Below are positions 1 to 64,000 of a DNA stretch of 64,000 nt, piece after piece. The position numbers and the translations under genes were made by a program. The stretch spans positions 5,394,001-5,458,000 of the forward strand of contig NZ_CP163518.1 of the NCBI RefSeq assembly GCF_041080625.1, in the 5' to 3' direction. The notes below the pieces were generated by a model. The model worked only from the letters and a program-made list of their open reading frames with translations. It made no database searches and was not told the DNA's origin. The number at the start of each line of letters is the position of its first letter. The first letter of the stretch is position 1. This stretch comes from Streptomyces sp. CG1 (GTDB lineage: Bacteria; Actinomycetota; Actinomycetes; Streptomycetales; Streptomycetaceae).

Positions 1-578
1 CGATGGAGCACGCCTTGAAGGGCTACAGCCTGGGCGTGCACAGCCCCCGGGTGGCAGGCCTGGAGGCGGTCGAGCACGGCAGCAGGGCGTTGCGCGCCGG
101 GCGGGCGAGGTGGCTGCTGGCAGGCGCCGCCGAGTCCCCCCTCGACTGGTCGGAACCGGGCAGCGAAGGCAGCGAGGACGGTGCGGTGGCCCTCGTCGTG
201 GAGCCCGCGGCCGCCGTAGCCGCGCGCGGCGGCCGGGCGCACGGACGGGTCCGAGTGCGCAGCTTCCTGCTGCCGCCGCCGCTGGCGGCCACCGGGGACG
301 GGACGGCTGCCCGGCTGCTCGGCGCAGCCCTCCACGGGCTCGGTGTGAGCGGCTCCCGCCCGCCGGTGCGACTGGTGGGCGCGGACGATGTCGTCACCGA
401 AGCCGTCGCGGCAGCCCTGGGCGACGGGGTGACCCGTTACCCGGCCGGAGTCGGTTGTCTGGCGCCGGTGCTCCATGCCACCGAGGCCCTGCTCCGGGGG
501 GACGCAGAGCAGTTGGTCGTCGGCGTCGCCGCCCAGGGCAATGTGTCGGTCGCCCGCGTGACGCCCGTGGCCGGCTGA
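1..578 (+). CDS. Chain length factor (KS-beta)-like ketosynthase, C-terminal part
   Basis: This is the last ~190 residues of a thiolase-fold beta-ketoacyl synthase; the gene starts before the window. In an active KS the second catalytic histidine lies in a GH motif before a glycine/alanine-rich turn. Here that position reads VGCLAPVLHATEAL, without the His, which fits a chain length factor (KS-beta), the non-condensing partner of a type II KS. The GNVSVARV end matches the usual GGxN-type C-terminal strand. Two dehydratases and a ketoreductase follow on the same strand, so it probably belongs to a highly reducing type II PKS. The N-terminal half and the partner KS are outside the window, so KS versus CLF is judged from the C-terminal motif only. 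Confidence 0.7.
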   Translation, partial: MEHALKGYSLGVHSPRVAGLEAVEHGSRALRAGRARWLLAGAAESPLDWSEPGSEGSEDGAVALVVEPAAAVAARGGRAHGRVRVRSFLLPPPLAATGDGTAARLLGAALHGLGVSGSRPPVRLVGADDVVTEAVAAALGDGVTRYPAGVGCLAPVLHATEALLRGDAEQLVVGVAAQGNVSVARVTPVAG

Positions 579-635
579 ATCCCCCAACCCCACCCACCCC
601 CAGAACTCGCTTCCAGAGAGAGGAGTAGCACCACC

Positions 636-1073
636 ATGACCGTGGGTTTCGCCACCCCGCTCCAGCGCACCGTGCAGCCGACGCACTCCGGCCCGGACGG
701 CATCACCGCCCGGATCACCGTGGACGCCGATGAGCAGGTGTTCCGCGGACACTACCCGGGCTTCCCGATCTTCCCCGGGGTCTGCCTCGTCGAGTGCGTC
801 CACCACGCCGCCCACACCCGACCGCCCGCGCCCGGCCGCCCAGTGCTCACCGCCGTGGAGTCGGTGCGCTTCCTCAGCCCCGTCTTCCCCGGCGACGAGG
901 TGAGCGTGGAGCTCACCTGGAAGCTCAAGGCCGGTTCCTGGAAGGCGTATGCGGCGGTGTCCACGGCGCGCGGAAAGAGCGCGCAGATCCGCCTCGCATA
1001 CGAGTTCGAGGCGGCAGGGGCCGAGACGGCCGGGGAAGCGACGAAGTCCGTCGTGCTGGAGGAGACATCATGA
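636..1073 (+). CDS. Hot-dog fold 3-hydroxyacyl-ACP dehydratase (FabZ-like), subunit 1
   Basis: A 145-residue single hot-dog protein. The segment FRGHYPGFPIFPGVCLVE (about residues 37-54) matches the FabZ active-site helix, with the catalytic His in GHYPG and an acidic residue in LVE. It should remove water from 3-hydroxyacyl-ACP to give the enoyl intermediate. A GAGAGGAG ribosome binding site precedes ATG 636. The stop overlaps the start of the next dehydratase (ATGA), so the two are probably made together, perhaps as a heterodimer as in polyene-forming type II PKS systems. A role in aromatic or polyene assembly rather than fatty acid synthesis is inferred from the neighbours. Confidence 0.75.
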   Translation: MTVGFATPLQRTVQPTHSGPDGITARITVDADEQVFRGHYPGFPIFPGVCLVECVHHAAHTRPPAPGRPVLTAVESVRFLSPVFPGDEVSVELTWKLKAGSWKAYAAVSTARGKSAQIRLAYEFEAAGAETAGEATKSVVLEETS

Positions 1074-1585
1074 TCAGCACAACCCAGCTCAAGCAGACAC
1101 TGCCCCACCGCTACCCCATGCTGCTCGTCGACCGCGTCACCGAGATCGACCCGGGCGTCTCCCTCACCGCCGTCAAGGCCGTCACCTGTAACGAGCCCTG
1201 GTACGCCGACGTGGCGGACGACGCCGATCACGCCTACCCGGTCTCCCTCCTCGTCGAGTCCTGGTGCCAGTCCGCAGGGGTCCTCGCGACCTGGCAGCGG
1301 ATCACCGCCGCGGAACGGGAGGGCCTGGTCATGCTCTTCGGCTCGATCAGCGGGATCGAGGTGCACGGCAGGGCCGTGCCCGGAAGCCTGATCGAGCACC
1401 GGGTGCGCCATGTGCGCAGCGTCGGCACAACGCTGATCTTCGAGGGCGAGAGCCTGCTCGACGGCCGGCCGCTGCTGACCGTCGGCTCCATCGTGATCAC
1501 CATGCGTCCGGGCGGCGAACTGGCCGCACCGGAGGACAGCAGCACCGATATCCGTCCGGAACGAGGAGAGTTGACCCGTGCCTGA
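1070..1585 (+). CDS. Hot-dog fold 3-hydroxyacyl-ACP dehydratase (FabZ/FabA-like), subunit 2
   Basis: A 171-residue hot-dog protein starting at ATG 1070 inside the stop of the previous gene. The N-terminus LPHRYPMLLVDRV is a classic FabZ opening. The active-site helix is altered: DHAYPVSLLVESWCQSAG keeps a His and a Glu (VES) but lacks the usual GxPxxPG loop. One intact and one altered dehydratase in tandem suggests a complementary heterodimer, as described for paired dehydratases of highly reducing type II PKSs; this is inference. The gene overlaps the following ketoreductase by 8 bp. Confidence 0.72.
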   Translation: MISTTQLKQTLPHRYPMLLVDRVTEIDPGVSLTAVKAVTCNEPWYADVADDADHAYPVSLLVESWCQSAGVLATWQRITAAEREGLVMLFGSISGIEVHGRAVPGSLIEHRVRHVRSVGTTLIFEGESLLDGRPLLTVGSIVITMRPGGELAAPEDSSTDIRPERGELTRA

Positions 1586-2336
1586 GAAGAATGAGACCCC
1601 GACCGCCAAGGTGGCCCTGGTCACCGGAGGCTCCCGTGGCATCGGCCGCGCCTGTGTGCTGCGCCTGGCCCGGGAGGGCTACGACGTGGCCTTCTGCTAC
1701 GCGTCGCAGGCCGAGGCCGCCGAGCTGGTCCGCAAGGAGGCAGCCGGGTACGGCACCCGGATCCTCCCCCTGCAGGCCGATGTCGCCTCTGCCGACTCCG
1801 TGCGCGCCATGGTCAAGCAGGTGGGCGAGGAACTCGGGCCCATCGACGCGCTGGTCACCTCGGCCGGAATCACCCGGGACAACCCGCTGCTCCTGATGAC
1901 CGACGAGCAGTGGCAGCAGACGCTCGACGTCAACCTCACCGGCACCTACAACGTGTGCCGCGCGGTCGTCTTCGACATGCTCAAGCGCCGTTCCGGCAGC
2001 ATCGTCACCCTCTCCTCGGTCGCCGGGGTGCACGGCACCCCGACCCAGAGCAACTACTCCTCCACCAAGGCCGGGATCATCGGCTTCACCAAGTCGATGG
2101 CGAAGGAGGTGGGCAAGTACGGGATTCGCGTGAACGCGGTCGCGCCCGGCTTCATCGAGACCGACATGGTCGCGGACCTCGATCCGGACCACATGGCCAG
2201 GATGGTCGACCGGGTGCCGCTGGGCCGGGTGGGCACGGCCGGCGAGGTGGCCGAGCTGGTCGCCTTCCTGGCCTCCGACAAGGCCGCGTACATCACCGGG
2301 TCCGTCGTGCAGATCGACGGTGGCATTGTCGTCTAG
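1578..2336 (+). CDS. fabG: 3-oxoacyl-ACP reductase (FabG-type SDR)
   Basis: A 252-residue classical short-chain dehydrogenase that reduces 3-oxoacyl-ACP with NADPH. Visible features: the Rossmann glycine motif TGGSRGIG (residues 16-23), NAG-like SAG at 95-97, catalytic Ser146/147, Tyr160 and Lys164 in YSSTKAG, and the C-terminal PLGRVGTAGEVAELVAFL and ITG...IDGG segments typical of FabG. The GTG start at 1578 overlaps the upstream dehydratase, so ketoreduction and dehydration are co-translated. With the CLF and two dehydratases this completes a beta-keto processing set. A second FabG elsewhere presumably serves primary metabolism. Confidence 0.88.
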   Translation: MPEKNETPTAKVALVTGGSRGIGRACVLRLAREGYDVAFCYASQAEAAELVRKEAAGYGTRILPLQADVASADSVRAMVKQVGEELGPIDALVTSAGITRDNPLLLMTDEQWQQTLDVNLTGTYNVCRAVVFDMLKRRSGSIVTLSSVAGVHGTPTQSNYSSTKAGIIGFTKSMAKEVGKYGIRVNAVAPGFIETDMVADLDPDHMARMVDRVPLGRVGTAGEVAELVAFLASDKAAYITGSVVQIDGGIVV

Positions 2337-2405
2337 CCGACGCGCACCGTACGCACACGGCCCAGCCGCCGCCTCCGCACGCGTTCCCGCAAGAGCCGAG
2401 AGAAG

Positions 2406-2840
2406 ATGACGGACATGATTCAAAACCTGTTGGCGGTGGTCCTGACGGCCGGTCTGGTGGCAGTCGGCGTCCTTCACTTCATCTGGGCGGTCACTCCGTG
2501 GCCGTTCAAGGACAAGGTGGCCTTCACCAAGGCGCTGCTCGGCAACGCGAGCGGCACGATGCCGCCGCCGGCCCTTTCCGCCCTGGTGGCCGTGGCTCTG
2601 CTCGGGGGCGGCGTCGTCACCCTCATGACCGTGGGAACGATCCCGTCGGTCGGACCCGACTGGCTCTGTGTCGCGGGGAGTTACGGATTGACGTTGGTGA
2701 TGCTCGGCCGCGGCATCGGCGGTTACTTCCTGAACTCCGGTGCCGCGAGCGAGTTCCAGAGGCTCAATTCGAAGGTGTACTCGCCGCTGTGCATCGCGCT
2801 CGGCCTCATGAGCGTGGCCGTCGCGATCTCGGCGACGTGA
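2406..2840 (+). CDS. DUF3995-like small integral membrane protein
   Basis: A 144-residue protein with about four hydrophobic segments (roughly residues 8-28, 54-75, 84-104, 122-142). The FIWAVTPWPF segment, the loop with a conserved FTKALLG region and the GRGIGGYF motif resemble DUF3995 proteins. No enzymatic motif is visible. It follows the ketoreductase by 69 bp on the same strand and may be co-transcribed; a link to export or membrane maintenance of the product is only a guess. Confidence 0.6.
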   Translation: MTDMIQNLLAVVLTAGLVAVGVLHFIWAVTPWPFKDKVAFTKALLGNASGTMPPPALSALVAVALLGGGVVTLMTVGTIPSVGPDWLCVAGSYGLTLVMLGRGIGGYFLNSGAASEFQRLNSKVYSPLCIALGLMSVAVAISAT

Positions 2841-2941
2841 GACCACCCACCCTGGCGCCCCCCTCCGGTCCGCACGATGCCGCGGGACATCCCATTGCAA
2901 GGTAGGCAAGGAAGGCAAGGAAGGCGAGGGAAGGTGACGCC

Positions 2942-3445
2942 ATGGCAGTGAAGTCGTTGACGGCGACGCCGGCGCGCACCGGTCTGACCGGAGATGATCT
3001 GCATCGCTACTTCGACGCACTCGCCAGAGCGGTCGACCGCGCCGTACCGACCGTCCCCCGGACCGACAGCCCACGGGCCCTCCTCGCCCGCGAGCGCCTG
3101 AGGGCTGCCGTCTGGATCCATCAGGTCTACCGGAACCCGCTGTCCTCGGCGGTGTTCGAAGGCTCGACGGGCCGCGTGGCGCGCGAGGCCAGGTGCGCGC
3201 AGAGCGCTGCCCTCGCCCGCCGCCTGGCCGGCCTCACCTCGCCCGCGTCCGCCCCGCCCATGGCGGTGCGCGCGATCGCCGCGACGGCCGCGCTGTGGGC
3301 GGTGACCGAGGACGCGGTCACCCGCTGTCCACGGCCTCCGCGCGAGCAGGTCGTCACGGACGCCTGGGGGGTCATGCAGGCGTCGCTGTCCCCCGGGCGC
3401 GCCACCAGCCCGCTGCCTTTCATCCGCGCCACAGGCGCGTGGTGA
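2942..3445 (+). CDS. Hypothetical protein
   Basis: A 167-residue, Arg/Ala-rich, probably soluble and helical protein. I recognise no family. The ATG at 2942 is preceded by a purine-rich tract (aagg/gagg units at about 2900-2936, including GGGAAGG close to the start) that would serve as ribosome binding site. It lies at the 3' end of the forward gene set and converges on a LuxR-type regulator. Coding character is supported by GC-rich third positions; function unknown. Confidence 0.5.
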   Translation: MAVKSLTATPARTGLTGDDLHRYFDALARAVDRAVPTVPRTDSPRALLARERLRAAVWIHQVYRNPLSSAVFEGSTGRVAREARCAQSAALARRLAGLTSPASAPPMAVRAIAATAALWAVTEDAVTRCPRPPREQVVTDAWGVMQASLSPGRATSPLPFIRATGAW

Positions 3446-3502
3446 GCGTGTCTTCGCCCGGGCACGACGGCCGCCGGGCGAGGACACGCTCCCGATGCAC
3501 TG

Positions 3503-4330
3503 CTAGTCGACGGCCACCCCGGCGTCCAGGAGGCCGAGTTGGACGGCGCGGGCGCCCGCCTGGAACCGTGAACCGGCGCCGAGCTCCTGCATGATCCCCG
3601 CGACATGGCGTCGATAGGTACGCACCGACAGGCCCAGGGACTGCGAGGCGGCCTCGTCGGTACTGCCGGAGACGAGACAGCGCAGGACCTGCTGGGCCGC
3701 CTGGTTACGGCCGCGTACGGAGACCCGCCGGTAGTAGCCGGCCGGGGTGGCCTTGGACCACGCGCAGGTGTACAGCGTCTCCAGGGCCCGCAGCACGCCC
3801 GGGACGCGGATGGCCATCGACTGCCGCCCAGCACTGCCGAACGTGACGTTGAGCAGGGCGACTCCCTCGTCCACGATGACCATCCCCTGGTGGCGATGGG
3901 CGGAAATACGGATGTCCAACTCGCCCTGGCACTGGCTGAGATGACGCCGGACATGGGGGTCGTCGAGGATGCCGGGGCCGCCCAGGACCCGTACGGCTAC
4001 GCCTGCCGCAGAGATCGGTCGCAGCCGATCGATCAGCGCGGTCAGGCCGGCATCGGCAGCGGGACCGGAGGCCGGACCGGCGGCGCCACGATAGGGCAGC
4101 GCCAGCGAGACCGACTTGCGCGCGGTGGAGACGAGCTGCCTCGCGCTGGCCAGAATCCTCTCGTCGCTGGGGTCCGACAGCAGGGAGATTCCGCCGTCGA
4201 CCGTGCCTTTGGTGTTCCGGGCCTTGGACACCGCTTCCTCCACCAGGACCTGCATCCGCAGCAGCGCCTGCTCCAGATCGCTTCCTGCGGGTGCGGTGCC
4301 AGGGTTTGGCTGGAGTCCGGAAATCTTCAT
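3503..4330 (-). CDS. LuxR-type (PLD/TrmB-like) transcriptional regulator, paralogue 1
   Basis: A 275-residue regulator starting at ATG 4330, with a GGGGAG ribosome binding site just upstream; an upstream in-frame start is less likely. The N-terminal helix (DLEQALLRMQVLVEEAV) and the central alpha/beta domain resemble the phospholipase-D/TrmB-like sensor portion of Streptomyces regulators. The C-terminus has the LuxR-type helix-turn-helix: TDEAASQSLGLSVRTYRRHV followed by GAGSRFQAGARAVQLGLL. Two more regulators of the same architecture lie at 8.1-9.7 kb, so three paralogues bracket the malonyl-supply genes. It probably controls the metabolite genes; the signal is unknown. Confidence 0.8.
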   Translation of the reverse strand: MKISGLQPNPGTAPAGSDLEQALLRMQVLVEEAVSKARNTKGTVDGGISLLSDPSDERILASARQLVSTARKSVSLALPYRGAAGPASGPAADAGLTALIDRLRPISAAGVAVRVLGGPGILDDPHVRRHLSQCQGELDIRISAHRHQGMVIVDEGVALLNVTFGSAGRQSMAIRVPGVLRALETLYTCAWSKATPAGYYRRVSVRGRNQAAQQVLRCLVSGSTDEAASQSLGLSVRTYRRHVAGIMQELGAGSRFQAGARAVQLGLLDAGVAVD

Positions 4331-4623
4331 GTTCTCCCCGTTTTCTGATCTCTCACGTCGTGCCGGGACGGGAGGTAACCAGGGCGCATCCGGACGTTGG
4401 ATCACGGCATGCGGAGCACCGCGCGTACACCCCCGTACGCGGCATGAGACGCCGGTGCGCAGTGATCACCAGCGGTTCGATCAAGCTATGTTCGAGTCCG
4501 GGGCAAGCGCAACGCTATGGGGCACAAGGTGCCGCGGGGGACACGACGGCACCTTGTGGACCCTGTCTGCTGGCAGGTTTGTGACGTGCCGGAACCGGTG
4601 ACCTGCCTGTCGGCACAGCGGAT

Positions 4624-5121
4624 TCAGGAGGAGGACCGGGCTCGCAGGCGCCGCAGAAAGCGTACGTAGGCGCTCCTTCGGGCGGGGCTCACGACGGAGC
4701 CGGTCAAGGCGTGTTCGGCGCGGTCCAGGCAGTCCTCCAGGACGGCGTCGTGCAGCCACCGGATCATCAGCGGCCACGTCAGCCGGGCCGAGCCGCGAAG
4801 CCGCATGGCCACGGTGTGCCTCAGCACCGCGCGGTCGTCGTCGGCTGGTTGCACGGCGAACTCATGGAATCCGTGGAAGCCCCGCGGCTCCCTGAAGGCG
4901 AATCGGACCCACTGTCCCGGCGCGTACCCGACGACCGTGTAGCGGACCACGGGGCCGTGCCCGCCGCTGGAGCCGACGGTGAGCCCGCGGTCCAGCTCCA
5001 TCGGCGGCCACTGCTCCACCGGCCAGAGCCGGTCGTCGGCGCCGGCGAGGGTGTCGATCAGTTCGCCTACCGCCTCGGGCCTCGCCGACAGCAGACGTTC
5101 GTGGACGTTGAGTACGGCCAT
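4624..5121 (-). CDS. SRPBCC (START-like) family protein
   Basis: A 165-residue protein of the helix-grip type: an N-terminal strand (VLNVHERLLSARPEAVGELI), a helix, alternating strands (VVRYTVVGYAPGQWVRFAF; FHEFAVQPADDDRAVLRHTV) and a long C-terminal helix. ATG 5121 has a GAGGTGG ribosome binding site. In polyketide clusters such proteins are cyclases/aromatases or carriers of hydrophobic intermediates, but general SRPBCC proteins are also common. It ends a probable minus-strand operon running from the acyltransferase (7.9 kb) through the carboxylase genes. Cyclase activity cannot be claimed. Confidence 0.55.
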   Translation of the reverse strand: MAVLNVHERLLSARPEAVGELIDTLAGADDRLWPVEQWPPMELDRGLTVGSSGGHGPVVRYTVVGYAPGQWVRFAFREPRGFHGFHEFAVQPADDDRAVLRHTVAMRLRGSARLTWPLMIRWLHDAVLEDCLDRAEHALTGSVVSPARRSAYVRFLRRLRARSSS

Positions 5122-5225
5122 GGCAGCCACCTCGTTTCAGAGAGTTCTCCATGCCTCTTGGAGGGCTGCCTCGGGTACGTAGCCCGGTCCCCGAGCGCGG
5201 CTCGCCTCCAGGGGCTCTGGCGGGT

Positions 5226-5438
5226 TCAGCGCCGGGCGGACCAGGAGACGGGTGAGCAGCCGGCCGGGCGGTCCCATGGCGCGCCGGCCGGTAGTGGCCC
5301 GGATTCCGGGTTCCCGCCGGCCCTCAAGAGGGTGGTGAGGACGACCGTGAGCACGGCCAGCTCCTCGGCGGTGGGTACGCCCCTGACGACCTTCCACAGG
5401 GTGGCCCCGAGCGGTCCTTCGAACGGTGGTTCCGACAT
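5226..5438 (-). CDS. Acyl-CoA carboxylase epsilon subunit-like protein
   Basis: A 70-residue protein beginning at ATG 5438, only 11 bp after the carboxyltransferase gene. The core LWKVVRGVPTAEELAVLTVVL matches the short actinobacterial AccE/PccE epsilon subunits, which bind and stimulate the beta subunit, and such genes usually sit directly downstream of the beta gene as here. The C-terminal third is poorly conserved, as usual in this family. Confidence 0.7.
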   Translation of the reverse strand: MSEPPFEGPLGATLWKVVRGVPTAEELAVLTVVLTTLLRAGGNPESGPLPAGAPWDRPAGCSPVSWSARR

Positions 5439-5449
5439 CGCGGGGATCC

Positions 5450-6997
<1,548 letters not shown>

Positions 6998-7016
6998 GCT
7001 CCACTTCCTTTCTCGG

Positions 7017-7946
7017 TCACATGCTTCCCGGCGCGTCCGGGCTGTCCACGGATGCCACCTCGGTCTCGGGGGTGATCCGGCGGATCATTCCGGTGAGCGT
7101 GCGGCCGGGGCCGAGCTCGACCAGGCGGCGGCAGCCGAGTCGGCCGGTGAGGGTGCGCACCGATTTCTCCCACTGCACCGGCGAGGTGAGCTGGCGGGTG
7201 GCGAGGCCGGGCCACTCGCTGCCGGCGGCATGCGGCTCGCCATCGACATTGGCGACGACGGGCAGGTGCGCGGGAGCGAACACGGTCGTGTTCAGCGCAT
7301 GCCCCAGGGCCTCGGCCGCGGGGGCCATGTACGGGCTGTGGAAGGCACCGCCGACCTGAAGCCGGATTGCCTTGGCGCCGATGGACGGTGCCTGATCAGC
7401 GGCCAGTTCGATGGCCTCGGCGGAGCCCGAGAGCACGGTCTGCCCCGGCGCGTTGACATTGGCGACCCATATCTCGGCACCGTCGCTCCGCAGAAGGCGC
7501 ACCAGTTCCTCGACGTCGTTCAAGGGCGCCGCCACCAGGACGCCCATGGTGCCGGCGCGTGCCCGTGCGGCGTCACGCATGGCCCGGCCGCGGACGGCGA
7601 CGAGCCTGGCCGCAGCTTCCACGGTGAGCGCGCCGGCCGCTGCGAGTGCCGTGTACTCGCCGAGGCTGTGTCCCGCGCAGGCGATGACCGCGCCGTCGAG
7701 CACGCCGGTGCGCACCGCCTCGGCGTGGGCGATGACGCCCACGGAGAACACGGAAAGCTGCGCTAGGTCGGTGCGGAGCAACTGCTCGGCGGGAGTGTGC
7801 AGAAGCAGTCGGGAAACGTCTTCTCCGGTGGCTTCGGAAATGGTCTCCGTGAGTTTCCAGGACGGAGATTCCCGCCAGATCTCACCCATTCCCGCTTTCT
7901 GTGTTCCCTGTCCTGGAAACACCAGGCCGATGGGTATCCGTTTCAT
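7017..7946 (-). CDS. fabD: Malonyl-CoA:ACP acyltransferase (FabD-like)
   Basis: A 309-residue acyltransferase starting at ATG 7946 with a strong GGAAGGCGG ribosome binding site. FabD signatures: FPGQGTQ (residues 10-16), the nucleophile Ser94 in GHSLGEY, the substrate-binding Arg in VRGRAM, and the catalytic His203 in GAFHSPYM. It loads malonyl units onto the acyl carrier protein. The stop lies 19 bp before the carboxyltransferase start, so both are likely on one transcript linking malonyl-CoA formation to ACP loading. Confidence 0.9.
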   Translation of the reverse strand: MKRIPIGLVFPGQGTQKAGMGEIWRESPSWKLTETISEATGEDVSRLLLHTPAEQLLRTDLAQLSVFSVGVIAHAEAVRTGVLDGAVIACAGHSLGEYTALAAAGALTVEAAARLVAVRGRAMRDAARARAGTMGVLVAAPLNDVEELVRLLRSDGAEIWVANVNAPGQTVLSGSAEAIELAADQAPSIGAKAIRLQVGGAFHSPYMAPAAEALGHALNTTVFAPAHLPVVANVDGEPHAAGSEWPGLATRQLTSPVQWEKSVRTLTGRLGCRRLVELGPGRTLTGMIRRITPETEVASVDSPDAPGSM

Positions 7947-8120
7947 GGTTCCGCCTTCCTGGGGCGTCTTCACCAGAACACACGGGGGCACCGTCGGGGG
8001 CGTATGCCACCGGGAAGCGGTCCCGGCAGCCGTGCCGGAGCGCTTTCCACGCGCTCCATCCAACTGCCGGTGCCCACCGTGTGCAACGCGGGTTTCAGGA
8101 AGCTGCCAGCGGGATTTCCA

Positions 8121-8894
8121 CTAACGCATTCTGCCGTCGGTTCCGAGAGCCTGCGGCGGCAGCAGACCGAGCTCGGCGGCGCGAACCCCGGCCTGGAAAC
8201 GGGAGTTGGCACCGAGCAGCGTCATGATGTCGGCCACATGACGCCGATAGGTGCGTACCGACACGGTGAGTTCGCGGGCGGCGACCTCGTCGGTGACGCC
8301 GGCGCGCAGTGCGCCCAGTATCTGCCGGGCCAGAGTGGCCCGTTCGGGGCTCTCGAAGACCATCCGTTCGCCGGCGGGCACAGCCTGGCCCCACATCGTC
8401 TCGAAGAGGGTGTGCAGGATGTGCAGGACCTCCGGCGCCCGGATGATCGAGGCGCGCTGGCCGGCCGAGGAGTCGGCCACCACCAGGGCGCGGCTGTGGT
8501 CCACGAGCAGCGCCTGGAGGGGCGGCACCGGGGCCACCCGGATCGCCACCGGTCGTACCCTGACGAACTGTTCGCGTACGAACGCCTCGTCCAGGAGCAC
8601 GGGCACGGTGAGCAGCCGCACCGACACCAGCTCGGCCGCGTCGTAGATCAGCTCCTTTTCCTCTCCGGTGGGGCCGCCCGGGCCGATCATCCGGGAGTGC
8701 ACGATGTCGATGGAGCGGGCGGCCCCGCCGATGAGGCGGCCCGCGGCATCGAGCACGGCTTCGTAGCCACCGTCGACCGCGGTGATCAACTGCTCCTGGA
8801 CGCTGCGGGCGCGGTGCAGCTCGACCGTCGACTCGATCAGCGTGCGCACCTTCAGCAGGGCCTGCTCCAGGTCGTCGTCCGGCCTACCGCCCAC
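8121..8894 (-). CDS. LuxR-type (PLD/TrmB-like) transcriptional regulator, paralogue 2
   Basis: A 257-residue regulator with GTG start at 8894, overlapping the stop of paralogue 3 by 11 bp, so the two are translationally coupled. It begins with the DLEQALLKVRTLIESTVELH helix. A variable alpha/beta sensor domain follows, then a C-terminal HTH: TDEVAARELTVSVRTYRRHV and GANSRFQAGVRAAELGLL, nearly the same recognition helix as paralogue 1. The nearly identical DNA-reading helices with divergent sensor domains suggest shared or overlapping operators with different inputs. Confidence 0.8.
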   Translation of the reverse strand: MGGRPDDDLEQALLKVRTLIESTVELHRARSVQEQLITAVDGGYEAVLDAAGRLIGGAARSIDIVHSRMIGPGGPTGEEKELIYDAAELVSVRLLTVPVLLDEAFVREQFVRVRPVAIRVAPVPPLQALLVDHSRALVVADSSAGQRASIIRAPEVLHILHTLFETMWGQAVPAGERMVFESPERATLARQILGALRAGVTDEVAARELTVSVRTYRRHVADIMTLLGANSRFQAGVRAAELGLLPPQALGTDGRMR

Positions 8895-9738
8895 GCCTCA
8901 CCGCACCCTTTCCCGCACCGGGTTCCGGCCCCGGCGACATCGGCAGAAGTCCGAGTTCCACCGCGCGTACGCCCGCCTGGAAGCGTGAGTCCACTTCGAA
9001 CTCATGGAGAAATTCGGCGACGTAGCGCCGGTAGGTGCGCAGGGAGATGCCGAGTTCACAGGCCGCCACCTTGTCCGTCTTGCCCTCACTCAGCCGCACG
9101 AGGATCTTCCTGGCCAGGTCGGTGCGGAGCCGTTTGTGCACCTGGAGGAGGTCCTCCAGTCTGCGCCCCCGGGACCAGGCGCCCGCGAAGAGGAGTTCCA
9201 CGGCGCGTACCGCGGCTCTGTCGTTCACCAGGGTGGTGTGATCGGTGGTCTGCTCGGCGGGTCGCACCAGCGTGGAGATGCCGTCGACCACCAGGCACTC
9301 GCACAGGTCCTGCTCGGCCACCCGCACTTCCAGCCGGACGCCGGGGGGCGGATCCGGCGGTGCCGACAGGGAGTTCACGGTCTCGGTGGCGCACAGCACG
9401 CGGACGGTGACGCCGGCCGGGATGCCGGGCAGCAGGCGCAGGGCGGCCTTGGCGAACTCGCCGCTGCCGGTCAGGGTGACGCACATGGTGTGGCGGGCGC
9501 GGCTGATGAGCGCTTCCAGGCTCTCGCCGACCGGAGCCGCATGGGTGCGGGCAAGTGAAGAAGGGCTGCCTGTGCGGCGGTGCAGGGCGACTGTGGACTC
9601 GATCAACGCGTGGGCGCGGAGGAGCTCCTGCTCGAAACGTTCGGCGTGGTCGTAGTCGTACTCGTCCGGATCCCCCGGACTCTTCTCCTCGATGCTCTTT
9701 GCCACGTCCACAGTCGGTGGTTCTTCTGCAGCACCCAC
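8884..9738 (-). CDS. LuxR-type (PLD/TrmB-like) transcriptional regulator, paralogue 3
   Basis: A 284-residue regulator. I place the start at GTG 9738 because GGAGGGGG lies 9 bp upstream; longer frames exist but lack such a site. The architecture matches the other two: an ExELLRAHALIESTVALH helix, a central alpha/beta domain, and a C-terminal HTH with TDKVAACELGISLRTYRRYV and SRFQAGVRAVELGLL. First gene of a two-regulator operon facing the A-T-TE biosynthetic gene across a 745-bp spacer. Confidence 0.78.
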   Translation of the reverse strand: MGAAEEPPTVDVAKSIEEKSPGDPDEYDYDHAERFEQELLRAHALIESTVALHRRTGSPSSLARTHAAPVGESLEALISRARHTMCVTLTGSGEFAKAALRLLPGIPAGVTVRVLCATETVNSLSAPPDPPPGVRLEVRVAEQDLCECLVVDGISTLVRPAEQTTDHTTLVNDRAAVRAVELLFAGAWSRGRRLEDLLQVHKRLRTDLARKILVRLSEGKTDKVAACELGISLRTYRRYVAEFLHEFEVDSRFQAGVRAVELGLLPMSPGPEPGAGKGAVRRGR

Positions 9739-10483
9739 TACTGACGTCCCCCTCCGGCTAGCAGGCTTTTGTGCGTTCGCGCACCCGCCCGTCACCGATT
9801 CCTCACGCCGCTTGGTCATCCGCCATTTGCATGACGAGCGGCAGGGAGCGGTTGATACACGCCCAGAAAGCACTTACTGAACGGAGCGTACAGCGGACGG
9901 CGAATCGGAATCGAGATTACGTGCAGGCGCGAGATTCAGTCAAAGAGTTCACTGATGGTTGCTGAAGGCACCTTCTCCGTGTAGAGCTCGGGAGTGTGCC
10001 GTGGTGGTCTATATAGGATGAAAACGCAACCACTCACCCTTTCATAAAGCTGCCAACCGTGCCGTACGCAGTCCGGACTCCACTCCATCGTGGCAGCTAC
10101 GTGCCGATCCGTGCGCGAGCTCTGTACGTGACTCGTACCACACGGTAAGCACTGTGATTTAGAAGTGAACCATCTCCGGGGTCGGCGAGTCGGCCATTAC
10201 GGCATCTCCGCCGTGCCGGGCGTCGGTATGTCAGCAAGCTGCATCCGGACAATCAAGACGGGTCGCGGAATTCCGCTTGCTGCACCCCGCGTGCGCCATT
10301 CACCGCATTTCCGTGACGCACGGTGATATGCCTGTCCGGACCATGACAGCGGCTCGCTCTGGGCATATGGATGACGCTACGGTCATCGGCGAACGCATAT
10401 TTCCCGCGTACCGCGAACTTGGTTTCTGTATTCCCACTTCAGGCCTTCAATTTCCCCTTTAGGTCTTGACTCCGGAGTAATAC
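9739..10483. other. Divergent intergenic region between regulator pair and A-T-TE gene
   Basis: 745 bp without a convincing gene; short frames here have no family resemblance. It must hold divergent promoters for the regulator pair and the adenylation gene. It is more AT-rich than its flanks. One small inverted repeat, GTACG-N5-CGTAC at 10124-10138, could be an operator. A ribosome binding site (CCGGAG, 10472-10477) serves GTG 10484. Confidence 0.5.
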
Positions 10484-13252
10484 GTGAACACGTCACACCA
10501 GGGCGACCCGCGTCCCTCGAACATCACCGACCTCCTCACCCGGGCAGCACGTAACCAGCCGGAAGCCGGGCTCGGTTACTGCCTGGGGGGCGCCGACGCG
10601 CCGTATGAATTCCAAACCCACACGGAGCTCCTGCACGAAGCGTGCTGTCTGCTCACGGCACTGCGGGGGCATGGTCTGGTCTCCCAGGACAAGGTGGTGC
10701 TCATCCTGGAACGGCCGCGGGAGTTCCTCACCGCCTTCTGGGCCTGCGTCCTCGGTGGATTCGTACCGTGCCCGACCGTCGCTCAACGCACCGATCCGGC
10801 TCGCTGGTCCGGCCAACTCACCCACTTGGACGCCCTGCTGGAGCACCCACTGGTCCTCACCAGCTCCTCCCTCGCCGTCGAGCTGCCTCCGGTGGACGGG
10901 CTGCGGATCGCCACCTTCGACTCACTGCGCGGAGCGGAACCGGCCGACGACGTGCACCAGGCTCTGCCGGGGGACACCGCGGTGCTCATGCTGACGTCCG
11001 GATCGACCGGGGACTCCAAGGCGGTCCGGCTCAGCCACGCCAACCTGCTCGCATCCATGACCGGCAAGAACGGGTATCACCGGCTCTCCGCCGCCGACAC
11101 CACGTTCAACTGGGTCTCCTTCGACCATGTCGCGGCACTCCTCGAATGCCACCTCCTGCCCCTGTACACCGGTTCCCGCCAGTGGCACACCGAGGCGTCG
11201 GTCATCCTCACCGAGCCACTCGAATTCCTGCGCCTGCTCTCCCGCCACCGGGTGACGATGACCTTCTCGCCCAACTTCCTCCTCGGCCAGCTCAATTCAC
11301 CCGAGGCCGCGGAGCGAGCCCGGGCCGAGTCGCTCGACCTGTCCCCGCTGCGGCAACTGATCAGCGGCGGCGAGGCGGTGGTCACCACCACCGGACGGGC
11401 CTTCCTCGACCGCTTTGGCCCGTACGGCCTCGGCCCCGGCACGTTGTGGCCCGCCTTTGGCATGACCGAGACCTGCGCCGGCAGCATCTACAACCTGGGC
11501 TTTCCCGAAGACGACCGCGGCCAGGAGTTCGCCGCGGTCGGCACACCCGTCGAGGGGCTGCGCATACGCGTCGTGGACGAACACGATCGTGCACTGCCTG
11601 ACGGAGAAACCGGCGAGCTCCAACTCTCCGGGCCCGTGATCACCAGCGGCTATCACAACAACGCGCAGGCCACCGCCGACGCGTTCACCGATGACGGCTG
11701 GTTCCGCACCGGTGATCTGGGCCGGATCACGGCGGGCCGCCTCACCCTGGTGGGGCGCAGCAAGGACAGCATCATCGTCAACGGCGTCAACTACTTCAGC
11801 CACGAGATAGAGAGCGTGCTGGAACAGCTCGACGGGGTGGCCGGCTCCTACGTCGCCGTCTTCCCCGTACGCCCGGAGCACAGCGACACCGAGCAACTGG
11901 TCGTCGCCTTCCACCCCGAGACCGCGGACGACGACGAAAACGCACTGCACCGGGTGCTCACCGCCGTCCGCAGCACCGTGGTGATGCAGTGGGGCTTCAG
12001 GCCAGGCCTGATCCTGCCTCTGGACAAGGCCGCCTTCCCCAGGACGAGCCTGGGCAAGATCCAACGGACGCTGATGCGGCGGCGCCTCGAAGCGGGCGCG
12101 TACGACACCACGGTGCACGCGATCGCCGAGCTCGGCACACGCATGCTCGGGGGCTACACGGCACCCGACGGTGGCACCGAGCGCGAACTCTGCGCGATGT
12201 ACGCCGAGATGTTCGCCATCGCGCCGGAGTCGGTCAGCGCCACCGCCAACTTCTTCGACCTGGGCGGGACCTCGCTCGACATCCTCCGGCTGCGCAGCAA
12301 GGTGGCCCAGCGGCTCGGTGTACCTGGCCTTCAGGTCATCGACCTGCTGACCGCTCCCACCGTCCGCTCCCTCGCCGAACGACTCACTCAGCGGAGCACG
12401 CCCGGTGCCGCGCCGGCCTACGACCCCGTTGTGCCCATGCAACCGGGCGGCACCAAGACCCCGCTCTTCTGCGTACACCCCGGCGTCGGCGAGGTCCTGG
12501 TCTTCGTCAACCTCGCCAAGTACTTCGCTGGTGACCGGCCCTTCTACGCACTGCGCGCACGTGGGTTCAACGAAGGCGAGAAGCCTTTCGCCACCTTCGA
12601 AGAGATGGTCGACACCTATGTCGCCGCCATCCGCGAACGACAGCCGCACGGACCCTATGCGGTGGCCGGCTACTCCTACGGCGGCGCGGTCGCCTTCGAG
12701 ATCGCCAAGGCGCTGCAGTCCCAGGGAGAGCAGGTCGACTTCGTCGGCAGCTTCAACCTGCCGCCGCACATCAAGTACCGGATGGAGGAACTCGACTTCG
12801 TCGAGACGGCGACCAACCTGGCCTTCTTCCTGGGCCTCATCGACAAGCAGCAGTCGCTCGAACTTCCCGGCCGGCTCCGCGGCCTGCCGCGCGAGAAGCA
12901 GCTGGAGCGCCTCTTGAACGCCGCCCCGCAATCGCGTCTGGCCGAACTCGATCTGGACCTGGAGAAGTTCGCCGCCTGGTCGGAGCTGGCCGACCGCCTC
13001 ACCGACCTGGGCCGTGGCTACGAGCCCGGCGGCACCGTCCGCTCGATGACCGTCTTCTACGCGATCCCCCTGCGCGGTACCAAGCAGGACTGGCTGGCGA
13101 ACGAGCTGCGCCGCTGGGACGAGTACACCACCGAGGACAACCGCTACATCGAGGTTCCGGGCGAGCACTACACGCTGATGGGTCCGCACCATGTGGCCGA
13201 GTTCCAGGGAATCCTGCGCCGGGAGCTGGACCGGGCGATGGGGGAGGCGTGA
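10484..13252 (+). CDS. Adenylation-thiolation-thioesterase (A-T-TE) NRPS-like synthetase
   Basis: A 922-residue three-domain enzyme. The adenylation domain (about 1-545) shows [10 protein letters not shown] (170-179), [18 protein letters not shown] and the A10 lysine K525 in RTSLGKIQ. The thiolation domain has DLGGTSLD with the pantetheine Ser at about 597. The C-terminal thioesterase has the nucleophile Ser731 in GYSYGG and a late His in [12 protein letters not shown]. The [13 protein letters not shown] segment resembles atromentin synthetase/EchA/RalA-type enzymes. Those have no condensation domain and couple two arylpyruvates into quinones or furanones. A fatty acyl-AMP ligase-like role is the alternative. 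It starts a three-gene operon with a reductase and an NTF2-like protein. Confidence 0.85.
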
Positions 13253-13326
13253 CGACCCGAAGCCCGGACAGGCGTGAAGCCGGGGAACAGCGCGGGACAA
13301 GGGGGAGCAATGAAGGAGGACGAACA

Positions 13327-14259
13327 GTGAAGGGCGCAAGGATTCTGATCACCGGCGGCACCGGACAGGTCGCCCGGCCGGTGGCCGAGGCGCTGGCGGC
13401 GGAGAACGAGGTCTGGTGCCTTGGCAGGTTCACCGCACCCGGCGTCGAGCGGGAGCTGCGCGAGCGGGGCATCACCACCTGGCACTGGGACATGGGCGAG
13501 ACCACCTGCGATCCGTTGCGTGGGCTGCCCGAGGACTTCACGCACGTAGTGCACTCGGCGGTACGCCGCGGAGAGGACGGCGACTTCAACGCCGCGGTGG
13601 AGGTCAACGCCGTCGCCGCGGGCCGTCTGATGACGCACTGCCGCCGAGCCGAGGCCTTCCTGTACGTGTCGACCGGGGCGCTTTACAAGCGGCAGACCCT
13701 CGACCACAGGTATACCGAGGATGATCCGGTCGATGGCGTCGCGGACTGGCTCCCCGCCTATCCGGTCGGCAAGATCGCCACCGAGGGCGCGGTGCGCGCC
13801 TTCGCTCAGGTACTCCAGCTGCCCACCACCATCGCGCGTCTCAACATCGCTTACGGCCCCGGGGGGTACGGCGGTGTGCCCATGCTGTACTTCAAGCGGA
13901 TGCTCGCCGGTGAGCCCATCCCCGTACCGCGCACCGGCCAGAACTGGAGCTCACTGCTGTACACCAGCGACCTGGTGGCCCAGGTCCCCCGGCTGTGGGA
14001 GGCCGCGAGCACCCCTGCGACGCTGGTGAACTGGGGCGGCGACGAACCGGTCGGGATGACCGACTGCGTGCGGTACCTGGAACAACTCACCGGGGTGGCG
14101 GCAAACCTCGTACCGAGTGACGTCACCCGCGAGACCTACCAATTCGACCCCACGCTGCGACGACGGCTGACCGGGCCGTGCGAGGTGGGGTGGCGCGAGG
14201 GCATCCGGCGCACGCTCAGGGCGCTGTACCCCGACCATGTGAAGCCGACGGAGCGCTGA
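13327..14259 (+). CDS. NAD(P)-dependent epimerase/dehydratase-like reductase (extended SDR)
   Basis: A 310-residue extended SDR. GTG 13327 is chosen because GGAGGA lies 7 bp upstream; an earlier frame overlapping the synthetase stop has no such site. The N-terminal Rossmann motif is [14 protein letters not shown]; the catalytic pair is Tyr and Lys in [11 protein letters not shown], with VSTGALY as the Ser/Thr strand. A conserved GDEPVGM segment is near the C-terminus. In p-terphenyl clusters an SDR-type ketoreductase acts on the benzoquinone core after the A-T-TE enzyme; by context this gene may do that, but the substrate is not determinable. Confidence 0.78.
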
Positions 14260-14265
14260 GGATCC

Positions 14266-14736
14266 ATGACCAGCAGCAGCGTTACAGGGACAGCAGCAGG
14301 GTCGACGCCAGGCCGGACCACGGACAACGCGGCGGAGAACAGCCTCGACGTCGTCGACGCGGCATACCGCGCCTTCCACGCCCATGATCCGGAGGCCCTG
14401 CTCGCCACCCTGGATCCCGGCATCGAGTGGGTGCACCCGGCGGGGATGAGCCGGTACGGGCTGGGGGGTACCAAGCTTGGGCACGCGGGGGTGCGGGAGT
14501 TCCTGGCCCGGGTGCCCCGGGTACTCGGCGGGATGCGTCTGCGACCGCAGGAGTTCGTGTACTCGGGCGACCGGGTGGTGGTATTCGGGACGCGGGACGT
14601 GACCTCACTGGACGGACGCACCGAGACGTTCGACTTCGTCCATTCCTGGACCCTGCGAGCGGGCAGGGCCGTGCGGATGGCGGATATCTTCGACACCGCC
14701 GAGTTCGTGCGACTCATCGAGAACACTGGAGGATGA
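14266..14736 (+). CDS. NTF2-like (SnoaL-type) protein
   Basis: A 156-residue cone-fold protein: VVDAAYRAFHAHDPEALLAT helix, LDPGIEWVHP strand, and the late strands TFDFVHSWTLRAGRAVRMAD and FDTAEFVRLIE are typical of SnoaL/NTF2 polyketide enzymes. Members act as cyclases, dehydratases or hydroxylases. It starts 6 bp after the reductase stop with a GAGGATCC ribosome binding site. A reductase plus NTF2-like pair behind an A-T-TE enzyme suggests sequential reduction and dehydration of a quinone; that pairing is inference. Confidence 0.75.
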   Translation: MTSSSVTGTAAGSTPGRTTDNAAENSLDVVDAAYRAFHAHDPEALLATLDPGIEWVHPAGMSRYGLGGTKLGHAGVREFLARVPRVLGGMRLRPQEFVYSGDRVVVFGTRDVTSLDGRTETFDFVHSWTLRAGRAVRMADIFDTAEFVRLIENTGG

Positions 14737-15270
14737 GCTACGCGGTGCGGTGATCGGTCAGACGCCCTGCACGGGCGGAGTCCCCGCCTTCGCAAGGAAG
14801 CCGGAACCGTCCGGCTGCTGATCAGGACTAGTGACCTGGTCCGGAGATCCTGTCACAGTAGCGGCAGACAACTCGTCGAGTGAGCAGAACACACCCAGCT
14901 CAAGACAGCGTCGTTCCAGCTCGGCGAACCACCGTGCGACCTGGCTGATCCAGGACGAGTAGGTTGGCGGTCGCGCTGCCCTACCAGGCCGACCTGGAGC
15001 GCGTCGAGTCGTTCCGCGCGACGCCCTTGAACCCGATCAGCCAGGCGACACCGCTGCCGGACAGGACGTCCTGGTGCAGCCGGGCGAGCAGGGTGAGGAC
15101 CAGACCGTCGGCGGCCGCCGGGGTACCCGCATGCCTGGCCCTCGGCCCGAGAGGCCGGCACCGTCCACCGGTGGCGTCCCTCAGCAAGTGCCTGGCAGAG
15201 CCGTACGTACCGGTCATGGTGTCGAGTTCGTGCAACCTATAAAGACTTGCGCAAGCTCTAAACTGTCGGC
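14737..15270. other. Gene-poor spacer with transposase debris
   Basis: 534 bp between the end of the metabolite genes and a small orphan gene. It contains an IS630-like transposase scrap on the minus strand (separate entry). Upstream of it on that strand (about 14981-15235) is a frame of 84 codons that I cannot assign. It probably marks the boundary of the biosynthetic region. Confidence 0.45.
14821..14970 (-). pseudogene. IS630-family transposase C-terminal remnant
   Basis: Read on the minus strand from 14970, the frame gives PTYSSWISQVARWFAELERR followed by CLELGVFCSLDEL. This closely matches the region of IS630-type transposases around the last catalytic Glu (SSWxNQVExWFxxLxRR). Here the usual Glu after QV is replaced by Ala. 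Only about 45 codons remain, with no upstream DDE portion, so it is a dead fragment of a former insertion at the edge of the cluster. Confidence 0.6.
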
Positions 15271-15498
15271 GTGGAGACGACTGATGCGATCTGGGAGACC
15301 GCCGTGCTCGACGGCGGGCCGGCGGACGGTTTGCATATGAGGGTTTCCGACCGGCCGCGAGTGATCCAGGTGACGTACCCCTGCCCCGTCGACGCCGCGC
15401 CGCCCGGCGTGCGCGTGGAAGGTGTGTACGTCTACCGACGCGACCACGGCGTGACCGGTGAGCCGCTGCGGTACGGCTTCGACGTCGCCAGCCCCTGA
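15271..15498 (+). CDS. Small hypothetical protein
   Basis: A 75-residue acidic protein (GTG start) with ETAVLDGGPADGLHMRV near the N-terminus and a YVYRRDH segment. Similar short proteins of unknown function are common in Streptomyces. No ribosome binding site is visible, and a TAAACT -10-like hexamer ends about 7 bp before the GTG, so it may be translated from a leaderless mRNA. Function unknown. Confidence 0.5.
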   Translation: METTDAIWETAVLDGGPADGLHMRVSDRPRVIQVTYPCPVDAAPPGVRVEGVYVYRRDHGVTGEPLRYGFDVASP

Positions 15499-15516
15499 GG
15501 AGCGCGGCGTACGGCG

Positions 15517-15774
15517 TCAGCCGGCTGTGTGATGTTCCGTTGCCGGGTGGGCCGTTGCGGTCTCTGCGGGGGGCGCCTGGACGACCCGGAGCGCCGGCCC
15601 GGAGGAGGGCTGCATGGCGCTCTCCTCCTTCGTGGCTCTGGTCTGGCTCTTGAGGATGCGCAGGGACTTGCCCAGCCCGCGGGCGGCCTCGGGCAGCTTC
15701 TTCGAGCCGAACAGCGCGATGATGACGAGCGCCACGATCAGCAGGTGCCAGGGTTCCAGTCCGTTGCGGAGCAT
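15517..15774 (-). CDS. tatA: Sec-independent protein translocase TatA
   Basis: An 85-residue protein with the TatA layout: a short N-terminus, one membrane helix (about 8-22, EPWHLLIVALVIIALFG), the FGSKKLPEAARGLG hinge and amphipathic helix, and a polar low-complexity tail. It forms the pore component of the twin-arginine export system with TatB and TatC, which are not nearby; a stand-alone tatA is normal in actinobacteria, and this may be a second copy. Confidence 0.85.
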   Translation of the reverse strand: MLRNGLEPWHLLIVALVIIALFGSKKLPEAARGLGKSLRILKSQTRATKEESAMQPSSGPALRVVQAPPAETATAHPATEHHTAG

Positions 15775-15840
15775 CCCGCCCGCCTCTTCTCTTCTGCCCT
15801 CATTGCCACTTTGCGCAACTGCCTGACCGGCGTGCCCGGT

Positions 15841-17562
15841 TCAGGAGTCGGAGTCGGGTTTGCCGCGTGCTGCCGCGTAGGCCTGGGACGGGGTCATGGA
15901 GATGCCGTTGAGGTTGACCGTCTTGTAGGGGCTGACCTTGGCGCAGGTCTTGGCCTGGTCGGCGGTGGAGGCATGCGCGTTGGACACGGCGGTCTTGGTG
16001 TCGGCGGGCGCGGGCTGGGAGTTGCCGCCGGGGAAGCCGGTGCCGCTGGGCCAGTCGCTGCCGATGACCAGGGTCAGGCCGGTGCCGGTGCCCTGCTTCA
16101 GGTGCGAGCCGGACAGGCCGAGTGCCTTGGCGACCGTCTGCGCCTCGCCCTTCTGGCCGGTGCCGTAGGTGAGGGTGGTGTCCGTCGCGGGGCTGGGCGC
16201 GTTGGCCGTGGTGGTGGCCGGGCTGAAGCCCTGGTCGGTCAGCGCGGAGGCGATCACGGAGGCGCGGCCGGTGACCGCGGTGCCGTTCTCGACCGTGACG
16301 GCGATCTGCGAGGCAGGCACGGCCGGGGCGGCGGGGGCGGTGGGTTTCGCGGTCGCCGAGGCCGCCGCGGCCTTCTGGCCGGAGCCGGTGGTCAGCGACT
16401 GGTCGCCCGCGATGGTGGCGAACAGGGTCTTGGCGCCCGGGCCCACCACCACCCGTTCCTTGTTGTTCGGGTCCGCGGCCGTCTGCATCGTCGTGAACGT
16501 CATCCGTTTCGTCGGCACCTTGTTCACGTCCGACGCGAGCGAGATCAGCTTGTTCACACTGCCCAGCCCGTCGTCCACGGTCAGTGCCTTGGTCGCCGCG
16601 TCCGCCAGGCCGTAGACCGCGGTGGGGTCGGTGAGCGTGCCCGCGCTCTTGAACTTGCGGATCATCGCGCTGAGGAAGAGGTGCTGCGAGACCGTACGGC
16701 CCAGGTCGCTGCCGTCACCGAAACCGTGCCGGGAACGGACGAACTCCAGTGCCGCCTCGCCCTTGAGGGTGTGCGTGCCCTGGGACAGCTTCAGATGCGA
16801 GTAGGTGTCGTAGACGTCGTCGCTCACACACACGGGCACACCGCCCACCGCGTCGGACATCTTCACCACACCCGAGAAGTCCAGCTTCACGAAGTGATCG
16901 ATCGGAATGCCGGTGAGCTGGTGGACAGTTGCCACCTGACAGGCCGGACCGTACGAGAGAGCGCTGTTGATCTGGCCGTAGTAGCCCGACGTGGACTGGC
17001 CCGACTCGCTGTCCTTGCAGGCCGGGACCTGGGTCATGGTGTCACGGGGGATGCTCATCACCGTCGCGTTGGAACGGTCCGCCGATATGTGGACGACCAT
17101 CTCGACGTCCGCGTTTCCCCCGCCGGTCTGTACGCCGGTCTTCGCACAGCCGCCGCCGAGCCTGCAGTCCTCCGCGCTGGTGCGGCCGTCCGAGCCCATG
17201 ACCAGGATGTTGATCGGGGTACGGCCGAAGGCGTCGGCCTTCTCGATGCCGCCCTTGCCGTCGAGCGAGAGGCTGTGGATGTTGCCGTTCAGGTGCTCGT
17301 AGAACCACCAGCCGGCACCGGCCGTGACCACGATGATGACCGACAGGCCGATCCCGATGGCCTTCAGCACTTTCTGGGCGCGGCCCGCCTGACGAGCCCG
17401 GCGCCCCGACCGGCTGCCACCACGCGCACGGGACGCCGCCCGGCTCGCGGCCCTGCCGCCCGTAGGAGGTGTTCCGTCCAGCCCGGCCTTACGCTGTCCG
17501 GACACCTGGCGCGTGCGGCTGCGTGTGGCCTGGCCGCCCGGGCCGTCCCACGGGTCGCCCAT
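15841..17562 (-). CDS. LCP (LytR-CpsA-Psr) family cell-wall polymer ligase with LytR_C domain
   Basis: A 573-residue membrane enzyme. A basic Arg/Ser/Gly-rich cytoplasmic tail (1-65) precedes one membrane segment (about 67-88). The LCP catalytic domain follows, with INILVMGSDGR, VMSIPRDTM, an acidic/aromatic pocket and FVRSRHGFGDGSDLGR holding the arginines that bind the polyprenyl pyrophosphate. A Pro/Ala linker leads to a C-terminal LytR_C region (VTVENGTAVTGRA). LCP proteins move polymers such as teichoic acids or arabinogalactan-like glycans from undecaprenyl carriers to peptidoglycan. The uppP gene lies just upstream, consistent with lipid-carrier traffic. Confidence 0.85.
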   Translation of the reverse strand: MGDPWDGPGGQATRSRTRQVSGQRKAGLDGTPPTGGRAASRAASRARGGSRSGRRARQAGRAQKVLKAIGIGLSVIIVVTAGAGWWFYEHLNGNIHSLSLDGKGGIEKADAFGRTPINILVMGSDGRTSAEDCRLGGGCAKTGVQTGGGNADVEMVVHISADRSNATVMSIPRDTMTQVPACKDSESGQSTSGYYGQINSALSYGPACQVATVHQLTGIPIDHFVKLDFSGVVKMSDAVGGVPVCVSDDVYDTYSHLKLSQGTHTLKGEAALEFVRSRHGFGDGSDLGRTVSQHLFLSAMIRKFKSAGTLTDPTAVYGLADAATKALTVDDGLGSVNKLISLASDVNKVPTKRMTFTTMQTAADPNNKERVVVGPGAKTLFATIAGDQSLTTGSGQKAAAASATAKPTAPAAPAVPASQIAVTVENGTAVTGRASVIASALTDQGFSPATTTANAPSPATDTTLTYGTGQKGEAQTVAKALGLSGSHLKQGTGTGLTLVIGSDWPSGTGFPGGNSQPAPADTKTAVSNAHASTADQAKTCAKVSPYKTVNLNGISMTPSQAYAAARGKPDSDS

Positions 17563-17760
17563 CTCCCACTCCCATGAACGGTCGGGCCTGCCGGGCGGGC
17601 CGCGTCGTGCTACGGCCGGCGTCAGCGGCGGTGTACGGGCAGGCGAAGCAGATACGACGCCTCGATTGCGTAGTTGCGCAATCTAGCAAACCCACAGCCC
17701 GGGCAGCACCGCCCATGCCGCAATTTCACAGGTGAGCCATCTCATGGAGCCGCCGGCCGG

Positions 17761-18681
17761 TCACGCGAGTGCGAAGTAGGCCAGGCTGCCCAGTCCCGCG
17801 ACGGAACAGTAGACGGCGAACGGGATCAGGGTCCGGTTCTCGAAGTACTTGACGAGAAAACGCGTGGCCAGATAGGCCGCCACGAACGCGGCCACGCTGC
17901 CCGCCAGCAGCGGACCGCGCAGGCCGTTGCCCTGGGAGCCGAGCAGCGGCGGCAGCTTGAGCAGCGCGGCGCCGCCGATCACCGGCGTGGCGAGCAGGAA
18001 GGCGAAGCGGGCGGAGTCCTCGTGGCTCAGGCCCTTGAAGATGCCCGCGCTGATGGTCGAGCCGGAGCGGCTGATGCCGGGGCAGAGCGCGAGGATCTGG
18101 GCCGCGCCGATCGTCAGCGCATCCCGCATGGTCATCCGGGTGATCCGCTGGTCCGACAGCTCATCCGGGCTCAGGTGCTCCTCCTCCGGGGTGAGGGAGG
18201 CGCCGGCGCGCCTGCGGCCTGATCCGCCGCGCTTCAGCTGCTCGGTGACGAACAGCACGATGCCGTTGAGGGCCAGGAAGATCGCCGTCGGGACGGGCTT
18301 GCCGAGCGTGGTGCGGAACACCTTGTCGAGCGCCACGCCGGCCACGGCGACCGGGATACTGGCGGAGACGATCAGCCAGGCGAGCCGCTGGTCCACTGTT
18401 TCGATCCGCCGCTGGGTGATCGACGTGAACAGTCCACGGACGATCCGCACCCAGTCCCGCCAGAAGAAGACGACGAGCGCCAGCGCGGTGGCCAGATGGA
18501 GGCCCACCAGCTCGTTGAGGTAAAGAGAACCCTCGGCGGAGACGTCGAGGTCGTGTTTCCAGTGCCCGCCCAGGAGAGCGGGTATCAGGATGCTGTGCCC
18601 GAGGCTGGAGACCGGGAACAGCTCGGTCACGCCTTGCAGCAGGCCGACGCCCACGGCTTCGGGGTAGGTCAGGACGGACAT
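17761..18681 (-). CDS. uppP: Undecaprenyl-diphosphatase UppP (BacA)
   Basis: A 306-residue polytopic membrane phosphatase starting at ATG 18681. It dephosphorylates undecaprenyl diphosphate to recycle the cell-wall lipid carrier. Family signatures: GLLQGVTELFPVSSLGH near the N-terminus and ALCPGISRSGST in the second repeat, with about eight membrane helices. The loop after residue 150 is longer and more charged than usual. A perfect palindrome (18760-18773) lies ~80 bp upstream and matches sites before the PAP2 and blaI genes. Confidence 0.92.
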   Translation of the reverse strand: MSVLTYPEAVGVGLLQGVTELFPVSSLGHSILIPALLGGHWKHDLDVSAEGSLYLNELVGLHLATALALVVFFWRDWVRIVRGLFTSITQRRIETVDQRLAWLIVSASIPVAVAGVALDKVFRTTLGKPVPTAIFLALNGIVLFVTEQLKRGGSGRRRAGASLTPEEEHLSPDELSDQRITRMTMRDALTIGAAQILALCPGISRSGSTISAGIFKGLSHEDSARFAFLLATPVIGGAALLKLPPLLGSQGNGLRGPLLAGSVAAFVAAYLATRFLVKYFENRTLIPFAVYCSVAGLGSLAYFALA

Positions 18682-18759
18682 GGTTGGCCTTTGGCTCGAA
18701 CTGCACGCGGGGCCGGGCTCCGGACAACACTTGCAGTGGCTCCGGCCAACCAAAACCTA

Positions 18760-18773
18760 TTACACGCGTGTAA
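18760..18773. promoter_or_regulatory. Putative BlaI-type operator upstream of uppP
   Basis: The sequence TTACACGCGTGTAA is a perfect 14-bp palindrome. BlaI/MecI repressors bind TACA...TGTA dyads. Variants occur before the PAP2 gene (19579-19592) and blaI (21402-21415). Confidence 0.6.
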
Positions 18774-18866
18774 AAGTCAGGTCAAGCGGCGCGATGTGTT
18801 CACTTTGCCAACGTCCACTGTTCATGTCACGCCCGCGGGGGCCGATGCCCGGAATGTCTTGAGCGC

Positions 18867-19505
18867 TCATCGGGTGGCGGGGCGGGCCGTGAGCAACGGC
18901 TGGAGTGCGCCTCCGGTGCGCAGGCGGGCGACCAGGGGGCGGAGCAGGCCACGCAGGATCAGGCCGGCGACCAGGGCGACGGGCGTGGCGATGAGGATGG
19001 CGCCGAGGACGTCGTGCGGATAGTGATCGCCGACGTAGACGCGCGTGAAGCCCTCCAGGAGCGTGCAGACCGCGGCGATCGCGGCGAGCCGGCGGTCGAG
19101 GAGGAAAAGGGCCGCGGCGGTGGCGGCCGCGGTGGTGGTGTGGCCGCTGGGGAACGCGTAATCGGTGGGTGCCGGACAGCTGTTGACGTAGAAGTCGTGC
19201 GGCAGGGCGCGGCAGGGGCGGGGCTCCGCGACCAGCTTCTTGACGACCTCGGTGACGGCGAAGGCCGCCACGACCGCCACCGGCGCGGCCAGGGCCGTGG
19301 CCATGGCCGAGTCGTCGCGGTGGCGGGCCCGCCACCAGCCGATCAGCATCAGGACGGCGAAGATGCCGAGGCCGAGGTTGGTCGTCAGCGCGATCGGGGC
19401 GTTGAGCCAGTGCGTGTCCCGGGCGAAGTCGGTGACCGACGTGAAGAGCGGGCCGTCGATGCGGGAGCCGTCGAGGGCGAGGTACGCCGTGGCGTGAGGG
19501 GTCAT
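18867..19505 (-). CDS. PAP2-family membrane phosphatase (probable undecaprenyl-diphosphatase)
   Basis: A 212-residue membrane protein with the three phosphatidic acid phosphatase motifs: KKLVAEPRPCR, FPSGHTTTA and the RVYVGDHYPHDV His motif. About five membrane helices surround them. Such enzymes act on undecaprenyl or other lipid diphosphates at the outer face of the membrane. A BlaI-like operator lies about 75 bp before the start, as for uppP, so both lipid-carrier phosphatases may be induced together. No clear ribosome binding site is seen before ATG 19505. Confidence 0.85.
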   Translation of the reverse strand: MTPHATAYLALDGSRIDGPLFTSVTDFARDTHWLNAPIALTTNLGLGIFAVLMLIGWWRARHRDDSAMATALAAPVAVVAAFAVTEVVKKLVAEPRPCRALPHDFYVNSCPAPTDYAFPSGHTTTAAATAAALFLLDRRLAAIAAVCTLLEGFTRVYVGDHYPHDVLGAILIATPVALVAGLILRGLLRPLVARLRTGGALQPLLTARPATR

Positions 19506-19578
19506 CAGGCGGGGGCTTTCAGGCAGGCGGATACCGCGATAACACCGAGATGCGGAATGGTGAACAACACCTTAACAT

Positions 19579-19592
19579 CTACACGCGCGTAA
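19579..19592. promoter_or_regulatory. Putative BlaI-type operator upstream of PAP2 phosphatase gene
   Basis: CTACACGCGCGTAA differs at two positions from the perfect palindrome before uppP and sits about 75 bp upstream of ATG 19505. Confidence 0.55.
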
Positions 19593-19698
19593 AATCTCAT
19601 GGGGTGCGCAGGACCTCGATGCAGCCCTTGACCAGCGCATATGTCAGCCAGCCAGCGCGCGTCCCCGAACAGCGGCGCTGACCGTCAGACGGTGGCGC

Positions 19699-20643
19699 TC
19701 ACCGGACGCCGATCGTCTCCAGCAGCTGATGGAGGTCGTGGGCGGCCTCGGCGCTGGACCAGACGGCGATGAGAAGGATGGCGAGGGTGGCCGCGGCCGG
19801 CAGGGGACGGCGTCCGAGGGGCGGGGCGAGCAGGGCCGCCACCCGGCGGGGCACGGGACCGGCGGCGGCGAGGGGATTGCGGCGGCGGCCCAGGATGCCG
19901 AGGGCCGCGCCGGGAACACGGGAGCGGACCGGGGTGGCGTGGGCGGCGACGGCGGCCTTGCCGACCGCCCGCGCGACGCGCACGCGATCGCCGGTGACGG
20001 TGGCCGCGTACTCGTCGGCCCAGCGCTCGGTCGTATAGCCGACGGCGGCGGCCAGCGGACGCAGCAGCGGGTTGGCGGCGGCGCCGAGCTGGGCGAGGGC
20101 GACGAACGCGTAGTGGTGCGCGGTCAGATGGGCACGCTCATGGGCGAGCAGGATGCCGTGCTCGCCCTCGTCCAGCGTGTGCAGCATCCCGGTGGAGACC
20201 ACGACCCGGCCCGGCACCCCCGGCAGCGCGAACGCGTCCGGCGCCGGATCCTCGACCACCACCACCCCGTCCCGCGTGGGCATACAGGCCGCGTCCAGCG
20301 CCGCGGCGGCAAGGGCCCGCGCGCGGCGCCAGAGCATCCGGGCGGCCATGACCAGGGCGCCGCCGAGCAGCAGCCCCGCGAGAACGGCGACGGAGAGTTC
20401 GGTGGGGTCCTCGCGCCGCGCGGTGCCGACCGACCAGTGTCCGAGCCCGGCGAGCTGCGGTACGCGGGTCACGCCGGTGGTGGCCAGCAGGCCCAGCGAG
20501 ATGATGCCGGCCACGGCCAGGACCAGCGAGGAAACGGTGAGCAGCCAGGTCGCCAGGCGCGGTTCGCAACGCTCCGACAACTGCCGGGCGCCCAGCGGGG
20601 CCAGCAGCGGCAGCAGCAGCGGGAGGTAGACGAGGATGCGCAT
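19699..20643 (-). CDS. M56/M48-type membrane zinc metallopeptidase (BlaR1-like protease part)
   Basis: A 314-residue protein starting at ATG 20643. Two or three membrane helices in the first ~105 residues precede a cytoplasmic zinc peptidase core, HERAH at 168-172, with a downstream ERWADEYA segment supplying the third zinc ligand; one more helix is near the C-terminus. It lacks the extracellular penicillin-binding sensor of true BlaR1, a common state in actinobacteria. Downstream of blaI on the same strand, it is the likely protease that inactivates BlaI. Confidence 0.8.
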   Translation of the reverse strand: MRILVYLPLLLPLLAPLGARQLSERCEPRLATWLLTVSSLVLAVAGIISLGLLATTGVTRVPQLAGLGHWSVGTARREDPTELSVAVLAGLLLGGALVMAARMLWRRARALAAAALDAACMPTRDGVVVVEDPAPDAFALPGVPGRVVVSTGMLHTLDEGEHGILLAHERAHLTAHHYAFVALAQLGAAANPLLRPLAAAVGYTTERWADEYAATVTGDRVRVARAVGKAAVAAHATPVRSRVPGAALGILGRRRNPLAAAGPVPRRVAALLAPPLGRRPLPAAATLAILLIAVWSSAEAAHDLHQLLETIGVR

Positions 20644-20764
20644 CCGGGCCTCTTCGAAGGTGCTAGGGCCTGTCCGGCGGATCAGGTCGGCTCCAGGCAA
20701 CGGTGTTTTGTCAGTACACGTGAACGGGGCATGGTGCGTCCAGCTGCAAGGCGGAGGAGGGCGG

Positions 20765-20880
20765 CGACGCGGTGGGGGTCCCTCCCGCGGTGGGGGTCCC
20801 TCCCGCGCGAGCGCAGTGGAGCGTGGGGGAGCAGTCGAGCGTGGGGGGAGTCGGCGACCGACGACAACGCCGCTGGGGGT
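20765..20880. repeat. REP-like GC-rich intergenic repeat
   Basis: Two direct copies of a GCGGTGGGGGTCCCTCCC unit (starting at about 20769 and 20787) are followed by two GAGCGTGGGGG units and then a GGGGTGCCCCACGCTC run that can fold with them. This style of G-rich palindromic filler is widespread between Streptomyces genes. It fills the 324-bp gap between blaI and the peptidase gene, where no gene is seen. Confidence 0.5.
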
Positions 20881-20967
20881 GCCCCACGCTCTCAAGGCAG
20901 TGGGGAGGGCGTGCCATGCCCCGCGATTCCGGCATGATCCGCTGGACAGGCCCTGGCGGACGACGGC

Positions 20968-21357
20968 TCAGCGGCCGGTGTCGGAGTCGGGGCCGAGGAG
21001 CTGCCGCAGCAGCTCGGCGTCGGAGTCGGAGAGGCTGTCGGCGAAGCGGGCGAGCACGGCCTGCCGGTCGGACCGCTCCTCCAGGACGGTGCGCATCCGG
21101 CGGGCGGCGAACCCGGCCTCGTCGGTGGAGGGGGCATAGGCGTAGGCCCGCCCTCGCCGGGTCCGGGTGAGCAGCTGCTTGCTGTGCATGCGGGTGAGGA
21201 TCGTCACCACGCTGCTGTAGGTCAGCTCGCCGTCGAGCTGTTCCGTGACCTCGCCCGGGGTCAGCGCGCCCCCGGCCCGCTGCAGCAGGGCGAGGATCTC
21301 GGCTTCCCGTGCGCCGTTCGGCAACTTGGAGCCCCGCTCGTGTGTGTCGCCGTCCAT
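20968..21357 (-). CDS. blaI: BlaI/MecI/CopY-family transcriptional repressor
   Basis: A 129-residue winged-helix repressor starting at ATG 21357; the open frame extends upstream but that part is not conserved in character. The winged helix reads LTPGEVTEQLDGELTYSSVV then TILTRMHSKQLLTRTRRGRAY, followed by a C-terminal dimerisation helix. A TTAC...GTGTAA dyad (21402-21415) lies 45 bp upstream, suggesting autoregulation. With similar dyads before uppP and the PAP2 gene, it probably governs cell-wall lipid-carrier recycling and responds through the M56 protease. Confidence 0.88.
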   Translation of the reverse strand: MDGDTHERGSKLPNGAREAEILALLQRAGGALTPGEVTEQLDGELTYSSVVTILTRMHSKQLLTRTRRGRAYAYAPSTDEAGFAARRMRTVLEERSDRQAVLARFADSLSDSDAELLRQLLGPDSDTGR

Positions 21358-21401
21358 GGAGTTCGTCGCTTCCTCGTCCGTCTCTTGCCGTCGCGCAACT
21401 T

Positions 21402-21415
21402 TTACGGCGGTGTAA
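21402..21415. promoter_or_regulatory. Putative BlaI-type operator upstream of blaI
   Basis: TTACGGCGGTGTAA keeps the TTAC and GTGTAA half-sites of the uppP palindrome but changes the central four bases; it is placed to autoregulate blaI. Confidence 0.5.
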
Positions 21416-21502
21416 AGGCTGCTGTGCGTCGAGTGTGCCATGCCGGACGGATTCTCCGGAGGTACGCAGCGAGCCCTGACGGTGTGAAGCCGACGGGTGG
21501 GT

Positions 21503-21799
21503 TCAGTGTGTGTTCTGTCCGAACCGCTCCGTGATCCACGCGGCGCCGCGCTCGGCCAGCGCCCGCCTGCGGGCCCACCGTGACCGCCGTACGCCGACGG
21601 ACGAGGACCGCGGCTTGGGCGGCACGGCCGCCAGATCGGCGAGACGGCCGGCCGCACGTGCCAGTTCCGTCTGCAGCCGCATGCGCCGTTCGGGAGAACG
21701 GGCCCTCAATAACGCCGAATAGAGCCCCTCGACCTCGGCCACGGCAGCGCCCAGCCGCAGGTTCGCAGCACGCGTACGCCGAAAGTCCCCGCCCGGCAT
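21503..21799 (-). CDS. Hypothetical basic helical protein
   Basis: A 98-residue, Arg- and Ala-rich protein predicted mostly helical (LRLGAAVAEVEGLYSALLRA; RMRLQTELARAAGRLADL). I recognise no family. ATG 21799 lies 80 bp from the transglycosylase-like gene on the same strand. Moderate coding likelihood only. Confidence 0.45.
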   Translation of the reverse strand: MPGGDFRRTRAANLRLGAAVAEVEGLYSALLRARSPERRMRLQTELARAAGRLADLAAVPPKPRSSSVGVRRSRWARRRALAERGAAWITERFGQNTH

Positions 21800-21878
21800 G
21801 TACGCCCTTCCTTCCCCCGATACCGGGGGCCGGCCCCCACGGAACTTCGATTATTGCGCAAGGCGGCAAGTCAGATGC

Positions 21879-22571
21879 TCAGCCTGCGCCGACGGCCTTC
21901 CCCGCCTTGGCCCAGTTCGCGTGCAGCCGGTCCAGGTACGACTGGGCCTGGGCGCCTGGGGTCGCGCCGCGGGCGAAGGCGAGCATGTTGCCCGGCCCGG
22001 CGTTGTACCCGAGGGCCAGCAGGTCATTCTCCGGGTAGGGGGCGGACCACCGGGCCGGCAGCTGGGCCGCCAGGTCGTGCAGGTACCAGGCTTCGGCTTC
22101 CACGGCGAGGTCACGGTCGTCCGGCAGTTCCTCCCAACGGCGGCCGGCGAAGTCCCGGCCCTGCTTGACCCCGTCGAAGGTGGCGCGGTGCATGTCGGCG
22201 ATGCCGAAGGCCGCGTCCGGCTTGTACTTCTGCCAGGCCCGCTCGAAGGCCGGGTCATGTGGTTTGTACGCCTCGTTGTAGAGGATCGCCATCAGCAACC
22301 GGGCGCTGACGCCGGCCTGGTGGGCTCGGGTGCGGACCTGGGTGGCGTAGTCGGCCGGGTCGTACGACGAGGAAGAGGAGGAAGAGGTCGACGACGACGG
22401 GGACGGGGCGGGGGAGCCGGCCGACGGGCTCGGTGGGGAGGCCGACGCCTTGCCGTGGGGCGGCGGATCGCTTTGCGAGGTGTCGGCCGCGCGCACGATG
22501 ACGTACACGACCAGCGCGAAGACCAGCACGGCCAGCCACCGTCGGCGTTTCGGCGCCCGGGTATCCGCCAT
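21879..22571 (-). CDS. Lytic transglycosylase-like (SLT fold) membrane-anchored protein
   Basis: A 230-residue protein starting at ATG 22571 with GAGGAG 5 bp upstream. A basic N-terminus and one membrane helix (about 12-29) are followed by a Pro/Ser-rich linker with a poly-Ser run (~60-70). The globular domain resembles goose-type/SLT lysozymes: LLMAILYNEAYKP with the candidate catalytic Glu, then AAFGIADMH and LALGYNAGPGNML. It would act on peptidoglycan outside the membrane, or be a non-catalytic relative. Confidence 0.7.
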   Translation of the reverse strand: MADTRAPKRRRWLAVLVFALVVYVIVRAADTSQSDPPPHGKASASPPSPSAGSPAPSPSSSTSSSSSSSYDPADYATQVRTRAHQAGVSARLLMAILYNEAYKPHDPAFERAWQKYKPDAAFGIADMHRATFDGVKQGRDFAGRRWEELPDDRDLAVEAEAWYLHDLAAQLPARWSAPYPENDLLALGYNAGPGNMLAFARGATPGAQAQSYLDRLHANWAKAGKAVGAG

Positions 22572-22617
22572 GTCGCTCCTCTCGCGCCTCGGCCGACAAC
22601 CTTGTACCGCGTGGGGA

Positions 22618-25239
22618 TTAAGACGCGTGTGAGGCACTCCGGTTCCGCGCCGCCCCGAGTGCCACCGCGTAGAAGACCAGGACGGCGGTGAGCAGCACGT
22701 AGTACACGGCCGGCAGGGCGGTCAGGCCGAGCACCGGGCCCAGCGGTGAGAGGGGAAGCACCAGGCCGATGACGGCCAGCGCCAGCGCGGCCCAGGCGAC
22801 CGGGCCCGGCCTGCGGAACTCGGCCGCACTGCGGCCGAAGCGCAGCAGCACCATCACCAGGGCCTGGGTGATCAGGTTCTCCGTGAACCACCCGGAGTGG
22901 AAGACCGCCTCGTCCACCCCTCGCCCCGGCCCGTGCATCGCGAGCGCGAGGACACCGAAGGTGGCGAGGTCGGCGACGGCGTTGAGCACCCCGAAGCCGG
23001 TGATGAAACGCAGCAGGTCCCGTGGGTCCAGCACGGTCGGCCGGCGCAGCGCGGCGGGATCGGGGCGGTCGTGGGCGAAGGTGAGCTGGGCGGCGTCGAA
23101 GCACAGGTTCTGCAGCAGGACCTGGGCCGGAAGCATCGGCAGGAAGGGCAGCAGCAGACCCGCGGAGAGCATCGCGAGGACGTTGCCCAGGTTGGACGAC
23201 AGCGTGATGCGCAGATAGGCGACGATGTTGCCGCCCGCGTGCCGGCCCGCGGCGACGGCGTGCGCGATCGCGGTGAGGTCCTTCTCCGCCAGCACCACGT
23301 CGGCGCCTTCCCGGGCCACGTCGGCGGCGTCCCGGGGAGCGATGCCGACATCGGCGGCGCGCAGCGCGGGCAGGTCGTTGACCCCGTCCCCGAGGAAGCC
23401 CACCGTGTGCCCGCCGGTGCGCAGGGCCTCGGTGATCCGGGCCTTGTGCTCCGGGGTGCAGCGCGCGAACACGGTCGTACGGCCGGCGGCCTCGGTGAGT
23501 TCGGCGTCCGTCAGGACGTCGATGTCGTCGCCGGTGAGGAGGGTGTCCGCAGTGACCGGGATGCCCAGGTCGAGGCAGGCGCGGACCGCGGTGCCCGGAT
23601 GGTCGCCCGTGAGGACCTTGACGGTGACACCCCGGTCGGTGAGGACCGCCAGGGCGTCGGCGGCGGTGGGCGCGAGCGCGTCCCGCAGGGTGACCAGGCC
23701 CCGGAAGGCCAGGCCCCGGGCGTCGGCCGGCTGATAGTCGCGCCCGCGCGAGGAACGCTCCGCCGTGGCGACCGCCAGGACCCGCACCCCGCCATCGGCC
23801 TGCCGGGCGGCGAGGGCGCACAGCCGTTCCCGCTCGTCGTCCGCGAGTGCGCAGCGCTCCAGGACAGCCTGGACGTCTCCCTTGACGACCAGCGTGTGGG
23901 TGCCGAGCCGGCCGGGGGTACGCACGACGGCCACGGCGAGCCGGCGGTCCGGGGCGAAGGGCACGGCCGCGACCCCGTCGTACGCCGTGAGCGCGTCCTC
24001 GTCGACCGCGTCCAGGATCGCCTCGTCGAGGGCATCGGGTTCCGGCAGATCGGCGAGCTGAAGGGTCCACCACGCATTGACGGCGGCCCAGTGCAGGACC
24101 TCGGGGTCGTCCCGGCCGTCCGGGCCGAGAGCACGGTCGGCGACGGGGCGGTCCTGAGTGAGGGTGCCGGTCTTGTCCAGACACAGGATGTCGACGGCAC
24201 CGATGTCGTGCAGGGCCGGCAGGCGCTTGACGATCACGCCCTGAGTGCGGGCCAGCAGCGAGGCGCCGCGGGCCAGACAGAGAGTGACAAGGACCGGCAG
24301 CATCTCCGGGGTCAGCCCGACCGCCACCGCCACGGCGAACGGCAGCGTTTCCAGGCCGCGGTCGCGCAGCGTCGCGTTCGCCATCAGCACCAGCGGCGGA
24401 GTCAGCAGCATGAACCGGATCAGGATCCAGGAGATGCCGTGCACGGAACGGTCGAAGGCACTCGCCTCCGGCCGCCCGGCCCGGCCCTCGTGCGCCGCGG
24501 CGAACCGGGTCTGCGCACCTGTCTCGGTGACGACCGCGGTGGCACTGCCGGAAGCCACGCTGCTGCCCTGGAAACAGAGCTGCGGCCGATCGAACAGCCC
24601 GCCGCCGGCCGCGCGGGGCAGGTCCTCGGCCGACTTGGCGACGGGCGCGGATTCCCCGGTCAGCGCGGCCTGGTGCACGGCCAGACCGCTCGCCCGCAGC
24701 AGCCGTACGTCCGCCGGGACCAGGTCGCCCGGCCCCAGCCGGATCACGTCGCCCGGGACCAGCTCGGCCACGGGAAGCTCACGGGTCGCCGGTGCGGCCT
24801 CCTCGTCGGCCCGCCGGAGCACCGTGGCGGTGGTGGCGACCAGCTCGCGCAGCGCGGCCGTGGACCGGTCGGCCCGGTGCTCCCCGGAGGCCCGCAGGAC
24901 ACAGCTCACCACCACGAGCAGCAGGATCACCGAGGCGGTGCTCCAGGCGAGGACGGCTGCCGAGACCAGCCCGAGACACGCCAGCACCGCGGTGAACGGG
25001 TCCCGCAGGCTGCGCAGGAGCAGCTGTGGCCAGGAAGCCGCACGCCAGGCGGGGCCGATGTTCTCCCCCAGCCGGGCCAGCCGCTCCTCGGCCTGCGCCT
25101 CCGTCAGCCCGCGCGGCCCGCTGTCCAGCCGGCGCAACGTCTCCAGCACGGTCGGAGCGGTCAGTCCCCGGGGTGCGGATACGACCGACGGGGCAGGCGT
25201 CGCGGCGTCCCGCCCCGAGGCCGCGGTCGACTCAGCCAC
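22618..25239 (-). CDS. MgtA-like P-type ATPase (probable Mg2+ transporter)
   Basis: An 873-residue P-type ATPase with GTG start at 25239, overlapping the ArsR stop by 8 bp. Signatures: actuator-loop TGESAPV, phosphorylation Asp355 in DKTGTLT, KGDVQAVLERC nucleotide-binding segment, TGDHPGTA and FLGDGVNDLPALRAADVGI hinge, and C-terminal membrane helices with QVLLQNLCFD. The GLTPEMLPVLVT membrane motif is typical of MgtA/MgtB-type (P3B) importers rather than heavy-metal ATPases, which would carry CPC. The N-terminus is shorter than in enteric MgtA. Coupling to ArsR suggests metal-responsive control. Confidence 0.87.
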   Translation of the reverse strand: MAESTAASGRDAATPAPSVVSAPRGLTAPTVLETLRRLDSGPRGLTEAQAEERLARLGENIGPAWRAASWPQLLLRSLRDPFTAVLACLGLVSAAVLAWSTASVILLLVVVSCVLRASGEHRADRSTAALRELVATTATVLRRADEEAAPATRELPVAELVPGDVIRLGPGDLVPADVRLLRASGLAVHQAALTGESAPVAKSAEDLPRAAGGGLFDRPQLCFQGSSVASGSATAVVTETGAQTRFAAAHEGRAGRPEASAFDRSVHGISWILIRFMLLTPPLVLMANATLRDRGLETLPFAVAVAVGLTPEMLPVLVTLCLARGASLLARTQGVIVKRLPALHDIGAVDILCLDKTGTLTQDRPVADRALGPDGRDDPEVLHWAAVNAWWTLQLADLPEPDALDEAILDAVDEDALTAYDGVAAVPFAPDRRLAVAVVRTPGRLGTHTLVVKGDVQAVLERCALADDERERLCALAARQADGGVRVLAVATAERSSRGRDYQPADARGLAFRGLVTLRDALAPTAADALAVLTDRGVTVKVLTGDHPGTAVRACLDLGIPVTADTLLTGDDIDVLTDAELTEAAGRTTVFARCTPEHKARITEALRTGGHTVGFLGDGVNDLPALRAADVGIAPRDAADVAREGADVVLAEKDLTAIAHAVAAGRHAGGNIVAYLRITLSSNLGNVLAMLSAGLLLPFLPMLPAQVLLQNLCFDAAQLTFAHDRPDPAALRRPTVLDPRDLLRFITGFGVLNAVADLATFGVLALAMHGPGRGVDEAVFHSGWFTENLITQALVMVLLRFGRSAAEFRRPGPVAWAALALAVIGLVLPLSPLGPVLGLTALPAVYYVLLTAVLVFYAVALGAARNRSASHAS

Positions 25240-25594
25240 CGGTCCCGCGCAGCTCGCGCACCGGCGCAAGGGCATGCTGCGACCGCGCCGTCAGCTGTCC
25301 GACCATCACCCGCACCACCGTGACGACGTCCGGGTCGTCGACGTAATAGACCTGCCGTCGCCCCTCACGACGGCAGTTCACGAGCCCGGCGAGCTTCAGC
25401 TTGGCCAGATGCTGGCTGACCGCGGGCAGCGCCCCGCCGACCCGGGCGGCGAGATGCGTGACGTCGCTCTCGCCCTGCGACAGCGCCCACATCAGGTGCA
25501 GCCGGGCGGCGGAGGCGAGCAGGCCGAACGCGGCGGCCGCCTCGGCGAGAACCTCGGCGGACGGATCCTCGTAACCACCGACGCTCCCCGTCAC
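25232..25594 (-). CDS. ArsR/SmtB-family metalloregulator
   Basis: A 120-residue winged-helix repressor: LHLMWALSQGESDVTHLAARV, the recognition helix around ALPAVSQHLAKLKLAGLV, and the wing RREGRRQVYYV. The C-terminal helix carries Asp and His residues (DDPDVVTVV...SQH) reminiscent of the alpha-5 metal site of CzrA/NmtR types, but the full ligand set is not evident. The stop overlaps the start of the downstream P-type ATPase, so the pair forms a regulator-transporter operon. Confidence 0.85.
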   Translation of the reverse strand: MTGSVGGYEDPSAEVLAEAAAAFGLLASAARLHLMWALSQGESDVTHLAARVGGALPAVSQHLAKLKLAGLVNCRREGRRQVYYVDDPDVVTVVRVMVGQLTARSQHALAPVRELRGTGG

Positions 25595-25892
25595 TGTCCT
25601 CTCCCGTCCAGCCCTCTACACAGCCGACACCGATGTGCCGACCCAGTGTAGGCGGCGGAATGCCAGGCGTCCCGGTCACAGCGACTCGGCTCAGGACCGC
25701 CTGCGGCGCCGTGCCCCGGCTCCCCGCCGCGGCCGCCGCTCCCTGCCGGCCGGCGCAAGGGCCATGAAATATCGATGAAATCCGGGTGATGGGGCCTTAC
25801 TTGGCGCTGTGACCGCCTTGCGGTGCGTGGCTGCGGAGCCTCAGCCTGAGGAGTGGGGTGGTGCACCAGTGAGGTGACGGGGGTGGGGCGGG

Positions 25893-27422
25893 GTGTCATC
25901 CGGATTGCGGGTGTTCGCTCGACTGGTCATGGTGAGCGCGGTCGTCACGGGCTACGTCGCACTGCAGCTCGCGGTCAGCGCCGGCCTGGATCTGCGGGCC
26001 CGGGACCGCTTCCGAGACGCCCCGGCGCGAGCCGCCGCCTTCGTCGCCGCGCTGGACCGCCACGCCGCCGGGGATGCGTCCGCGCGTGCCGGGATCCAGG
26101 AGGGGAAGGCGTGGTTCGAGGACCACGCCCCCTCGGTGGAGAGCCGGTCCGCGGTGGTCACCGCCGCCCGTGAAGCCCGGGAGGGAAAGAACTCCCTCGC
26201 CCACCAGCGTGTCGCCGGGCTCTCGGCGCAGGTGGAGAAGGACCAGGCGGCCCTTGACCAGGACCTCGCCTCGTCGGGCACGGTCGCGCTGTGGTGGGCG
26301 GTGGCCGCCGGGGTGCTCGCCGGGCCGGCGCTGTGGCTGCGGCGCCGCCGCCGAGCGGGAGCTGCCGACCTCGTCGGCCTGGTCAGCCGCTTCGCCCCAC
26401 GTCAGCCGTGGTGGCGCAGGCCGCTGTTCCTGGCGGCCAGCGGCATCGGATACGGGCTGTTCGCGATGGGCTTCTTCGCCGTCAGCACGGCCGAGCGACA
26501 GGGCTACAAGCAGCCACTGGTGGTGCAGCTCCTCCTCCTGCCCTGCGGGCTGGCCGCGCTGGGAGCAGGTCTGCTGATCCTGCGCCGCTCCCGGCCGCGC
26601 TCGGCCCGCAGCGCGGCCCAGGCGCTGCTGGCCGACGGCCGCACACCCGTGCTCTACCTGCGCAGCTTCGCCGACGACGCCACCACCGCGCAGGTCGACG
26701 ACGGGATGCCGGTCAACGTCCATTCACGCGAGGAACAACTCGCTGCGGCGCTGGGCGTCGTCGGCCCCGTGATCGCCGTGGGCATGCCCGAGGAACCGCT
26801 GCCGCGGCTGGGGGCGGCGCGGTTCTATCTGCCGCGTGACGACTGGCAGCCCGTGATCCTGCGGCTGATGGAGCTGTCCCGGCTCATCGTGTTGCGCCTG
26901 GGCCTGGGCGACGGGCTGTGGTGGGAGGTCGAGCAGGCCTGCGCCACCCAGCCCGCGCGCAAGCTCGTCCTGATGGTGCCGGGCGGGCTGCCCGGCGTTG
27001 CCGAACGTCTGGACGAATATCTGCCGGCCCCGGCCCGGCTGGACGAGGCGGTCGCGGACGACTCCTCGAACTCCTCGAACTCTGCGAATTCTGCGATCTC
27101 CGCCGTCATCACCTTCGACCCCGAGTGGACGCCCCACGTACACGCGGTCGGCGCCACGACCCGGCGAGGCGTGCGCCAACGCTTCGCGGCCCTCGCCGAA
27201 CGGCTCGGCGTGGCCTCGATGGTCGTGTACACGTCCGTCTACCAAGAGGTCCGCGCCATGAAGGCCGCCCTGGCAGCAGTGGGAATCCGCAAACGGACGA
27301 TGACCTGGCGGGCCAACTTCGCACCCCAGGCATCGCTGTGGAAAGGCGCCCTGCTGGTCACGGTCCTGGGACTGCTCGGCTGGCTGATGCTCCGCACCCT
27401 GCAACTGCTCGATCTCTCGTAG
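25893..27422 (+). CDS. Membrane protein with a cytoplasmic TIR-like-fold region (unassigned)
   Basis: A 509-residue protein with membrane helices at about 9-27, 130-147, 176-196, 208-228 and near the C-terminus (485-503). Between them lies a soluble alpha/beta region beginning VLYLRSFADD, continuing SREEQLAAALGVVGPVIAVG and IVLRLGLGDGLWWEVEQA. This resembles a family of uncharacterised actinobacterial membrane proteins with a Rossmann/TIR-like region. An Asn/Ser-rich linker (about 390-405) precedes the last part. Function unknown. The DUF4328 gene follows 15 bp later. Confidence 0.55.
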   Translation: MSSGLRVFARLVMVSAVVTGYVALQLAVSAGLDLRARDRFRDAPARAAAFVAALDRHAAGDASARAGIQEGKAWFEDHAPSVESRSAVVTAAREAREGKNSLAHQRVAGLSAQVEKDQAALDQDLASSGTVALWWAVAAGVLAGPALWLRRRRRAGAADLVGLVSRFAPRQPWWRRPLFLAASGIGYGLFAMGFFAVSTAERQGYKQPLVVQLLLLPCGLAALGAGLLILRRSRPRSARSAAQALLADGRTPVLYLRSFADDATTAQVDDGMPVNVHSREEQLAAALGVVGPVIAVGMPEEPLPRLGAARFYLPRDDWQPVILRLMELSRLIVLRLGLGDGLWWEVEQACATQPARKLVLMVPGGLPGVAERLDEYLPAPARLDEAVADDSSNSSNSANSAISAVITFDPEWTPHVHAVGATTRRGVRQRFAALAERLGVASMVVYTSVYQEVRAMKAALAAVGIRKRTMTWRANFAPQASLWKGALLVTVLGLLGWLMLRTLQLLDLS

Positions 27423-27437
27423 CGCCAAGGAGGAACC

Positions 27438-28133
27438 ATGGAAGTTCCACAGCAAGGCACACCGACCGTCGTCAGCCCCGCCGCCACGGACTCACCCAGG
27501 CCGGTAACCGGTGCCGCGACAGCAGCGACGCTACTGATCTCACTGGAACTCGTACGTGAAGTACTGGTCACCGTCGACAACTGGCGCGGCTACTTCGTCG
27601 TCCACGACTTCCTGGCCGGAAAGGCGACCCTCGCGGACGTCCAGGCCGCCGACTCCGACACCCTCGCAACGCTGGCGGGAACATGGTCGTGGTTCCTGGC
27701 AGGGATCGCGGCCGGCGTGCCGTTCCTCGTCTGGCTCTGGCGAGCGCGGATCAACGCCGAACTGATCGGCGGTACCGCCGCGCACCGCCGGTCCCGGGGC
27801 TGGGTGATCGGCGCCTGGGCCTCCCCCGTGGCCAACCTGTGGTTCCCGTACCAAGTGGTCTCGGACATCTGGCAAGCCAGCGCCCCCCGGCGGCCCGCCC
27901 CCGCCACCCTCGTCAAGGCCTGGTGGGCGCTGTACGTGGTCGCGATGTTCGTCGTGAAACCGATCCAATGGCGCATGGCCTCGCAGGAGGCCTCCGAACA
28001 GGACGTACTGGCCAACGCGAACATGTCCACCCTGCTCACGGTGCTCTACCTGGCGGCCGGCGTCCTGGTCATCCTCATCATGAGGCGCATCACCGAGTGG
28101 CAGACCAACAGCCTTGCGCCGAACGCAGGGTGA
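27438..28133 (+). CDS. DUF4328 membrane protein
   Basis: A 231-residue protein with about four membrane helices. The signature WFLAGIAAGVPFLVWLWRAR, RGWVIGAWASPVANLWFPYQ and VSDIWQAS matches the DUF4328 family. GGAGG lies 6 bp before ATG 27438. Probably co-transcribed with the preceding membrane protein. The biochemical role is unknown. Confidence 0.75.
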   Translation: MEVPQQGTPTVVSPAATDSPRPVTGAATAATLLISLELVREVLVTVDNWRGYFVVHDFLAGKATLADVQAADSDTLATLAGTWSWFLAGIAAGVPFLVWLWRARINAELIGGTAAHRRSRGWVIGAWASPVANLWFPYQVVSDIWQASAPRRPAPATLVKAWWALYVVAMFVVKPIQWRMASQEASEQDVLANANMSTLLTVLYLAAGVLVILIMRRITEWQTNSLAPNAG

Positions 28134-28566
28134 GGCTGCCATTTCTTCAGCTTCTTCAGCGCGATCGTCCCTGTCACACCGGCCGACCACCCGCTCGCCG
28201 AGCACTCCGCGATCCGTGATCCGTGATCCGCTTCCAGGACACCGCCCACAAAACCTTCACCGACGGCGTGGCCGGCGCGAGCCCACGGGCATTCACGGAC
28301 CGCGCCCTCGAGCCGTACGCGCCCGAGCGGCGCAGCCAGTCCCAGTGACCAGGCCGCACAACGCGGCGGCACGGGATCCGCGCACCCCGAAGCCCTCTCC
28401 CAAAGCCGCCCGCGGGAGATCGAGCACGCGCCGTCGCCCAGCTACGGCCCCGCCGACCCGCCCACGGACTCCGCGGACTCCCGTGTTCCCCGGGACCTAC
28501 CCGGAAGATGCCTCCTGACCTGCAGAAACGCCATCTCAGGAGGCATCTGGACCGGGCTGCACCGGG
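28134..28566. other. Intergenic region with possible gene scrap
   Basis: 433 bp between convergent genes. A forward frame at about 28228-28347 reads RFQDTAHKTFTDGV then AGASPRAFTDRALEPYAPER and a stop. It is compositionally protein-like but lacks a proper start and may be a 3' gene remnant. A GATCCGTGATCCGTGATCCG triplication (about 28210-28229) precedes it. Nothing else is supported. Confidence 0.3.
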
Positions 28567-29268
28567 CTACTGGTCGTCCTCATCCGCGGCGTCCTCCTCG
28601 GCCTGCTTCGCCTGCACCTCCGGGTCCAGGGCCGAGGTGCCACTGCCGTCCACCGCGCTGAGCCGGCCACCCGACTCGGGCACCTCCGTCGCCGCGGGCG
28701 GCTCGACCAGCCAGTCCGGGTTGGCCTGCTTGTCCCACCACTTCCAGGCCGCGAAAGCACCACCGGCCAACGCGGTCAGCAGCACCAGCGCCTTCACCGC
28801 ACGGCCGGCCCGGCACCGGCGCGCGTTCCTGCGCGCCAGCTTCTGGATCTCCTCCGCCGAAACCTGACCACGCAACGCAGCCAGCGCGGCGGCGCCCCGC
28901 GCGGCGGCCTCGTCACGGACCGGACCAGCCGCCGCCACGGCCTGCTCGATCCTCGGACGCGAATACTCGGCGGCCTGCCGAGCAGCCTTGCGAGCACGAA
29001 CGGCGGCCTCCTGCGCCGCCAGGTCCATCTTCGGCGGCACATGCGCACGCGCCTGCTCCAGCCGCGGGGCCAACCGGGCGTCGTACTGCACGCGGGCCTG
29101 TTCGGCGGCCTGCGACATCACGGGCGCCAGCCGTACGCGTGCCTCCTGCGCGTAGAGCGCGGCACGCTCCTTGGCCGTATCGGCGTAAGGCGCCACCACT
29201 TCCGCGGCGTGCAGCACGCTGTCCTTCGCCGAGCCGGTCGCGGCGCGCACGCTGTCGATGCGGGTCAC
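28567..29268 (-). CDS. DUF5324 family membrane protein
   Basis: A 233-residue protein: a long Ala/Arg-rich helical or coiled N-terminal part (1-150, e.g. ERAALYAQEARVRLAPVMSQ), one membrane helix (about 158-174, VKALVLLTALAGGAFAAWKWW) and an acidic C-terminal tail ending in EEDAADEDDQ. This layout matches DUF5324, an actinobacterial family near the oriC-side cell-division genes. GTG 29268 has a strong GGAGGAGG site. Function unknown. Confidence 0.75.
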   Translation of the reverse strand: MTRIDSVRAATGSAKDSVLHAAEVVAPYADTAKERAALYAQEARVRLAPVMSQAAEQARVQYDARLAPRLEQARAHVPPKMDLAAQEAAVRARKAARQAAEYSRPRIEQAVAAAGPVRDEAAARGAAALAALRGQVSAEEIQKLARRNARRCRAGRAVKALVLLTALAGGAFAAWKWWDKQANPDWLVEPPAATEVPESGGRLSAVDGSGTSALDPEVQAKQAEEDAADEDDQ

Positions 29269-29550
29269 GGGTTCCTCCTCCTCGGTGGCGTACGGTAATT
29301 CGACTTTCCACCCTTTTACGGATCATGCCTGCCAACGTTCCGCGCGGCATGCGAGAGCGGGCATATGGGTGCCGACCGCTCCCATCGGCTCGATTCCACA
29401 TGAATCTCGGACAACCCGAGCCTGCTGTCGACACTGCCACGAAACCCGGTCGAACGCTGCCTTCCGGGCGGAACTCGTGGCCGCCGGGCGACGTACCCCC
29501 CCGACCGTGCGAGGATCGGGGAGTCACAGGAAGACAACGGAAGGCAGATC

Positions 29551-30078
<528 letters not shown>

Positions 30079-30098
30079 GCCCACCCCGCAGGGAACCA

Positions 30099-30133
30099 AA
30101 CGCCCCGCTCATCCGTACCAAGGATGAGCGGGG
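30099..30133 (+). terminator. Hairpin terminator after cyclophilin gene
   Basis: A 14-bp perfect stem (CGCCCCGCTCATCC and complement) with a 7-nt loop begins 21 bp after the stop. No U-tract, typical for Streptomyces. Confidence 0.7.
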
Positions 30134-30177
30134 CGGGGCATTGCCAGGTCAAGGCCCACGACAAGCAAGGGGAACAG

Positions 30178-31074
30178 ATGGACGAGGCCGCAGCCGCCGC
30201 ACACAACGCCCACCACGCGCCCGTGTGCTACCAGCACCCGGACCGCGAGACCGGTGTGCGCTGCACCCGCTGTGAACGCCCCATCTGCCCCGAGTGCATG
30301 GTCAGCGCCTCGGTCGGCTTCCAATGCCCCCAGTGCGTGCGCGGCGGCAGCGGCACCGGACACGCACCGACCGCCTCCCAGCCACGCACCCTCGCCGGCG
30401 GCACGGTCACAGCCGACCCCCGGCTCCTCACCAAGATCCTGATCGGCGTCAACCTCGCCGTCTTCCTGGCACAGCTCTCCGTCGGCGACACCTTCACCAA
30501 CCAGTACGAGCTGATCGGCCGGGCCCAGTACTCCCTGTTCGGCCCGATCCAGGGCGTCGCCGAGGGGCAGTACTACCGCCTGCTCACCTCGATGTTCCTG
30601 CACTCGCCGACCAGCTTCACCCACATCCTCTTCAACATGCTCAGCCTGTGGTGGATCGGCGGCCCCCTGGAAGCCGCCCTCGGCCGCGCCCGCTACCTCG
30701 CGCTGTACTTCGCCTCGGGCCTGGCCGGCAGCGCGCTCACCTATCTGCTCGCCGAGCCCAACGCACCCTCGCTCGGCGCCTCCGGAGCGATCTTCGGCCT
30801 CTTCGGCGCGACCGGCGTACTGATGCGCCGCCTCAACTACGACTTGCGCCCGCTCATCGGCCTGCTGGTGATCAACCTGATCATCACCTTCTACCCGGGC
30901 TTCAACATCGCCTGGCAGGCCCACATCGGCGGACTCGTCGCCGGAGTCGCCGTCGGCTACGCGATGGTCCACGCCCCGCGCGAGCGGCGCACGCTGGTCC
31001 AGTACGGCACCTGTGCACTCGTACTCGCCGTCGTGGTGGTACTCACGCTGGTCAGGACCGCTCAGCTCACCTGA
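30178..31074 (+). CDS. Rhomboid-family intramembrane serine protease with N-terminal zinc finger
   Basis: A 298-residue protein starting at ATG 30178 (AGGGGA upstream). The N-terminus has a B-box-like zinc finger: CYQHPDRETGVRC, CTRCERPICPEC and FQCPQC. Six membrane helices follow. The rhomboid motifs are HILFNMLSLWWIG, the catalytic Ser in LGASGAIFGLFG, and the catalytic His in AHIGGLVAG. It cleaves membrane proteins within the bilayer; its substrate is unknown. Part of the conserved block before crgA. Confidence 0.9.
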   Translation: MDEAAAAAHNAHHAPVCYQHPDRETGVRCTRCERPICPECMVSASVGFQCPQCVRGGSGTGHAPTASQPRTLAGGTVTADPRLLTKILIGVNLAVFLAQLSVGDTFTNQYELIGRAQYSLFGPIQGVAEGQYYRLLTSMFLHSPTSFTHILFNMLSLWWIGGPLEAALGRARYLALYFASGLAGSALTYLLAEPNAPSLGASGAIFGLFGATGVLMRRLNYDLRPLIGLLVINLIITFYPGFNIAWQAHIGGLVAGVAVGYAMVHAPRERRTLVQYGTCALVLAVVVVLTLVRTAQLT

Positions 31075-31095
31075 CCCGCAGCTGATACCGAACCG

Positions 31096-31306
31096 TTGTC
31101 CACAGCCTGTGCCGGATCTTGTGCATGCCGTGCGGGCACAGCTGTGCCCCCTGTCGCTCGGATGTGTTTCCGCTGGTCAGACAGGGGGCGAACAGGTGTA
31201 TGGGGGCCGGTAGGTCAGTCACACCGGCGTCAACCCTCGATGGGTTATCCACAGATCGTCTTTCTTTTCCCCATGTGGAAAAAGCTGTGGATAACTCAGT
31301 GGATAA
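31096..31306. promoter_or_regulatory. Cluster of DnaA boxes upstream of crgA
   Basis: Five box-like sequences in ~210 bp: TTGTCCACA at 31096-31104 (the preferred Streptomyces form), TTATCCACA at 31245-31253, and on the minus strand TTTTCCACA (31274-31282), TTATCCACA (31286-31294) and TTATCCACT (31298-31306). There is no dnaA or dnaN here, so it is not oriC itself. It may titrate DnaA or influence the rhomboid/crgA intergenic promoters. Confidence 0.6.
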
Positions 31307-31318
31307 CTCTGGGTAGAG

Positions 31319-31573
31319 CTACTTCCACTGCGTGGAGACACCGAAGCCGGCGGCGATGAAGCCGAAGCCGACCACGATGTTCCAGTTGTCCAGGGCGTTG
31401 ATGGGCAGCGAGCCGTCCGTCACATAGAAGACGACGATCCAGGCCAGGCCGATGATGAACATGGCCAGCATGAGGGGCGCGACCCAGGCACGGCTGTTCA
31501 GCTTGATCGCCTGTGCCTGCTTGGCGGGCGGCGGCGTGTAGTCGGCCTTCTTGCGGATACGTGACTTCGGCAC
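31319..31573 (-). CDS. crgA: Cell division protein CrgA
   Basis: An 84-residue protein: a basic N-terminus ([16 protein letters not shown]) and two membrane helices (about 30-51 and 63-80) ending in FGVSTQWK. This matches CrgA, an actinobacterial divisome factor that inhibits or coordinates FtsZ-ring formation during sporulation. Divergent from the DUF881 gene; DnaA boxes lie just downstream of the stop. Confidence 0.9.
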
Positions 31574-31725
31574 GAGAGTCTCTCCTGTCGATGCGCTGCG
31601 TGGCCGCGCAGATAGCTGGGTCGGGCTCGGGGCAGCGTACTAGTGCCCAAGATGACGACTCTGTGTGCTCCCCCGGGCGTCCGTTAGCGTAGTGCTTCCG
31701 TGGCGCTGAAGGAGATAAGGGTCCG

Positions 31726-32514
31726 TTGAGCAATTCTGCCGACTCCCCCGGGACGCAATCAACGGGCTCCGGCCCGGGTCGCCGGTCGCGTCTCCGCCCT
31801 GTGCGGATGCTCACGGCGGCTGTCTTCGCGCTTGCGGGGCTCCTCTTCATCACCAGCTTCAACACGGCCAAGGGCACGGACATCCGTCAGGACGGCTCCC
31901 TGCTGAAGCTGTCCGATCTGATCCAGCAGCGCAGCCGTAAGAACAAGGAGCTGGACGAGTCCAACGCGGCCCTGCGTGGGAGTGTGGAGTCGCTGGCCGA
32001 GAGCGATGACGGCAGCACCAAGGCGCAGGACCGGAAACTCACCGGCTTGGAGCAGAGTGCCGGCACCCAGAAGCTGACCGGCCATGGCCTCACCGTCACC
32101 CTGAACGACGCTCCGCCCAACGCGACCGCCAAGCTCCCTGGCTATCCCGAGCCGCAGCCCGACTACCTGGTCATCCACCAGCAGGATCTGCAGGCCGTGG
32201 TGAACGCCCTGTGGCAGGGCGGTGCCCAGGGCATCGAGGTCATGGACCAGCGGCTGATCTCGACCAGTGCGGTGCGTTGTGTCGGCAATACGCTGATCCT
32301 GCAGGGCCGGGTCTACTCGCCGCCGTACAAGATCACGGCGATCGGGGATCCGGACAAGCTGCAGCGGTCGCTCGCGGCGAGCAAGGCGATCCAGACGTAC
32401 ATGGTGTACGTCAATGTCTACGGTCTCGGCTGGAAAGTCACCGATGACGGGACGGTGACTCTTCCCGGCTACTCGGGCACAGTGGATCTGCACTACGCCA
32501 AGCCCGTGCAGTAG
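31726..32514 (+). CDS. DUF881 family protein
   Basis: A 262-residue protein with one N-terminal membrane helix (about 27-45), a coiled segment (LSDLIQQRSRKNKELDESNA) and a DUF881 domain: TVTLNDAPPNATAKLPGYPE, YLVIHQQDLQAVVNALWQGG and AVRCVGNTLILQGRVYSPPY. Conserved next to crgA in Streptomyces. Start is probably TTG 31726, with a purine-rich stretch upstream. Role unknown; likely extracytoplasmic and tied to division or wall assembly. Confidence 0.82.
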   Translation: MSNSADSPGTQSTGSGPGRRSRLRPVRMLTAAVFALAGLLFITSFNTAKGTDIRQDGSLLKLSDLIQQRSRKNKELDESNAALRGSVESLAESDDGSTKAQDRKLTGLEQSAGTQKLTGHGLTVTLNDAPPNATAKLPGYPEPQPDYLVIHQQDLQAVVNALWQGGAQGIEVMDQRLISTSAVRCVGNTLILQGRVYSPPYKITAIGDPDKLQRSLAASKAIQTYMVYVNVYGLGWKVTDDGTVTLPGYSGTVDLHYAKPVQ

Positions 32515-32547
32515 CCATCCGTCAGCCGTCCGTCCACGGAGGCGCCG

Positions 32548-33249
32548 GTGCGCGTGATCGTCCGGACCGTCAGCGAGCTGTGCATCACCGTCGGCACCCT
32601 GATCGTGCTCTTTGTCGCCTATGTGCTGTTCTGGACGGGCGTGCGGGCGGACGGTGCCATGAACGACCAGATCGACCAGCTGCACCGGCAGTGGTCGAAG
32701 GGGAGCATGCAGCCGGCTGCCGCGGCGGGCGCCCCTTCGGACGAGCCGTCGGCCACCGTGACGAAACTGGCGCCGTACCGCTACGGCAAGGCCTTCGCGA
32801 TCATGTACATCCCGCGGCTCGGTTTCACGTGGAACAAGCCCGTGTTGGAGGGCACCGGCCGGGATGTGCTGGCGAAGGGCCTCGCCCACTATGCGGGCAC
32901 CGCGCAGCTCGGCCAGGAGGGGAACTTCGCGGTGGCCGGTCACCGGCGCACCTATGGCGATCCGTTCAAGGACTTCCCCGAGCTGCGCCCCGGGGACGCT
33001 GTCGTCCTCACGGACGGGACGACGTGGTTCACGTATCGGATCGACAAAGGGCCCTACAAAACCGTGCCGACGGACGTTGAGGTGATCGACCCTGTGCCAC
33101 GTAAGTCCGGGTATACGCGTCCGGGCCGGTATCTGACGCTGACCACGTGTGATCCGGAATGGGGGCACAGTCACCGGCTGATCGTCTGGGCGCACCTGGA
33201 CTCCACCCAGTCTGTGGAGGCAGGAGAACCGTGGCCGCTGCGCCGTTAG
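32548..33249 (+). CDS. Class E sortase
   Basis: A 233-residue membrane-anchored transpeptidase with one N-terminal helix (about 12-31). The catalytic triad is visible: His132 in VAGHRRTYG, Cys201 in TLTTCDPEWG and Arg210 in HSHRLIVW. Class E sortases attach proteins with LAxTG signals, such as chaplins, to peptidoglycan. GGAGG lies 5 bp before GTG 32548. First of three sortase-like genes on this strand. Confidence 0.88.
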   Translation: MRVIVRTVSELCITVGTLIVLFVAYVLFWTGVRADGAMNDQIDQLHRQWSKGSMQPAAAAGAPSDEPSATVTKLAPYRYGKAFAIMYIPRLGFTWNKPVLEGTGRDVLAKGLAHYAGTAQLGQEGNFAVAGHRRTYGDPFKDFPELRPGDAVVLTDGTTWFTYRIDKGPYKTVPTDVEVIDPVPRKSGYTRPGRYLTLTTCDPEWGHSHRLIVWAHLDSTQSVEAGEPWPLRR

Positions 33250-33301
33250 TCTGGTGGCGAACGGCGTGAGTCCGGTGCCGTGGGGATACGGAAGGAACGG
33301 C

Positions 33302-33463
33302 ATGTACGGCTGGATCTGGCGGCATCTGCCGGGGAACGTGTGGCTGAAGGCGCTCGTCTCGCTCGTACTGATCCTGGCTGTGGTCTACGTCCTCTTCCAG
33401 TACGTCTTCCCGTGGGCCGAACCGCTGCTGCCCTTCAACGATGTGACGGTGAACAACCAGTGA
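33302..33463 (+). CDS. Small single-pass membrane protein
   Basis: A 53-residue protein starting MYGWIWRHLPG, with one membrane helix (about 14-35) and a short C-terminal PFNDVTVNNQ. GGAAGG lies upstream. The stop overlaps the GTG of the glutamine amidotransferase gene (GTGA). Similar tiny proteins sit between the sortase and amidotransferase genes in other Streptomyces. Function unknown. Confidence 0.65.
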   Translation: MYGWIWRHLPGNVWLKALVSLVLILAVVYVLFQYVFPWAEPLLPFNDVTVNNQ

Positions 33464-34098
33464 GTGCGCGGATTCTCGTCGTTGACAACTACGACAGCTT
33501 CGTCTTCAACCTCGTCCAGTACCTGTACCAGCTGGGTGCCGAGTGCGAGGTGCTGCGCAACGACGAGGTGTCGACGGCGCACGCCCAGGACGGCTTCGAC
33601 GGTGTGCTGCTCTCGCCTGGACCGGGGACGCCGGAGGAGGCGGGTGTCTGCGTGGACATGGTGCGCCACTGTGCCGCGACCGGGGTGCCGGTCTTCGGTG
33701 TCTGCCTCGGTATGCAGTCGATGCAGGTGGCGTACGGCGGTGTGGTGGACCGGGCGCCGGAGCTGCTGCACGGCAAGACCTCGCTGGTGGAGCACGAGGG
33801 CAAGGGCGTCTTCGCCGGGCTGCCCTCACCCTTCACGGCGACCCGCTACCACTCCCTGGCCGCCGAGCCGGCGACGGTCCCGGCCGAGCTGGAGGTGACC
33901 GCCCGCACCCACGACGGCATCATCATGGGCCTGCGTCACCGGGAACTCCGGGTCGAGGGCGTGCAGTTCCACCCCGAGTCGGTGCTGACCGAGCACGGTC
34001 ACCGGATGCTGGCCAACTGGCTGGTGGAGTGCGGCGACCAGGGTGCCGTGGCGAGGTCGGCGGGGCTCGCCCCGGTGGTGGGCAGGGCCACGGCGTGA
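33460..34098 (+). CDS. Class I glutamine amidotransferase (TrpG/PabA type)
   Basis: A 212-residue amidotransferase: VVDNYDSFVFNLVQYL start, oxyanion LLSPGPGTPEEAG, nucleophile Cys82 in FGVCLGMQ, and His171/Glu173 in FHPESVLTE. It releases ammonia from glutamine for a chorismate-using partner: anthranilate synthase or aminodeoxychorismate synthase. No TrpE/PabB partner is nearby; embedding between sortase genes is a conserved Streptomyces oddity. Translationally coupled at both ends. Confidence 0.88.
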   Translation: MSARILVVDNYDSFVFNLVQYLYQLGAECEVLRNDEVSTAHAQDGFDGVLLSPGPGTPEEAGVCVDMVRHCAATGVPVFGVCLGMQSMQVAYGGVVDRAPELLHGKTSLVEHEGKGVFAGLPSPFTATRYHSLAAEPATVPAELEVTARTHDGIIMGLRHRELRVEGVQFHPESVLTEHGHRMLANWLVECGDQGAVARSAGLAPVVGRATA

Positions 34099-35234
34099 CC
34101 GCGCTGCGCCCGGAGCGCGAGACCGATGCCTCGTACGGGGATCAGTCGTACGAGGCTTCCGGTGCGCTTGGGGACTGGGACGCGGCGGGAGCCGGGCACC
34201 CGGGGTCGTACGCGGAGTCGTACGACGATCCGTACGAGGGCGACCCGTACGACGGCGATCCATACGAAGACGACCCGTACCGGCCGTCCCTGGACGACGA
34301 GACGGTGGCGCTGCGGATGCCCGGTGCGGCGCCGGGCCCGGAGAGCGAGCCCATACGCGCCGCTGCGGCCTCTTCTGCCTCCTTGGCCACTGGACCCGCA
34401 ACCGGTGGCCGTGCCGCCCGCAGAAAGGCCGCCAAGCGGCGCGGTGGGCGCCATGGTGGCGGTGGCCGGGAGGCGGCACCCGCCGAGACACCGTCGGCGG
34501 ACGCGGAGTCCGGGCGGCCGCTGTCCCGGGTGGAGGCGCGGCGGCAGGCGCGGTTGCGCAAGCCGAGCCCGGCCGTCCTCGCGAGCCGGGTGATCGGCGA
34601 GGTGTTCATCACCACCGGTGTGCTGATGCTGCTGTTCGTCACCTATCAGCTGTGGTGGACCAATGTCCGTGCCCAGGCGCAGGCGGGCAGCGAGGCGCAC
34701 CAGTTGCAGGACGACTGGGCGAGCGGCAAGCGGGCCCCGGGTGTCTTCGCGCCGGGGCAGGGCTTCGCCATACTGCACATTCCCACGCTGGACGTGGTCG
34801 CGCCGATCGCGGAGGGCGTCAGTACCGAGAAGGTGCTGAACAAGGGCATGGTCGGGCACTACGGCGAGGCTCCGCTGAAGACGGCGATGCCTGACGCGAA
34901 GACCGGCAACTTCGGTTTGGCCGCGCACCGCAACACGCATGGTGAACCGTTCCGGTACATCAACAAGCTCAAGCCCGGTGACGCGGTCGTGGTCGAGACG
35001 CAGGACGAGTACTTCGTGTACAAGGTGACCAGCACGTTGCCGATGACCTCGCCGTCCAACACGAGTGTGCTGGATCCGGTTCCGCCGGGTTCGGGATTCA
35101 CCCAACCAGGCCGCTACATCACCCTCACCACGTGTACGCCTGAGTTCACCAGCAAGTACCGGTTGGTGGTCTGGGGCAAGATGGTTGAGGAACGCCCGCG
35201 CAGCAAGGGCAAGCCGGACGCGCTCATCGAGTAG
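34095..35234 (+). CDS. Class E sortase with long acidic N-terminal extension
   Basis: A 379-residue sortase. The first ~150 residues are cytoplasmic and low complexity, with tandem Tyr/Asp/Pro units (DPYEGDPYDGDPYEDDPY, about 43-60) and a basic Lys/Arg stretch. One membrane helix (~163-185) precedes the catalytic domain: LAAHRNTHGEPF (His), TLTTCTPEFTSKYR (Cys and Arg). GTG 34095 overlaps the amidotransferase stop. The Y/D repeats are unusual for sortases and may bind a partner. Confidence 0.87.
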   Translation: MTALRPERETDASYGDQSYEASGALGDWDAAGAGHPGSYAESYDDPYEGDPYDGDPYEDDPYRPSLDDETVALRMPGAAPGPESEPIRAAAASSASLATGPATGGRAARRKAAKRRGGRHGGGGREAAPAETPSADAESGRPLSRVEARRQARLRKPSPAVLASRVIGEVFITTGVLMLLFVTYQLWWTNVRAQAQAGSEAHQLQDDWASGKRAPGVFAPGQGFAILHIPTLDVVAPIAEGVSTEKVLNKGMVGHYGEAPLKTAMPDAKTGNFGLAAHRNTHGEPFRYINKLKPGDAVVVETQDEYFVYKVTSTLPMTSPSNTSVLDPVPPGSGFTQPGRYITLTTCTPEFTSKYRLVVWGKMVEERPRSKGKPDALIE

Positions 35235-35262
35235 GGCTCAGCGAGTAGGGGCAAAGGAAACT

Positions 35263-36018
35263 GTGTCAGCGACCACCGACGACACCGCAGAACACACGGA
35301 CGCGTCCGACCCGAGTCCCGCCCCGCCCGGCCGGCGTCCAGGGCGGATCGCGAGGACGGTCAGCGTCATCGGTGAACTCCTCATCACGGCGGGCCTGTTG
35401 CTCGCCCTCTTCGTCGTCTACTCACTCTGGTGGACGAACGTGATAGCGGATCGCAAGGCGGACAAGCAGGCCGACAAGGTCCGTCAGCACTGGGCCCAGA
35501 CGACGGACGCCGGTCCGGGCGCGCTGGACACCAAGGACGGCATCGGCTTCCTGCATGTGCCGTCGATGAAGAACGGCGTGGTCCTGGTGGAGAAGGGCAC
35601 GGGCACCGACGTCCTCAACGACGGCGTGGCCGGCTACTACCTGGACCCGGTCAAGGCCACGCTCCCCACCACCGGCAAGACCGGCAACTTCGCCCTGGCC
35701 GCGCACCGCGACGGCCACGGAGCCAAGTTCCACAACATCGACAAGGTGAAGAAGGGCGACCCGATCGTCTTCGAGACGCGGGACGACTGGTACGTCTACA
35801 AGGTCTTCTCGATCCTTCCGGAGACTTCGAAGTACAACGTCAAGGTCCTCTCAGCGATCCCGAAGGAGTCCGGCAAGAACATGCCGGGCCACTACATCAC
35901 CCTGACGACCTGCACGCCCGTGTACACCTCGGAGTACCGCTATGTGGTGTGGGGTGAGCTGGTGCGGGTGGAGAAGGTGAACAGCAAGCGGACGCCTCCG
36001 GCGGAACTGCGGGGCTAG
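35263..36018 (+). CDS. Class E sortase
   Basis: A 251-residue sortase with one membrane helix (about 33-53). Catalytic motifs: ALAAHRDGHGAKF (His), TLTTCTPVYTSEYR (Cys and Arg). It resembles the preceding sortase, suggesting tandem duplication, as with the SrtE1/SrtE2 pair that anchors long chaplins in S. coelicolor. A strong hairpin follows the stop. Confidence 0.88.
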   Translation: MSATTDDTAEHTDASDPSPAPPGRRPGRIARTVSVIGELLITAGLLLALFVVYSLWWTNVIADRKADKQADKVRQHWAQTTDAGPGALDTKDGIGFLHVPSMKNGVVLVEKGTGTDVLNDGVAGYYLDPVKATLPTTGKTGNFALAAHRDGHGAKFHNIDKVKKGDPIVFETRDDWYVYKVFSILPETSKYNVKVLSAIPKESGKNMPGHYITLTTCTPVYTSEYRYVVWGELVRVEKVNSKRTPPAELRG

Positions 36019-36025
36019 GATGACG

Positions 36026-36066
36026 GAGGCCCGAAGCCGCAACTTCGTCTTGCGACTTCGGGCCTC
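36026..36066. terminator. Hairpin terminator after sortase operon
   Basis: GAGGCCCGAAG pairs with CTTCGGGCCTC across an inner CGCAA/TTGCG stem, beginning 8 bp after the sortase stop. Confidence 0.75.
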
Positions 36067-36084
36067 ATTCGCGTTAGGCCGTAC

Positions 36085-36470
36085 CTACTCCAGGACCTTC
36101 AGCGGTTCTCCGGCGCTCCACTCCTCCAGCACCCCAGGCGTCGCCCGTCGGCCGTGAGCCCGATGATGTCGACACCTGGTCTGCGTGACCGCCCTGCACG
36201 ACGACATCGGTGCATCCGTCACGGCGCAGCAACTCGGCGATGTGATGCTCGAACGTGCGTCCGTTCATGGCGTCCATGGCGGCCATGACTCCGACGGCGG
36301 GCCGGTCCTCTCGTACCCCTTCGAACCTCTGCAGCCGGGTTTTCCACAGGCTGGGTACGGGCCAGGTACTCCATGTCAAGGAGGTACACACGTACCTGAC
36401 GTGCGACTTCGCTGTCGCGGAGGAGCATCGCGACGTTCAGGACGGCGCGTCGGGGAAGCTGTACCTGTCA
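36085..36470 (-). pseudogene. Decayed Mrr-type restriction endonuclease-like gene
   Basis: On the minus strand three blocks of one protein lie in different frames. First VQLPRRAVLNVAMLLRDSEV with VYLLDMEYLARTQPVEN; then MDAMNGRTFEHHIAELLRRD with VVVQGGHAD, the start of an Mrr-like nuclease core; then, after a frameshift, GVDIIGLTADGRR; finally EEWSAGEPLKVLE and a stop at 36085. The usual QxK catalytic strand is missing, so both frameshifts and an internal deletion have inactivated it. Confidence 0.65.
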
Positions 36471-36503
36471 GAACTCGGTATCCGTTCGCGTCCGGCTCTG
36501 CAT

Positions 36504-36543
36504 GAGTGGGCCCCTGCCAGGCAGTCCTGGCAGGGGCCCACTC
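36504..36543. terminator. Hairpin terminator downstream of pknB
   Basis: An 18-bp perfect stem (GAGTGGGCCCCTGCCAGG and complement) with a CAGT loop, 20 bp beyond the pknB stop; it may also stop transcription from the other side. Confidence 0.75.
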
Positions 36544-36563
36544 GTCTTGTTCTGTGCGGGGTG

Positions 36564-38561
<1,998 letters not shown>

Positions 38562-38733
38562 AGCTACCTACCAGCCCTCTCCGTCGGTCCCGGCCGCGCA
38601 CCGTCGTGCGCCGCCGGAGGCTGCCGTCCGGGCCTACCGTACCCGGCTCGCTTTGTGTGACCTGGCCAAGCCCGCAACCCGATACAGGACCGGTATCGCA
38701 ACGTGCAACGATGTGAAGGAGACGTGACGGGGG

Positions 38734-40203
38734 TCACTTCTTCGATTGGATGACCGCCTGCATGACGTCCTTGGCGATCGGTGCCGCAAGGCCGCCACCG
38801 GAGATGTCGTCGCGGTTGGCGCTCCCGTCCTCGATGACCACGGCCACGGCGACCGGCGAGCTGCCGTCGGACAGCTTGGCGTAGGAGAGGAACCACGCGT
38901 ACGGGTTGGCGCTGTTCGCCACACCGTGCTGCGCGGTACCCGTCTTGCCGCCGACGGTGACGCCGTCGATCTTGGCGTTCGTACCGGTGCCCTGCTCGAC
39001 CACCGTCTGCATCATCGACTGCAGGATCTGCGCGTTCTGCGACGACAGCGGCCGGCTCATCTCCTGCGGCTGGGTCTGCTCGACGGTGTCGAGGTTGGAC
39101 GACTGCAGCTTGTCCACCATGTACGGCTTCATCAGCTTGCCGTCGTTGGCGACCGCCGAGGCGACCATGGCCATCTGCAGCGGGGTCGCGGCGGTGTTGT
39201 ACTGGCCGATGGAGGACAGCGCGGTCTGCGACTGGTTCATGTTGTCCGAGAACACCGACGCGTTGGAGCGGACCGGGGTCAACTGCTCGGAGTCGAAGCC
39301 GAACTTCTTCGCCTCGGCCAGCATCTTGTCGTTGCCCAGGTCGGAACCGATCTTGCCGAAGACCGAGTTGCACGAGTACTGCAGCGCGGTCCGCAGGGTG
39401 GCGTTCTCGCAGGGGATGTTGCCCTCGTTCTTCAGCTGCGTCGTGGTGCCCGGCATGGTCCAGGGCAGCGGCGAGTTCGTCTTCTCGTCGGCCGACTTGT
39501 ACAGCCCGTTCTCCAGCGCGGCCGCCGCGGTGACCACCTTGAAGGTGGAGCCCGGCGGGTAGATCTCGCGCAGCGCCCGGTTCTGCATCGGGTCGGCCTT
39601 GGCGTCCCTCAGGCTGTTCCAGGCCTTGGCGTCGCTGTCGGAGTAGCCCGAGAAGGACGAAGGGTCGTACGACGGGTAGGAGGCCATCGCCAGGATCTTG
39701 CCGGTGGAGGGCTCCAGGGCGACGACCGCGCCCTTGCCGCCCTGCTTGGCCAGCCCGTCGTACGCCGCCTTCTGTGCGGCCGCGTTCAGCGTGGTGACGA
39801 CGTTGCCGCCCTGCTTCGGCTTGCCCGTGACCATGTCGAGGGTGTTGCGGAAGAAGAGCCGGTCGTCGTTGCCGGTCAGGATGCCGTCGTCGAGCTTCTC
39901 CAGCTGGCTGGAGTCGAAGGCCTGCGAGGAGTAGCCGGTCACCGGGGCCCACATGGGGCCGTCCTTGTAGGTGCGCTTGTACTTGAAGTCGCCGCTCTTG
40001 GCCACGGCGGAACCGGTTATGGGGTTGCCGTCGACGATGATGTCGCCGCGCGGGTGGGCGTAGCGCTCGATGGCGACCCGGCGGTTGTCCTTGTCGCTGG
40101 CGAGCTGGCCGGCCTGGACGTACTGGAGGTAGTTGTCGCGGATCAGCAGGGCCAGCACGAGCAGGCCGCAGAAGATCGCGATCCGGCGCAGGGGCTTGTT
40201 CAT
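38734..40203 (-). CDS. pbpA: Penicillin-binding protein 2-type transpeptidase PbpA
   Basis: A 489-residue class B PBP with one N-terminal membrane helix (about 8-21). Transpeptidase motifs are SxxK in PPGSTFKV, SxN in YSCNSVFG and KTG in GGKTGTAQ. It cross-links peptidoglycan with the RodA/FtsW partner; the start overlaps the rodA stop (ATGA), ensuring stoichiometry. The dimerisation region HPRGDIIVDGNPITGS is near the N-terminus. Confidence 0.93.
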   Translation of the reverse strand: MNKPLRRIAIFCGLLVLALLIRDNYLQYVQAGQLASDKDNRRVAIERYAHPRGDIIVDGNPITGSAVAKSGDFKYKRTYKDGPMWAPVTGYSSQAFDSSQLEKLDDGILTGNDDRLFFRNTLDMVTGKPKQGGNVVTTLNAAAQKAAYDGLAKQGGKGAVVALEPSTGKILAMASYPSYDPSSFSGYSDSDAKAWNSLRDAKADPMQNRALREIYPPGSTFKVVTAAAALENGLYKSADEKTNSPLPWTMPGTTTQLKNEGNIPCENATLRTALQYSCNSVFGKIGSDLGNDKMLAEAKKFGFDSEQLTPVRSNASVFSDNMNQSQTALSSIGQYNTAATPLQMAMVASAVANDGKLMKPYMVDKLQSSNLDTVEQTQPQEMSRPLSSQNAQILQSMMQTVVEQGTGTNAKIDGVTVGGKTGTAQHGVANSANPYAWFLSYAKLSDGSSPVAVAVVIEDGSANRDDISGGGLAAPIAKDVMQAVIQSKK

Positions 40204-41648
40204 GACGGGCGGACCACCTGGGTCATCTCGGCGTCGGGGTTCGTGGCGGGGGCGGGCGCCGGGCGGCGGGCGGTGTCGCTGACGCGGATCAGGAGGCCGA
40301 TGAGCGCCCAGTTGGCGATGACGGAGGTACCGCCGGACGCGAGGAACGGCATCGTCATACCGGTCAGTGGGATCAGGCCCATGACGCCGCCGGCGACGAC
40401 GAAGACCTGCAGGGCCATGCCGCTGGCGAGGCCGGCGGCGAGCAGCTTGCCGAACGGGTCGCGGGCGGCCAGCGCGGTGCGCAGGCCGCGCTCCACGATC
40501 AGGCCGTAGATCAGCAGCATCGCCATGATGCCCGCGAGGCCCAGCTCCTCGCCGAAGGTGGCGAAGACGAAGTCGGAGTTGGCGGCGAACTTGATCAGGT
40601 CCGAGTGGCCCTGGCCCCAGCCGGTGCCCAGGGTGCCGCCGGAGCCGAAGGCCCACAGGGACTGCTGCAGCTGGTCGGAGTGGAGGATGCCGTCGTGGGT
40701 GATCTGCCGACTCAGCTGGTACTCGCGCATCGGGTCGAGCCAGGCCTGGACACGGCTCTGGATGTGCGACTCGAAGCTCGCCACGCCGACCGCGCCGACC
40801 GCGGCCATGAGCAGACCGAAGACGATCCAGCTGGTCCGCTCGGTGGCGACGTACAGCATGATCACGAACATCCCGAAGAACAGCATCGACGTGCCGAGGT
40901 CGGTCTCGAAGATCATGATGAGGATCGACACGGCCCAGACGACGAGGATCGGGCCGAGGTCGCGGCCGCGCGGCAGGTACAGGCCCATGAAGCGGCGGCT
41001 GGCGAGTGCGAGGGCATCTCTCTTCACCATCAGGTAGCCGGCGAAGAAGACGGCGAGGACGAGCTTCGCGAACTCGGCGGGCTCGATGGAGAATCCGGCG
41101 ACCCTGATCCAGACCTTGGCACCGTAGACGTTGGCGCCCAGGCCGGGGACCAGCGGGAGGATCAGCAGGACCAGCGCGCCGACCATGGAGATGTAGGTGT
41201 AGCGCTGCAGAACCCGGTGGTCCTTGAGGAAGACCAGCACCACGCTGAACAGCCCGATGGCCACCGCCGTGTAGAGCAGCTGGCGGGGCGCGGCGCTGCC
41301 GGCCTGGTGGATGGACCGCAGCAGCTTGGACTGGTCCAGCCGCCAGATGACGACGAGCCCGAGCCCGTTCAGCAGGGTGGCGAGCGGCAGCAGCAGCGGG
41401 TCCGCGTACGGGGCGAACTTCCGTACGACGAGATGCGCGATGCCGGCCAGCAGGCCGAGGCCCAGGCCGTAGCCCAGCAGCCCGGCGGGAACCGTGCCGT
41501 TGATGGCCAGGCCCACGTTGGCGTAGGCGAACACCGGGACGGCCACGGCGAAGACCAGCAGGGCCAGCTCGGTGTTGCGGCGGCTCGGTGCGCCGATCGC
41601 GCCGATCGTGGAGGTGTGGTGCGTCGGCGGGTTACTCGTACTGCTCAT
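40200..41648 (-). CDS. RodA/FtsW family peptidoglycan glycosyltransferase
   Basis: A 482-residue SEDS protein with about 12 membrane helices. Signatures: WIRVAGFSIEPAEFAKLVLA, FETDLGTSMLFFGMFVIM and the C-terminal LTGMTMPFLASGGTSVIANW. It polymerises lipid II into glycan strands with its PBP partner PbpA. Located between the phosphatase and pbpA genes in the PknB operon. Confidence 0.93.
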   Translation of the reverse strand: MSSTSNPPTHHTSTIGAIGAPSRRNTELALLVFAVAVPVFAYANVGLAINGTVPAGLLGYGLGLGLLAGIAHLVVRKFAPYADPLLLPLATLLNGLGLVVIWRLDQSKLLRSIHQAGSAAPRQLLYTAVAIGLFSVVLVFLKDHRVLQRYTYISMVGALVLLILPLVPGLGANVYGAKVWIRVAGFSIEPAEFAKLVLAVFFAGYLMVKRDALALASRRFMGLYLPRGRDLGPILVVWAVSILIMIFETDLGTSMLFFGMFVIMLYVATERTSWIVFGLLMAAVGAVGVASFESHIQSRVQAWLDPMREYQLSRQITHDGILHSDQLQQSLWAFGSGGTLGTGWGQGHSDLIKFAANSDFVFATFGEELGLAGIMAMLLIYGLIVERGLRTALAARDPFGKLLAAGLASGMALQVFVVAGGVMGLIPLTGMTMPFLASGGTSVIANWALIGLLIRVSDTARRPAPAPATNPDAEMTQVVRPS

Positions 41649-41675
41649 CGTGTGACAGGGCCTCTCGCGGCTTCG

Positions 41676-43223
41676 CTACTGCTTGCCGCACTGATCGACG
41701 ACCTTCTGCTCATCCTCGGAGAGGCTCGGGCCGGGGTTCGGAGTGGCGGTCGGGTTCGGGGGCTTCGAGGACGTTGTCGGGGGCTTCTTCGACGACGTAC
41801 CCGTGGACGGGTTCGGCGTCGGTGATGCCTTGGACGTGAAGGCGGTACGGCTGGTTCCCGTGGTGCCTCCGGCCTCGCCCTGCCCCGTTTTCGCGTTCCG
41901 CCCGGACTCGGCGGACTGGCGCTCCGCCTGCTTCCGGCACGCGGAGGCCTGCACGGACAGTGCCTCGATCTTCGACTGGGCCTGCTGCAGACCGCCCGCG
42001 GTGATCGTGGCCTTCACCTGCTTCTGCTGGTACGGCGGCAGGTACTTGAGTTCGATCTCGGGGTGGTCCTTCTCCACCTTCGACAGCGACACCCAGGCCA
42101 GGTCCTGGCTGATCCCGCGGTACAGCGCCACGTGCTCGTCCTTGGCGCCGACGTAGTACTGCGTCTGCGTCCACTGGTAGCCGCCGTAGAGGCCGCCGCC
42201 GATGACGGCGAGCGCGAGGACGCCGTAGAGGGATCTCTTCAGCCACTTGCCGCGGCTGCGCGGCTTGGTGAAGTCGCCGTCGGCGTAGTCGCCGAAGCTG
42301 CCCGCCGGGACGTACCCGGTGGTGTCGCCGGAGCCGGGCGGGCCGAACTCGCCGCCGCCGTGGCCCTGGCGGCCCAGGTGGGAGGCGCGGCCGGCCGGGG
42401 TCTGCATGATGCCGTTGTCGTGCAGGTGGTGCTGGTTCTCGGCGACCGCGCCGACCACCACCGGCTGGTCGGAGAACTGGCCGGCCATGGTGTCGCCGGT
42501 GTCCAGGTCGAGGACGTCCGCGACGATCACGGTGATGTTGTCGGGGCCGCCGCCGCGCAGCGCGAGCTGGATCAGCTCCTGCACGGTCTCGTGCGGGCCC
42601 TGGTAGCTGGCGAGGGTCTCCTCGATGGTCTGGTGGGAGACGACCGCGGACAGCCCGTCGGAGCAGATGAGATACCGGTCACCGGCCCGCACCTCGCGGA
42701 TGGACAGGTCCGGCTCGACGTGGTCGCCGCTGCCGAGCGCGCGCATGAGCAGCGACCGCTGCGGATGCGTGGTCGCTTCCTCTTCGGTGATCCGGCCCTC
42801 GTCGACGAGCCGCTGCACCCAGGTGTGGTCCTGGGTGATCTGAGTGAGAACCCCGTCACGCAGCAGATAGGCGCGGGAGTCGCCGACGTGTACGAGGCCG
42901 AGCCGCTGCCCGGTCCACAGCAGGGCGGTGAGGGTCGTCCCCATGCCCTCCAGCTGCGGGTCCTCGTCGACCATCGCACGCAGCTGGTCGTTGGCTCGCT
43001 GCACGGCCTGGCCGAGGGAGGTGAGGATGTCGGAGCCGGGCACGTCGTCGTCGAGCGTGACCAGGGTGGAGATCACTTCGGAGGAGGCGACCTCGCCGGC
43101 CGCCTGGCCGCCCATGCCGTCGGCGATCGCGAGCAGCCGGGGACCGGCGTAACCGGAGTCCTCGTTGCCCTCCCGGATCATGCCTTTGTGCGATCCGGCG
43201 GCAAAGCGCAGGGAGAGACTCAT
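41676..43223 (-). CDS. PP2C-family serine/threonine phosphatase (PstP-like)
   Basis: A 515-residue membrane-anchored phosphatase starting at ATG 43223. The catalytic domain (1-~240) has the metal-binding signatures GNEDSG, IADGMGG, HVGDSRAYLL, CSDGL and GGPDNITVIV. A linker leads to a membrane helix (about 315-335) and an extracytoplasmic tail ending in a Pro/Ser/Thr-rich region. It reverses PknB phosphorylation, as PstP does in mycobacteria. Confidence 0.92.
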   Translation of the reverse strand: MSLSLRFAAGSHKGMIREGNEDSGYAGPRLLAIADGMGGQAAGEVASSEVISTLVTLDDDVPGSDILTSLGQAVQRANDQLRAMVDEDPQLEGMGTTLTALLWTGQRLGLVHVGDSRAYLLRDGVLTQITQDHTWVQRLVDEGRITEEEATTHPQRSLLMRALGSGDHVEPDLSIREVRAGDRYLICSDGLSAVVSHQTIEETLASYQGPHETVQELIQLALRGGGPDNITVIVADVLDLDTGDTMAGQFSDQPVVVGAVAENQHHLHDNGIMQTPAGRASHLGRQGHGGGEFGPPGSGDTTGYVPAGSFGDYADGDFTKPRSRGKWLKRSLYGVLALAVIGGGLYGGYQWTQTQYYVGAKDEHVALYRGISQDLAWVSLSKVEKDHPEIELKYLPPYQQKQVKATITAGGLQQAQSKIEALSVQASACRKQAERQSAESGRNAKTGQGEAGGTTGTSRTAFTSKASPTPNPSTGTSSKKPPTTSSKPPNPTATPNPGPSLSEDEQKVVDQCGKQ

Positions 43224-43366
43224 GCCCACCTCGCCAGTCGGCTCCGGGTACAGCCGGTCGTGTCGAGCCACACTGCCCACCCTCCGGTCGGGAGCGCGCC
43301 GGAGGCCGGGTGGCGGCGGCCTGCCGCTGCGTGCTCGCTCCGCTCGCGCTCACTCATGATGTAGCA

Positions 43367-43897
43367 CTACTTCCGCAGCTCGATGACGGTCTTGCCGATG
43401 CGGATCGGCGCGCCCAGCGGGATCGGTGTGGGGGTCGTCAGCCGGGACCGGTCCAGGTAGGTGCCGTTGGTGGAGCCGAGGTCCTCGACGATCCACTGAC
43501 CGTCGCGGTCCGGGTAGATCCTGGCATGACGGCTGGAGGCGTAGTCGTCGTCCAGCACGATCGTGGAGTCGTGTGCCCGGCCCAGAGTGATCGTCTGGCC
43601 CTGCAGCGCGACCGTGGTGCCGGTCAGTGTGCCTTCCGTCACGACCAGCTTGGTGGGAGCGTTGCGCCCGCGCCGGCCGCCGCTCTGCTGGCCCCGCTGC
43701 TGGTTGCGCTGCTGCGGAGGCGCGGCGGCCTGCTGCCGTGGCGCCTGCTGCTGGCGACCGGCCTCCCTACGGGAGCCGCGCTGGGTGACGCGCGTACCGA
43801 ACAGGTCGCTCCGGATGACCTGCACGGCCACGATCACGAACAGCCACAGTACGGCCAGGAAACCCAGCCGCATGACCGTGAGGGTCAGCTCTGACAT
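43367..43897 (-). CDS. FHA domain protein (FhaB/FipA-like)
   Basis: A 176-residue protein with an N-terminal membrane helix (about 9-27), a Gln/Arg-rich linker (~45-75) and a C-terminal FHA domain: ITLGRAHDSTIVLDDDYASSRHARI and LGSTNGTYLDRSRL. It binds phosphothreonine peptides. FipA in mycobacteria links PknB signalling to the divisome. Start ATG 43897, 9 bp from the FhaA-like stop. Confidence 0.88.
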   Translation of the reverse strand: MSELTLTVMRLGFLAVLWLFVIVAVQVIRSDLFGTRVTQRGSRREAGRQQQAPRQQAAAPPQQRNQQRGQQSGGRRGRNAPTKLVVTEGTLTGTTVALQGQTITLGRAHDSTIVLDDDYASSRHARIYPDRDGQWIVEDLGSTNGTYLDRSRLTTPTPIPLGAPIRIGKTVIELRK

Positions 43898-43906
43898 GCC
43901 CCCGCT

Positions 43907-44752
43907 TCACCCTTCGGCTTGCCTATAGATAACGGTGGTGCTGCCCACGACGATCCGCGAGCCGTCGCGGAGCGTAGCGCGGGTGGTGTGCTGCCCGTCC
44001 ACCACGATGCCGTTGGTGGAGCCGAGATCCTGGATCGTCGAGGGCGTTCCGGTCCGGATCTCGCAGTGCCGGCGGGAGACGCCGGGGTCGTCGATCCGCA
44101 CGTCGGCGTCGGTGCTGCGGCCCAGCACCAGCGTGGCGCGGGAGATCTGGTGGCGGGTGCCGTTGATCTCGATCCAGTAGCGGGTCTGCCCGCCGCTCGT
44201 GGGCGCGGCCGGGGGCCGCTGGCCGGCGGGCTGAGGGTAGCCGTAGCCGTCGGGGCGGGCGCCGGCCGGCGGCGCGGACGGCATCGGGGGCGCCGCGGCG
44301 GGCGGGTAGCCGTAGCCGCCGCCCTGGGCGCCCTGTGCGGGGCGGCCGGGGGCCGGGGCCGCGGGGGCCTGGCTGCTGGAGGAGGCCAGGGTGCGCGAGC
44401 GCACCCGGTACAGACCCGTGTCCAGGTCGTCGGCCTTCTCCAGATTGACCTTGATCGGGCCCATGAACGTGTAGCGCTGCTGCTTGGCGTAGTCGCGCAC
44501 CATGCCGGCCAGCTCGTCGCCGAGCTGCCCGGAGTAGGGGCTGAGCCGCTCGTAGTCCGGCGTGCTCAGCTCCACGATGAAGTCGTTGGGTACGACGGTC
44601 CGGTCGCGGTTCCAGATCGTCGCGTTGTTGTCGCACTCACGCTGGAGTGCGCCGGCGATCTCCACGGGCTGGACCTCGGACTTGAAGACCTTGGCGAAGG
44701 TGCCGTTCACCAGACCTTCGAGACGCTGCTCGAACTTCTTCAGGACTCCCAT
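43907..44752 (-). CDS. FhaA-like FHA domain protein (DUF3662)
   Basis: A 281-residue protein: an N-terminal DUF3662 domain (MGVLKKFEQRLEGLVNGTFA, FIVELSTPDYERL, about 1-125), a Pro/Gly/Tyr-rich linker (~130-190) and a C-terminal FHA domain (LVLGRSTDADVRIDDPGVSR, LGSTNGIVVDGQHTT). FhaA is a PknB substrate that recruits the lipid II flippase pseudokinase MviN in mycobacteria. First gene of the phosphosignalling/wall operon. Confidence 0.9.
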   Translation of the reverse strand: MGVLKKFEQRLEGLVNGTFAKVFKSEVQPVEIAGALQRECDNNATIWNRDRTVVPNDFIVELSTPDYERLSPYSGQLGDELAGMVRDYAKQQRYTFMGPIKVNLEKADDLDTGLYRVRSRTLASSSSQAPAAPAPGRPAQGAQGGGYGYPPAAAPPMPSAPPAGARPDGYGYPQPAGQRPPAAPTSGGQTRYWIEINGTRHQISRATLVLGRSTDADVRIDDPGVSRRHCEIRTGTPSTIQDLGSTNGIVVDGQHTTRATLRDGSRIVVGSTTVIYRQAEG

Positions 44753-45265
44753 GGGGCACCTCCTCCGTCCCTGTCGTTGCGTTGCCCTGCTGTGTGGCCG
44801 CTGCCTTGCCTGTACTGCCTGTTCCGCTGGTGCTGCTTACTGATCGTATCTACGCGCCCGGCAATCAGCCGGTTCCCCCAGCGGCTCCCCTTCGAACTCC
44901 CGGCACGCACTCACGCTGCCATGGATCGTAGAGGCGGTCGAAGACCAGTGTCCCGCACCCGGCTGTGGACCCGGCCCGCCTCCTGGGCAGATGCCCGGGA
45001 CCGGTACGAGGTTGATACGTGAACCGGGTCTCCTTGATACGCGCCCCGGGAAGGCGGCGCGACGCGCGCCGGGAAGCGGGCGAACGCGCAGGCGGCGGGC
45101 GCCGGAGCGCGGGTGGCCGGCGCGGTCCGCGCCGGTGGTGGGGGCGGGCGCTGGGGGCGGGCGCTGGGCCGGAAGGGATGTGAATCCACCCCGTACGACG
45201 TGCTAATGTTCTGGGTGTCGGAAGGGGCCAGCCCGAAAGGGACGGAGCCGGAAGACACACCCAAT
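44753..45265. other. Intergenic region upstream of fhaA operon and tRNA-Leu
   Basis: 513 bp with no convincing gene. It must hold the promoter of the fhaA-pknB operon (minus strand) and, near 45200-45240, that of tRNA-Leu. Several C-rich short frames are non-coding in character. Confidence 0.5.
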
Positions 45266-45349
45266 GCGCGGGTGGCGGAATAGGCAGACGCGCTGGATTC
45301 AGGTTCCAGTGCCCGCAAGGGCGTGGGGGTTCAACTCCCCCCTCGCGCA
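45266..45349 (+). tRNA. tRNA-Leu (anticodon CAG)
   Basis: The acceptor stem GCGCGGG (45266-45272) pairs with CTCGCGC (45342-45348), with one G-U pair; discriminator A45349. The D arm reads GGCGGAATAGGCAGACGC. The anticodon stem CTGGA/TCCAG encloses the loop TTCAGGT, giving anticodon CAG at 45300-45302. A long variable arm (GCCCGCAAGGGC region) and the T arm GGGGGTTCAACTCCCCC are typical of class II tRNA-Leu. CCA is not encoded. The accessory island begins just after it. Confidence 0.95.
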
Positions 45350-45386
45350 CCGAGGAGCACCGACGAAAGTGCTCTGGTTGCACCGA

Positions 45387-45426
45387 CGGAACGGGCGGCA
45401 TCGTGATCACGATGCCGCCCGTTCCG
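45387..45426. repeat. 40-bp perfect palindrome after tRNA-Leu
   Basis: Each half is CGGAACGGGCGGCATCGTGA and its exact complement, with no spacer. It can act as a terminator for the tRNA transcript; its perfect symmetry also allows a cruciform or protein-binding dyad. Confidence 0.65.
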
Positions 45427-45448
45427 CTGTGTGTGGGCAGAAACACGT

Positions 45449-45490
45449 GGACCGCCGACGGCTTGAGGCCGTCGGCGGTCCGGTTTTCGG
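45449..45490 (+). terminator. Rho-independent-like terminator
   Basis: GGACCGCCGACGGC (45449-45462) pairs with its complement (45468-45481) over a TTGAG loop, followed by GGTTTTCGG. Lies between tRNA-Leu and the convergent transposase gene. Confidence 0.75.
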
Positions 45491-45551
45491 GTGTGGATCT
45501 CTGGTTGTTCTGCCGGGGGCTACGGGGGTCTTGTGAGGAAGGTCTCAGGGC

Positions 45552-47312
45552 TTAGGGCTGGGTGACGTAGCCCTTGGGGGTCCAGGTGCCCAGTGGCTTG
45601 GTCTTGCGGCGGCGGGTGGGTCGGCGGTGCGGTCGGTCGTCGTGGAGAGCGATGGAGTCGGCCCAGGCCCTGAGCTTGCGGCGGTTGGCGTGGGCGAGCT
45701 GGAAGGCCAGCAGGAGGGTCTGGGCGGCGATGCCGCGGATCCGGCGGGTGCCGGCGTCTTCGAGGCGCTCGTAGAGGGTGTCCTTGGCGAAGCCGTTGAT
45801 GCCTTCGACGCTGTTGCGGAGCCGGAAATACACGCGCTGCCAGGCTTCGGAGCCGTACTGAAGTGGCTGCCAGAGGTTGGCTGCGGCTTCCGGTGGGACG
45901 GTGACGGTCTTCTGGCTGCAGCACGGGGGTGAGCCTGCGGGGCTGGGAGCGGGGTCGACGAGGGGCAGGTGGATGCCGCGGCCGAGGGTGTAGGTCTTGA
46001 GGGGGCACTGGGCGCGGTTGGCCTCGGCAGGGCACATCACGCGCCGGTGACCTTCGGCGTCGGGGCGCTGCTTGGGCATGAAGAGGTACGCGGCTCGGGC
46101 ACGGACGCGGTCGATCCAGGTCTGCTTGTCGATCTTCTTGGCGATCAGGTCCTTGGTGGCGTCCTTGAGGTCCTGGGGCATGGAGGGGCAGTACCAGTTG
46201 CCCTCGACGAGTTGGGCTCCGGCGAAGCCGGCCTGGACGCCCAACTGGTCCCTGGCGTAGTCGTAGACGGGCTCGTAGCCCATGGCGCGGATGGGGAGCT
46301 GGAAGTTCTCCGGCCTCTGGCCGTTGTAGGCGCGGTCGCCCGCCAGGTAGCCGCACGGGAGGCTGTCGTCGATCTGCTGGAGAGCTTCGACGGCGACGTG
46401 GCCGGGGCGGTGGCTGGGCTTGTCGACGGAGAAGGCGATGACCAGGGCGGGGACGACGTCGGGGTCGGCGGAGCCGTCGGGCAGGGGGACGCCGTTGCGG
46501 CTGGGATCGCGGGCGATGACGAGGGAGGCGTCGTAGCCGAACAGGCGCTTCTTGATGCGCTCCGCCTGCTTCTGGAGCCTGGCGCCCTTCTTGTCCTGCA
46601 GGGCGGGCGCGAAGTCGTCGAGGGCGAGTGGGTCCTTGTGCTTGGTGGTGCGCACGTACCAGGCGGCGTCGGGGTCGGTGGCGGTGACGGGGCTGTCGGC
46701 AGCCAGGCCCTTGGAGTAGGTGCCGACGGCGGTGGCGTCGACGCATACAGAGCCGTCCCAACGGTCTTCCAGGAGAGCCATCGCGTCACGCAGGGACATG
46801 GCCAGGATCAGGTTGGCAAGCTTGATCATGAGACCGCGCTTGCGGGCGAGCTCACCCGTGTCGGCCTTGGCCAGGAGTTTCTCTGCATGGCGGCGGGCCA
46901 GGCGGTGGTTTTTGGGCAGCGGGGACGGGTCGATCGCTTCGAGGATGCTGTACAGGCGGCGGCGGACTGTGGCGTAGGCGGCTTCGAAGCCGCGGTCGTG
47001 GTCGGGGTAGCGGCGCAGGCCGAGTTGCTCGCGCATCGGCTCGGAGAGGGAGAAGAACAGCAGGTCGGTGACGGCGGTGAAGGTGACGACGCCGCCGTTG
47101 CGGGCGGAGGCCAGGCTCATGCCAACCAGCAGGGCCTCGACAGGGAGCTTGCAAGGGCAGCCAGTGCGGCGTGCGACGAGCGGTGCGATCTCCTCGATCA
47201 GGCCCGAGCCGGCCACTTCGTCGCGGATCCGGGCAACTTCGGGGTCGGGAACGAGGGCGCGCTGGGAGCGCAGGCGGGCGATACGGGTGTGGCGTGCGAG
47301 GCGGCTGGTCAT
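45552..47312 (-). CDS. IS1182-like DDE transposase
   Basis: A 586-residue DDE transposase. The N-terminal region (LPVEALLVGMSLASARNGGV) resembles the IS1182 group. Candidate catalytic residues are Asp192 in VCVDATAVGTYS, Asp326 in LAGDRAYNG and Glu503 in RNSVEGINGFAK; a Cys-rich knob (CPAEANRAQC...CCSQ) lies before the last one. Its ribosome binding site (AAGGAG) is encoded in the last codons of the preceding integrase-like gene, so the two are coupled. No terminal inverted repeats were identified, so the element's ends are undefined. Confidence 0.82.
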   Translation of the reverse strand: MTSRLARHTRIARLRSQRALVPDPEVARIRDEVAGSGLIEEIAPLVARRTGCPCKLPVEALLVGMSLASARNGGVVTFTAVTDLLFFSLSEPMREQLGLRRYPDHDRGFEAAYATVRRRLYSILEAIDPSPLPKNHRLARRHAEKLLAKADTGELARKRGLMIKLANLILAMSLRDAMALLEDRWDGSVCVDATAVGTYSKGLAADSPVTATDPDAAWYVRTTKHKDPLALDDFAPALQDKKGARLQKQAERIKKRLFGYDASLVIARDPSRNGVPLPDGSADPDVVPALVIAFSVDKPSHRPGHVAVEALQQIDDSLPCGYLAGDRAYNGQRPENFQLPIRAMGYEPVYDYARDQLGVQAGFAGAQLVEGNWYCPSMPQDLKDATKDLIAKKIDKQTWIDRVRARAAYLFMPKQRPDAEGHRRVMCPAEANRAQCPLKTYTLGRGIHLPLVDPAPSPAGSPPCCSQKTVTVPPEAAANLWQPLQYGSEAWQRVYFRLRNSVEGINGFAKDTLYERLEDAGTRRIRGIAAQTLLLAFQLAHANRRKLRAWADSIALHDDRPHRRPTRRRKTKPLGTWTPKGYVTQP

Positions 47313-47314
47313 GG

Positions 47315-48226
47315 TCAGAACTCCTTGAGCGCGGCGGCGGCCTGGTCGGGCGAGAGGTTGCGGACGTGGGGCAGGACCCGGTCGATGGAGCGCAGGGTGG
47401 TCAGGCCTGCGGCGGCCATCAGGGTGGGCAGGTGCATGCGGGCTTCGATGGCGTCAACGAGCCAGGTGGCACGAGCCCGGCCTATGACCAGCGGAGGCGT
47501 TCCTGGCGGCTTCTTGGTGCGGGCGAGGAAGTTGGTGACGGTGTTGGTACCGCGGGCGAGGCTGCTCGGGCGGAAGAGATAGCGGGCCTGGCCGGGGCGG
47601 GAGGCCCAGGCAGCGGCCTCGGTGAGGACAGGGGCCCAAGCGGTGCGGCACAACACCACCCGGGCGCGCTGTCCGCGGACGGCGACGGCGACGGCGCCGT
47701 TGGGCGCCTCGCGGACGTCGTGGGTGCGCAGCGGGATGATCTCGGGTGAGTCCAGGGCGCAGCCGAAGCCGAGGGCGAGCAGCGTCAGGAGGCCGTTACG
47801 GAGTTCGTCGGTGGGCTGGGCGCGGGCGGAGGCGTACAGCTGGGCCTGTTCCGGCTGTGCGTAGGGGCGGGAGGCGTCCGAGCAGGAGTAGGCGGCGGGG
47901 GTGCCGGTGATCAGGTCGGGGCCGAGCAGGGCGCGGCGCAGTTTGTTGAGGCGGCAGCGGCGGTTGGATCGGGAGGGTTCTTCCAGGTGTAGACAGCCGG
48001 TAGCCAGGTACCACTCGATCGCCTCCAGGGTGAGCAGGTGCTCGGCCTTGGTGGGGCGCCCGCAGGCGTCGGCGTGAGCGGCGGCGTGAGCCAGAGCGCC
48101 AAGCCAGTCCCGAGCTTCCTTGGGCGTGGCCGGCCCAGCCTTGGCGACGGCGCGGCGGCAGTCGGGGCCGATACGGGCCCAGACAGGCCCCGGCAGCTTG
48201 GGCCGGTAGCGCTCGATCGCATCCAT
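47315..48226 (-). CDS. Tyrosine-recombinase-like protein lacking catalytic residues
   Basis: A 303-residue protein (ATG 48226, GGAGAG upstream). Layout resembles integrases: an N-terminal helical core-binding domain (~20-150) and a C-terminal domain with LLALGFGCALDSPEIIPLRT at the first catalytic box. The expected Arg of GLR is replaced (GCAL). In the second half, RARATWLVDAIEARMHLPTL then AAAGLTTLRSIDRVL keep the fold pattern, but the LGH histidine and the Tyr nucleophile are absent. Probably a DNA-binding accessory to the transposase, whose gene it precedes by 2 bp. Confidence 0.55.
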   Translation of the reverse strand: MDAIERYRPKLPGPVWARIGPDCRRAVAKAGPATPKEARDWLGALAHAAAHADACGRPTKAEHLLTLEAIEWYLATGCLHLEEPSRSNRRCRLNKLRRALLGPDLITGTPAAYSCSDASRPYAQPEQAQLYASARAQPTDELRNGLLTLLALGFGCALDSPEIIPLRTHDVREAPNGAVAVAVRGQRARVVLCRTAWAPVLTEAAAWASRPGQARYLFRPSSLARGTNTVTNFLARTKKPPGTPPLVIGRARATWLVDAIEARMHLPTLMAAAGLTTLRSIDRVLPHVRNLSPDQAAAALKEF

Positions 48227-48337
48227 CGTGACTCTCCACCAGGAAAGAACCCCGGGAGGGGTGTGTTTGGAATAGCATGCGGTGGAGTTGGCGGACGCTG
48301 TCATCCCTGGAGGGCCGGATGGGCGACACTCTTCGCT

Positions 48338-48649
48338 GTGCCACGAGGAGACAAGCGACGACGCAGCCCTGCCGAGTACGTGACCGACGGCGCGTGGCCG
48401 CACGCCGTGCTCGATGACCACCACGGCGCCCGCGTGGCGCAGGAGGTGGCGGCGAGGCTGCGCAGGGTGATCGACGAGAGGGGCTGGTCGGTCGCCGAGG
48501 TGTCCCGGCGCAGTGGCGTGTCCCGCATGACGGTCGCCCAGGTGCTCGACGGCGCGGTGTGGTGCGACCTGCTGACGATCGCGAACCTGGAGAAGATGCT
48601 CGGCGTGGACCTGTGGCCCGGGAGGAACCCCGGCAACCCGCCGCAGTAA
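48338..48649 (+). CDS. Small XRE-type helix-turn-helix protein
   Basis: A 103-residue protein with GTG start at 48338. A helix-turn-helix of Cro/CI type: RLRRVIDERGWSVAEVSRRS then GVSRMTVAQVLDGAVWCDLL and LEKMLGVDLWP. Divergent from the integrase-like gene across 111 bp, so it may repress that operon. Basic N-terminus. Confidence 0.75.
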   Translation: MPRGDKRRRSPAEYVTDGAWPHAVLDDHHGARVAQEVAARLRRVIDERGWSVAEVSRRSGVSRMTVAQVLDGAVWCDLLTIANLEKMLGVDLWPGRNPGNPPQ

Positions 48650-48755
48650 ATTCGCATGGGCATTCGACTTCCTGAAAAAGACAGGTGGAATTGGCCGAAC
48701 GCCTGACATCCCCGGCAGTAGCCGGGGTAAAATCGGGAACGGCCTTAGCGGGCCC

Positions 48756-48815
48756 GACCGTCGCCGCAGACCCTGAGGGCAATCAGGGAAATCTCTGCGG
48801 CGGCGGTCATTTTTG
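48756..48815 (+). terminator. Long hairpin with U-tract
   Basis: GACCGTCGCCGCAGA (48756-48770) pairs with TCTGCGGCGGCGGTC (48794-48808) with one G-U-type position. Inside is a nested CCTGA/TCAGG stem, and ATTTTTGTG follows. It may end the HTH transcript or be a short structured RNA. Confidence 0.6.
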
Positions 48816-48868
48816 TGTGAACAGAGTTGAGGATGCGGTTCGCGTGGCCTTTCTGTGTCGAGGATGCG

Positions 48869-49531
48869 TCAGACGAATTTCCAGTTCATGAGCGGCCGGT
48901 AGTAGGTATGCCAGTCGCCGGCCACGGTGACTCGTTCCAGGGCGCCGCGTTCGGCCAGGGCGCGCAGACTCTGGCGCAGGGAGTGCCGGCCGGCCGTGTC
49001 GCTCTTGGACAGGCCGAGGATCGCCGCAATGTCCTCGCTGTTCCAGTTGATGCTGGGTTTCGAGCCCATCACGTCGAGGATCTGCCGCAGGCGGGGCCCG
49101 CGGATGATGACCTCGTCGGACGTAAACTGCCTACCCGCGGCCGTGTTCTGTGCGGGTACGGCGGCGGCTGCCGGGGAATCAGGGGTGGTGTCTGCCGCGG
49201 GCTGCTTGACGGGGGCTTCCGCACCGCCGGTCGGTGGGGGCGTGGTCTGGCTGGGGACCACGCGCAGATGTGCACCTTCCGGCGTGGGGCTGAAGAGCTG
49301 GAGTCGTTCGGCCTGCTCACGTACGGAAGCTGCCTGGTTGATGGCGGCGTGGGCCTCGTCTCGAACCGTGGTGATCTCCGCGATGCGATCCTCGGTTTCC
49401 TTCAGAGAGGCTCGCAAGTTGGCGGCGATCTCGCTGTACTCGCCCAAGAGTGCATTGCACTGCTGGAAGACAGCCTCCATCTCGTTCCCCTCGGTGAACA
49501 GAGAGAACGGGGCCGTCGAATCGTAGGCCAT
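48869..49531 (-). CDS. Coiled-coil plus winged-helix protein of unknown function
   Basis: A 220-residue protein (ATG 49531; a TTG at 49552 with GAGGGGG upstream is the alternative). The N-terminal half is a coiled coil (EIAANLRASLKETEDRIAEI, then VRDEAHAAINQAASVREQAE). A Pro/Ala-rich linker follows. The C-terminus has a winged-helix-like segment: QILDVMGSKPSINWNSEDIA and LRQSLRALAERGALERVTV. The design suggests a DNA-binding regulator or accessory of the mobile region. No family recognised. Confidence 0.55.
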   Translation of the reverse strand: MAYDSTAPFSLFTEGNEMEAVFQQCNALLGEYSEIAANLRASLKETEDRIAEITTVRDEAHAAINQAASVREQAERLQLFSPTPEGAHLRVVPSQTTPPPTGGAEAPVKQPAADTTPDSPAAAAVPAQNTAAGRQFTSDEVIIRGPRLRQILDVMGSKPSINWNSEDIAAILGLSKSDTAGRHSLRQSLRALAERGALERVTVAGDWHTYYRPLMNWKFV

Positions 49532-49801
49532 AGAGAAGAAGTTAGAGGGCAATGGATGCCAGCTGCCACCCCCTCAAAGACACTCGCATTGCCAGTAATG
49601 CGAGTCGCCCGAATTATCCACTTTGGGCGGGAACATTCGTCCGGGCAGCGTAATTACGTGTGAATTCTTTGAGGTGGATGATCACTCCAGCCCATCGTGA
49701 AGTCCCCCAGTAGACGTCTGCGAGGGGGAGAAGTTGCTGCCTCGTCCGGCTGTACTTGTCCCGACTGTCACAGAGACGGGGCACCCTTCAGGAGCGGTGG
49801 G

Positions 49802-52381
49802 TCAAGGACGCGACAGCGAGAAGGAGACGGCCAGGATGTCCAGGGCGTCCCGGGTGAGGGCTTCACTGCCGTCGTAGATCGCACGGATGGCTCCGCTGCG
49901 CAGCAGGTAGGCCAGGTGGTCCGTCCTCCCGCCGGTGAGGTGGTGAAGGTGGTCGGCCATCTGGACCAGGGTGCCTGGTGCATGCCGATGCAGGCGCAGC
50001 GCTTGCTCGGCTCGTGCGACGGTCGCCTCCCAGGAGGACCCAGGCGGGGTGGACGTGAGGGCGACCTGCACTAGACGACGCTGCGTCCGCTCAGGCCAAA
50101 GTTGCCGGCCTGTGTCGCCCAGCTGAGGCGGGATAGAGGCAAATACGAAGGTGGCAGGGATGCGGTCACACAGATAGTCCACCACCTCCTGCAAACGTGC
50201 GGTCGTGCCTGGAGCAGCTTGCAGGTAGTGGCATTCATCAACGAGGACCAGCCCCGTGCCCGCAGCCGTGATGGCACCGCACACATGGCGGGCGAGATCG
50301 GTGAGAGCGGCCCGGGCTCGTGGAGGAAACTCGACCGCCCACGCCAACTCGTTCAGCAGCATGCGCGGGGTGGTAGCTGGTGGCAGGCGCACGTAAACCA
50401 CTGGAACGGGCGGCCCGTTGGGCCGACGAGCCATCCGTGCGGTGTGGCGCTGGGCGACTTTGTCGAGCACAGTTGTCTTGCCAATCCCTGGCGGCCCGTG
50501 CAGCAGTAGCCCGTAACGGGTCGCAGGTGCGTGCTCGTTCAACATGATCTGCTGCTCAATTCGATCAATCGCGGCCATCAGCACTGGTGGTTCGATTGGG
50601 AGTTGGGCGTGATAGGTGGCGCGAACCCGGTCGGAATCCTCGGGCGCAGGGGATTGGGCAGGCTCGTACCGCACCGGTGTTGGCGCTCCCTCAGCGGTGC
50701 GAGAGGAGAGCTGCCGGGTACGCAGCGGAGATGGGGTGGCCTTGATGCCGCGAGCCTCAACTCGCTCGAATGCAGAGGTGGGTGAAGAGGTGGGTGACAT
50801 GCGCAGCGGTCCGCTGGCCGTTGCGGCGGACACGGTCAGCCACTGACCGCTGGGGTCGCGCAGCCAGACGTGCGCAGCGTGGTAGGGATCTGTACGGATC
50901 TCGAAGCGACTGCGGTTGCCGCCAGGGGAGGACTTGTGACTGCGCAACCCGTTCAGAACCGACCCGTCGTATCGACGCCGGTCGAGGAAGAGCCCTGCAG
51001 GACCGACCGTCCGCGACCGAGTGACCAGGAGATCCAGGAAGTCCTGCGGCGGCAGCGGAGTGGCCACCCACCCTATGCGAGCCACCAGGGTGTCGTACCG
51101 CTGAGCCGGGCTGCCCGAGGCGCGGCCATATCGCGGACCCGCGGCGGACGGGGGCGGAGCAGTGTGGTTCCACACCTCGGCCGCCCAACGGTCCAGCAAC
51201 TCCTGAACCGTTGCGGTCGACCACCAGTCCGCCGGGGCGCCGCGTGCCGTCGCGGTGACGAGATACTCCTTAAAAGAGTGTGCCGCCTGCGATACGAGCC
51301 GCTCGCCGTGCGGGCGCTCGGACGGAGCAACAGTTCGGGGGCGCAGCAGCTGGATTCCGTGGCGACGGCACGCCTCAGCCAGCCCTCGATCGCCCACACC
51401 CCAGCCGCACACCAGAGTCATGGGGCGGACCAGCGGTATGGCGCACTGTGCTGGCGCAGCCCTGCTGGGCCACTCCGCACGCAGATCCGCCGGCACGCAC
51501 ATTCGCGCCACCAGCACCCGCCCGTCCACCGGACCGGCGTCCTCACACACCACAGCGGTCAGCACGACCGCCGTATCCGTATCCACGGCGAACACCACCT
51601 GCAGTCCCTGAGGCAGGCTGGATGGATGAGGTATCCGCACCGCTTCCACCACCACGTGGCGGCCCGGCCACCGGTCCCGGCCGTTCAACAGGCCAGAAGC
51701 CGCCGCTTCCGTGTACAAGCGGTGAAAGGAAGACCGGGATGGAAACGCCAACTCCCCTGAGCTGACTGGACCTTGAAGCAACCACTGCGCACGGCGGCGC
51801 ACCTCCTCGATGGTCGGCTCACCGCGCGTGGTGCAGGAACTCGCCGCCGTCTTGAGCGCTTCCAGCACCCGCTCATCCCACCGCGCCCCCAATACCTCAC
51901 GCCGCCCGGAACGGCCATCGGCAAGCCCCCCAAGCCCTTCCGCCTCGTAGCGCTGACGCCGCCGCCGCACAGTTCGCGCGGACACTGGCATCCCGCCGGC
52001 CGTGAGTTCGCGGGCCTTGGCGGCCTCCCGCTGCGCCAACGTGCACCGCTCTGGGTCGAACTGCTCCCGGGGCTCTGCCCCCTCGGGCGCGTCCGGTCGT
52101 AGACCGGTCAGTACCTCAACGATGTGCGGGTGCCACCAGCGCGCCTCCTGCTCGGCCACGAACCCGAGACGGGGTCGGCGCACCGGCGGCGGCTTGTGCC
52201 CCTGCTCGAGCACCCCGAAGCCCTCACTCCGGCAAAGCACCGCGACATCGATGCGCTGGACGTCCCCGAGTGCATCGGTCAGACCCACCATACGTCCGGA
52301 CAGGTGCGTGACCGTGTACGCCCGGCCGACGTACCGGACTCGATCCCCCACCCCCAGCCGCTCAGGCCACACCGCCGTCAC
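49802..52381 (-). CDS. TniA-TniB-like fusion: degenerate Mu/Tn7-type transposase joined to AAA+ ATPase
   Basis: An 859-residue single chain (GTG 52381, GAGG upstream). Residues ~120-240 hold two HTH-like segments (ARTVRRRRQRYEAEGLGGL). Residues ~240-400 align with the integrase core of TniA/TnsB, but the expected catalytic Asp positions read VVVEAV and LVCGWG, with only the last acidic position kept (HGERLVSQ). The Mu-type C-terminal barrel follows (FEIRTDPYHAAHVWLRDP). From ~590 it becomes a TniB/TnsC-like AAA+ ATPase: Walker A GPPGIGKTT (629-637) and Walker B LVLVDE (711-716). These functions are normally encoded by separate genes. Confidence 0.75.
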   Translation of the reverse strand: MTAVWPERLGVGDRVRYVGRAYTVTHLSGRMVGLTDALGDVQRIDVAVLCRSEGFGVLEQGHKPPPVRRPRLGFVAEQEARWWHPHIVEVLTGLRPDAPEGAEPREQFDPERCTLAQREAAKARELTAGGMPVSARTVRRRRQRYEAEGLGGLADGRSGRREVLGARWDERVLEALKTAASSCTTRGEPTIEEVRRRAQWLLQGPVSSGELAFPSRSSFHRLYTEAAASGLLNGRDRWPGRHVVVEAVRIPHPSSLPQGLQVVFAVDTDTAVVLTAVVCEDAGPVDGRVLVARMCVPADLRAEWPSRAAPAQCAIPLVRPMTLVCGWGVGDRGLAEACRRHGIQLLRPRTVAPSERPHGERLVSQAAHSFKEYLVTATARGAPADWWSTATVQELLDRWAAEVWNHTAPPPSAAGPRYGRASGSPAQRYDTLVARIGWVATPLPPQDFLDLLVTRSRTVGPAGLFLDRRRYDGSVLNGLRSHKSSPGGNRSRFEIRTDPYHAAHVWLRDPSGQWLTVSAATASGPLRMSPTSSPTSAFERVEARGIKATPSPLRTRQLSSRTAEGAPTPVRYEPAQSPAPEDSDRVRATYHAQLPIEPPVLMAAIDRIEQQIMLNEHAPATRYGLLLHGPPGIGKTTVLDKVAQRHTARMARRPNGPPVPVVYVRLPPATTPRMLLNELAWAVEFPPRARAALTDLARHVCGAITAAGTGLVLVDECHYLQAAPGTTARLQEVVDYLCDRIPATFVFASIPPQLGDTGRQLWPERTQRRLVQVALTSTPPGSSWEATVARAEQALRLHRHAPGTLVQMADHLHHLTGGRTDHLAYLLRSGAIRAIYDGSEALTRDALDILAVSFSLSRP

Positions 52382-52698
52382 CAGAACCTCAACTCCCCGG
52401 CCGCTCGGCGCATACCGTCTCGTGTCTACTTAAGTACACAGCAGCCGTACCCAGGCTCCACACCGTCCATTTCGATGGTCCGCGAGGCGAGACTGCTATG
52501 ACGGCGGAGCGCTACGGAGGGGGCGGTCGTCCGTCCGCGTGCGCCCCGCGAGCCCGGACCGCCCCCGCTGGGTCCGGCAAGGCCTGCCTGTGTCGTCCAG
52601 TGGATTGGATACGTGGGCGCCGCACACACATCGCATCAAGTCGGCTGGATGACCCACGGGGGATCCTGCCCCGAGCCACCCGTCTGGCCCGCATCAGG
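52382..52698. other. Divergent spacer upstream of NUDIX-like gene
   Basis: 317 bp between divergently oriented genes. A forward frame extends back to ATG 52498, but its product is Arg/Pro-rich and unlike any protein, so I treat this stretch as promoter and leader sequence. Confidence 0.4.
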
Positions 52699-53187
52699 GT
52701 GCTATTCCAATCACATGCGGGCAGAGTGCCAGATGTGACAAGCCCAGGCCGCGCGCCAGCCGCACACCTCCGCCCCATCGTCATCGATCCCGCCGCACGA
52801 CGGTTCCTGCTGGTGCCCAAACGCACGGTGGCCCCAGCCGTCTGGAGCGTTCCCGCGCATCCAATGCGGCCGGGCGAGTCCTTCCGCCGCACCGCGGCAC
52901 GCTGCCTGCGGCACGAACTGCGGCTGCCCGCACTGCGGATTGCCGCCGTCACCGGACGCCTCCCCGCATCCGATCAGCGTCGGCACGAGGAGTACTTCAT
53001 CCTGGTGGCTCCTGCAGTCAGGGTCTGGCCATGCGACGTACGCCTGCTGCTGGCACCGGATGCGCGGTGGTGGACGACAGCCGAACTGCGGGACGGCGGC
53101 ACGCAATTGGAACCGGAAGTCCTGCTCGACCTCATTGACGGCTACTGGGAGGGATGGCTGCCCGACGGGGTGGTCTCCCTCGAGTGA
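52699..53187 (+). CDS. NUDIX-like protein with degenerate NUDIX box
   Basis: About 162 residues; the start is uncertain (GTG 52699 chosen, GTG 52726 or 52735 possible). The fold pattern fits NUDIX hydrolases: LRPIVIDPAARRFLLVPKR, the box region RPGESFRRTAARCLRHELRL, then YFILVAPAV and WWTTAELRDGG. In the box the REUxEE catalytic core has become RCLRHE, losing metal-binding glutamates. So it is probably a binder rather than an active hydrolase. Confidence 0.5.
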   Translation: MLFQSHAGRVPDVTSPGRAPAAHLRPIVIDPAARRFLLVPKRTVAPAVWSVPAHPMRPGESFRRTAARCLRHELRLPALRIAAVTGRLPASDQRRHEEYFILVAPAVRVWPCDVRLLLAPDARWWTTAELRDGGTQLEPEVLLDLIDGYWEGWLPDGVVSLE

Positions 53188-53209
53188 GCCCTGGGACAGG
53201 AGAAGCACA

Positions 53210-53674
53210 GTGCCCATGTACGCCATCGAGATCGTCCTGACCCGTGCCGTGCGCGCGGTCGAGGTGAGGGCCGCACAGCAGCGAAGCCGTCTTGCCATGG
53301 CGTCCTCCGATGACGGCAGTCGCCTGGTGGTCCTCGTATCCGCGAAGAGCGAGCCAAGAGCCGTACGGAGGATCTGGAAACGGCTGGGAGACACACTGCC
53401 CGTTGACGTGCTCTGCGGACTGTTCCCGGGCATCGACGGCAGCTACCTCATGAGCATCCCGATGGAGCCCGATACCGCTGAACGGCTTCGCAACCTCGCG
53501 GCGGACGCCGGACAGACCCCGGAGGAGTACCTCTACGCGGCCATAGCCCAGGCACTGGCCCGTGACCGCTCCTCGCGGCGGGCACGGCTGGCCTGCGCTC
53601 TGAGCTGGCTGTTCCGCGAGTTCACGCCCGAGGAGATCACGGCGGAAACAGCGCAGAGGATCAGCAGGATCTGA
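53210..53674 (+). CDS. Hypothetical protein
   Basis: A 154-residue protein; GTG 53210 has AGGAG 7 bp upstream. The N-terminal half looks alpha/beta (MYAIEIVLTRAVRAVEVRAA, RLVVLVSAKSEPRAVRRIW); the C-terminal half is helical (ERLRNLAADAGQTPEEYLYA). It starts 22 bp after the NUDIX-like gene and is likely co-transcribed. No family recognised. Confidence 0.5.
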   Translation: MPMYAIEIVLTRAVRAVEVRAAQQRSRLAMASSDDGSRLVVLVSAKSEPRAVRRIWKRLGDTLPVDVLCGLFPGIDGSYLMSIPMEPDTAERLRNLAADAGQTPEEYLYAAIAQALARDRSSRRARLACALSWLFREFTPEEITAETAQRISRI

Positions 53675-53976
53675 CGAAGTCATGCGCTTGTGAAGAGATC
53701 GCAGCCGGGAGGCCCTGGCGAGCAGAAGGCGATCCCAAGCCGACTGGACTTCGCGCATGGCATCACGGGGCGGCTGGCGGCGGCGTCACCCCCACGGTGA
53801 GCGCACTGCTGCCTGTCCGCGTTCCCCTTCCACCCGAGGTGACGCTACTCTGCGCGACTTCTCCCAGCGCTCGCCAGAGTCGGGGATACTGGTTCGCTGG
53901 TGATCCACCCGCCACTCACGGGGCTCGTTGTGACTGGCTTCAGAGGGGGGATCGCAGGGCTGGGTGTGAGGCGTCG
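53675..53976. other. Upstream region of the DISARM-type operon
   Basis: 302 bp. The helicase reading frame is open back to 53797, but the translated leader lacks helicase-family character and no ribosome binding site supports it. The operon promoter is presumably here; no clear -10/-35 pair stands out. Confidence 0.4.
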
Positions 53977-56900
53977 ATGAAGGAGTCTCGTCAGGTGGGG
54001 ACCGCTACGGAACGTCCGCAGGAAGCGGAGAGCAGCGCCGGGCGGACTGCGGCGCTGCCGCCGGTTCCCGAGCCGGGGCAGGTCGTCAAGGTCCGGGGTT
54101 CCACGTGGGCGGTGTCGGACGTGCGCCGCCAGGGGCTTCCGCGGAGTCCCGCCGATGAGGGAGTACCAGGCCTGACTCATGCGGTCAGTCTGCAGTCGCT
54201 GGACGAGGACCGGTTCGGCCAGGAGCTGACCGTGGTCTGGGAGCTGGAGCTCGGCCACACCGTCGAACCGGACCAGGGGCTGCCGGAAGCCGTACGGCCC
54301 GAGGCGTTCGACGATCCGAACACGCTGGCCGCGTTTGTCGACGCGGTGCGCTGGGGTGCGGTGACCTCAGCGGACGCCAACTCCTACCAGGCTCCGTTCC
54401 GAAGCGGTGCGAACGTCGAGGCGTACCAGCTGGAGCCGTTGCGCCGGGCGCTGCAGTCGTCTCGGACGAACTTGCTGCTCGCCGATGACGTGGGCTTGGG
54501 CAAGACCATCGAAGCAGGCTTGGTCGTGCAGGAGCTGCTACTGCGTCACCGGGCACGGACTGCCGTCATCGTCTGCCCGCCGAGCCTGGCGTTGAAGTGG
54601 CAGGACGAGATGCGGGAGAAGTTCGGCCTGGATTTCGTGATCGTCAACAGTGCGCTGATGGCGAAGGTGAAGCGCAGCCACGGATTGAATGCGAACCCGT
54701 TCCGGCTGTACCCGCGCGTCATTGTGAGCATGGCATGGTTGCCGTCGCTGCGGGCGCAGCGTCTGCTGCGTGAGGTCATGGCCGATGTGCGCAGCACGTC
54801 GACGGCTCGGCGGTTCGCCTTCGACATGCTCGTGGTCGACGAAGCGCACCATGTCGCGCCGGCCAGTCCGACAACGGCTCCGGGACAGCGCGGGTACGCG
54901 GTGGACAGCCAGCGCACCACGGCGACCATGAGGCTGGCGGAGGCATGTGAGCACCGCCTGTTCCTGAGCGCGACGCCACACAACGGCTACTCGGAGTCGT
55001 TCACGGCCCTCTTGGAGATGATCGACAGCCGCCGGTTCACCCGGGGCGCCAGCATCGACGAGAAGGCGCTGCGCGACGTGGCGGTACGACGCCTGAAGAG
55101 CGAACTGCCGGAGAAGGGATTCAAGGCTCGTCAGCTCAAGACGATCCAGTTCGAGCCGTCGCAGGGGGAGCAGAAGCAGTTCGAGAGGCTGGAGCAGCTG
55201 CTTGCCGAGAGCGCCCGTGCCAACGGAAAGGGCAGGGGCGGGGACATCGTCTCGATGCTGCTGAAGAAGCGTTTCCTGTCCAGCCCTTGGTCGTTTGCCC
55301 GGACCCTGGAGCTGTACGAGGCAGCCGATCCAGGTGACCGCCAGCTGGACCTGGACGACGACGCCGGGTACTACGCCGAGGTCATGGGCAGCGGACAGTC
55401 GGACGAGGAGGAAGGCGACGCCGACCACCCCGAGTTCACAGCCCTTCGGCACTCCAAGGGCTCGGACGCGTTGGTCGCGGCAACCGAGAGCGAGATCGCC
55501 TCGCTGGTCGAATGGGGTCTGAGCTATGAGCACAAGCCGGATTCCCGGCTCGAAGCCCTCATCTCCTTCCTCAACGCCCACTGCCGTACGTCCGACGGGA
55601 AACTCTGGACGAACGAGCGTGTGGTGGTCTTCACCGAGTACGCCGCCACGCTCGACTGGATCGCCGGCGTTCTGCGCCAGCGTGGCTACAAGGACAGGTT
55701 CGAAACGATCCAGGGCTCGACCCCGGCCGAAGAGCGCGAGAAGATCCGGGCGCGGTTCACCGAGAGTCCCGACAAGCATCCGGTGCGCGTCCTGCTGGCT
55801 ACTGATTCTGCGGGCGAGGGCATCGACCTTCAGGTGCACTGCCACCGCCTGGTCAACTTCGACATCCCGTTCAACCCCTCCCGCCTCGAGCAGCGGATCG
55901 GTCGCATCGACCGGTACGGGCAGACACAGAGCCCCGAGATCTACCACTTCGTGCCCGAGTCGACCTCCACGACGTATGCGGCGGACATGCAGTTTATGGG
56001 GATCATCGCCACCAAGGTGGGCACAGCGACCAACGATCTCGTGGGCAAGGTCAACCAGGTCATCGACTCCGACGTTCAGGAGCACTTCAGCCCGTCCGGC
56101 GGCAGTCGCAAGTCGCGGCCCACCCCCCCTGACGACGGAAACGAAGTCATCAACCAGGCACTGGCCGGCGGAGTCGGGCTGAACCGTCAGCTCACCGAAC
56201 TCGCCCGAAGTTACGATGACCGCAAGACGGCGATGCACCTGACACCGGCCAACGCCCGACGCGTAGTGGACACCGCGCTCGCCCTGGACGATCAGCCGCC
56301 CCTGGAAGAAATCGGTGACGACCGGACCGACGCGCCGGTCTTCGAGGTTCCCCACCTGGGCCGATCCTGGCAGTTCGCCCTGCGAGGTCTGGACACGCGC
56401 CTGGATCCGGGAGTGCTGCGACCGATCACCTTCGATGACAAGGCGTCACAAGGACGCACGGACCTCGTCCACATCCACCTCGGGCATGCCCTGATGCAGC
56501 GGGCCACCCGCACCCTGCGCAGCGCTCTGTTCAGCGTGAACTCGAAGATCAACCGGGTCAGCGCAGTCGTCACCCCCGGTCTCACGGAGTCGTGCGTAGC
56601 CGCTGTGTCCCGTCTCGTCCTCGTTGGCCGCGGAGGCCTGCGGCTGCACGAGGAAGTTTTCCTCACCGGCATTCGACTGCGCGGGCGGGCGCTTGCCGAG
56701 GCCAAGGTCGAACAGGTACTGGATAAGACCCTGGATGCCGATGAGCTGGAACTGGCCGACGAGCAAGTACGCACCCACCTTTCCGCTCTCTGGAACGACG
56801 ACGGAGCCCGTCTGCGTACCCGGCTGCTGAACGCGATGGAGCGCAAGAGCGAGACTCTGCAGGAGAAGGTCACCCAGACCCTCAAGGACCGCGAACAGAC

Positions 56901-57207
56901 AGACATCAAGCGGGTCCGTGAGATCTTCGACGCGTTTCGAGTCAACCTGCGGGACTCCCGGGACGCGTTGGAGCGCGCCATTCGCGCGGAGGAAGAAGAC
57001 GTCCTCTTCAGCGATGACCAGCAGAAGCAGCGCCGCCGGGACCTCAACCACATGAACGAGCGCCTGGAGAGCCTGGACAACGAGGAGGCCCGCGAGCTCG
57101 CCTCGATCCGGGAGCGCTACAGCGACATCAAGCCGTACGTTTCGGCCGCCGCCGTGGTGTTCGCACTGACCCCTGAAGACGCGAGGAACGGAATGGTCGA
57201 GGCATGA
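53977..57207 (+). CDS. drmD: DISARM helicase DrmD (SNF2/SF2 family)
   Basis: A 1076-residue SNF2-like helicase; ATG 53977 has GTGAGG 5 bp upstream. Motifs (numbered from this start): Walker A ADDVGLGKT (169-177), DEAHH (288-292), LSATPHNG (~330-337). The helicase C lobe has VVVFTEYAATLDW, ATDSAGEGIDLQ (~609) and QRIGRIDRYGQ (~640-650). A long helical C-terminal region follows (RTRLLNAMERKSETLQEKVT). DrmD is the hallmark of class 1 DISARM, which restricts phages with a methylase and the DrmABC helicase/nuclease set. The stop overlaps drmMI (ATGA). Confidence 0.85.
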   Translation: MKESRQVGTATERPQEAESSAGRTAALPPVPEPGQVVKVRGSTWAVSDVRRQGLPRSPADEGVPGLTHAVSLQSLDEDRFGQELTVVWELELGHTVEPDQGLPEAVRPEAFDDPNTLAAFVDAVRWGAVTSADANSYQAPFRSGANVEAYQLEPLRRALQSSRTNLLLADDVGLGKTIEAGLVVQELLLRHRARTAVIVCPPSLALKWQDEMREKFGLDFVIVNSALMAKVKRSHGLNANPFRLYPRVIVSMAWLPSLRAQRLLREVMADVRSTSTARRFAFDMLVVDEAHHVAPASPTTAPGQRGYAVDSQRTTATMRLAEACEHRLFLSATPHNGYSESFTALLEMIDSRRFTRGASIDEKALRDVAVRRLKSELPEKGFKARQLKTIQFEPSQGEQKQFERLEQLLAESARANGKGRGGDIVSMLLKKRFLSSPWSFARTLELYEAADPGDRQLDLDDDAGYYAEVMGSGQSDEEEGDADHPEFTALRHSKGSDALVAATESEIASLVEWGLSYEHKPDSRLEALISFLNAHCRTSDGKLWTNERVVVFTEYAATLDWIAGVLRQRGYKDRFETIQGSTPAEEREKIRARFTESPDKHPVRVLLATDSAGEGIDLQVHCHRLVNFDIPFNPSRLEQRIGRIDRYGQTQSPEIYHFVPESTSTTYAADMQFMGIIATKVGTATNDLVGKVNQVIDSDVQEHFSPSGGSRKSRPTPPDDGNEVINQALAGGVGLNRQLTELARSYDDRKTAMHLTPANARRVVDTALALDDQPPLEEIGDDRTDAPVFEVPHLGRSWQFALRGLDTRLDPGVLRPITFDDKASQGRTDLVHIHLGHALMQRATRTLRSALFSVNSKINRVSAVVTPGLTESCVAAVSRLVLVGRGGLRLHEEVFLTGIRLRGRALAEAKVEQVLDKTLDADELELADEQVRTHLSALWNDDGARLRTRLLNAMERKSETLQEKVTQTLKDREQTDIKRVREIFDAFRVNLRDSRDALERAIRAEEEDVLFSDDQQKQRRRDLNHMNERLESLDNEEARELASIRERYSDIKPYVSAAAVVFALTPEDARNGMVEA

Positions 57208-60200
57208 GCCGTAAGTACCCCCCGACTGCCGCCAGCTTGCACCGCGCCTGGCTCGAGCTGGTCGACACGGACGGCCCGTTCCTCGCCGTGCCCGCCCTCG
57301 AACGAGTCTGGCCCCAGGGAATCCCCCAGCCGAACCCCCGGGCCCTCGATGCACTCAAGGACGCCAAACCCGCCTTTGAGAAGGCATGGGAGAACTGGGA
57401 CACCCACCGCGAGGACACGGCCGCCCTGGATCTGTACCGCGAGGCCCGCGACACCTGGGTCGACCTCGTACTGCGCCAAGGGCTGCGCTGGATCAACTCC
57501 TACACCGTCCCCGCGCCGGCCGCCGCCGAGGTGCGCTCACCCGACTACACCGTGACCGTCCGTGCCGACGGCGCCCTCGTCGACGGTGACACGACAGCTG
57601 CGCTCGTCCTGGTCATCGACCCCGTCGACTCCCTGCGCGATCCGCTCACCGACGGCTGGTCCGCGAGCCCGATCGATCGCATGGAGGAACTGCTGCGCGC
57701 TTCCGAGATCCCAATCGGCATCGTTACCGACGGCCGCTGGTGGGCGATCGTCAGCGCCCGTCCGCAGACCATGGTCGCCTCCGGCATCGTGGACGCCCAG
57801 GACTGGATCGCGGAGCCCCAGACCCGTAACGCCTTCATCGAACTCCTCCAACGTCGGCGCCTGGTCGGCGGCAAACCGGCCGACCGGCTCACTGAACTGT
57901 TCGGTGAGTCCGTCACGGCTTCGGAGAAGATCACCGAGGCGCTCGGTACCCAGGTTCGACGCGCTGTCGAACTCGTCGTTCAGGCCTTGTCCGAGGGCGG
58001 CCTGGACGCAGCGCGCAGAGGCGAACCCGACCCGCTCCCGGACCGGCGCGGCGAAGTCTACGAGGCGGCCGTCACCGTCATGATGCGCGTCGTTTTCCTC
58101 CTCTTTGCAGAGGAACGAGGCCTGCTCCCCGAGAACGAGCTGTTTGCGATGGGATACGGCGTCAGCGACGAACTCGATCAGCTCGACGCCCGGCAGAACG
58201 AGGAAGGCGACCAGGCCCTCGACGCCACTTACCTCACCTGGCACCGTCTCCTGGCCACATCCCAGGCCCTCTATCAGGGCGCCACCTTCGAGGACCTGCG
58301 CCTCCCTGAATACGGCGGCTCGCTCTTCGACCCTTCCCGCTTCCCTTTCCTCACCGCTCGCGACTCCCAGGGCGCCTTGGCCATCACCGTCAGCGATCGC
58401 GTGATGCACGAGGTGCTGCGCGCCGTCCAGATCGCGCAGCTGACCGGTGGCGCCCGCCGTATCTCCTTCCGAGACATCGACGTCGAACAGATCGGCTACA
58501 TCTACGAGGGCCTTCTCGGATACTCCTGCGAGAACGTGGACGAGGTCATCGTCGGACTCGCTGGCCGGGCAGGCTCCGAACCCGAGATGCCGCTCGCCAC
58601 ACTCGAAGAGCTCGCCGAGGCGGCACCCGACGACAGCACTCTCGCGGAAGCCGTCCTGGCATGGGTCAAAGAGAACCAGCCCGCCGCCAAGCCTCCGACG
58701 AAGGCCGCTCTCGCCAAGGCGCTCAAGACTGCGGATACCCTTGACGACACCGAGAACGTCCTACGCGACCTCACCGATGACGAAGACCTGCGCGAGAGAC
58801 TGCGCCCGTTCATCGGCATCATCCGCAGAGACCTGCGAAACCGGCCCCTGGTGGTCGAGCCCGGCGGTGTCCTCCTGGTCGAGACACCCTCACGTGCCTC
58901 GGCCGGCGCGCACTACACACCACGCTCGCTCGCCGAAGAGGTCGTACGCCACGCTCTGGAACCGCTCGTCTACTCGCCCGGACCTCACCAGACGGCCGAT
59001 CAGGATGCCTGGCAGCTGGTTTTTTCGGACGAGATCCTCGATCTCAAGATCGCAGACATCGCGTGCGGCTCAGGCGCGTTCTTGGTCGCTGCAGCCCGGT
59101 ACCTGGCCGCTCGGCTTGTCGAGGCATGGCGCCGCGATCACGCGGCCACCGGAAACGCACACGACCTGTATGTCCGCGCGATAAGGAAAGTCGTCGCGCG
59201 GTGCCTCTACGGCGCGGACATCAACGGCATGGCTGTGGAAATGTGCAAGCTGTCGCTGTGGCTTGTCTCCCTCGACCCGAAACTTCCCTTCTCGTTCGTC
59301 GACGACAAGGTGCTCCACGGCAACTCTCTGCTTGGACTCACGGACGCCGAGCAGATCCGCGCGCTTCACATCACCCCGGGCAAGGGTGCGGCGACCCCCC
59401 TCTTCGACCTCGATGATGGGGCAAGGGCGATCCGGCACCTCGACATCGATGGTGTGCTCACCAGGGCATCGAGGCTACGGCAGAGCCTCGCGAGCGAGAT
59501 CAATATCGATGACCCACAGCGTTCAGCCACCACCAAACGACGGCAGTGGCGTGAGTATCAAGACCTGACCCGGCAGCTCGCAGAGGTCGCCGACAGTGTG
59601 GTCGCGGCTGGCCTACGCGTTGGAGGTAAACCCGGCAAGGCACTGACCGAGGCATACGAAAACCTCCGTATCGCGGTCAGCCTGGCCCACCCCGCGGAGG
59701 ACGGCGGTAGGTCCAACCGCACCATGCTCGACGGCATCCTCGCCACAGGCCTCACCCCCACAGTGGAGACCGACTACGCGCGCTGGAAGCCGCTGCACTG
59801 GATCCTCGCTGTGCCGGACGTGATGGAACGAGGCGGGTTCGACGCGATCATCGGCAATCCACCGTTCCTGGGCGGCCAGAAGCTCACAGGAACCATGGGC
59901 ACGAACGTCCGCGACTGGTTCGTCACCGTACTCGCGAACGGCCGCAAGGGAAGCGCGGACCTCGTCGCCTACTTCACCCTCCGGGCGCATCAGCTTCTCG
60001 CGGCTCGTGGATACACCGGCCTCATCGCCACTAACACGCTCGCCCAAGGCGATACGCGGGAAGTGGGTCTTGACCACATCACTGAAAGCGGCGTCGAAAT
60101 TCGAAGGGCTGTGAAGAGCGCGCCTTGGCCGTCCGCCTCAGCCGCGCTGGAGTACTGCGCGGTGTGGACCAGCAAGGAGCCGCTTACGCCCGAAGCGACG

Positions 60201-61202
60201 CGTGTCCTAGACGGCGAGGAGGTATCCGGTATCACCTCCTCCCTCGACCGCAAGTCACGAGTCTCGGGTCGGCCGTTCCGGCTGGTAGCCAACCGCGGGA
60301 AGTCCTTCCAAGGATCCAATGTGCTCGGTAAGGGTTTCATTCTGGAGCCCGAGCAGGCACTGGATCTGATCGAGCGTGACCACCGCAACAAGGACGTCCT
60401 CTTCCCCTACCTGAACGGTGAAGACCTCAACTCCCGGCCCGACTGCTCAGCGAGCCGCTGGGTGATCAACTTCCATGACTGGCCCGAGGAGCAGGCGCGG
60501 AACTACCCCGAAGTATTCGACATCGTCGAGCGCCTCGTGAAACCCGTACGAGCGCAGAACAGTCGAGTCGCCCGCCGGGAACGTTGGTGGCAGTTCGCCG
60601 AGCGGGCTCCGAAACTGTACGAGGCGATCCGAGATCTTGACCGTGTCCTGGTGGTAGCTCGCGTCAGCAAGACGTGTCTCCCGGTCTTCGCCCCGACAGG
60701 TCAGGTAATTAGCGAAGCCACTGTGATCTTTACGAGCAACAGTACATCGGACCTCGCACTGCTCAGTAGCGGCATCCATTACTTGTGGGCTAGCACTTGG
60801 GGGTCCAGCCTCAAGGGAGACTTGCGCTACACGCCGTCTGACGTTTTTGAGACATTCCCGCAACCGGCCCCGTCAGCCATGAAAAGCCTCGCCGACCTGG
60901 GTGCTCTCCTGAATGAGACTCGATCTGCGATCATGCTTGAGCACAATCTCGGCTTGACGGGGCTTAACAACAGATTTCACAACCCTGCTGTCGTCGACAG
61001 GGAAATTGACGAACTGCGAGATATTCACACCCGTATCGATCAAGCTGTGATGAGCGCTTACGGATGGGACGATCTCAATCTTGAGTATGTTTTCCAGCAC
61101 GGCAAGAAGGGGTCTCGCCGCACCTTTGACGGTGCCAGCCAAGTGGAGATCCTCGACCGCTTGCTCGCGCTCAATCACGCATGCAGTCAAGGAGGGAAAT
61201 GA
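57204..61202 (+). CDS. drmMI: DISARM N6-adenine methyltransferase DrmMI (Eco57I/PglX-like), with invertible C-terminus
   Basis: A 1332-residue methyltransferase. SAM-binding motif I is DIACGSGAF (from D618); catalytic motif IV is NPPF (from N885) in FDAIIGNPPFLGG. The target-recognition region follows, with PYLNGEDLNSRPDCSASRW and a YPEVFDIVERLVKPVR helix, then a C-terminal part ending EILDRLLALNH. Residues 1043-1115 are encoded by a 221-bp sequence repeated in inverted orientation at 61883-62103; residues 1116-1332 have a different homologous version on the opposite strand. It should mark host DNA by adenine methylation. The 3' cassette looks less GC-rich than the 5' gene, suggesting separate ancestry. 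Confidence 0.87.
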   Translation: MSRKYPPTAASLHRAWLELVDTDGPFLAVPALERVWPQGIPQPNPRALDALKDAKPAFEKAWENWDTHREDTAALDLYREARDTWVDLVLRQGLRWINSYTVPAPAAAEVRSPDYTVTVRADGALVDGDTTAALVLVIDPVDSLRDPLTDGWSASPIDRMEELLRASEIPIGIVTDGRWWAIVSARPQTMVASGIVDAQDWIAEPQTRNAFIELLQRRRLVGGKPADRLTELFGESVTASEKITEALGTQVRRAVELVVQALSEGGLDAARRGEPDPLPDRRGEVYEAAVTVMMRVVFLLFAEERGLLPENELFAMGYGVSDELDQLDARQNEEGDQALDATYLTWHRLLATSQALYQGATFEDLRLPEYGGSLFDPSRFPFLTARDSQGALAITVSDRVMHEVLRAVQIAQLTGGARRISFRDIDVEQIGYIYEGLLGYSCENVDEVIVGLAGRAGSEPEMPLATLEELAEAAPDDSTLAEAVLAWVKENQPAAKPPTKAALAKALKTADTLDDTENVLRDLTDDEDLRERLRPFIGIIRRDLRNRPLVVEPGGVLLVETPSRASAGAHYTPRSLAEEVVRHALEPLVYSPGPHQTADQDAWQLVFSDEILDLKIADIACGSGAFLVAAARYLAARLVEAWRRDHAATGNAHDLYVRAIRKVVARCLYGADINGMAVEMCKLSLWLVSLDPKLPFSFVDDKVLHGNSLLGLTDAEQIRALHITPGKGAATPLFDLDDGARAIRHLDIDGVLTRASRLRQSLASEINIDDPQRSATTKRRQWREYQDLTRQLAEVADSVVAAGLRVGGKPGKALTEAYENLRIAVSLAHPAEDGGRSNRTMLDGILATGLTPTVETDYARWKPLHWILAVPDVMERGGFDAIIGNPPFLGGQKLTGTMGTNVRDWFVTVLANGRKGSADLVAYFTLRAHQLLAARGYTGLIATNTLAQGDTREVGLDHITESGVEIRRAVKSAPWPSASAALEYCAVWTSKEPLTPEATRVLDGEEVSGITSSLDRKSRVSGRPFRLVANRGKSFQGSNVLGKGFILEPEQALDLIERDHRNKDVLFPYLNGEDLNSRPDCSASRWVINFHDWPEEQARNYPEVFDIVERLVKPVRAQNSRVARRERWWQFAERAPKLYEAIRDLDRVLVVARVSKTCLPVFAPTGQVISEATVIFTSNSTSDLALLSSGIHYLWASTWGSSLKGDLRYTPSDVFETFPQPAPSAMKSLADLGALLNETRSAIMLEHNLGLTGLNNRFHNPAVVDREIDELRDIHTRIDQAVMSAYGWDDLNLEYVFQHGKKGSRRTFDGASQVEILDRLLALNHACSQGGK
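60273..60292 (+). repeat. Outer 20-bp inverted repeat, left copy
   Basis: CCGTTCCGGCTGGTAGCCAA, encoding PFRLVAN, recurs inverted at 62141-62160. It is separated from the 221-bp repeat by 37 bp that differ between copies. It could be the binding or crossover site of the adjacent recombinase. Confidence 0.7.
60330..60550 (+). repeat. 221-bp inverted repeat, left copy (inside drmMI)
   Basis: Base-by-base comparison with the reverse complement of 61883-62103 gives 220 of 221 identities; the only change is A60373 against C (Glu versus Ala codon). It encodes DrmMI residues 1043-1115, at the entrance of the variable C-terminal region. Confidence 0.95.
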
Positions 61203-61239
61203 GTATCGCCATACTCAAGCTAAAGATTCAGCTATTTTC

Positions 61240-62109
61240 TCATTCCGCACGGTGACGCTCCTGGTTTAGTTCGAGCAGTCGATCGAGAATCTCCGCATTG
61301 ATGGTACCTTCAAGGGTGCGGCGAACACCTTGTTTCGTTTCATGGAAGTCATGCCGAACGTCCAGATCGTGCCAGCCATACAAATCTGCCACTGTGCGAT
61401 CGATAAGCTCATGCACTTCTCGCAGAGTCCGAATGCCTGCATCAGTGATGGCAGGGTCATGGAAAGCACTATAAAGCTTTGTTAGCCCTTCTTTGCGTTC
61501 CGTCGCGAGCTCTTTTCGAAGCTGATGCAGGGTTGCACCCTGTTCTGCGAGAGCAGGGTTAAACCTAGGATGAGGAAGAGTCTCATAAGCGTCGGAAGGT
61601 GAATAATTCAGATCCGCCTTCATTGTTGACGAATTGCGCCATGCCCAGTTGGTATGAAACGAACTGGCCAGGAAAGCGAGATATTCGTCATCATCGACTG
61701 CGAAGATACAGAGCTTATGGGCCAAGACCTGCCGGCTAGACGTCCACGTCGGCATCATCGTCCTGCTGACAAGGGCTACCACCAGGACACGGTCGAGTTC
61801 TTCGATGGCTGCGAGCATGGCAGGCCGCTTCTCGGCATACTGCCACCAGTTGTCGCGGTAGACCTTGCGGTTATTTGACATGCGTACGGGTTTCACGAGG
61901 CGCTCGACGATGTCGAATACTTCGGGGTAGTTCCGCGCCTGCTCCTCGGGCCAGTCATGGAAGTTGATCACCCAGCGGCTCGCTGAGCAGTCGGGCCGGG
62001 AGTTGAGGTCTTCACCGTTCAGGTAGGGGAAGAGGACGTCCTTGTTGCGGTGGTCACGCGCGATCAGATCCAGTGCCTGCTCGGGCTCCAGAATGAAACC
62101 CTTGCCCAA
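61240..62109 (-). CDS. Silent alternative C-terminal cassette of DrmMI
   Basis: A 289-codon open frame on the minus strand with no methyltransferase motifs of its own. It begins within sequence matching DrmMI (GKGFILEPEQALDLI), shares 73 near-identical residues, then diverges but stays homologous: VLVVALVSRTMM against VLVVARVSKTCL, YSPSDAYETLPHP against YTPSDVFETFPQP, ending EILDRLLELN against EILDRLLALN. Weaker homology extends upstream to about 62163 (PFRLVANQGKSF). No promoter or good start is evident, so it is a donor cassette, not a gene. The unique part is visibly AT-richer than flanking genes. Confidence 0.88.
   Translation of the reverse strand: MGKGFILEPEQALDLIARDHRNKDVLFPYLNGEDLNSRPDCSASRWVINFHDWPEEQARNYPEVFDIVERLVKPVRMSNNRKVYRDNWWQYAEKRPAMLAAIEELDRVLVVALVSRTMMPTWTSSRQVLAHKLCIFAVDDDEYLAFLASSFHTNWAWRNSSTMKADLNYSPSDAYETLPHPRFNPALAEQGATLHQLRKELATERKEGLTKLYSAFHDPAITDAGIRTLREVHELIDRTVADLYGWHDLDVRHDFHETKQGVRRTLEGTINAEILDRLLELNQERHRAE
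61883..62103 (-). repeat. 221-bp inverted repeat, right copy (in silent cassette)
   Basis: Reverse complement of 60330-60550 with one mismatch at 62060. Identity ends abruptly at both edges, which fits a segment homogenised by recombination. Confidence 0.95.
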
Positions 62110-62140
62110 GACGTACGAGCCGATGAACGATTTCCCTTGA

Positions 62141-62160
62141 TTGGCTACCAGCCGGAACGG
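62141..62160 (-). repeat. Outer 20-bp inverted repeat, right copy
   Basis: Exact inverted copy of 60273-60292, lying 79 bp before the recombinase start. Confidence 0.7.
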
Positions 62161-62238
62161 GAATGAGCCTATTTTCCGACTTGGCTTGCGAGTTAACTTC
62201 CAGGGATAACCGCGCTACAGTCGGTCAAGGATTGGGGC

Positions 62239-63024
62239 ATGGTGATCGAGAGGTATGTAGCGGCTCAGCGTGCGGACGGCTACGCTGCCAATACCATCCG
62301 TGCCCGAGTGAACTGCATCAAGGCGATCGCAAAGCATGCAGGCTTGGCGGTCGACGGGATCCGCGCGGAGCACGTTCAGGCGTATTTCTCGACCCGCGCG
62401 CTCACGAACTGGACCCGGCGTACCTACCTCAATCATCTGGCATCTTTTGGCAGGTGGCTCGGCAGCAACCTCATTGACGGCATCCGGAAACCGCCGGCTC
62501 CCCGTGCCACCCCAGATCCCATTGCGGAGCGCGACCTCAAGGATTTGCTGGGCTCCACGACTCGGCCTGATCACCGTGCGTGGGTGCTGCTCGGAGCCTA
62601 CTGCGGGCTCCGTGCGCATGAGACGGCCAACCTGTCTGTCGAGGATCTGCATGACAGTAGTGACGGGCAGACGCTTCTGCGCGTAGTGGGCAAGGGCGGG
62701 CGGACCGACGTGGTCCCGGTGCCGCCTGTCGTGCTCGCTGCGCTCAACCGTCAGAGCAGCGGGCGGTTCTGGCCGGATCTTCGTCCTGAGAAGGTCTCGC
62801 GCTCCATCTCACGGATGGCCAAAGCCATGGGGATGAAGATGCGCTATCACCAACTTCGTCACCGTTTCGGGACCGCCGTCTACCGGGCTTCCGGGCAAGA
62901 TCTCTTGATGACTCAGAGGCTCATGCGGCATGCCTCCCCGGCGACCACGGCTGGTTATGCAGCAGTTGCTGATGATCGGTTCCAGGAAGTCGTCCGGGAT
63001 CTTCCCGGAGCCCTTCACACGTGA
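62239..63024 (+). CDS. Tyrosine recombinase (probable DrmMI cassette invertase)
   Basis: A 261-residue XerC/D-like recombinase (ATG 62239) without an extra arm-binding domain. The core-binding domain covers residues ~1-85, the catalytic domain ~95-255. All active-site residues are present: Arg125 (YCGLRAHE), Lys152 (GKGGR), His204 and Arg207 (YHQLRHRFG), His231 (LMRHASPATT) and nucleophile Tyr240 (AGYAAV). It lies between the invertible segment and drmA on the operon strand; no other phage or integrative-element genes are next to it. Resident invertase is the favoured role; a minor integrase of a lost element is the alternative. Confidence 0.88.
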   Translation: MVIERYVAAQRADGYAANTIRARVNCIKAIAKHAGLAVDGIRAEHVQAYFSTRALTNWTRRTYLNHLASFGRWLGSNLIDGIRKPPAPRATPDPIAERDLKDLLGSTTRPDHRAWVLLGAYCGLRAHETANLSVEDLHDSSDGQTLLRVVGKGGRTDVVPVPPVVLAALNRQSSGRFWPDLRPEKVSRSISRMAKAMGMKMRYHQLRHRFGTAVYRASGQDLLMTQRLMRHASPATTAGYAAVADDRFQEVVRDLPGALHT

Positions 63025-63269
63025 GCTCGGTGCGCTGCGCGGCGGCGAGGCCGAGGAAAGCACATGCGCGATCGGGGTTCGACTGTCAGTGCTACGCGAT
63101 AGCGTCAGTCGCAGTGATCACGAAGAGGTGGGGTGAGGCTGTGACGTTCCCGAGGGCGGCTGAAGGCGCTGCAGTACTCTGCAGCAGAGTCCGTTATGCG
63201 GCGCAGGAACCACCCCGGACGGCTTTGGACAGGCTGCGGACGAGCCTGGGCGAGGAGCATGCCAAGTGA
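63021..63269 (+). CDS. Small ORF between recombinase and drmA
   Basis: Up to 82 residues from GTG 63021, overlapping the recombinase stop, or 42 residues from GTG 63141, which has GGTGAGG just upstream. The stop overlaps the drmA start (GTGA). The end (RVRYAAQEPPRTALDRLRTS) faintly resembles the RxxY...LDRL tail of DrmMI-type proteins, so it may be a leftover of an ancestral drmMI 3' end. Otherwise unknown. Confidence 0.35.
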   Translation: MSSVRCAAARPRKAHARSGFDCQCYAIASVAVITKRWGEAVTFPRAAEGAAVLCSRVRYAAQEPPRTALDRLRTSLGEEHAK

Positions 63270-64000
63270 GTGTCCCCCACCCTCCGCACGAGCCGTCCTA
63301 CCCGCTCGACTTCGAGCCGGACGGACGGTCCTGGACGGCCCGGGAGAACCTGGTCGACATTCTGAGGCGAGAACTCCTCGGTCCGGCCGGCGGCCCCGAA
63401 GAGATCATCGAAGGTGCTCCCGACTCTGCGTACCTGGTCGGCCGTATTGCCCCGGAACGTCTCACGGCCGGCGAGGCCAACCCGACCCAGGCAGATTCCG
63501 ACGATGCCGCCACCGATGTCGGTGATGCTGTCGATGCGGCCGAGAGCCGGGGCATCCCGTTGACTGCAGTCGACGACAGCAGTGCGTCTTCGGAGGAAGA
63601 CGACGTAGACGATCAGCCGCAGAAGCGCGGGCTGATGATTCCGGCTTCGATGGGGCTGCGCTGCCAGGTCCCGGAAGACCTCGATGCGTTCACGGTGGTC
63701 ACCGAGTTCGGCACGTATGAGCCCGTGAAGGAGAAGCAGGGCGAGGGCGACGAACCAGCTTCGCGCCTACGTCGGTACCAGCGAATTCCGCATCGCTTCG
63801 GCACGACGATCAAGATCGCGGACCTTACGCCGTCTCAGACCAAGACGTACGTGCTGAAGGATCAGGTCCTCCTGCGGGTGGACCGCTATGACGACGGCGA
63901 GCGAGGCTGCCGCCTGATCGAGATCGCCCTGTGTAATGACAGGGAGACACCACGCCAGATTCCGGTGGAAGCGTGGCTCTACCAGACACAGCTGACCGTC
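63266..64000 (+). CDS. drmA: DISARM helicase DrmA, N-terminal part
   Basis: The first 245 codons of a large protein that continues past the window. GTG 63266 overlaps the preceding stop. The N-terminus, with ENLVDILRRELLGPAGGPEE and YLVGRIAPERL followed by an acidic linker (~75-115) and a beta-rich region, resembles the N-terminal domain of DrmA, the helicase shared by all DISARM systems. Helicase motifs would lie further on and cannot be seen. Its position behind drmD and drmMI supports the call; drmB and drmC should follow. Confidence 0.72.
   Translation, partial: MSVPHPPHEPSYPLDFEPDGRSWTARENLVDILRRELLGPAGGPEEIIEGAPDSAYLVGRIAPERLTAGEANPTQADSDDAATDVGDAVDAAESRGIPLTAVDDSSASSEEDDVDDQPQKRGLMIPASMGLRCQVPEDLDAFTVVTEFGTYEPVKEKQGEGDEPASRLRRYQRIPHRFGTTIKIADLTPSQTKTYVLKDQVLLRVDRYDDGERGCRLIEIALCNDRETPRQIPVEAWLYQTQLTV

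Follow-up and report, generated by a model that had tools for sequence, protein, structure and literature searches.

The 3' end of a 64,000-nucleotide stretch of Streptomyces sp. CG1 (G000:C1:5394001-5458000, hereafter the window, with positions counted from its first base) falls within a class 1 DISARM operon. The stretch sits on the 11.04-Mb contig of an 11.1-Mb genome assembled in two contigs. Class 1 DISARM is marked by drmD and the adenine methyltransferase gene drmMI, and here both accompany the drmA/drmB/drmC core, as judged from profile scores (PADLOC DrmA 952 bits, DrmB 238, DrmC 369), in the order drmD-drmMI-drmA-drmB-drmC. By its gene content the locus is a class 1 DISARM, for which anti-phage and self-marking roles are predicted. 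At E 1e-10, no DrmMI match other than drmMI and its silent tail was found in the 11.1-Mb genome. The interval between drmMI and drmA holds the 3' end of drmMI once more, in inverted orientation, and a gene for a tyrosine recombinase. The features are as follows (TRD, target-recognition domain).

53797..57207, + strand: drmD, SNF2-type helicase, 1136 aa (PADLOC DrmD 1281 bits; Pfam SNF2-rel_dom/Helicase_C)
57204..61202, + strand: drmMI, adenine methyltransferase, 1332 aa, now with TRD tail A (PADLOC DrmMI 1678 bits; Eco57I, MmeI_Mtase, MmeI_TRD)
60273..60292, + strand: site s1, 20 bp, outer edge of the invertible unit, exact inverted repeat
60293..60329, + strand: variable block 1, active form, 37 bp, diverged; residues aligned to MmeI Y642/K645 are Q and N
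60330..60550, + strand: repeat s2, 221 bp, first part of the TRD
60551..60638, + strand: variable block 2, active form, 88 bp, end of TRD-N, diverged
60639..60658, + strand: site s3, 20 bp, TRD-N/TRD-C border, exact inverted repeat; crossover placed by the relative L011
60659..61202, + strand: variable block 3, active form A, TRD-C and C-terminal helices, long, diverged
61203..61239, no strand: unique spacer between convergent stop codons, inverted in L011
61240..62109, - strand: silent TRD tail B, 289 aa from TTG (DrmMI PDLC02643 E 9e-113; MmeI_TRD)
61775..61794, - strand: s3 partner in the silent arm, exact inverted repeat
61883..62103, - strand: s2 partner
62141..62160, - strand: s1 partner, outer end of the silent cassette, where clear DNA homology to drmMI stops
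62239..63024, + strand: tyrosine recombinase, 261 aa, predicted cassette inverter (PF00589 E 1e-12, above the Pfam cut-off)
63266..64000, + strand, continuing beyond the window (= L005:1266-4988): drmA, 1240 aa (NCBIfam NF038325 DISARM_DrmAS 1357 bits, cut-off 950)
L005:4685-7012, beyond the window: drmB
L005:7005-7745, beyond the window: drmC

Anatomy of the inverted cassette

A sequence-only reading of this DNA had recognised that drmMI is followed by an inverted partial copy of itself, and the two arms (60273-60550 and 61883-62160) are indeed 94% identical. From the outside inwards, both arms carry s1, block 1, s2, block 2, s3 and block 3 up to the stop codon. The shared 221-bp repeat reported in that reading corresponds to s2, where 60330-60550 and 61883-62103 agree at 220 of 221 positions (exact stretches of 43 and 177 bp), and both C-termini are open from the repeat start, for 290 and 287 codons. 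The invertible unit had been drawn at 60330-62103, but it is larger, since the homology runs out through the 37-bp block 1 to s1. A 17-mer of s1 and one of s3 each have two mismatch-free occurrences in the whole genome, one per arm. The silent tail lies in an open frame on the minus strand at 61240-62214 with its stop codon at 61240-61242, and none of 2000 shuffles of 61203-62238 yielded an open frame of at least 287 codons. As that reading had foreseen, inversion joins the silent version in frame to the methyltransferase core: when carried out in silico within s2, it gives an uninterrupted DrmMI of 1329 aa. The claim that the exchanged part begins at the target-recognition region also agrees with the MmeI_TRD match, which starts at aa 1042 (about 60327).

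PF20466 (MmeI_TRD) scores above its cut-off in both the active and the silent tail, and 5hr4_C is the top match for the predicted model of the active tail. By profile and predicted structure, then, the TRD tail is MmeI-like (type IIL) in sequence and fold. The residues aligned with base contacts of MmeI lie in the variable blocks between the sites, so that up to eight variants would be possible. The residues at MmeI F737/Y738 depend on the aligner and were left out of the analysis, and DrmMI residue 1153 is paired with MmeI T752 in one alignment and with E751 in another. The GC content is 57% in the active tail and 53% in the silent tail (60551-62238) vs 66% in the drmMI core; the lower values fit a foreign origin, which we do not take as proof.

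Recombinase, candidate sites and selection

The sequence-only reading of an invertible cassette was largely right, but it left unmentioned the recombinase gene at 62239-63024, which starts 78 bp past the outer arm. The catalytic domain of tyrosine recombinases is characterised by R, HxxR, H and Y motifs, and the motifs GLRAHE, HQLRH, RHAS and TAGY are present in all eight aligned recombinases, the window's included. The best match of known structure is 5vfz Gp33 (E 5.8e-21). From its sequence the product is a tyrosine recombinase, and its activity on the cassette is predicted. A regulatory TTA codon was not found in the recombinase genes of the window and of its relatives L011, L012 and L014. 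A search with the recombinase only, at E 1e-40, matched 3 of 392 genomes of the genus, 3 of 395 relatives, 3 of 394 of the family and 1 of 394 of the class, in overlapping samples each of which counts the own genome. All four matches outside the own genome (G110, G225, G845 and G985) adjoin an inverted drmMI tail. An apparent lack of drmA in G225 was rejected, because tblastn places a drmA start about 8 kb beyond the recombinase. Two more distant recombinases (G002 and G284; 32–34% identity, E 1e-20) lie in short loci of 2.6 and 3.8 kb, in which no drmMI or drmA match was found. At E 1e-30, 150 relatives of the recombinase, without gene context, are present in a set of 5.8 billion proteins, and no relative was found among 72,556 plasmid records.

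The codons within the candidate sites were compared in an alignment of 79 of 83 DrmMI tails, from which rows shorter than 1150 aa (L041, L053, L060 and L081) had been dropped. At the second Val codon of s3, all eight tyrosine-recombinase loci have GTA vs 0 of 71 others (Fisher 4e-11), and the s1 codon is GTA in 7/8 vs 2/70, while GTA makes up 6–10% of the Val codons in these genes; since the loci are akin, such P-values overstate independence and serve as a guide only. Among the compared tails, conservation of the s1 and s3 codons thus goes with the presence of the recombinase. In the two loci found later, L111 and L112, the s3 codon of the active arm is likewise GTA; the silent arm has it in L111 but not in L112, where the silent-arm s3 is changed. 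Site s1 is absent in L092; in L059 its active-arm copy is changed, and in L065 its silent-arm copy.

Beyond the window, all 12 silent frames examined, including those of L111 and L112, are free of stop codons and frameshifts, the kind of disabling mutation whose presence in every relative would have refuted the earlier reading. The silent copies of L092 and L037 are shortened at the start of TRD-N. Between the window and L012, dN/dS is 0.21 (dS 0.28) for block 3 silent in both, 0.24 for the active form and 0.08 for the core; for the recombinase it is 0.12 vs L012, 0.07 vs L014 and 0.34 vs L011, the last from just 12 substitutions. As judged from these ratios, the silent tails are under purifying selection.

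Tail exchange among relatives and its explanation

A scan of genome contigs gave 178 DrmMI relatives, of which the best 80 were kept. Among these 80, an inverted tail copy lies within 6 kb downstream in eight, five loci run into a contig end no more than about 100 bases away, and in 67 no inverted tail was found in the 6-kb downstream flank (shorter than 6 kb in four of them). In L041, L053 and L060 the DrmMI match ends inside the gene, at most about 100 bases from the contig end, and these were counted as not assessable. The 67 cassette-free loci belong to the same family as drmMI; they differ in having no inverted tail in that flank, and GTA at s3 is absent from every compared tail that has no tyrosine recombinase.

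The swapped form, sought on the suggestion of the sequence-only reading, is present in the nearest relative, Streptomyces tuirus PHM034 (L011, on a 6.58-Mb contig), whose core is 98.8% and whose recombinase is 97.7% identical to those of the window. Its active tail corresponds to the window's silent tail B and its silent tail to tail A, with 93% identity each. The spacer 61200-61242 (43 bases, stop codons included) matches L011 at 43 of 43 positions in reverse complement vs 28 of 38 directly, so the DNA has been physically inverted, and gene conversion alone is ruled out for L011. Compared block by block, blocks 1 and 3 are exchanged and block 2 is not. This pattern, together with the spacer, requires an odd number of inversions; most simply, a single event at each of s1, s2 and s3 would account for all blocks and the spacer. 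The change point between blocks 2 and 3 is best placed at s3, in an interval of about 22 bp that is not part of the 221-bp repeat. The comparison speaks against the first model, a two-state flip at the 221-bp repeat, because block 2 does not move with block 3. Of the earlier proposal, the inversion and the tail swap stand, but the crossover in L011 is best located at the short site s3, and the anatomy, with s3 as an extra repeat, is that of a shuffler with several junctions and not of two alternative states.

Among the three nearest relatives (L011, L012 and L014) only L011 has the swapped form. L012 has the window's orientation, and its block 2 is identical in both arms within a 334-bp exact repeat; this homogenisation implies that gene conversion, or something similar, is also at work. 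A second reciprocal swap is found in two Propionibacteriaceae MAGs, in which the active tail of L037 groups with the silent tail of L029 and the silent tail of L037 with the active tail of L029 (tail tree, SH-aLRT 99 each). In the window's own genome a single orientation is seen, that of the assembly. In L092 (7980-8251) the C-terminal helices are near-identical between active and silent copies (exact runs of 178 and 93 bp) while the two TRD-C copies differ; this suggests one more exchange point, located downstream of TRD-C.

We consider it likely that the locus is a site-specific inversion switch which, by means of the neighbouring recombinase, alters the target-recognition domain in the methyltransferase of a class 1 DISARM system. 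This reading is built on the full gene set, the intact silent tail, the catalytic motifs, the inverted relative, purifying selection and codon conservation. As in an hsdS-type switch, there are an intact silent inverted copy of the specificity part that joins in frame upon inversion (in silico), a linked putative site-specific recombinase (at the gene level), and an opposite orientation, observed between species (L011; L029/L037) only. In the proposed mechanism, the tyrosine recombinase would recombine the short inverted sites s1 and s3, and possibly a place in s2, which lie inside drmMI and in its inverted silent 3' copy. An event at s1 would replace the target-recognition domain in full; one at s3 would replace no more than TRD-C and the C-terminal helices, and exchange within s2 would give a third junction. 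Repeated inversions together with gene conversion would then shuffle the three variable blocks into up to eight DrmMI versions on a constant core. The neighbouring recombinase is presumably the inverting enzyme, and inversion may proceed at phase-variation rates within one population. Judging from the residues aligned to MmeI contacts, the DrmMI versions would methylate different motifs, and with them the self mark would change. By the rules known for MmeI, both forms would be expected to recognise 6-bp m6A motifs with AG at the end, the differences falling at positions 2 to 4. Given the flipped form in a close relative, this lineage is probably able to alter the choice of DNA that is marked as self.

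An alternative that we regard as unlikely is slow diversification, in which the silent tail serves as a spare specificity that is swapped in rarely, on the time scale of species. The single orientation per assembly, the swap in one of three near relatives and the block-wise homogenisation in L012 agree with it. The purifying selection on the recombinase, the conserved site codons and the open, selected silent tails point instead to regular use of the cassette, and the L011 state took one inversion at the minimum and three by the simplest path, between cores about 1% apart. Inversion by homologous recombination at the 221-bp repeats, or by an unlinked recombinase with the neighbouring one incidental, appears decidedly improbable. 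Homologous recombination would be expected at the long near-perfect repeat, and the 334-bp exact repeat of L012 has been homogenised; according to the excerpted text of PMC4948785, inversion of the pneumococcal hsdS genes at the 298-bp IR2 and the 85-bp IR3, two of three such inversions, is independent of the linked tyrosine recombinase PsrA, which acts on the 15-bp IR1. Against these routes stand the L011 crossover best placed at s3, the four lone-search matches that all adjoin such a cassette, and the sequence of s1 and s3 that goes with the recombinase.

Expression of the silent tail as a separate specificity subunit, or antisense to drmMI, with its orientation secondary, would also fit the open frame at 61240-62214 and its purifying selection, but it is highly improbable, as the silent tail has no methyltransferase core and the reciprocal exchanges in L011 and L029/L037 already account for the selection. 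To an assembly artefact we give the slightest probability of all. Short-read assembly can flip inverted repeats of this kind, but the contigs are large (11.04 Mb and 6.58 Mb), and a flip cannot create diverged, intact and selected tails or a mosaic of blocks.

Known systems and spread of the cassette

Phase-variable PglX/BrxX is known from BREX systems, as is inversion of PglX genes. A homopolymeric tract is mentioned for BREX in the excerpt of PMC6326788. The inversion switch proposed here resembles the pneumococcal hsdS shuffler, which has several inverted repeats in a specificity gene and silent copies, and a short repeat that is the substrate of the linked tyrosine recombinase (excerpt of PMC4948785). 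There the switched gene encodes a separate S subunit; the proposed exchange here concerns the C-terminal portion of an MmeI-like methyltransferase that consists of a single chain and is encoded within a DISARM operon, and one site lies at the border of two TRD sub-domains. MmeI itself (type IIL) is a stand-alone restriction enzyme, whereas DrmMI is encoded in an operon with drmD, drmA, drmB and drmC, next to an inverted spare tail and a recombinase gene. The sequence-only reading knew of no inverting DISARM methyltransferase, and no description was found in the open-licence literature either, mainly in titles and the starts of abstracts, preprints and most subscription papers being outside this scope; none was noted in the parts covered of PMC12707154, PMC4833311, PMC5903667, PMC9716671 and PMC10273834. 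Open-licence full texts gave nothing on drmMI paired with a recombinase. The design is thus already known from the hsdS shuffler, and the DISARM instance is apparently undescribed, as far as we have seen. It would extend specificity inversion from type I systems to DISARM, with a site at a TRD sub-domain border. To our knowledge, the methyltransferase of DISARM has so far been treated as a constant part. A shuffling locus offers natural A/B variants on one core, a means to ask whether defence follows the methylation motif, whether switching counters phage escape by methylation, and how cells cope when their self mark changes.

A quick tree was built from 49 tails, those of 38 genes that we chose from 76 full-length ones plus 11 silent tails; in it, the eight tyrosine-recombinase loci contribute 16 tails, all of which group in a single clade (SH-aLRT 97). 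The DrmMI cores of these eight loci fall into two distant groups, and a single core clade is rejected (28 cores, LG+G4, AU p 2.6e-6) in a test that came after a first tree of all cores. The nearest cassette-free cores (L044 and L013) are 82% identical to that of the window and their tails 50–51% to its active tail (L044: core 82%, tail 50%), and none of the cassette-free tails compared exceeds 59%. In comparison with L059, the core is 47% and the tail 65% identical. From these comparisons the cassette is common to two divergent DISARM lineages, and on the simplest reading it joined a new core at a junction near s1. The layout recurs in two further loci, L032 (Cellulosimicrobium) and L037, where a serine recombinase (Resolvase and Recombinase domains; L032:13015-14643 and L037:12966-14318, 72% identical to each other) lies between the inverted drmMI tail and drmA. 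This is apparently a convergent use of a second recombinase type.

There is about an even chance, in our estimate, that the cassette is a mobile specificity-shuffling module, which would consist of two TRD tails and a dedicated recombinase, with sites between the segments reading base 2, base 1 and bases 3–6 (2x2x2 specificities), would have been transferred in one piece to an unrelated DrmMI core, would have a serine-recombinase version in other Actinobacteria, and would let the self mark change without attack on the own chromosome. The last point follows from DISARM being described, in the excerpted text of PMC9142583, as repressed by methylation and not activated by sequence, that is, not triggered by an unmethylated motif; if this is valid here, a change of motif need not be lethal. 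The same excerpt gives ACAC(mA)G as the adenine motif of the Serratia DISARM and reports that phages devoid of the methylation target are restricted by DISARM too and that methylated DNA still elicits a response. Because phages without the target are still restricted, a switch of motif may weigh less in defence here than it does in restriction-modification, and the gain from switching may lie elsewhere, for example in gene regulation or conjugation.

The neighbourhood of the cassette varies among the loci. In L029, a DnaQ-like exonuclease with a BRCT domain (9172-10677) adjoins the inverted tail, with no recombinase alongside. In L092 (10259-18217), drmA lies about 8 kb past the recombinase, behind a DUF2786 protein and a GmrSD-like protein. 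No drmA was found within about 6 kb of the recombinase in L065 (13913-19708) and L112, the latter having an esterase-like ORF. Perhaps other defence genes have been inserted into DISARM in L092, L065 and L112, or these are decayed loci.
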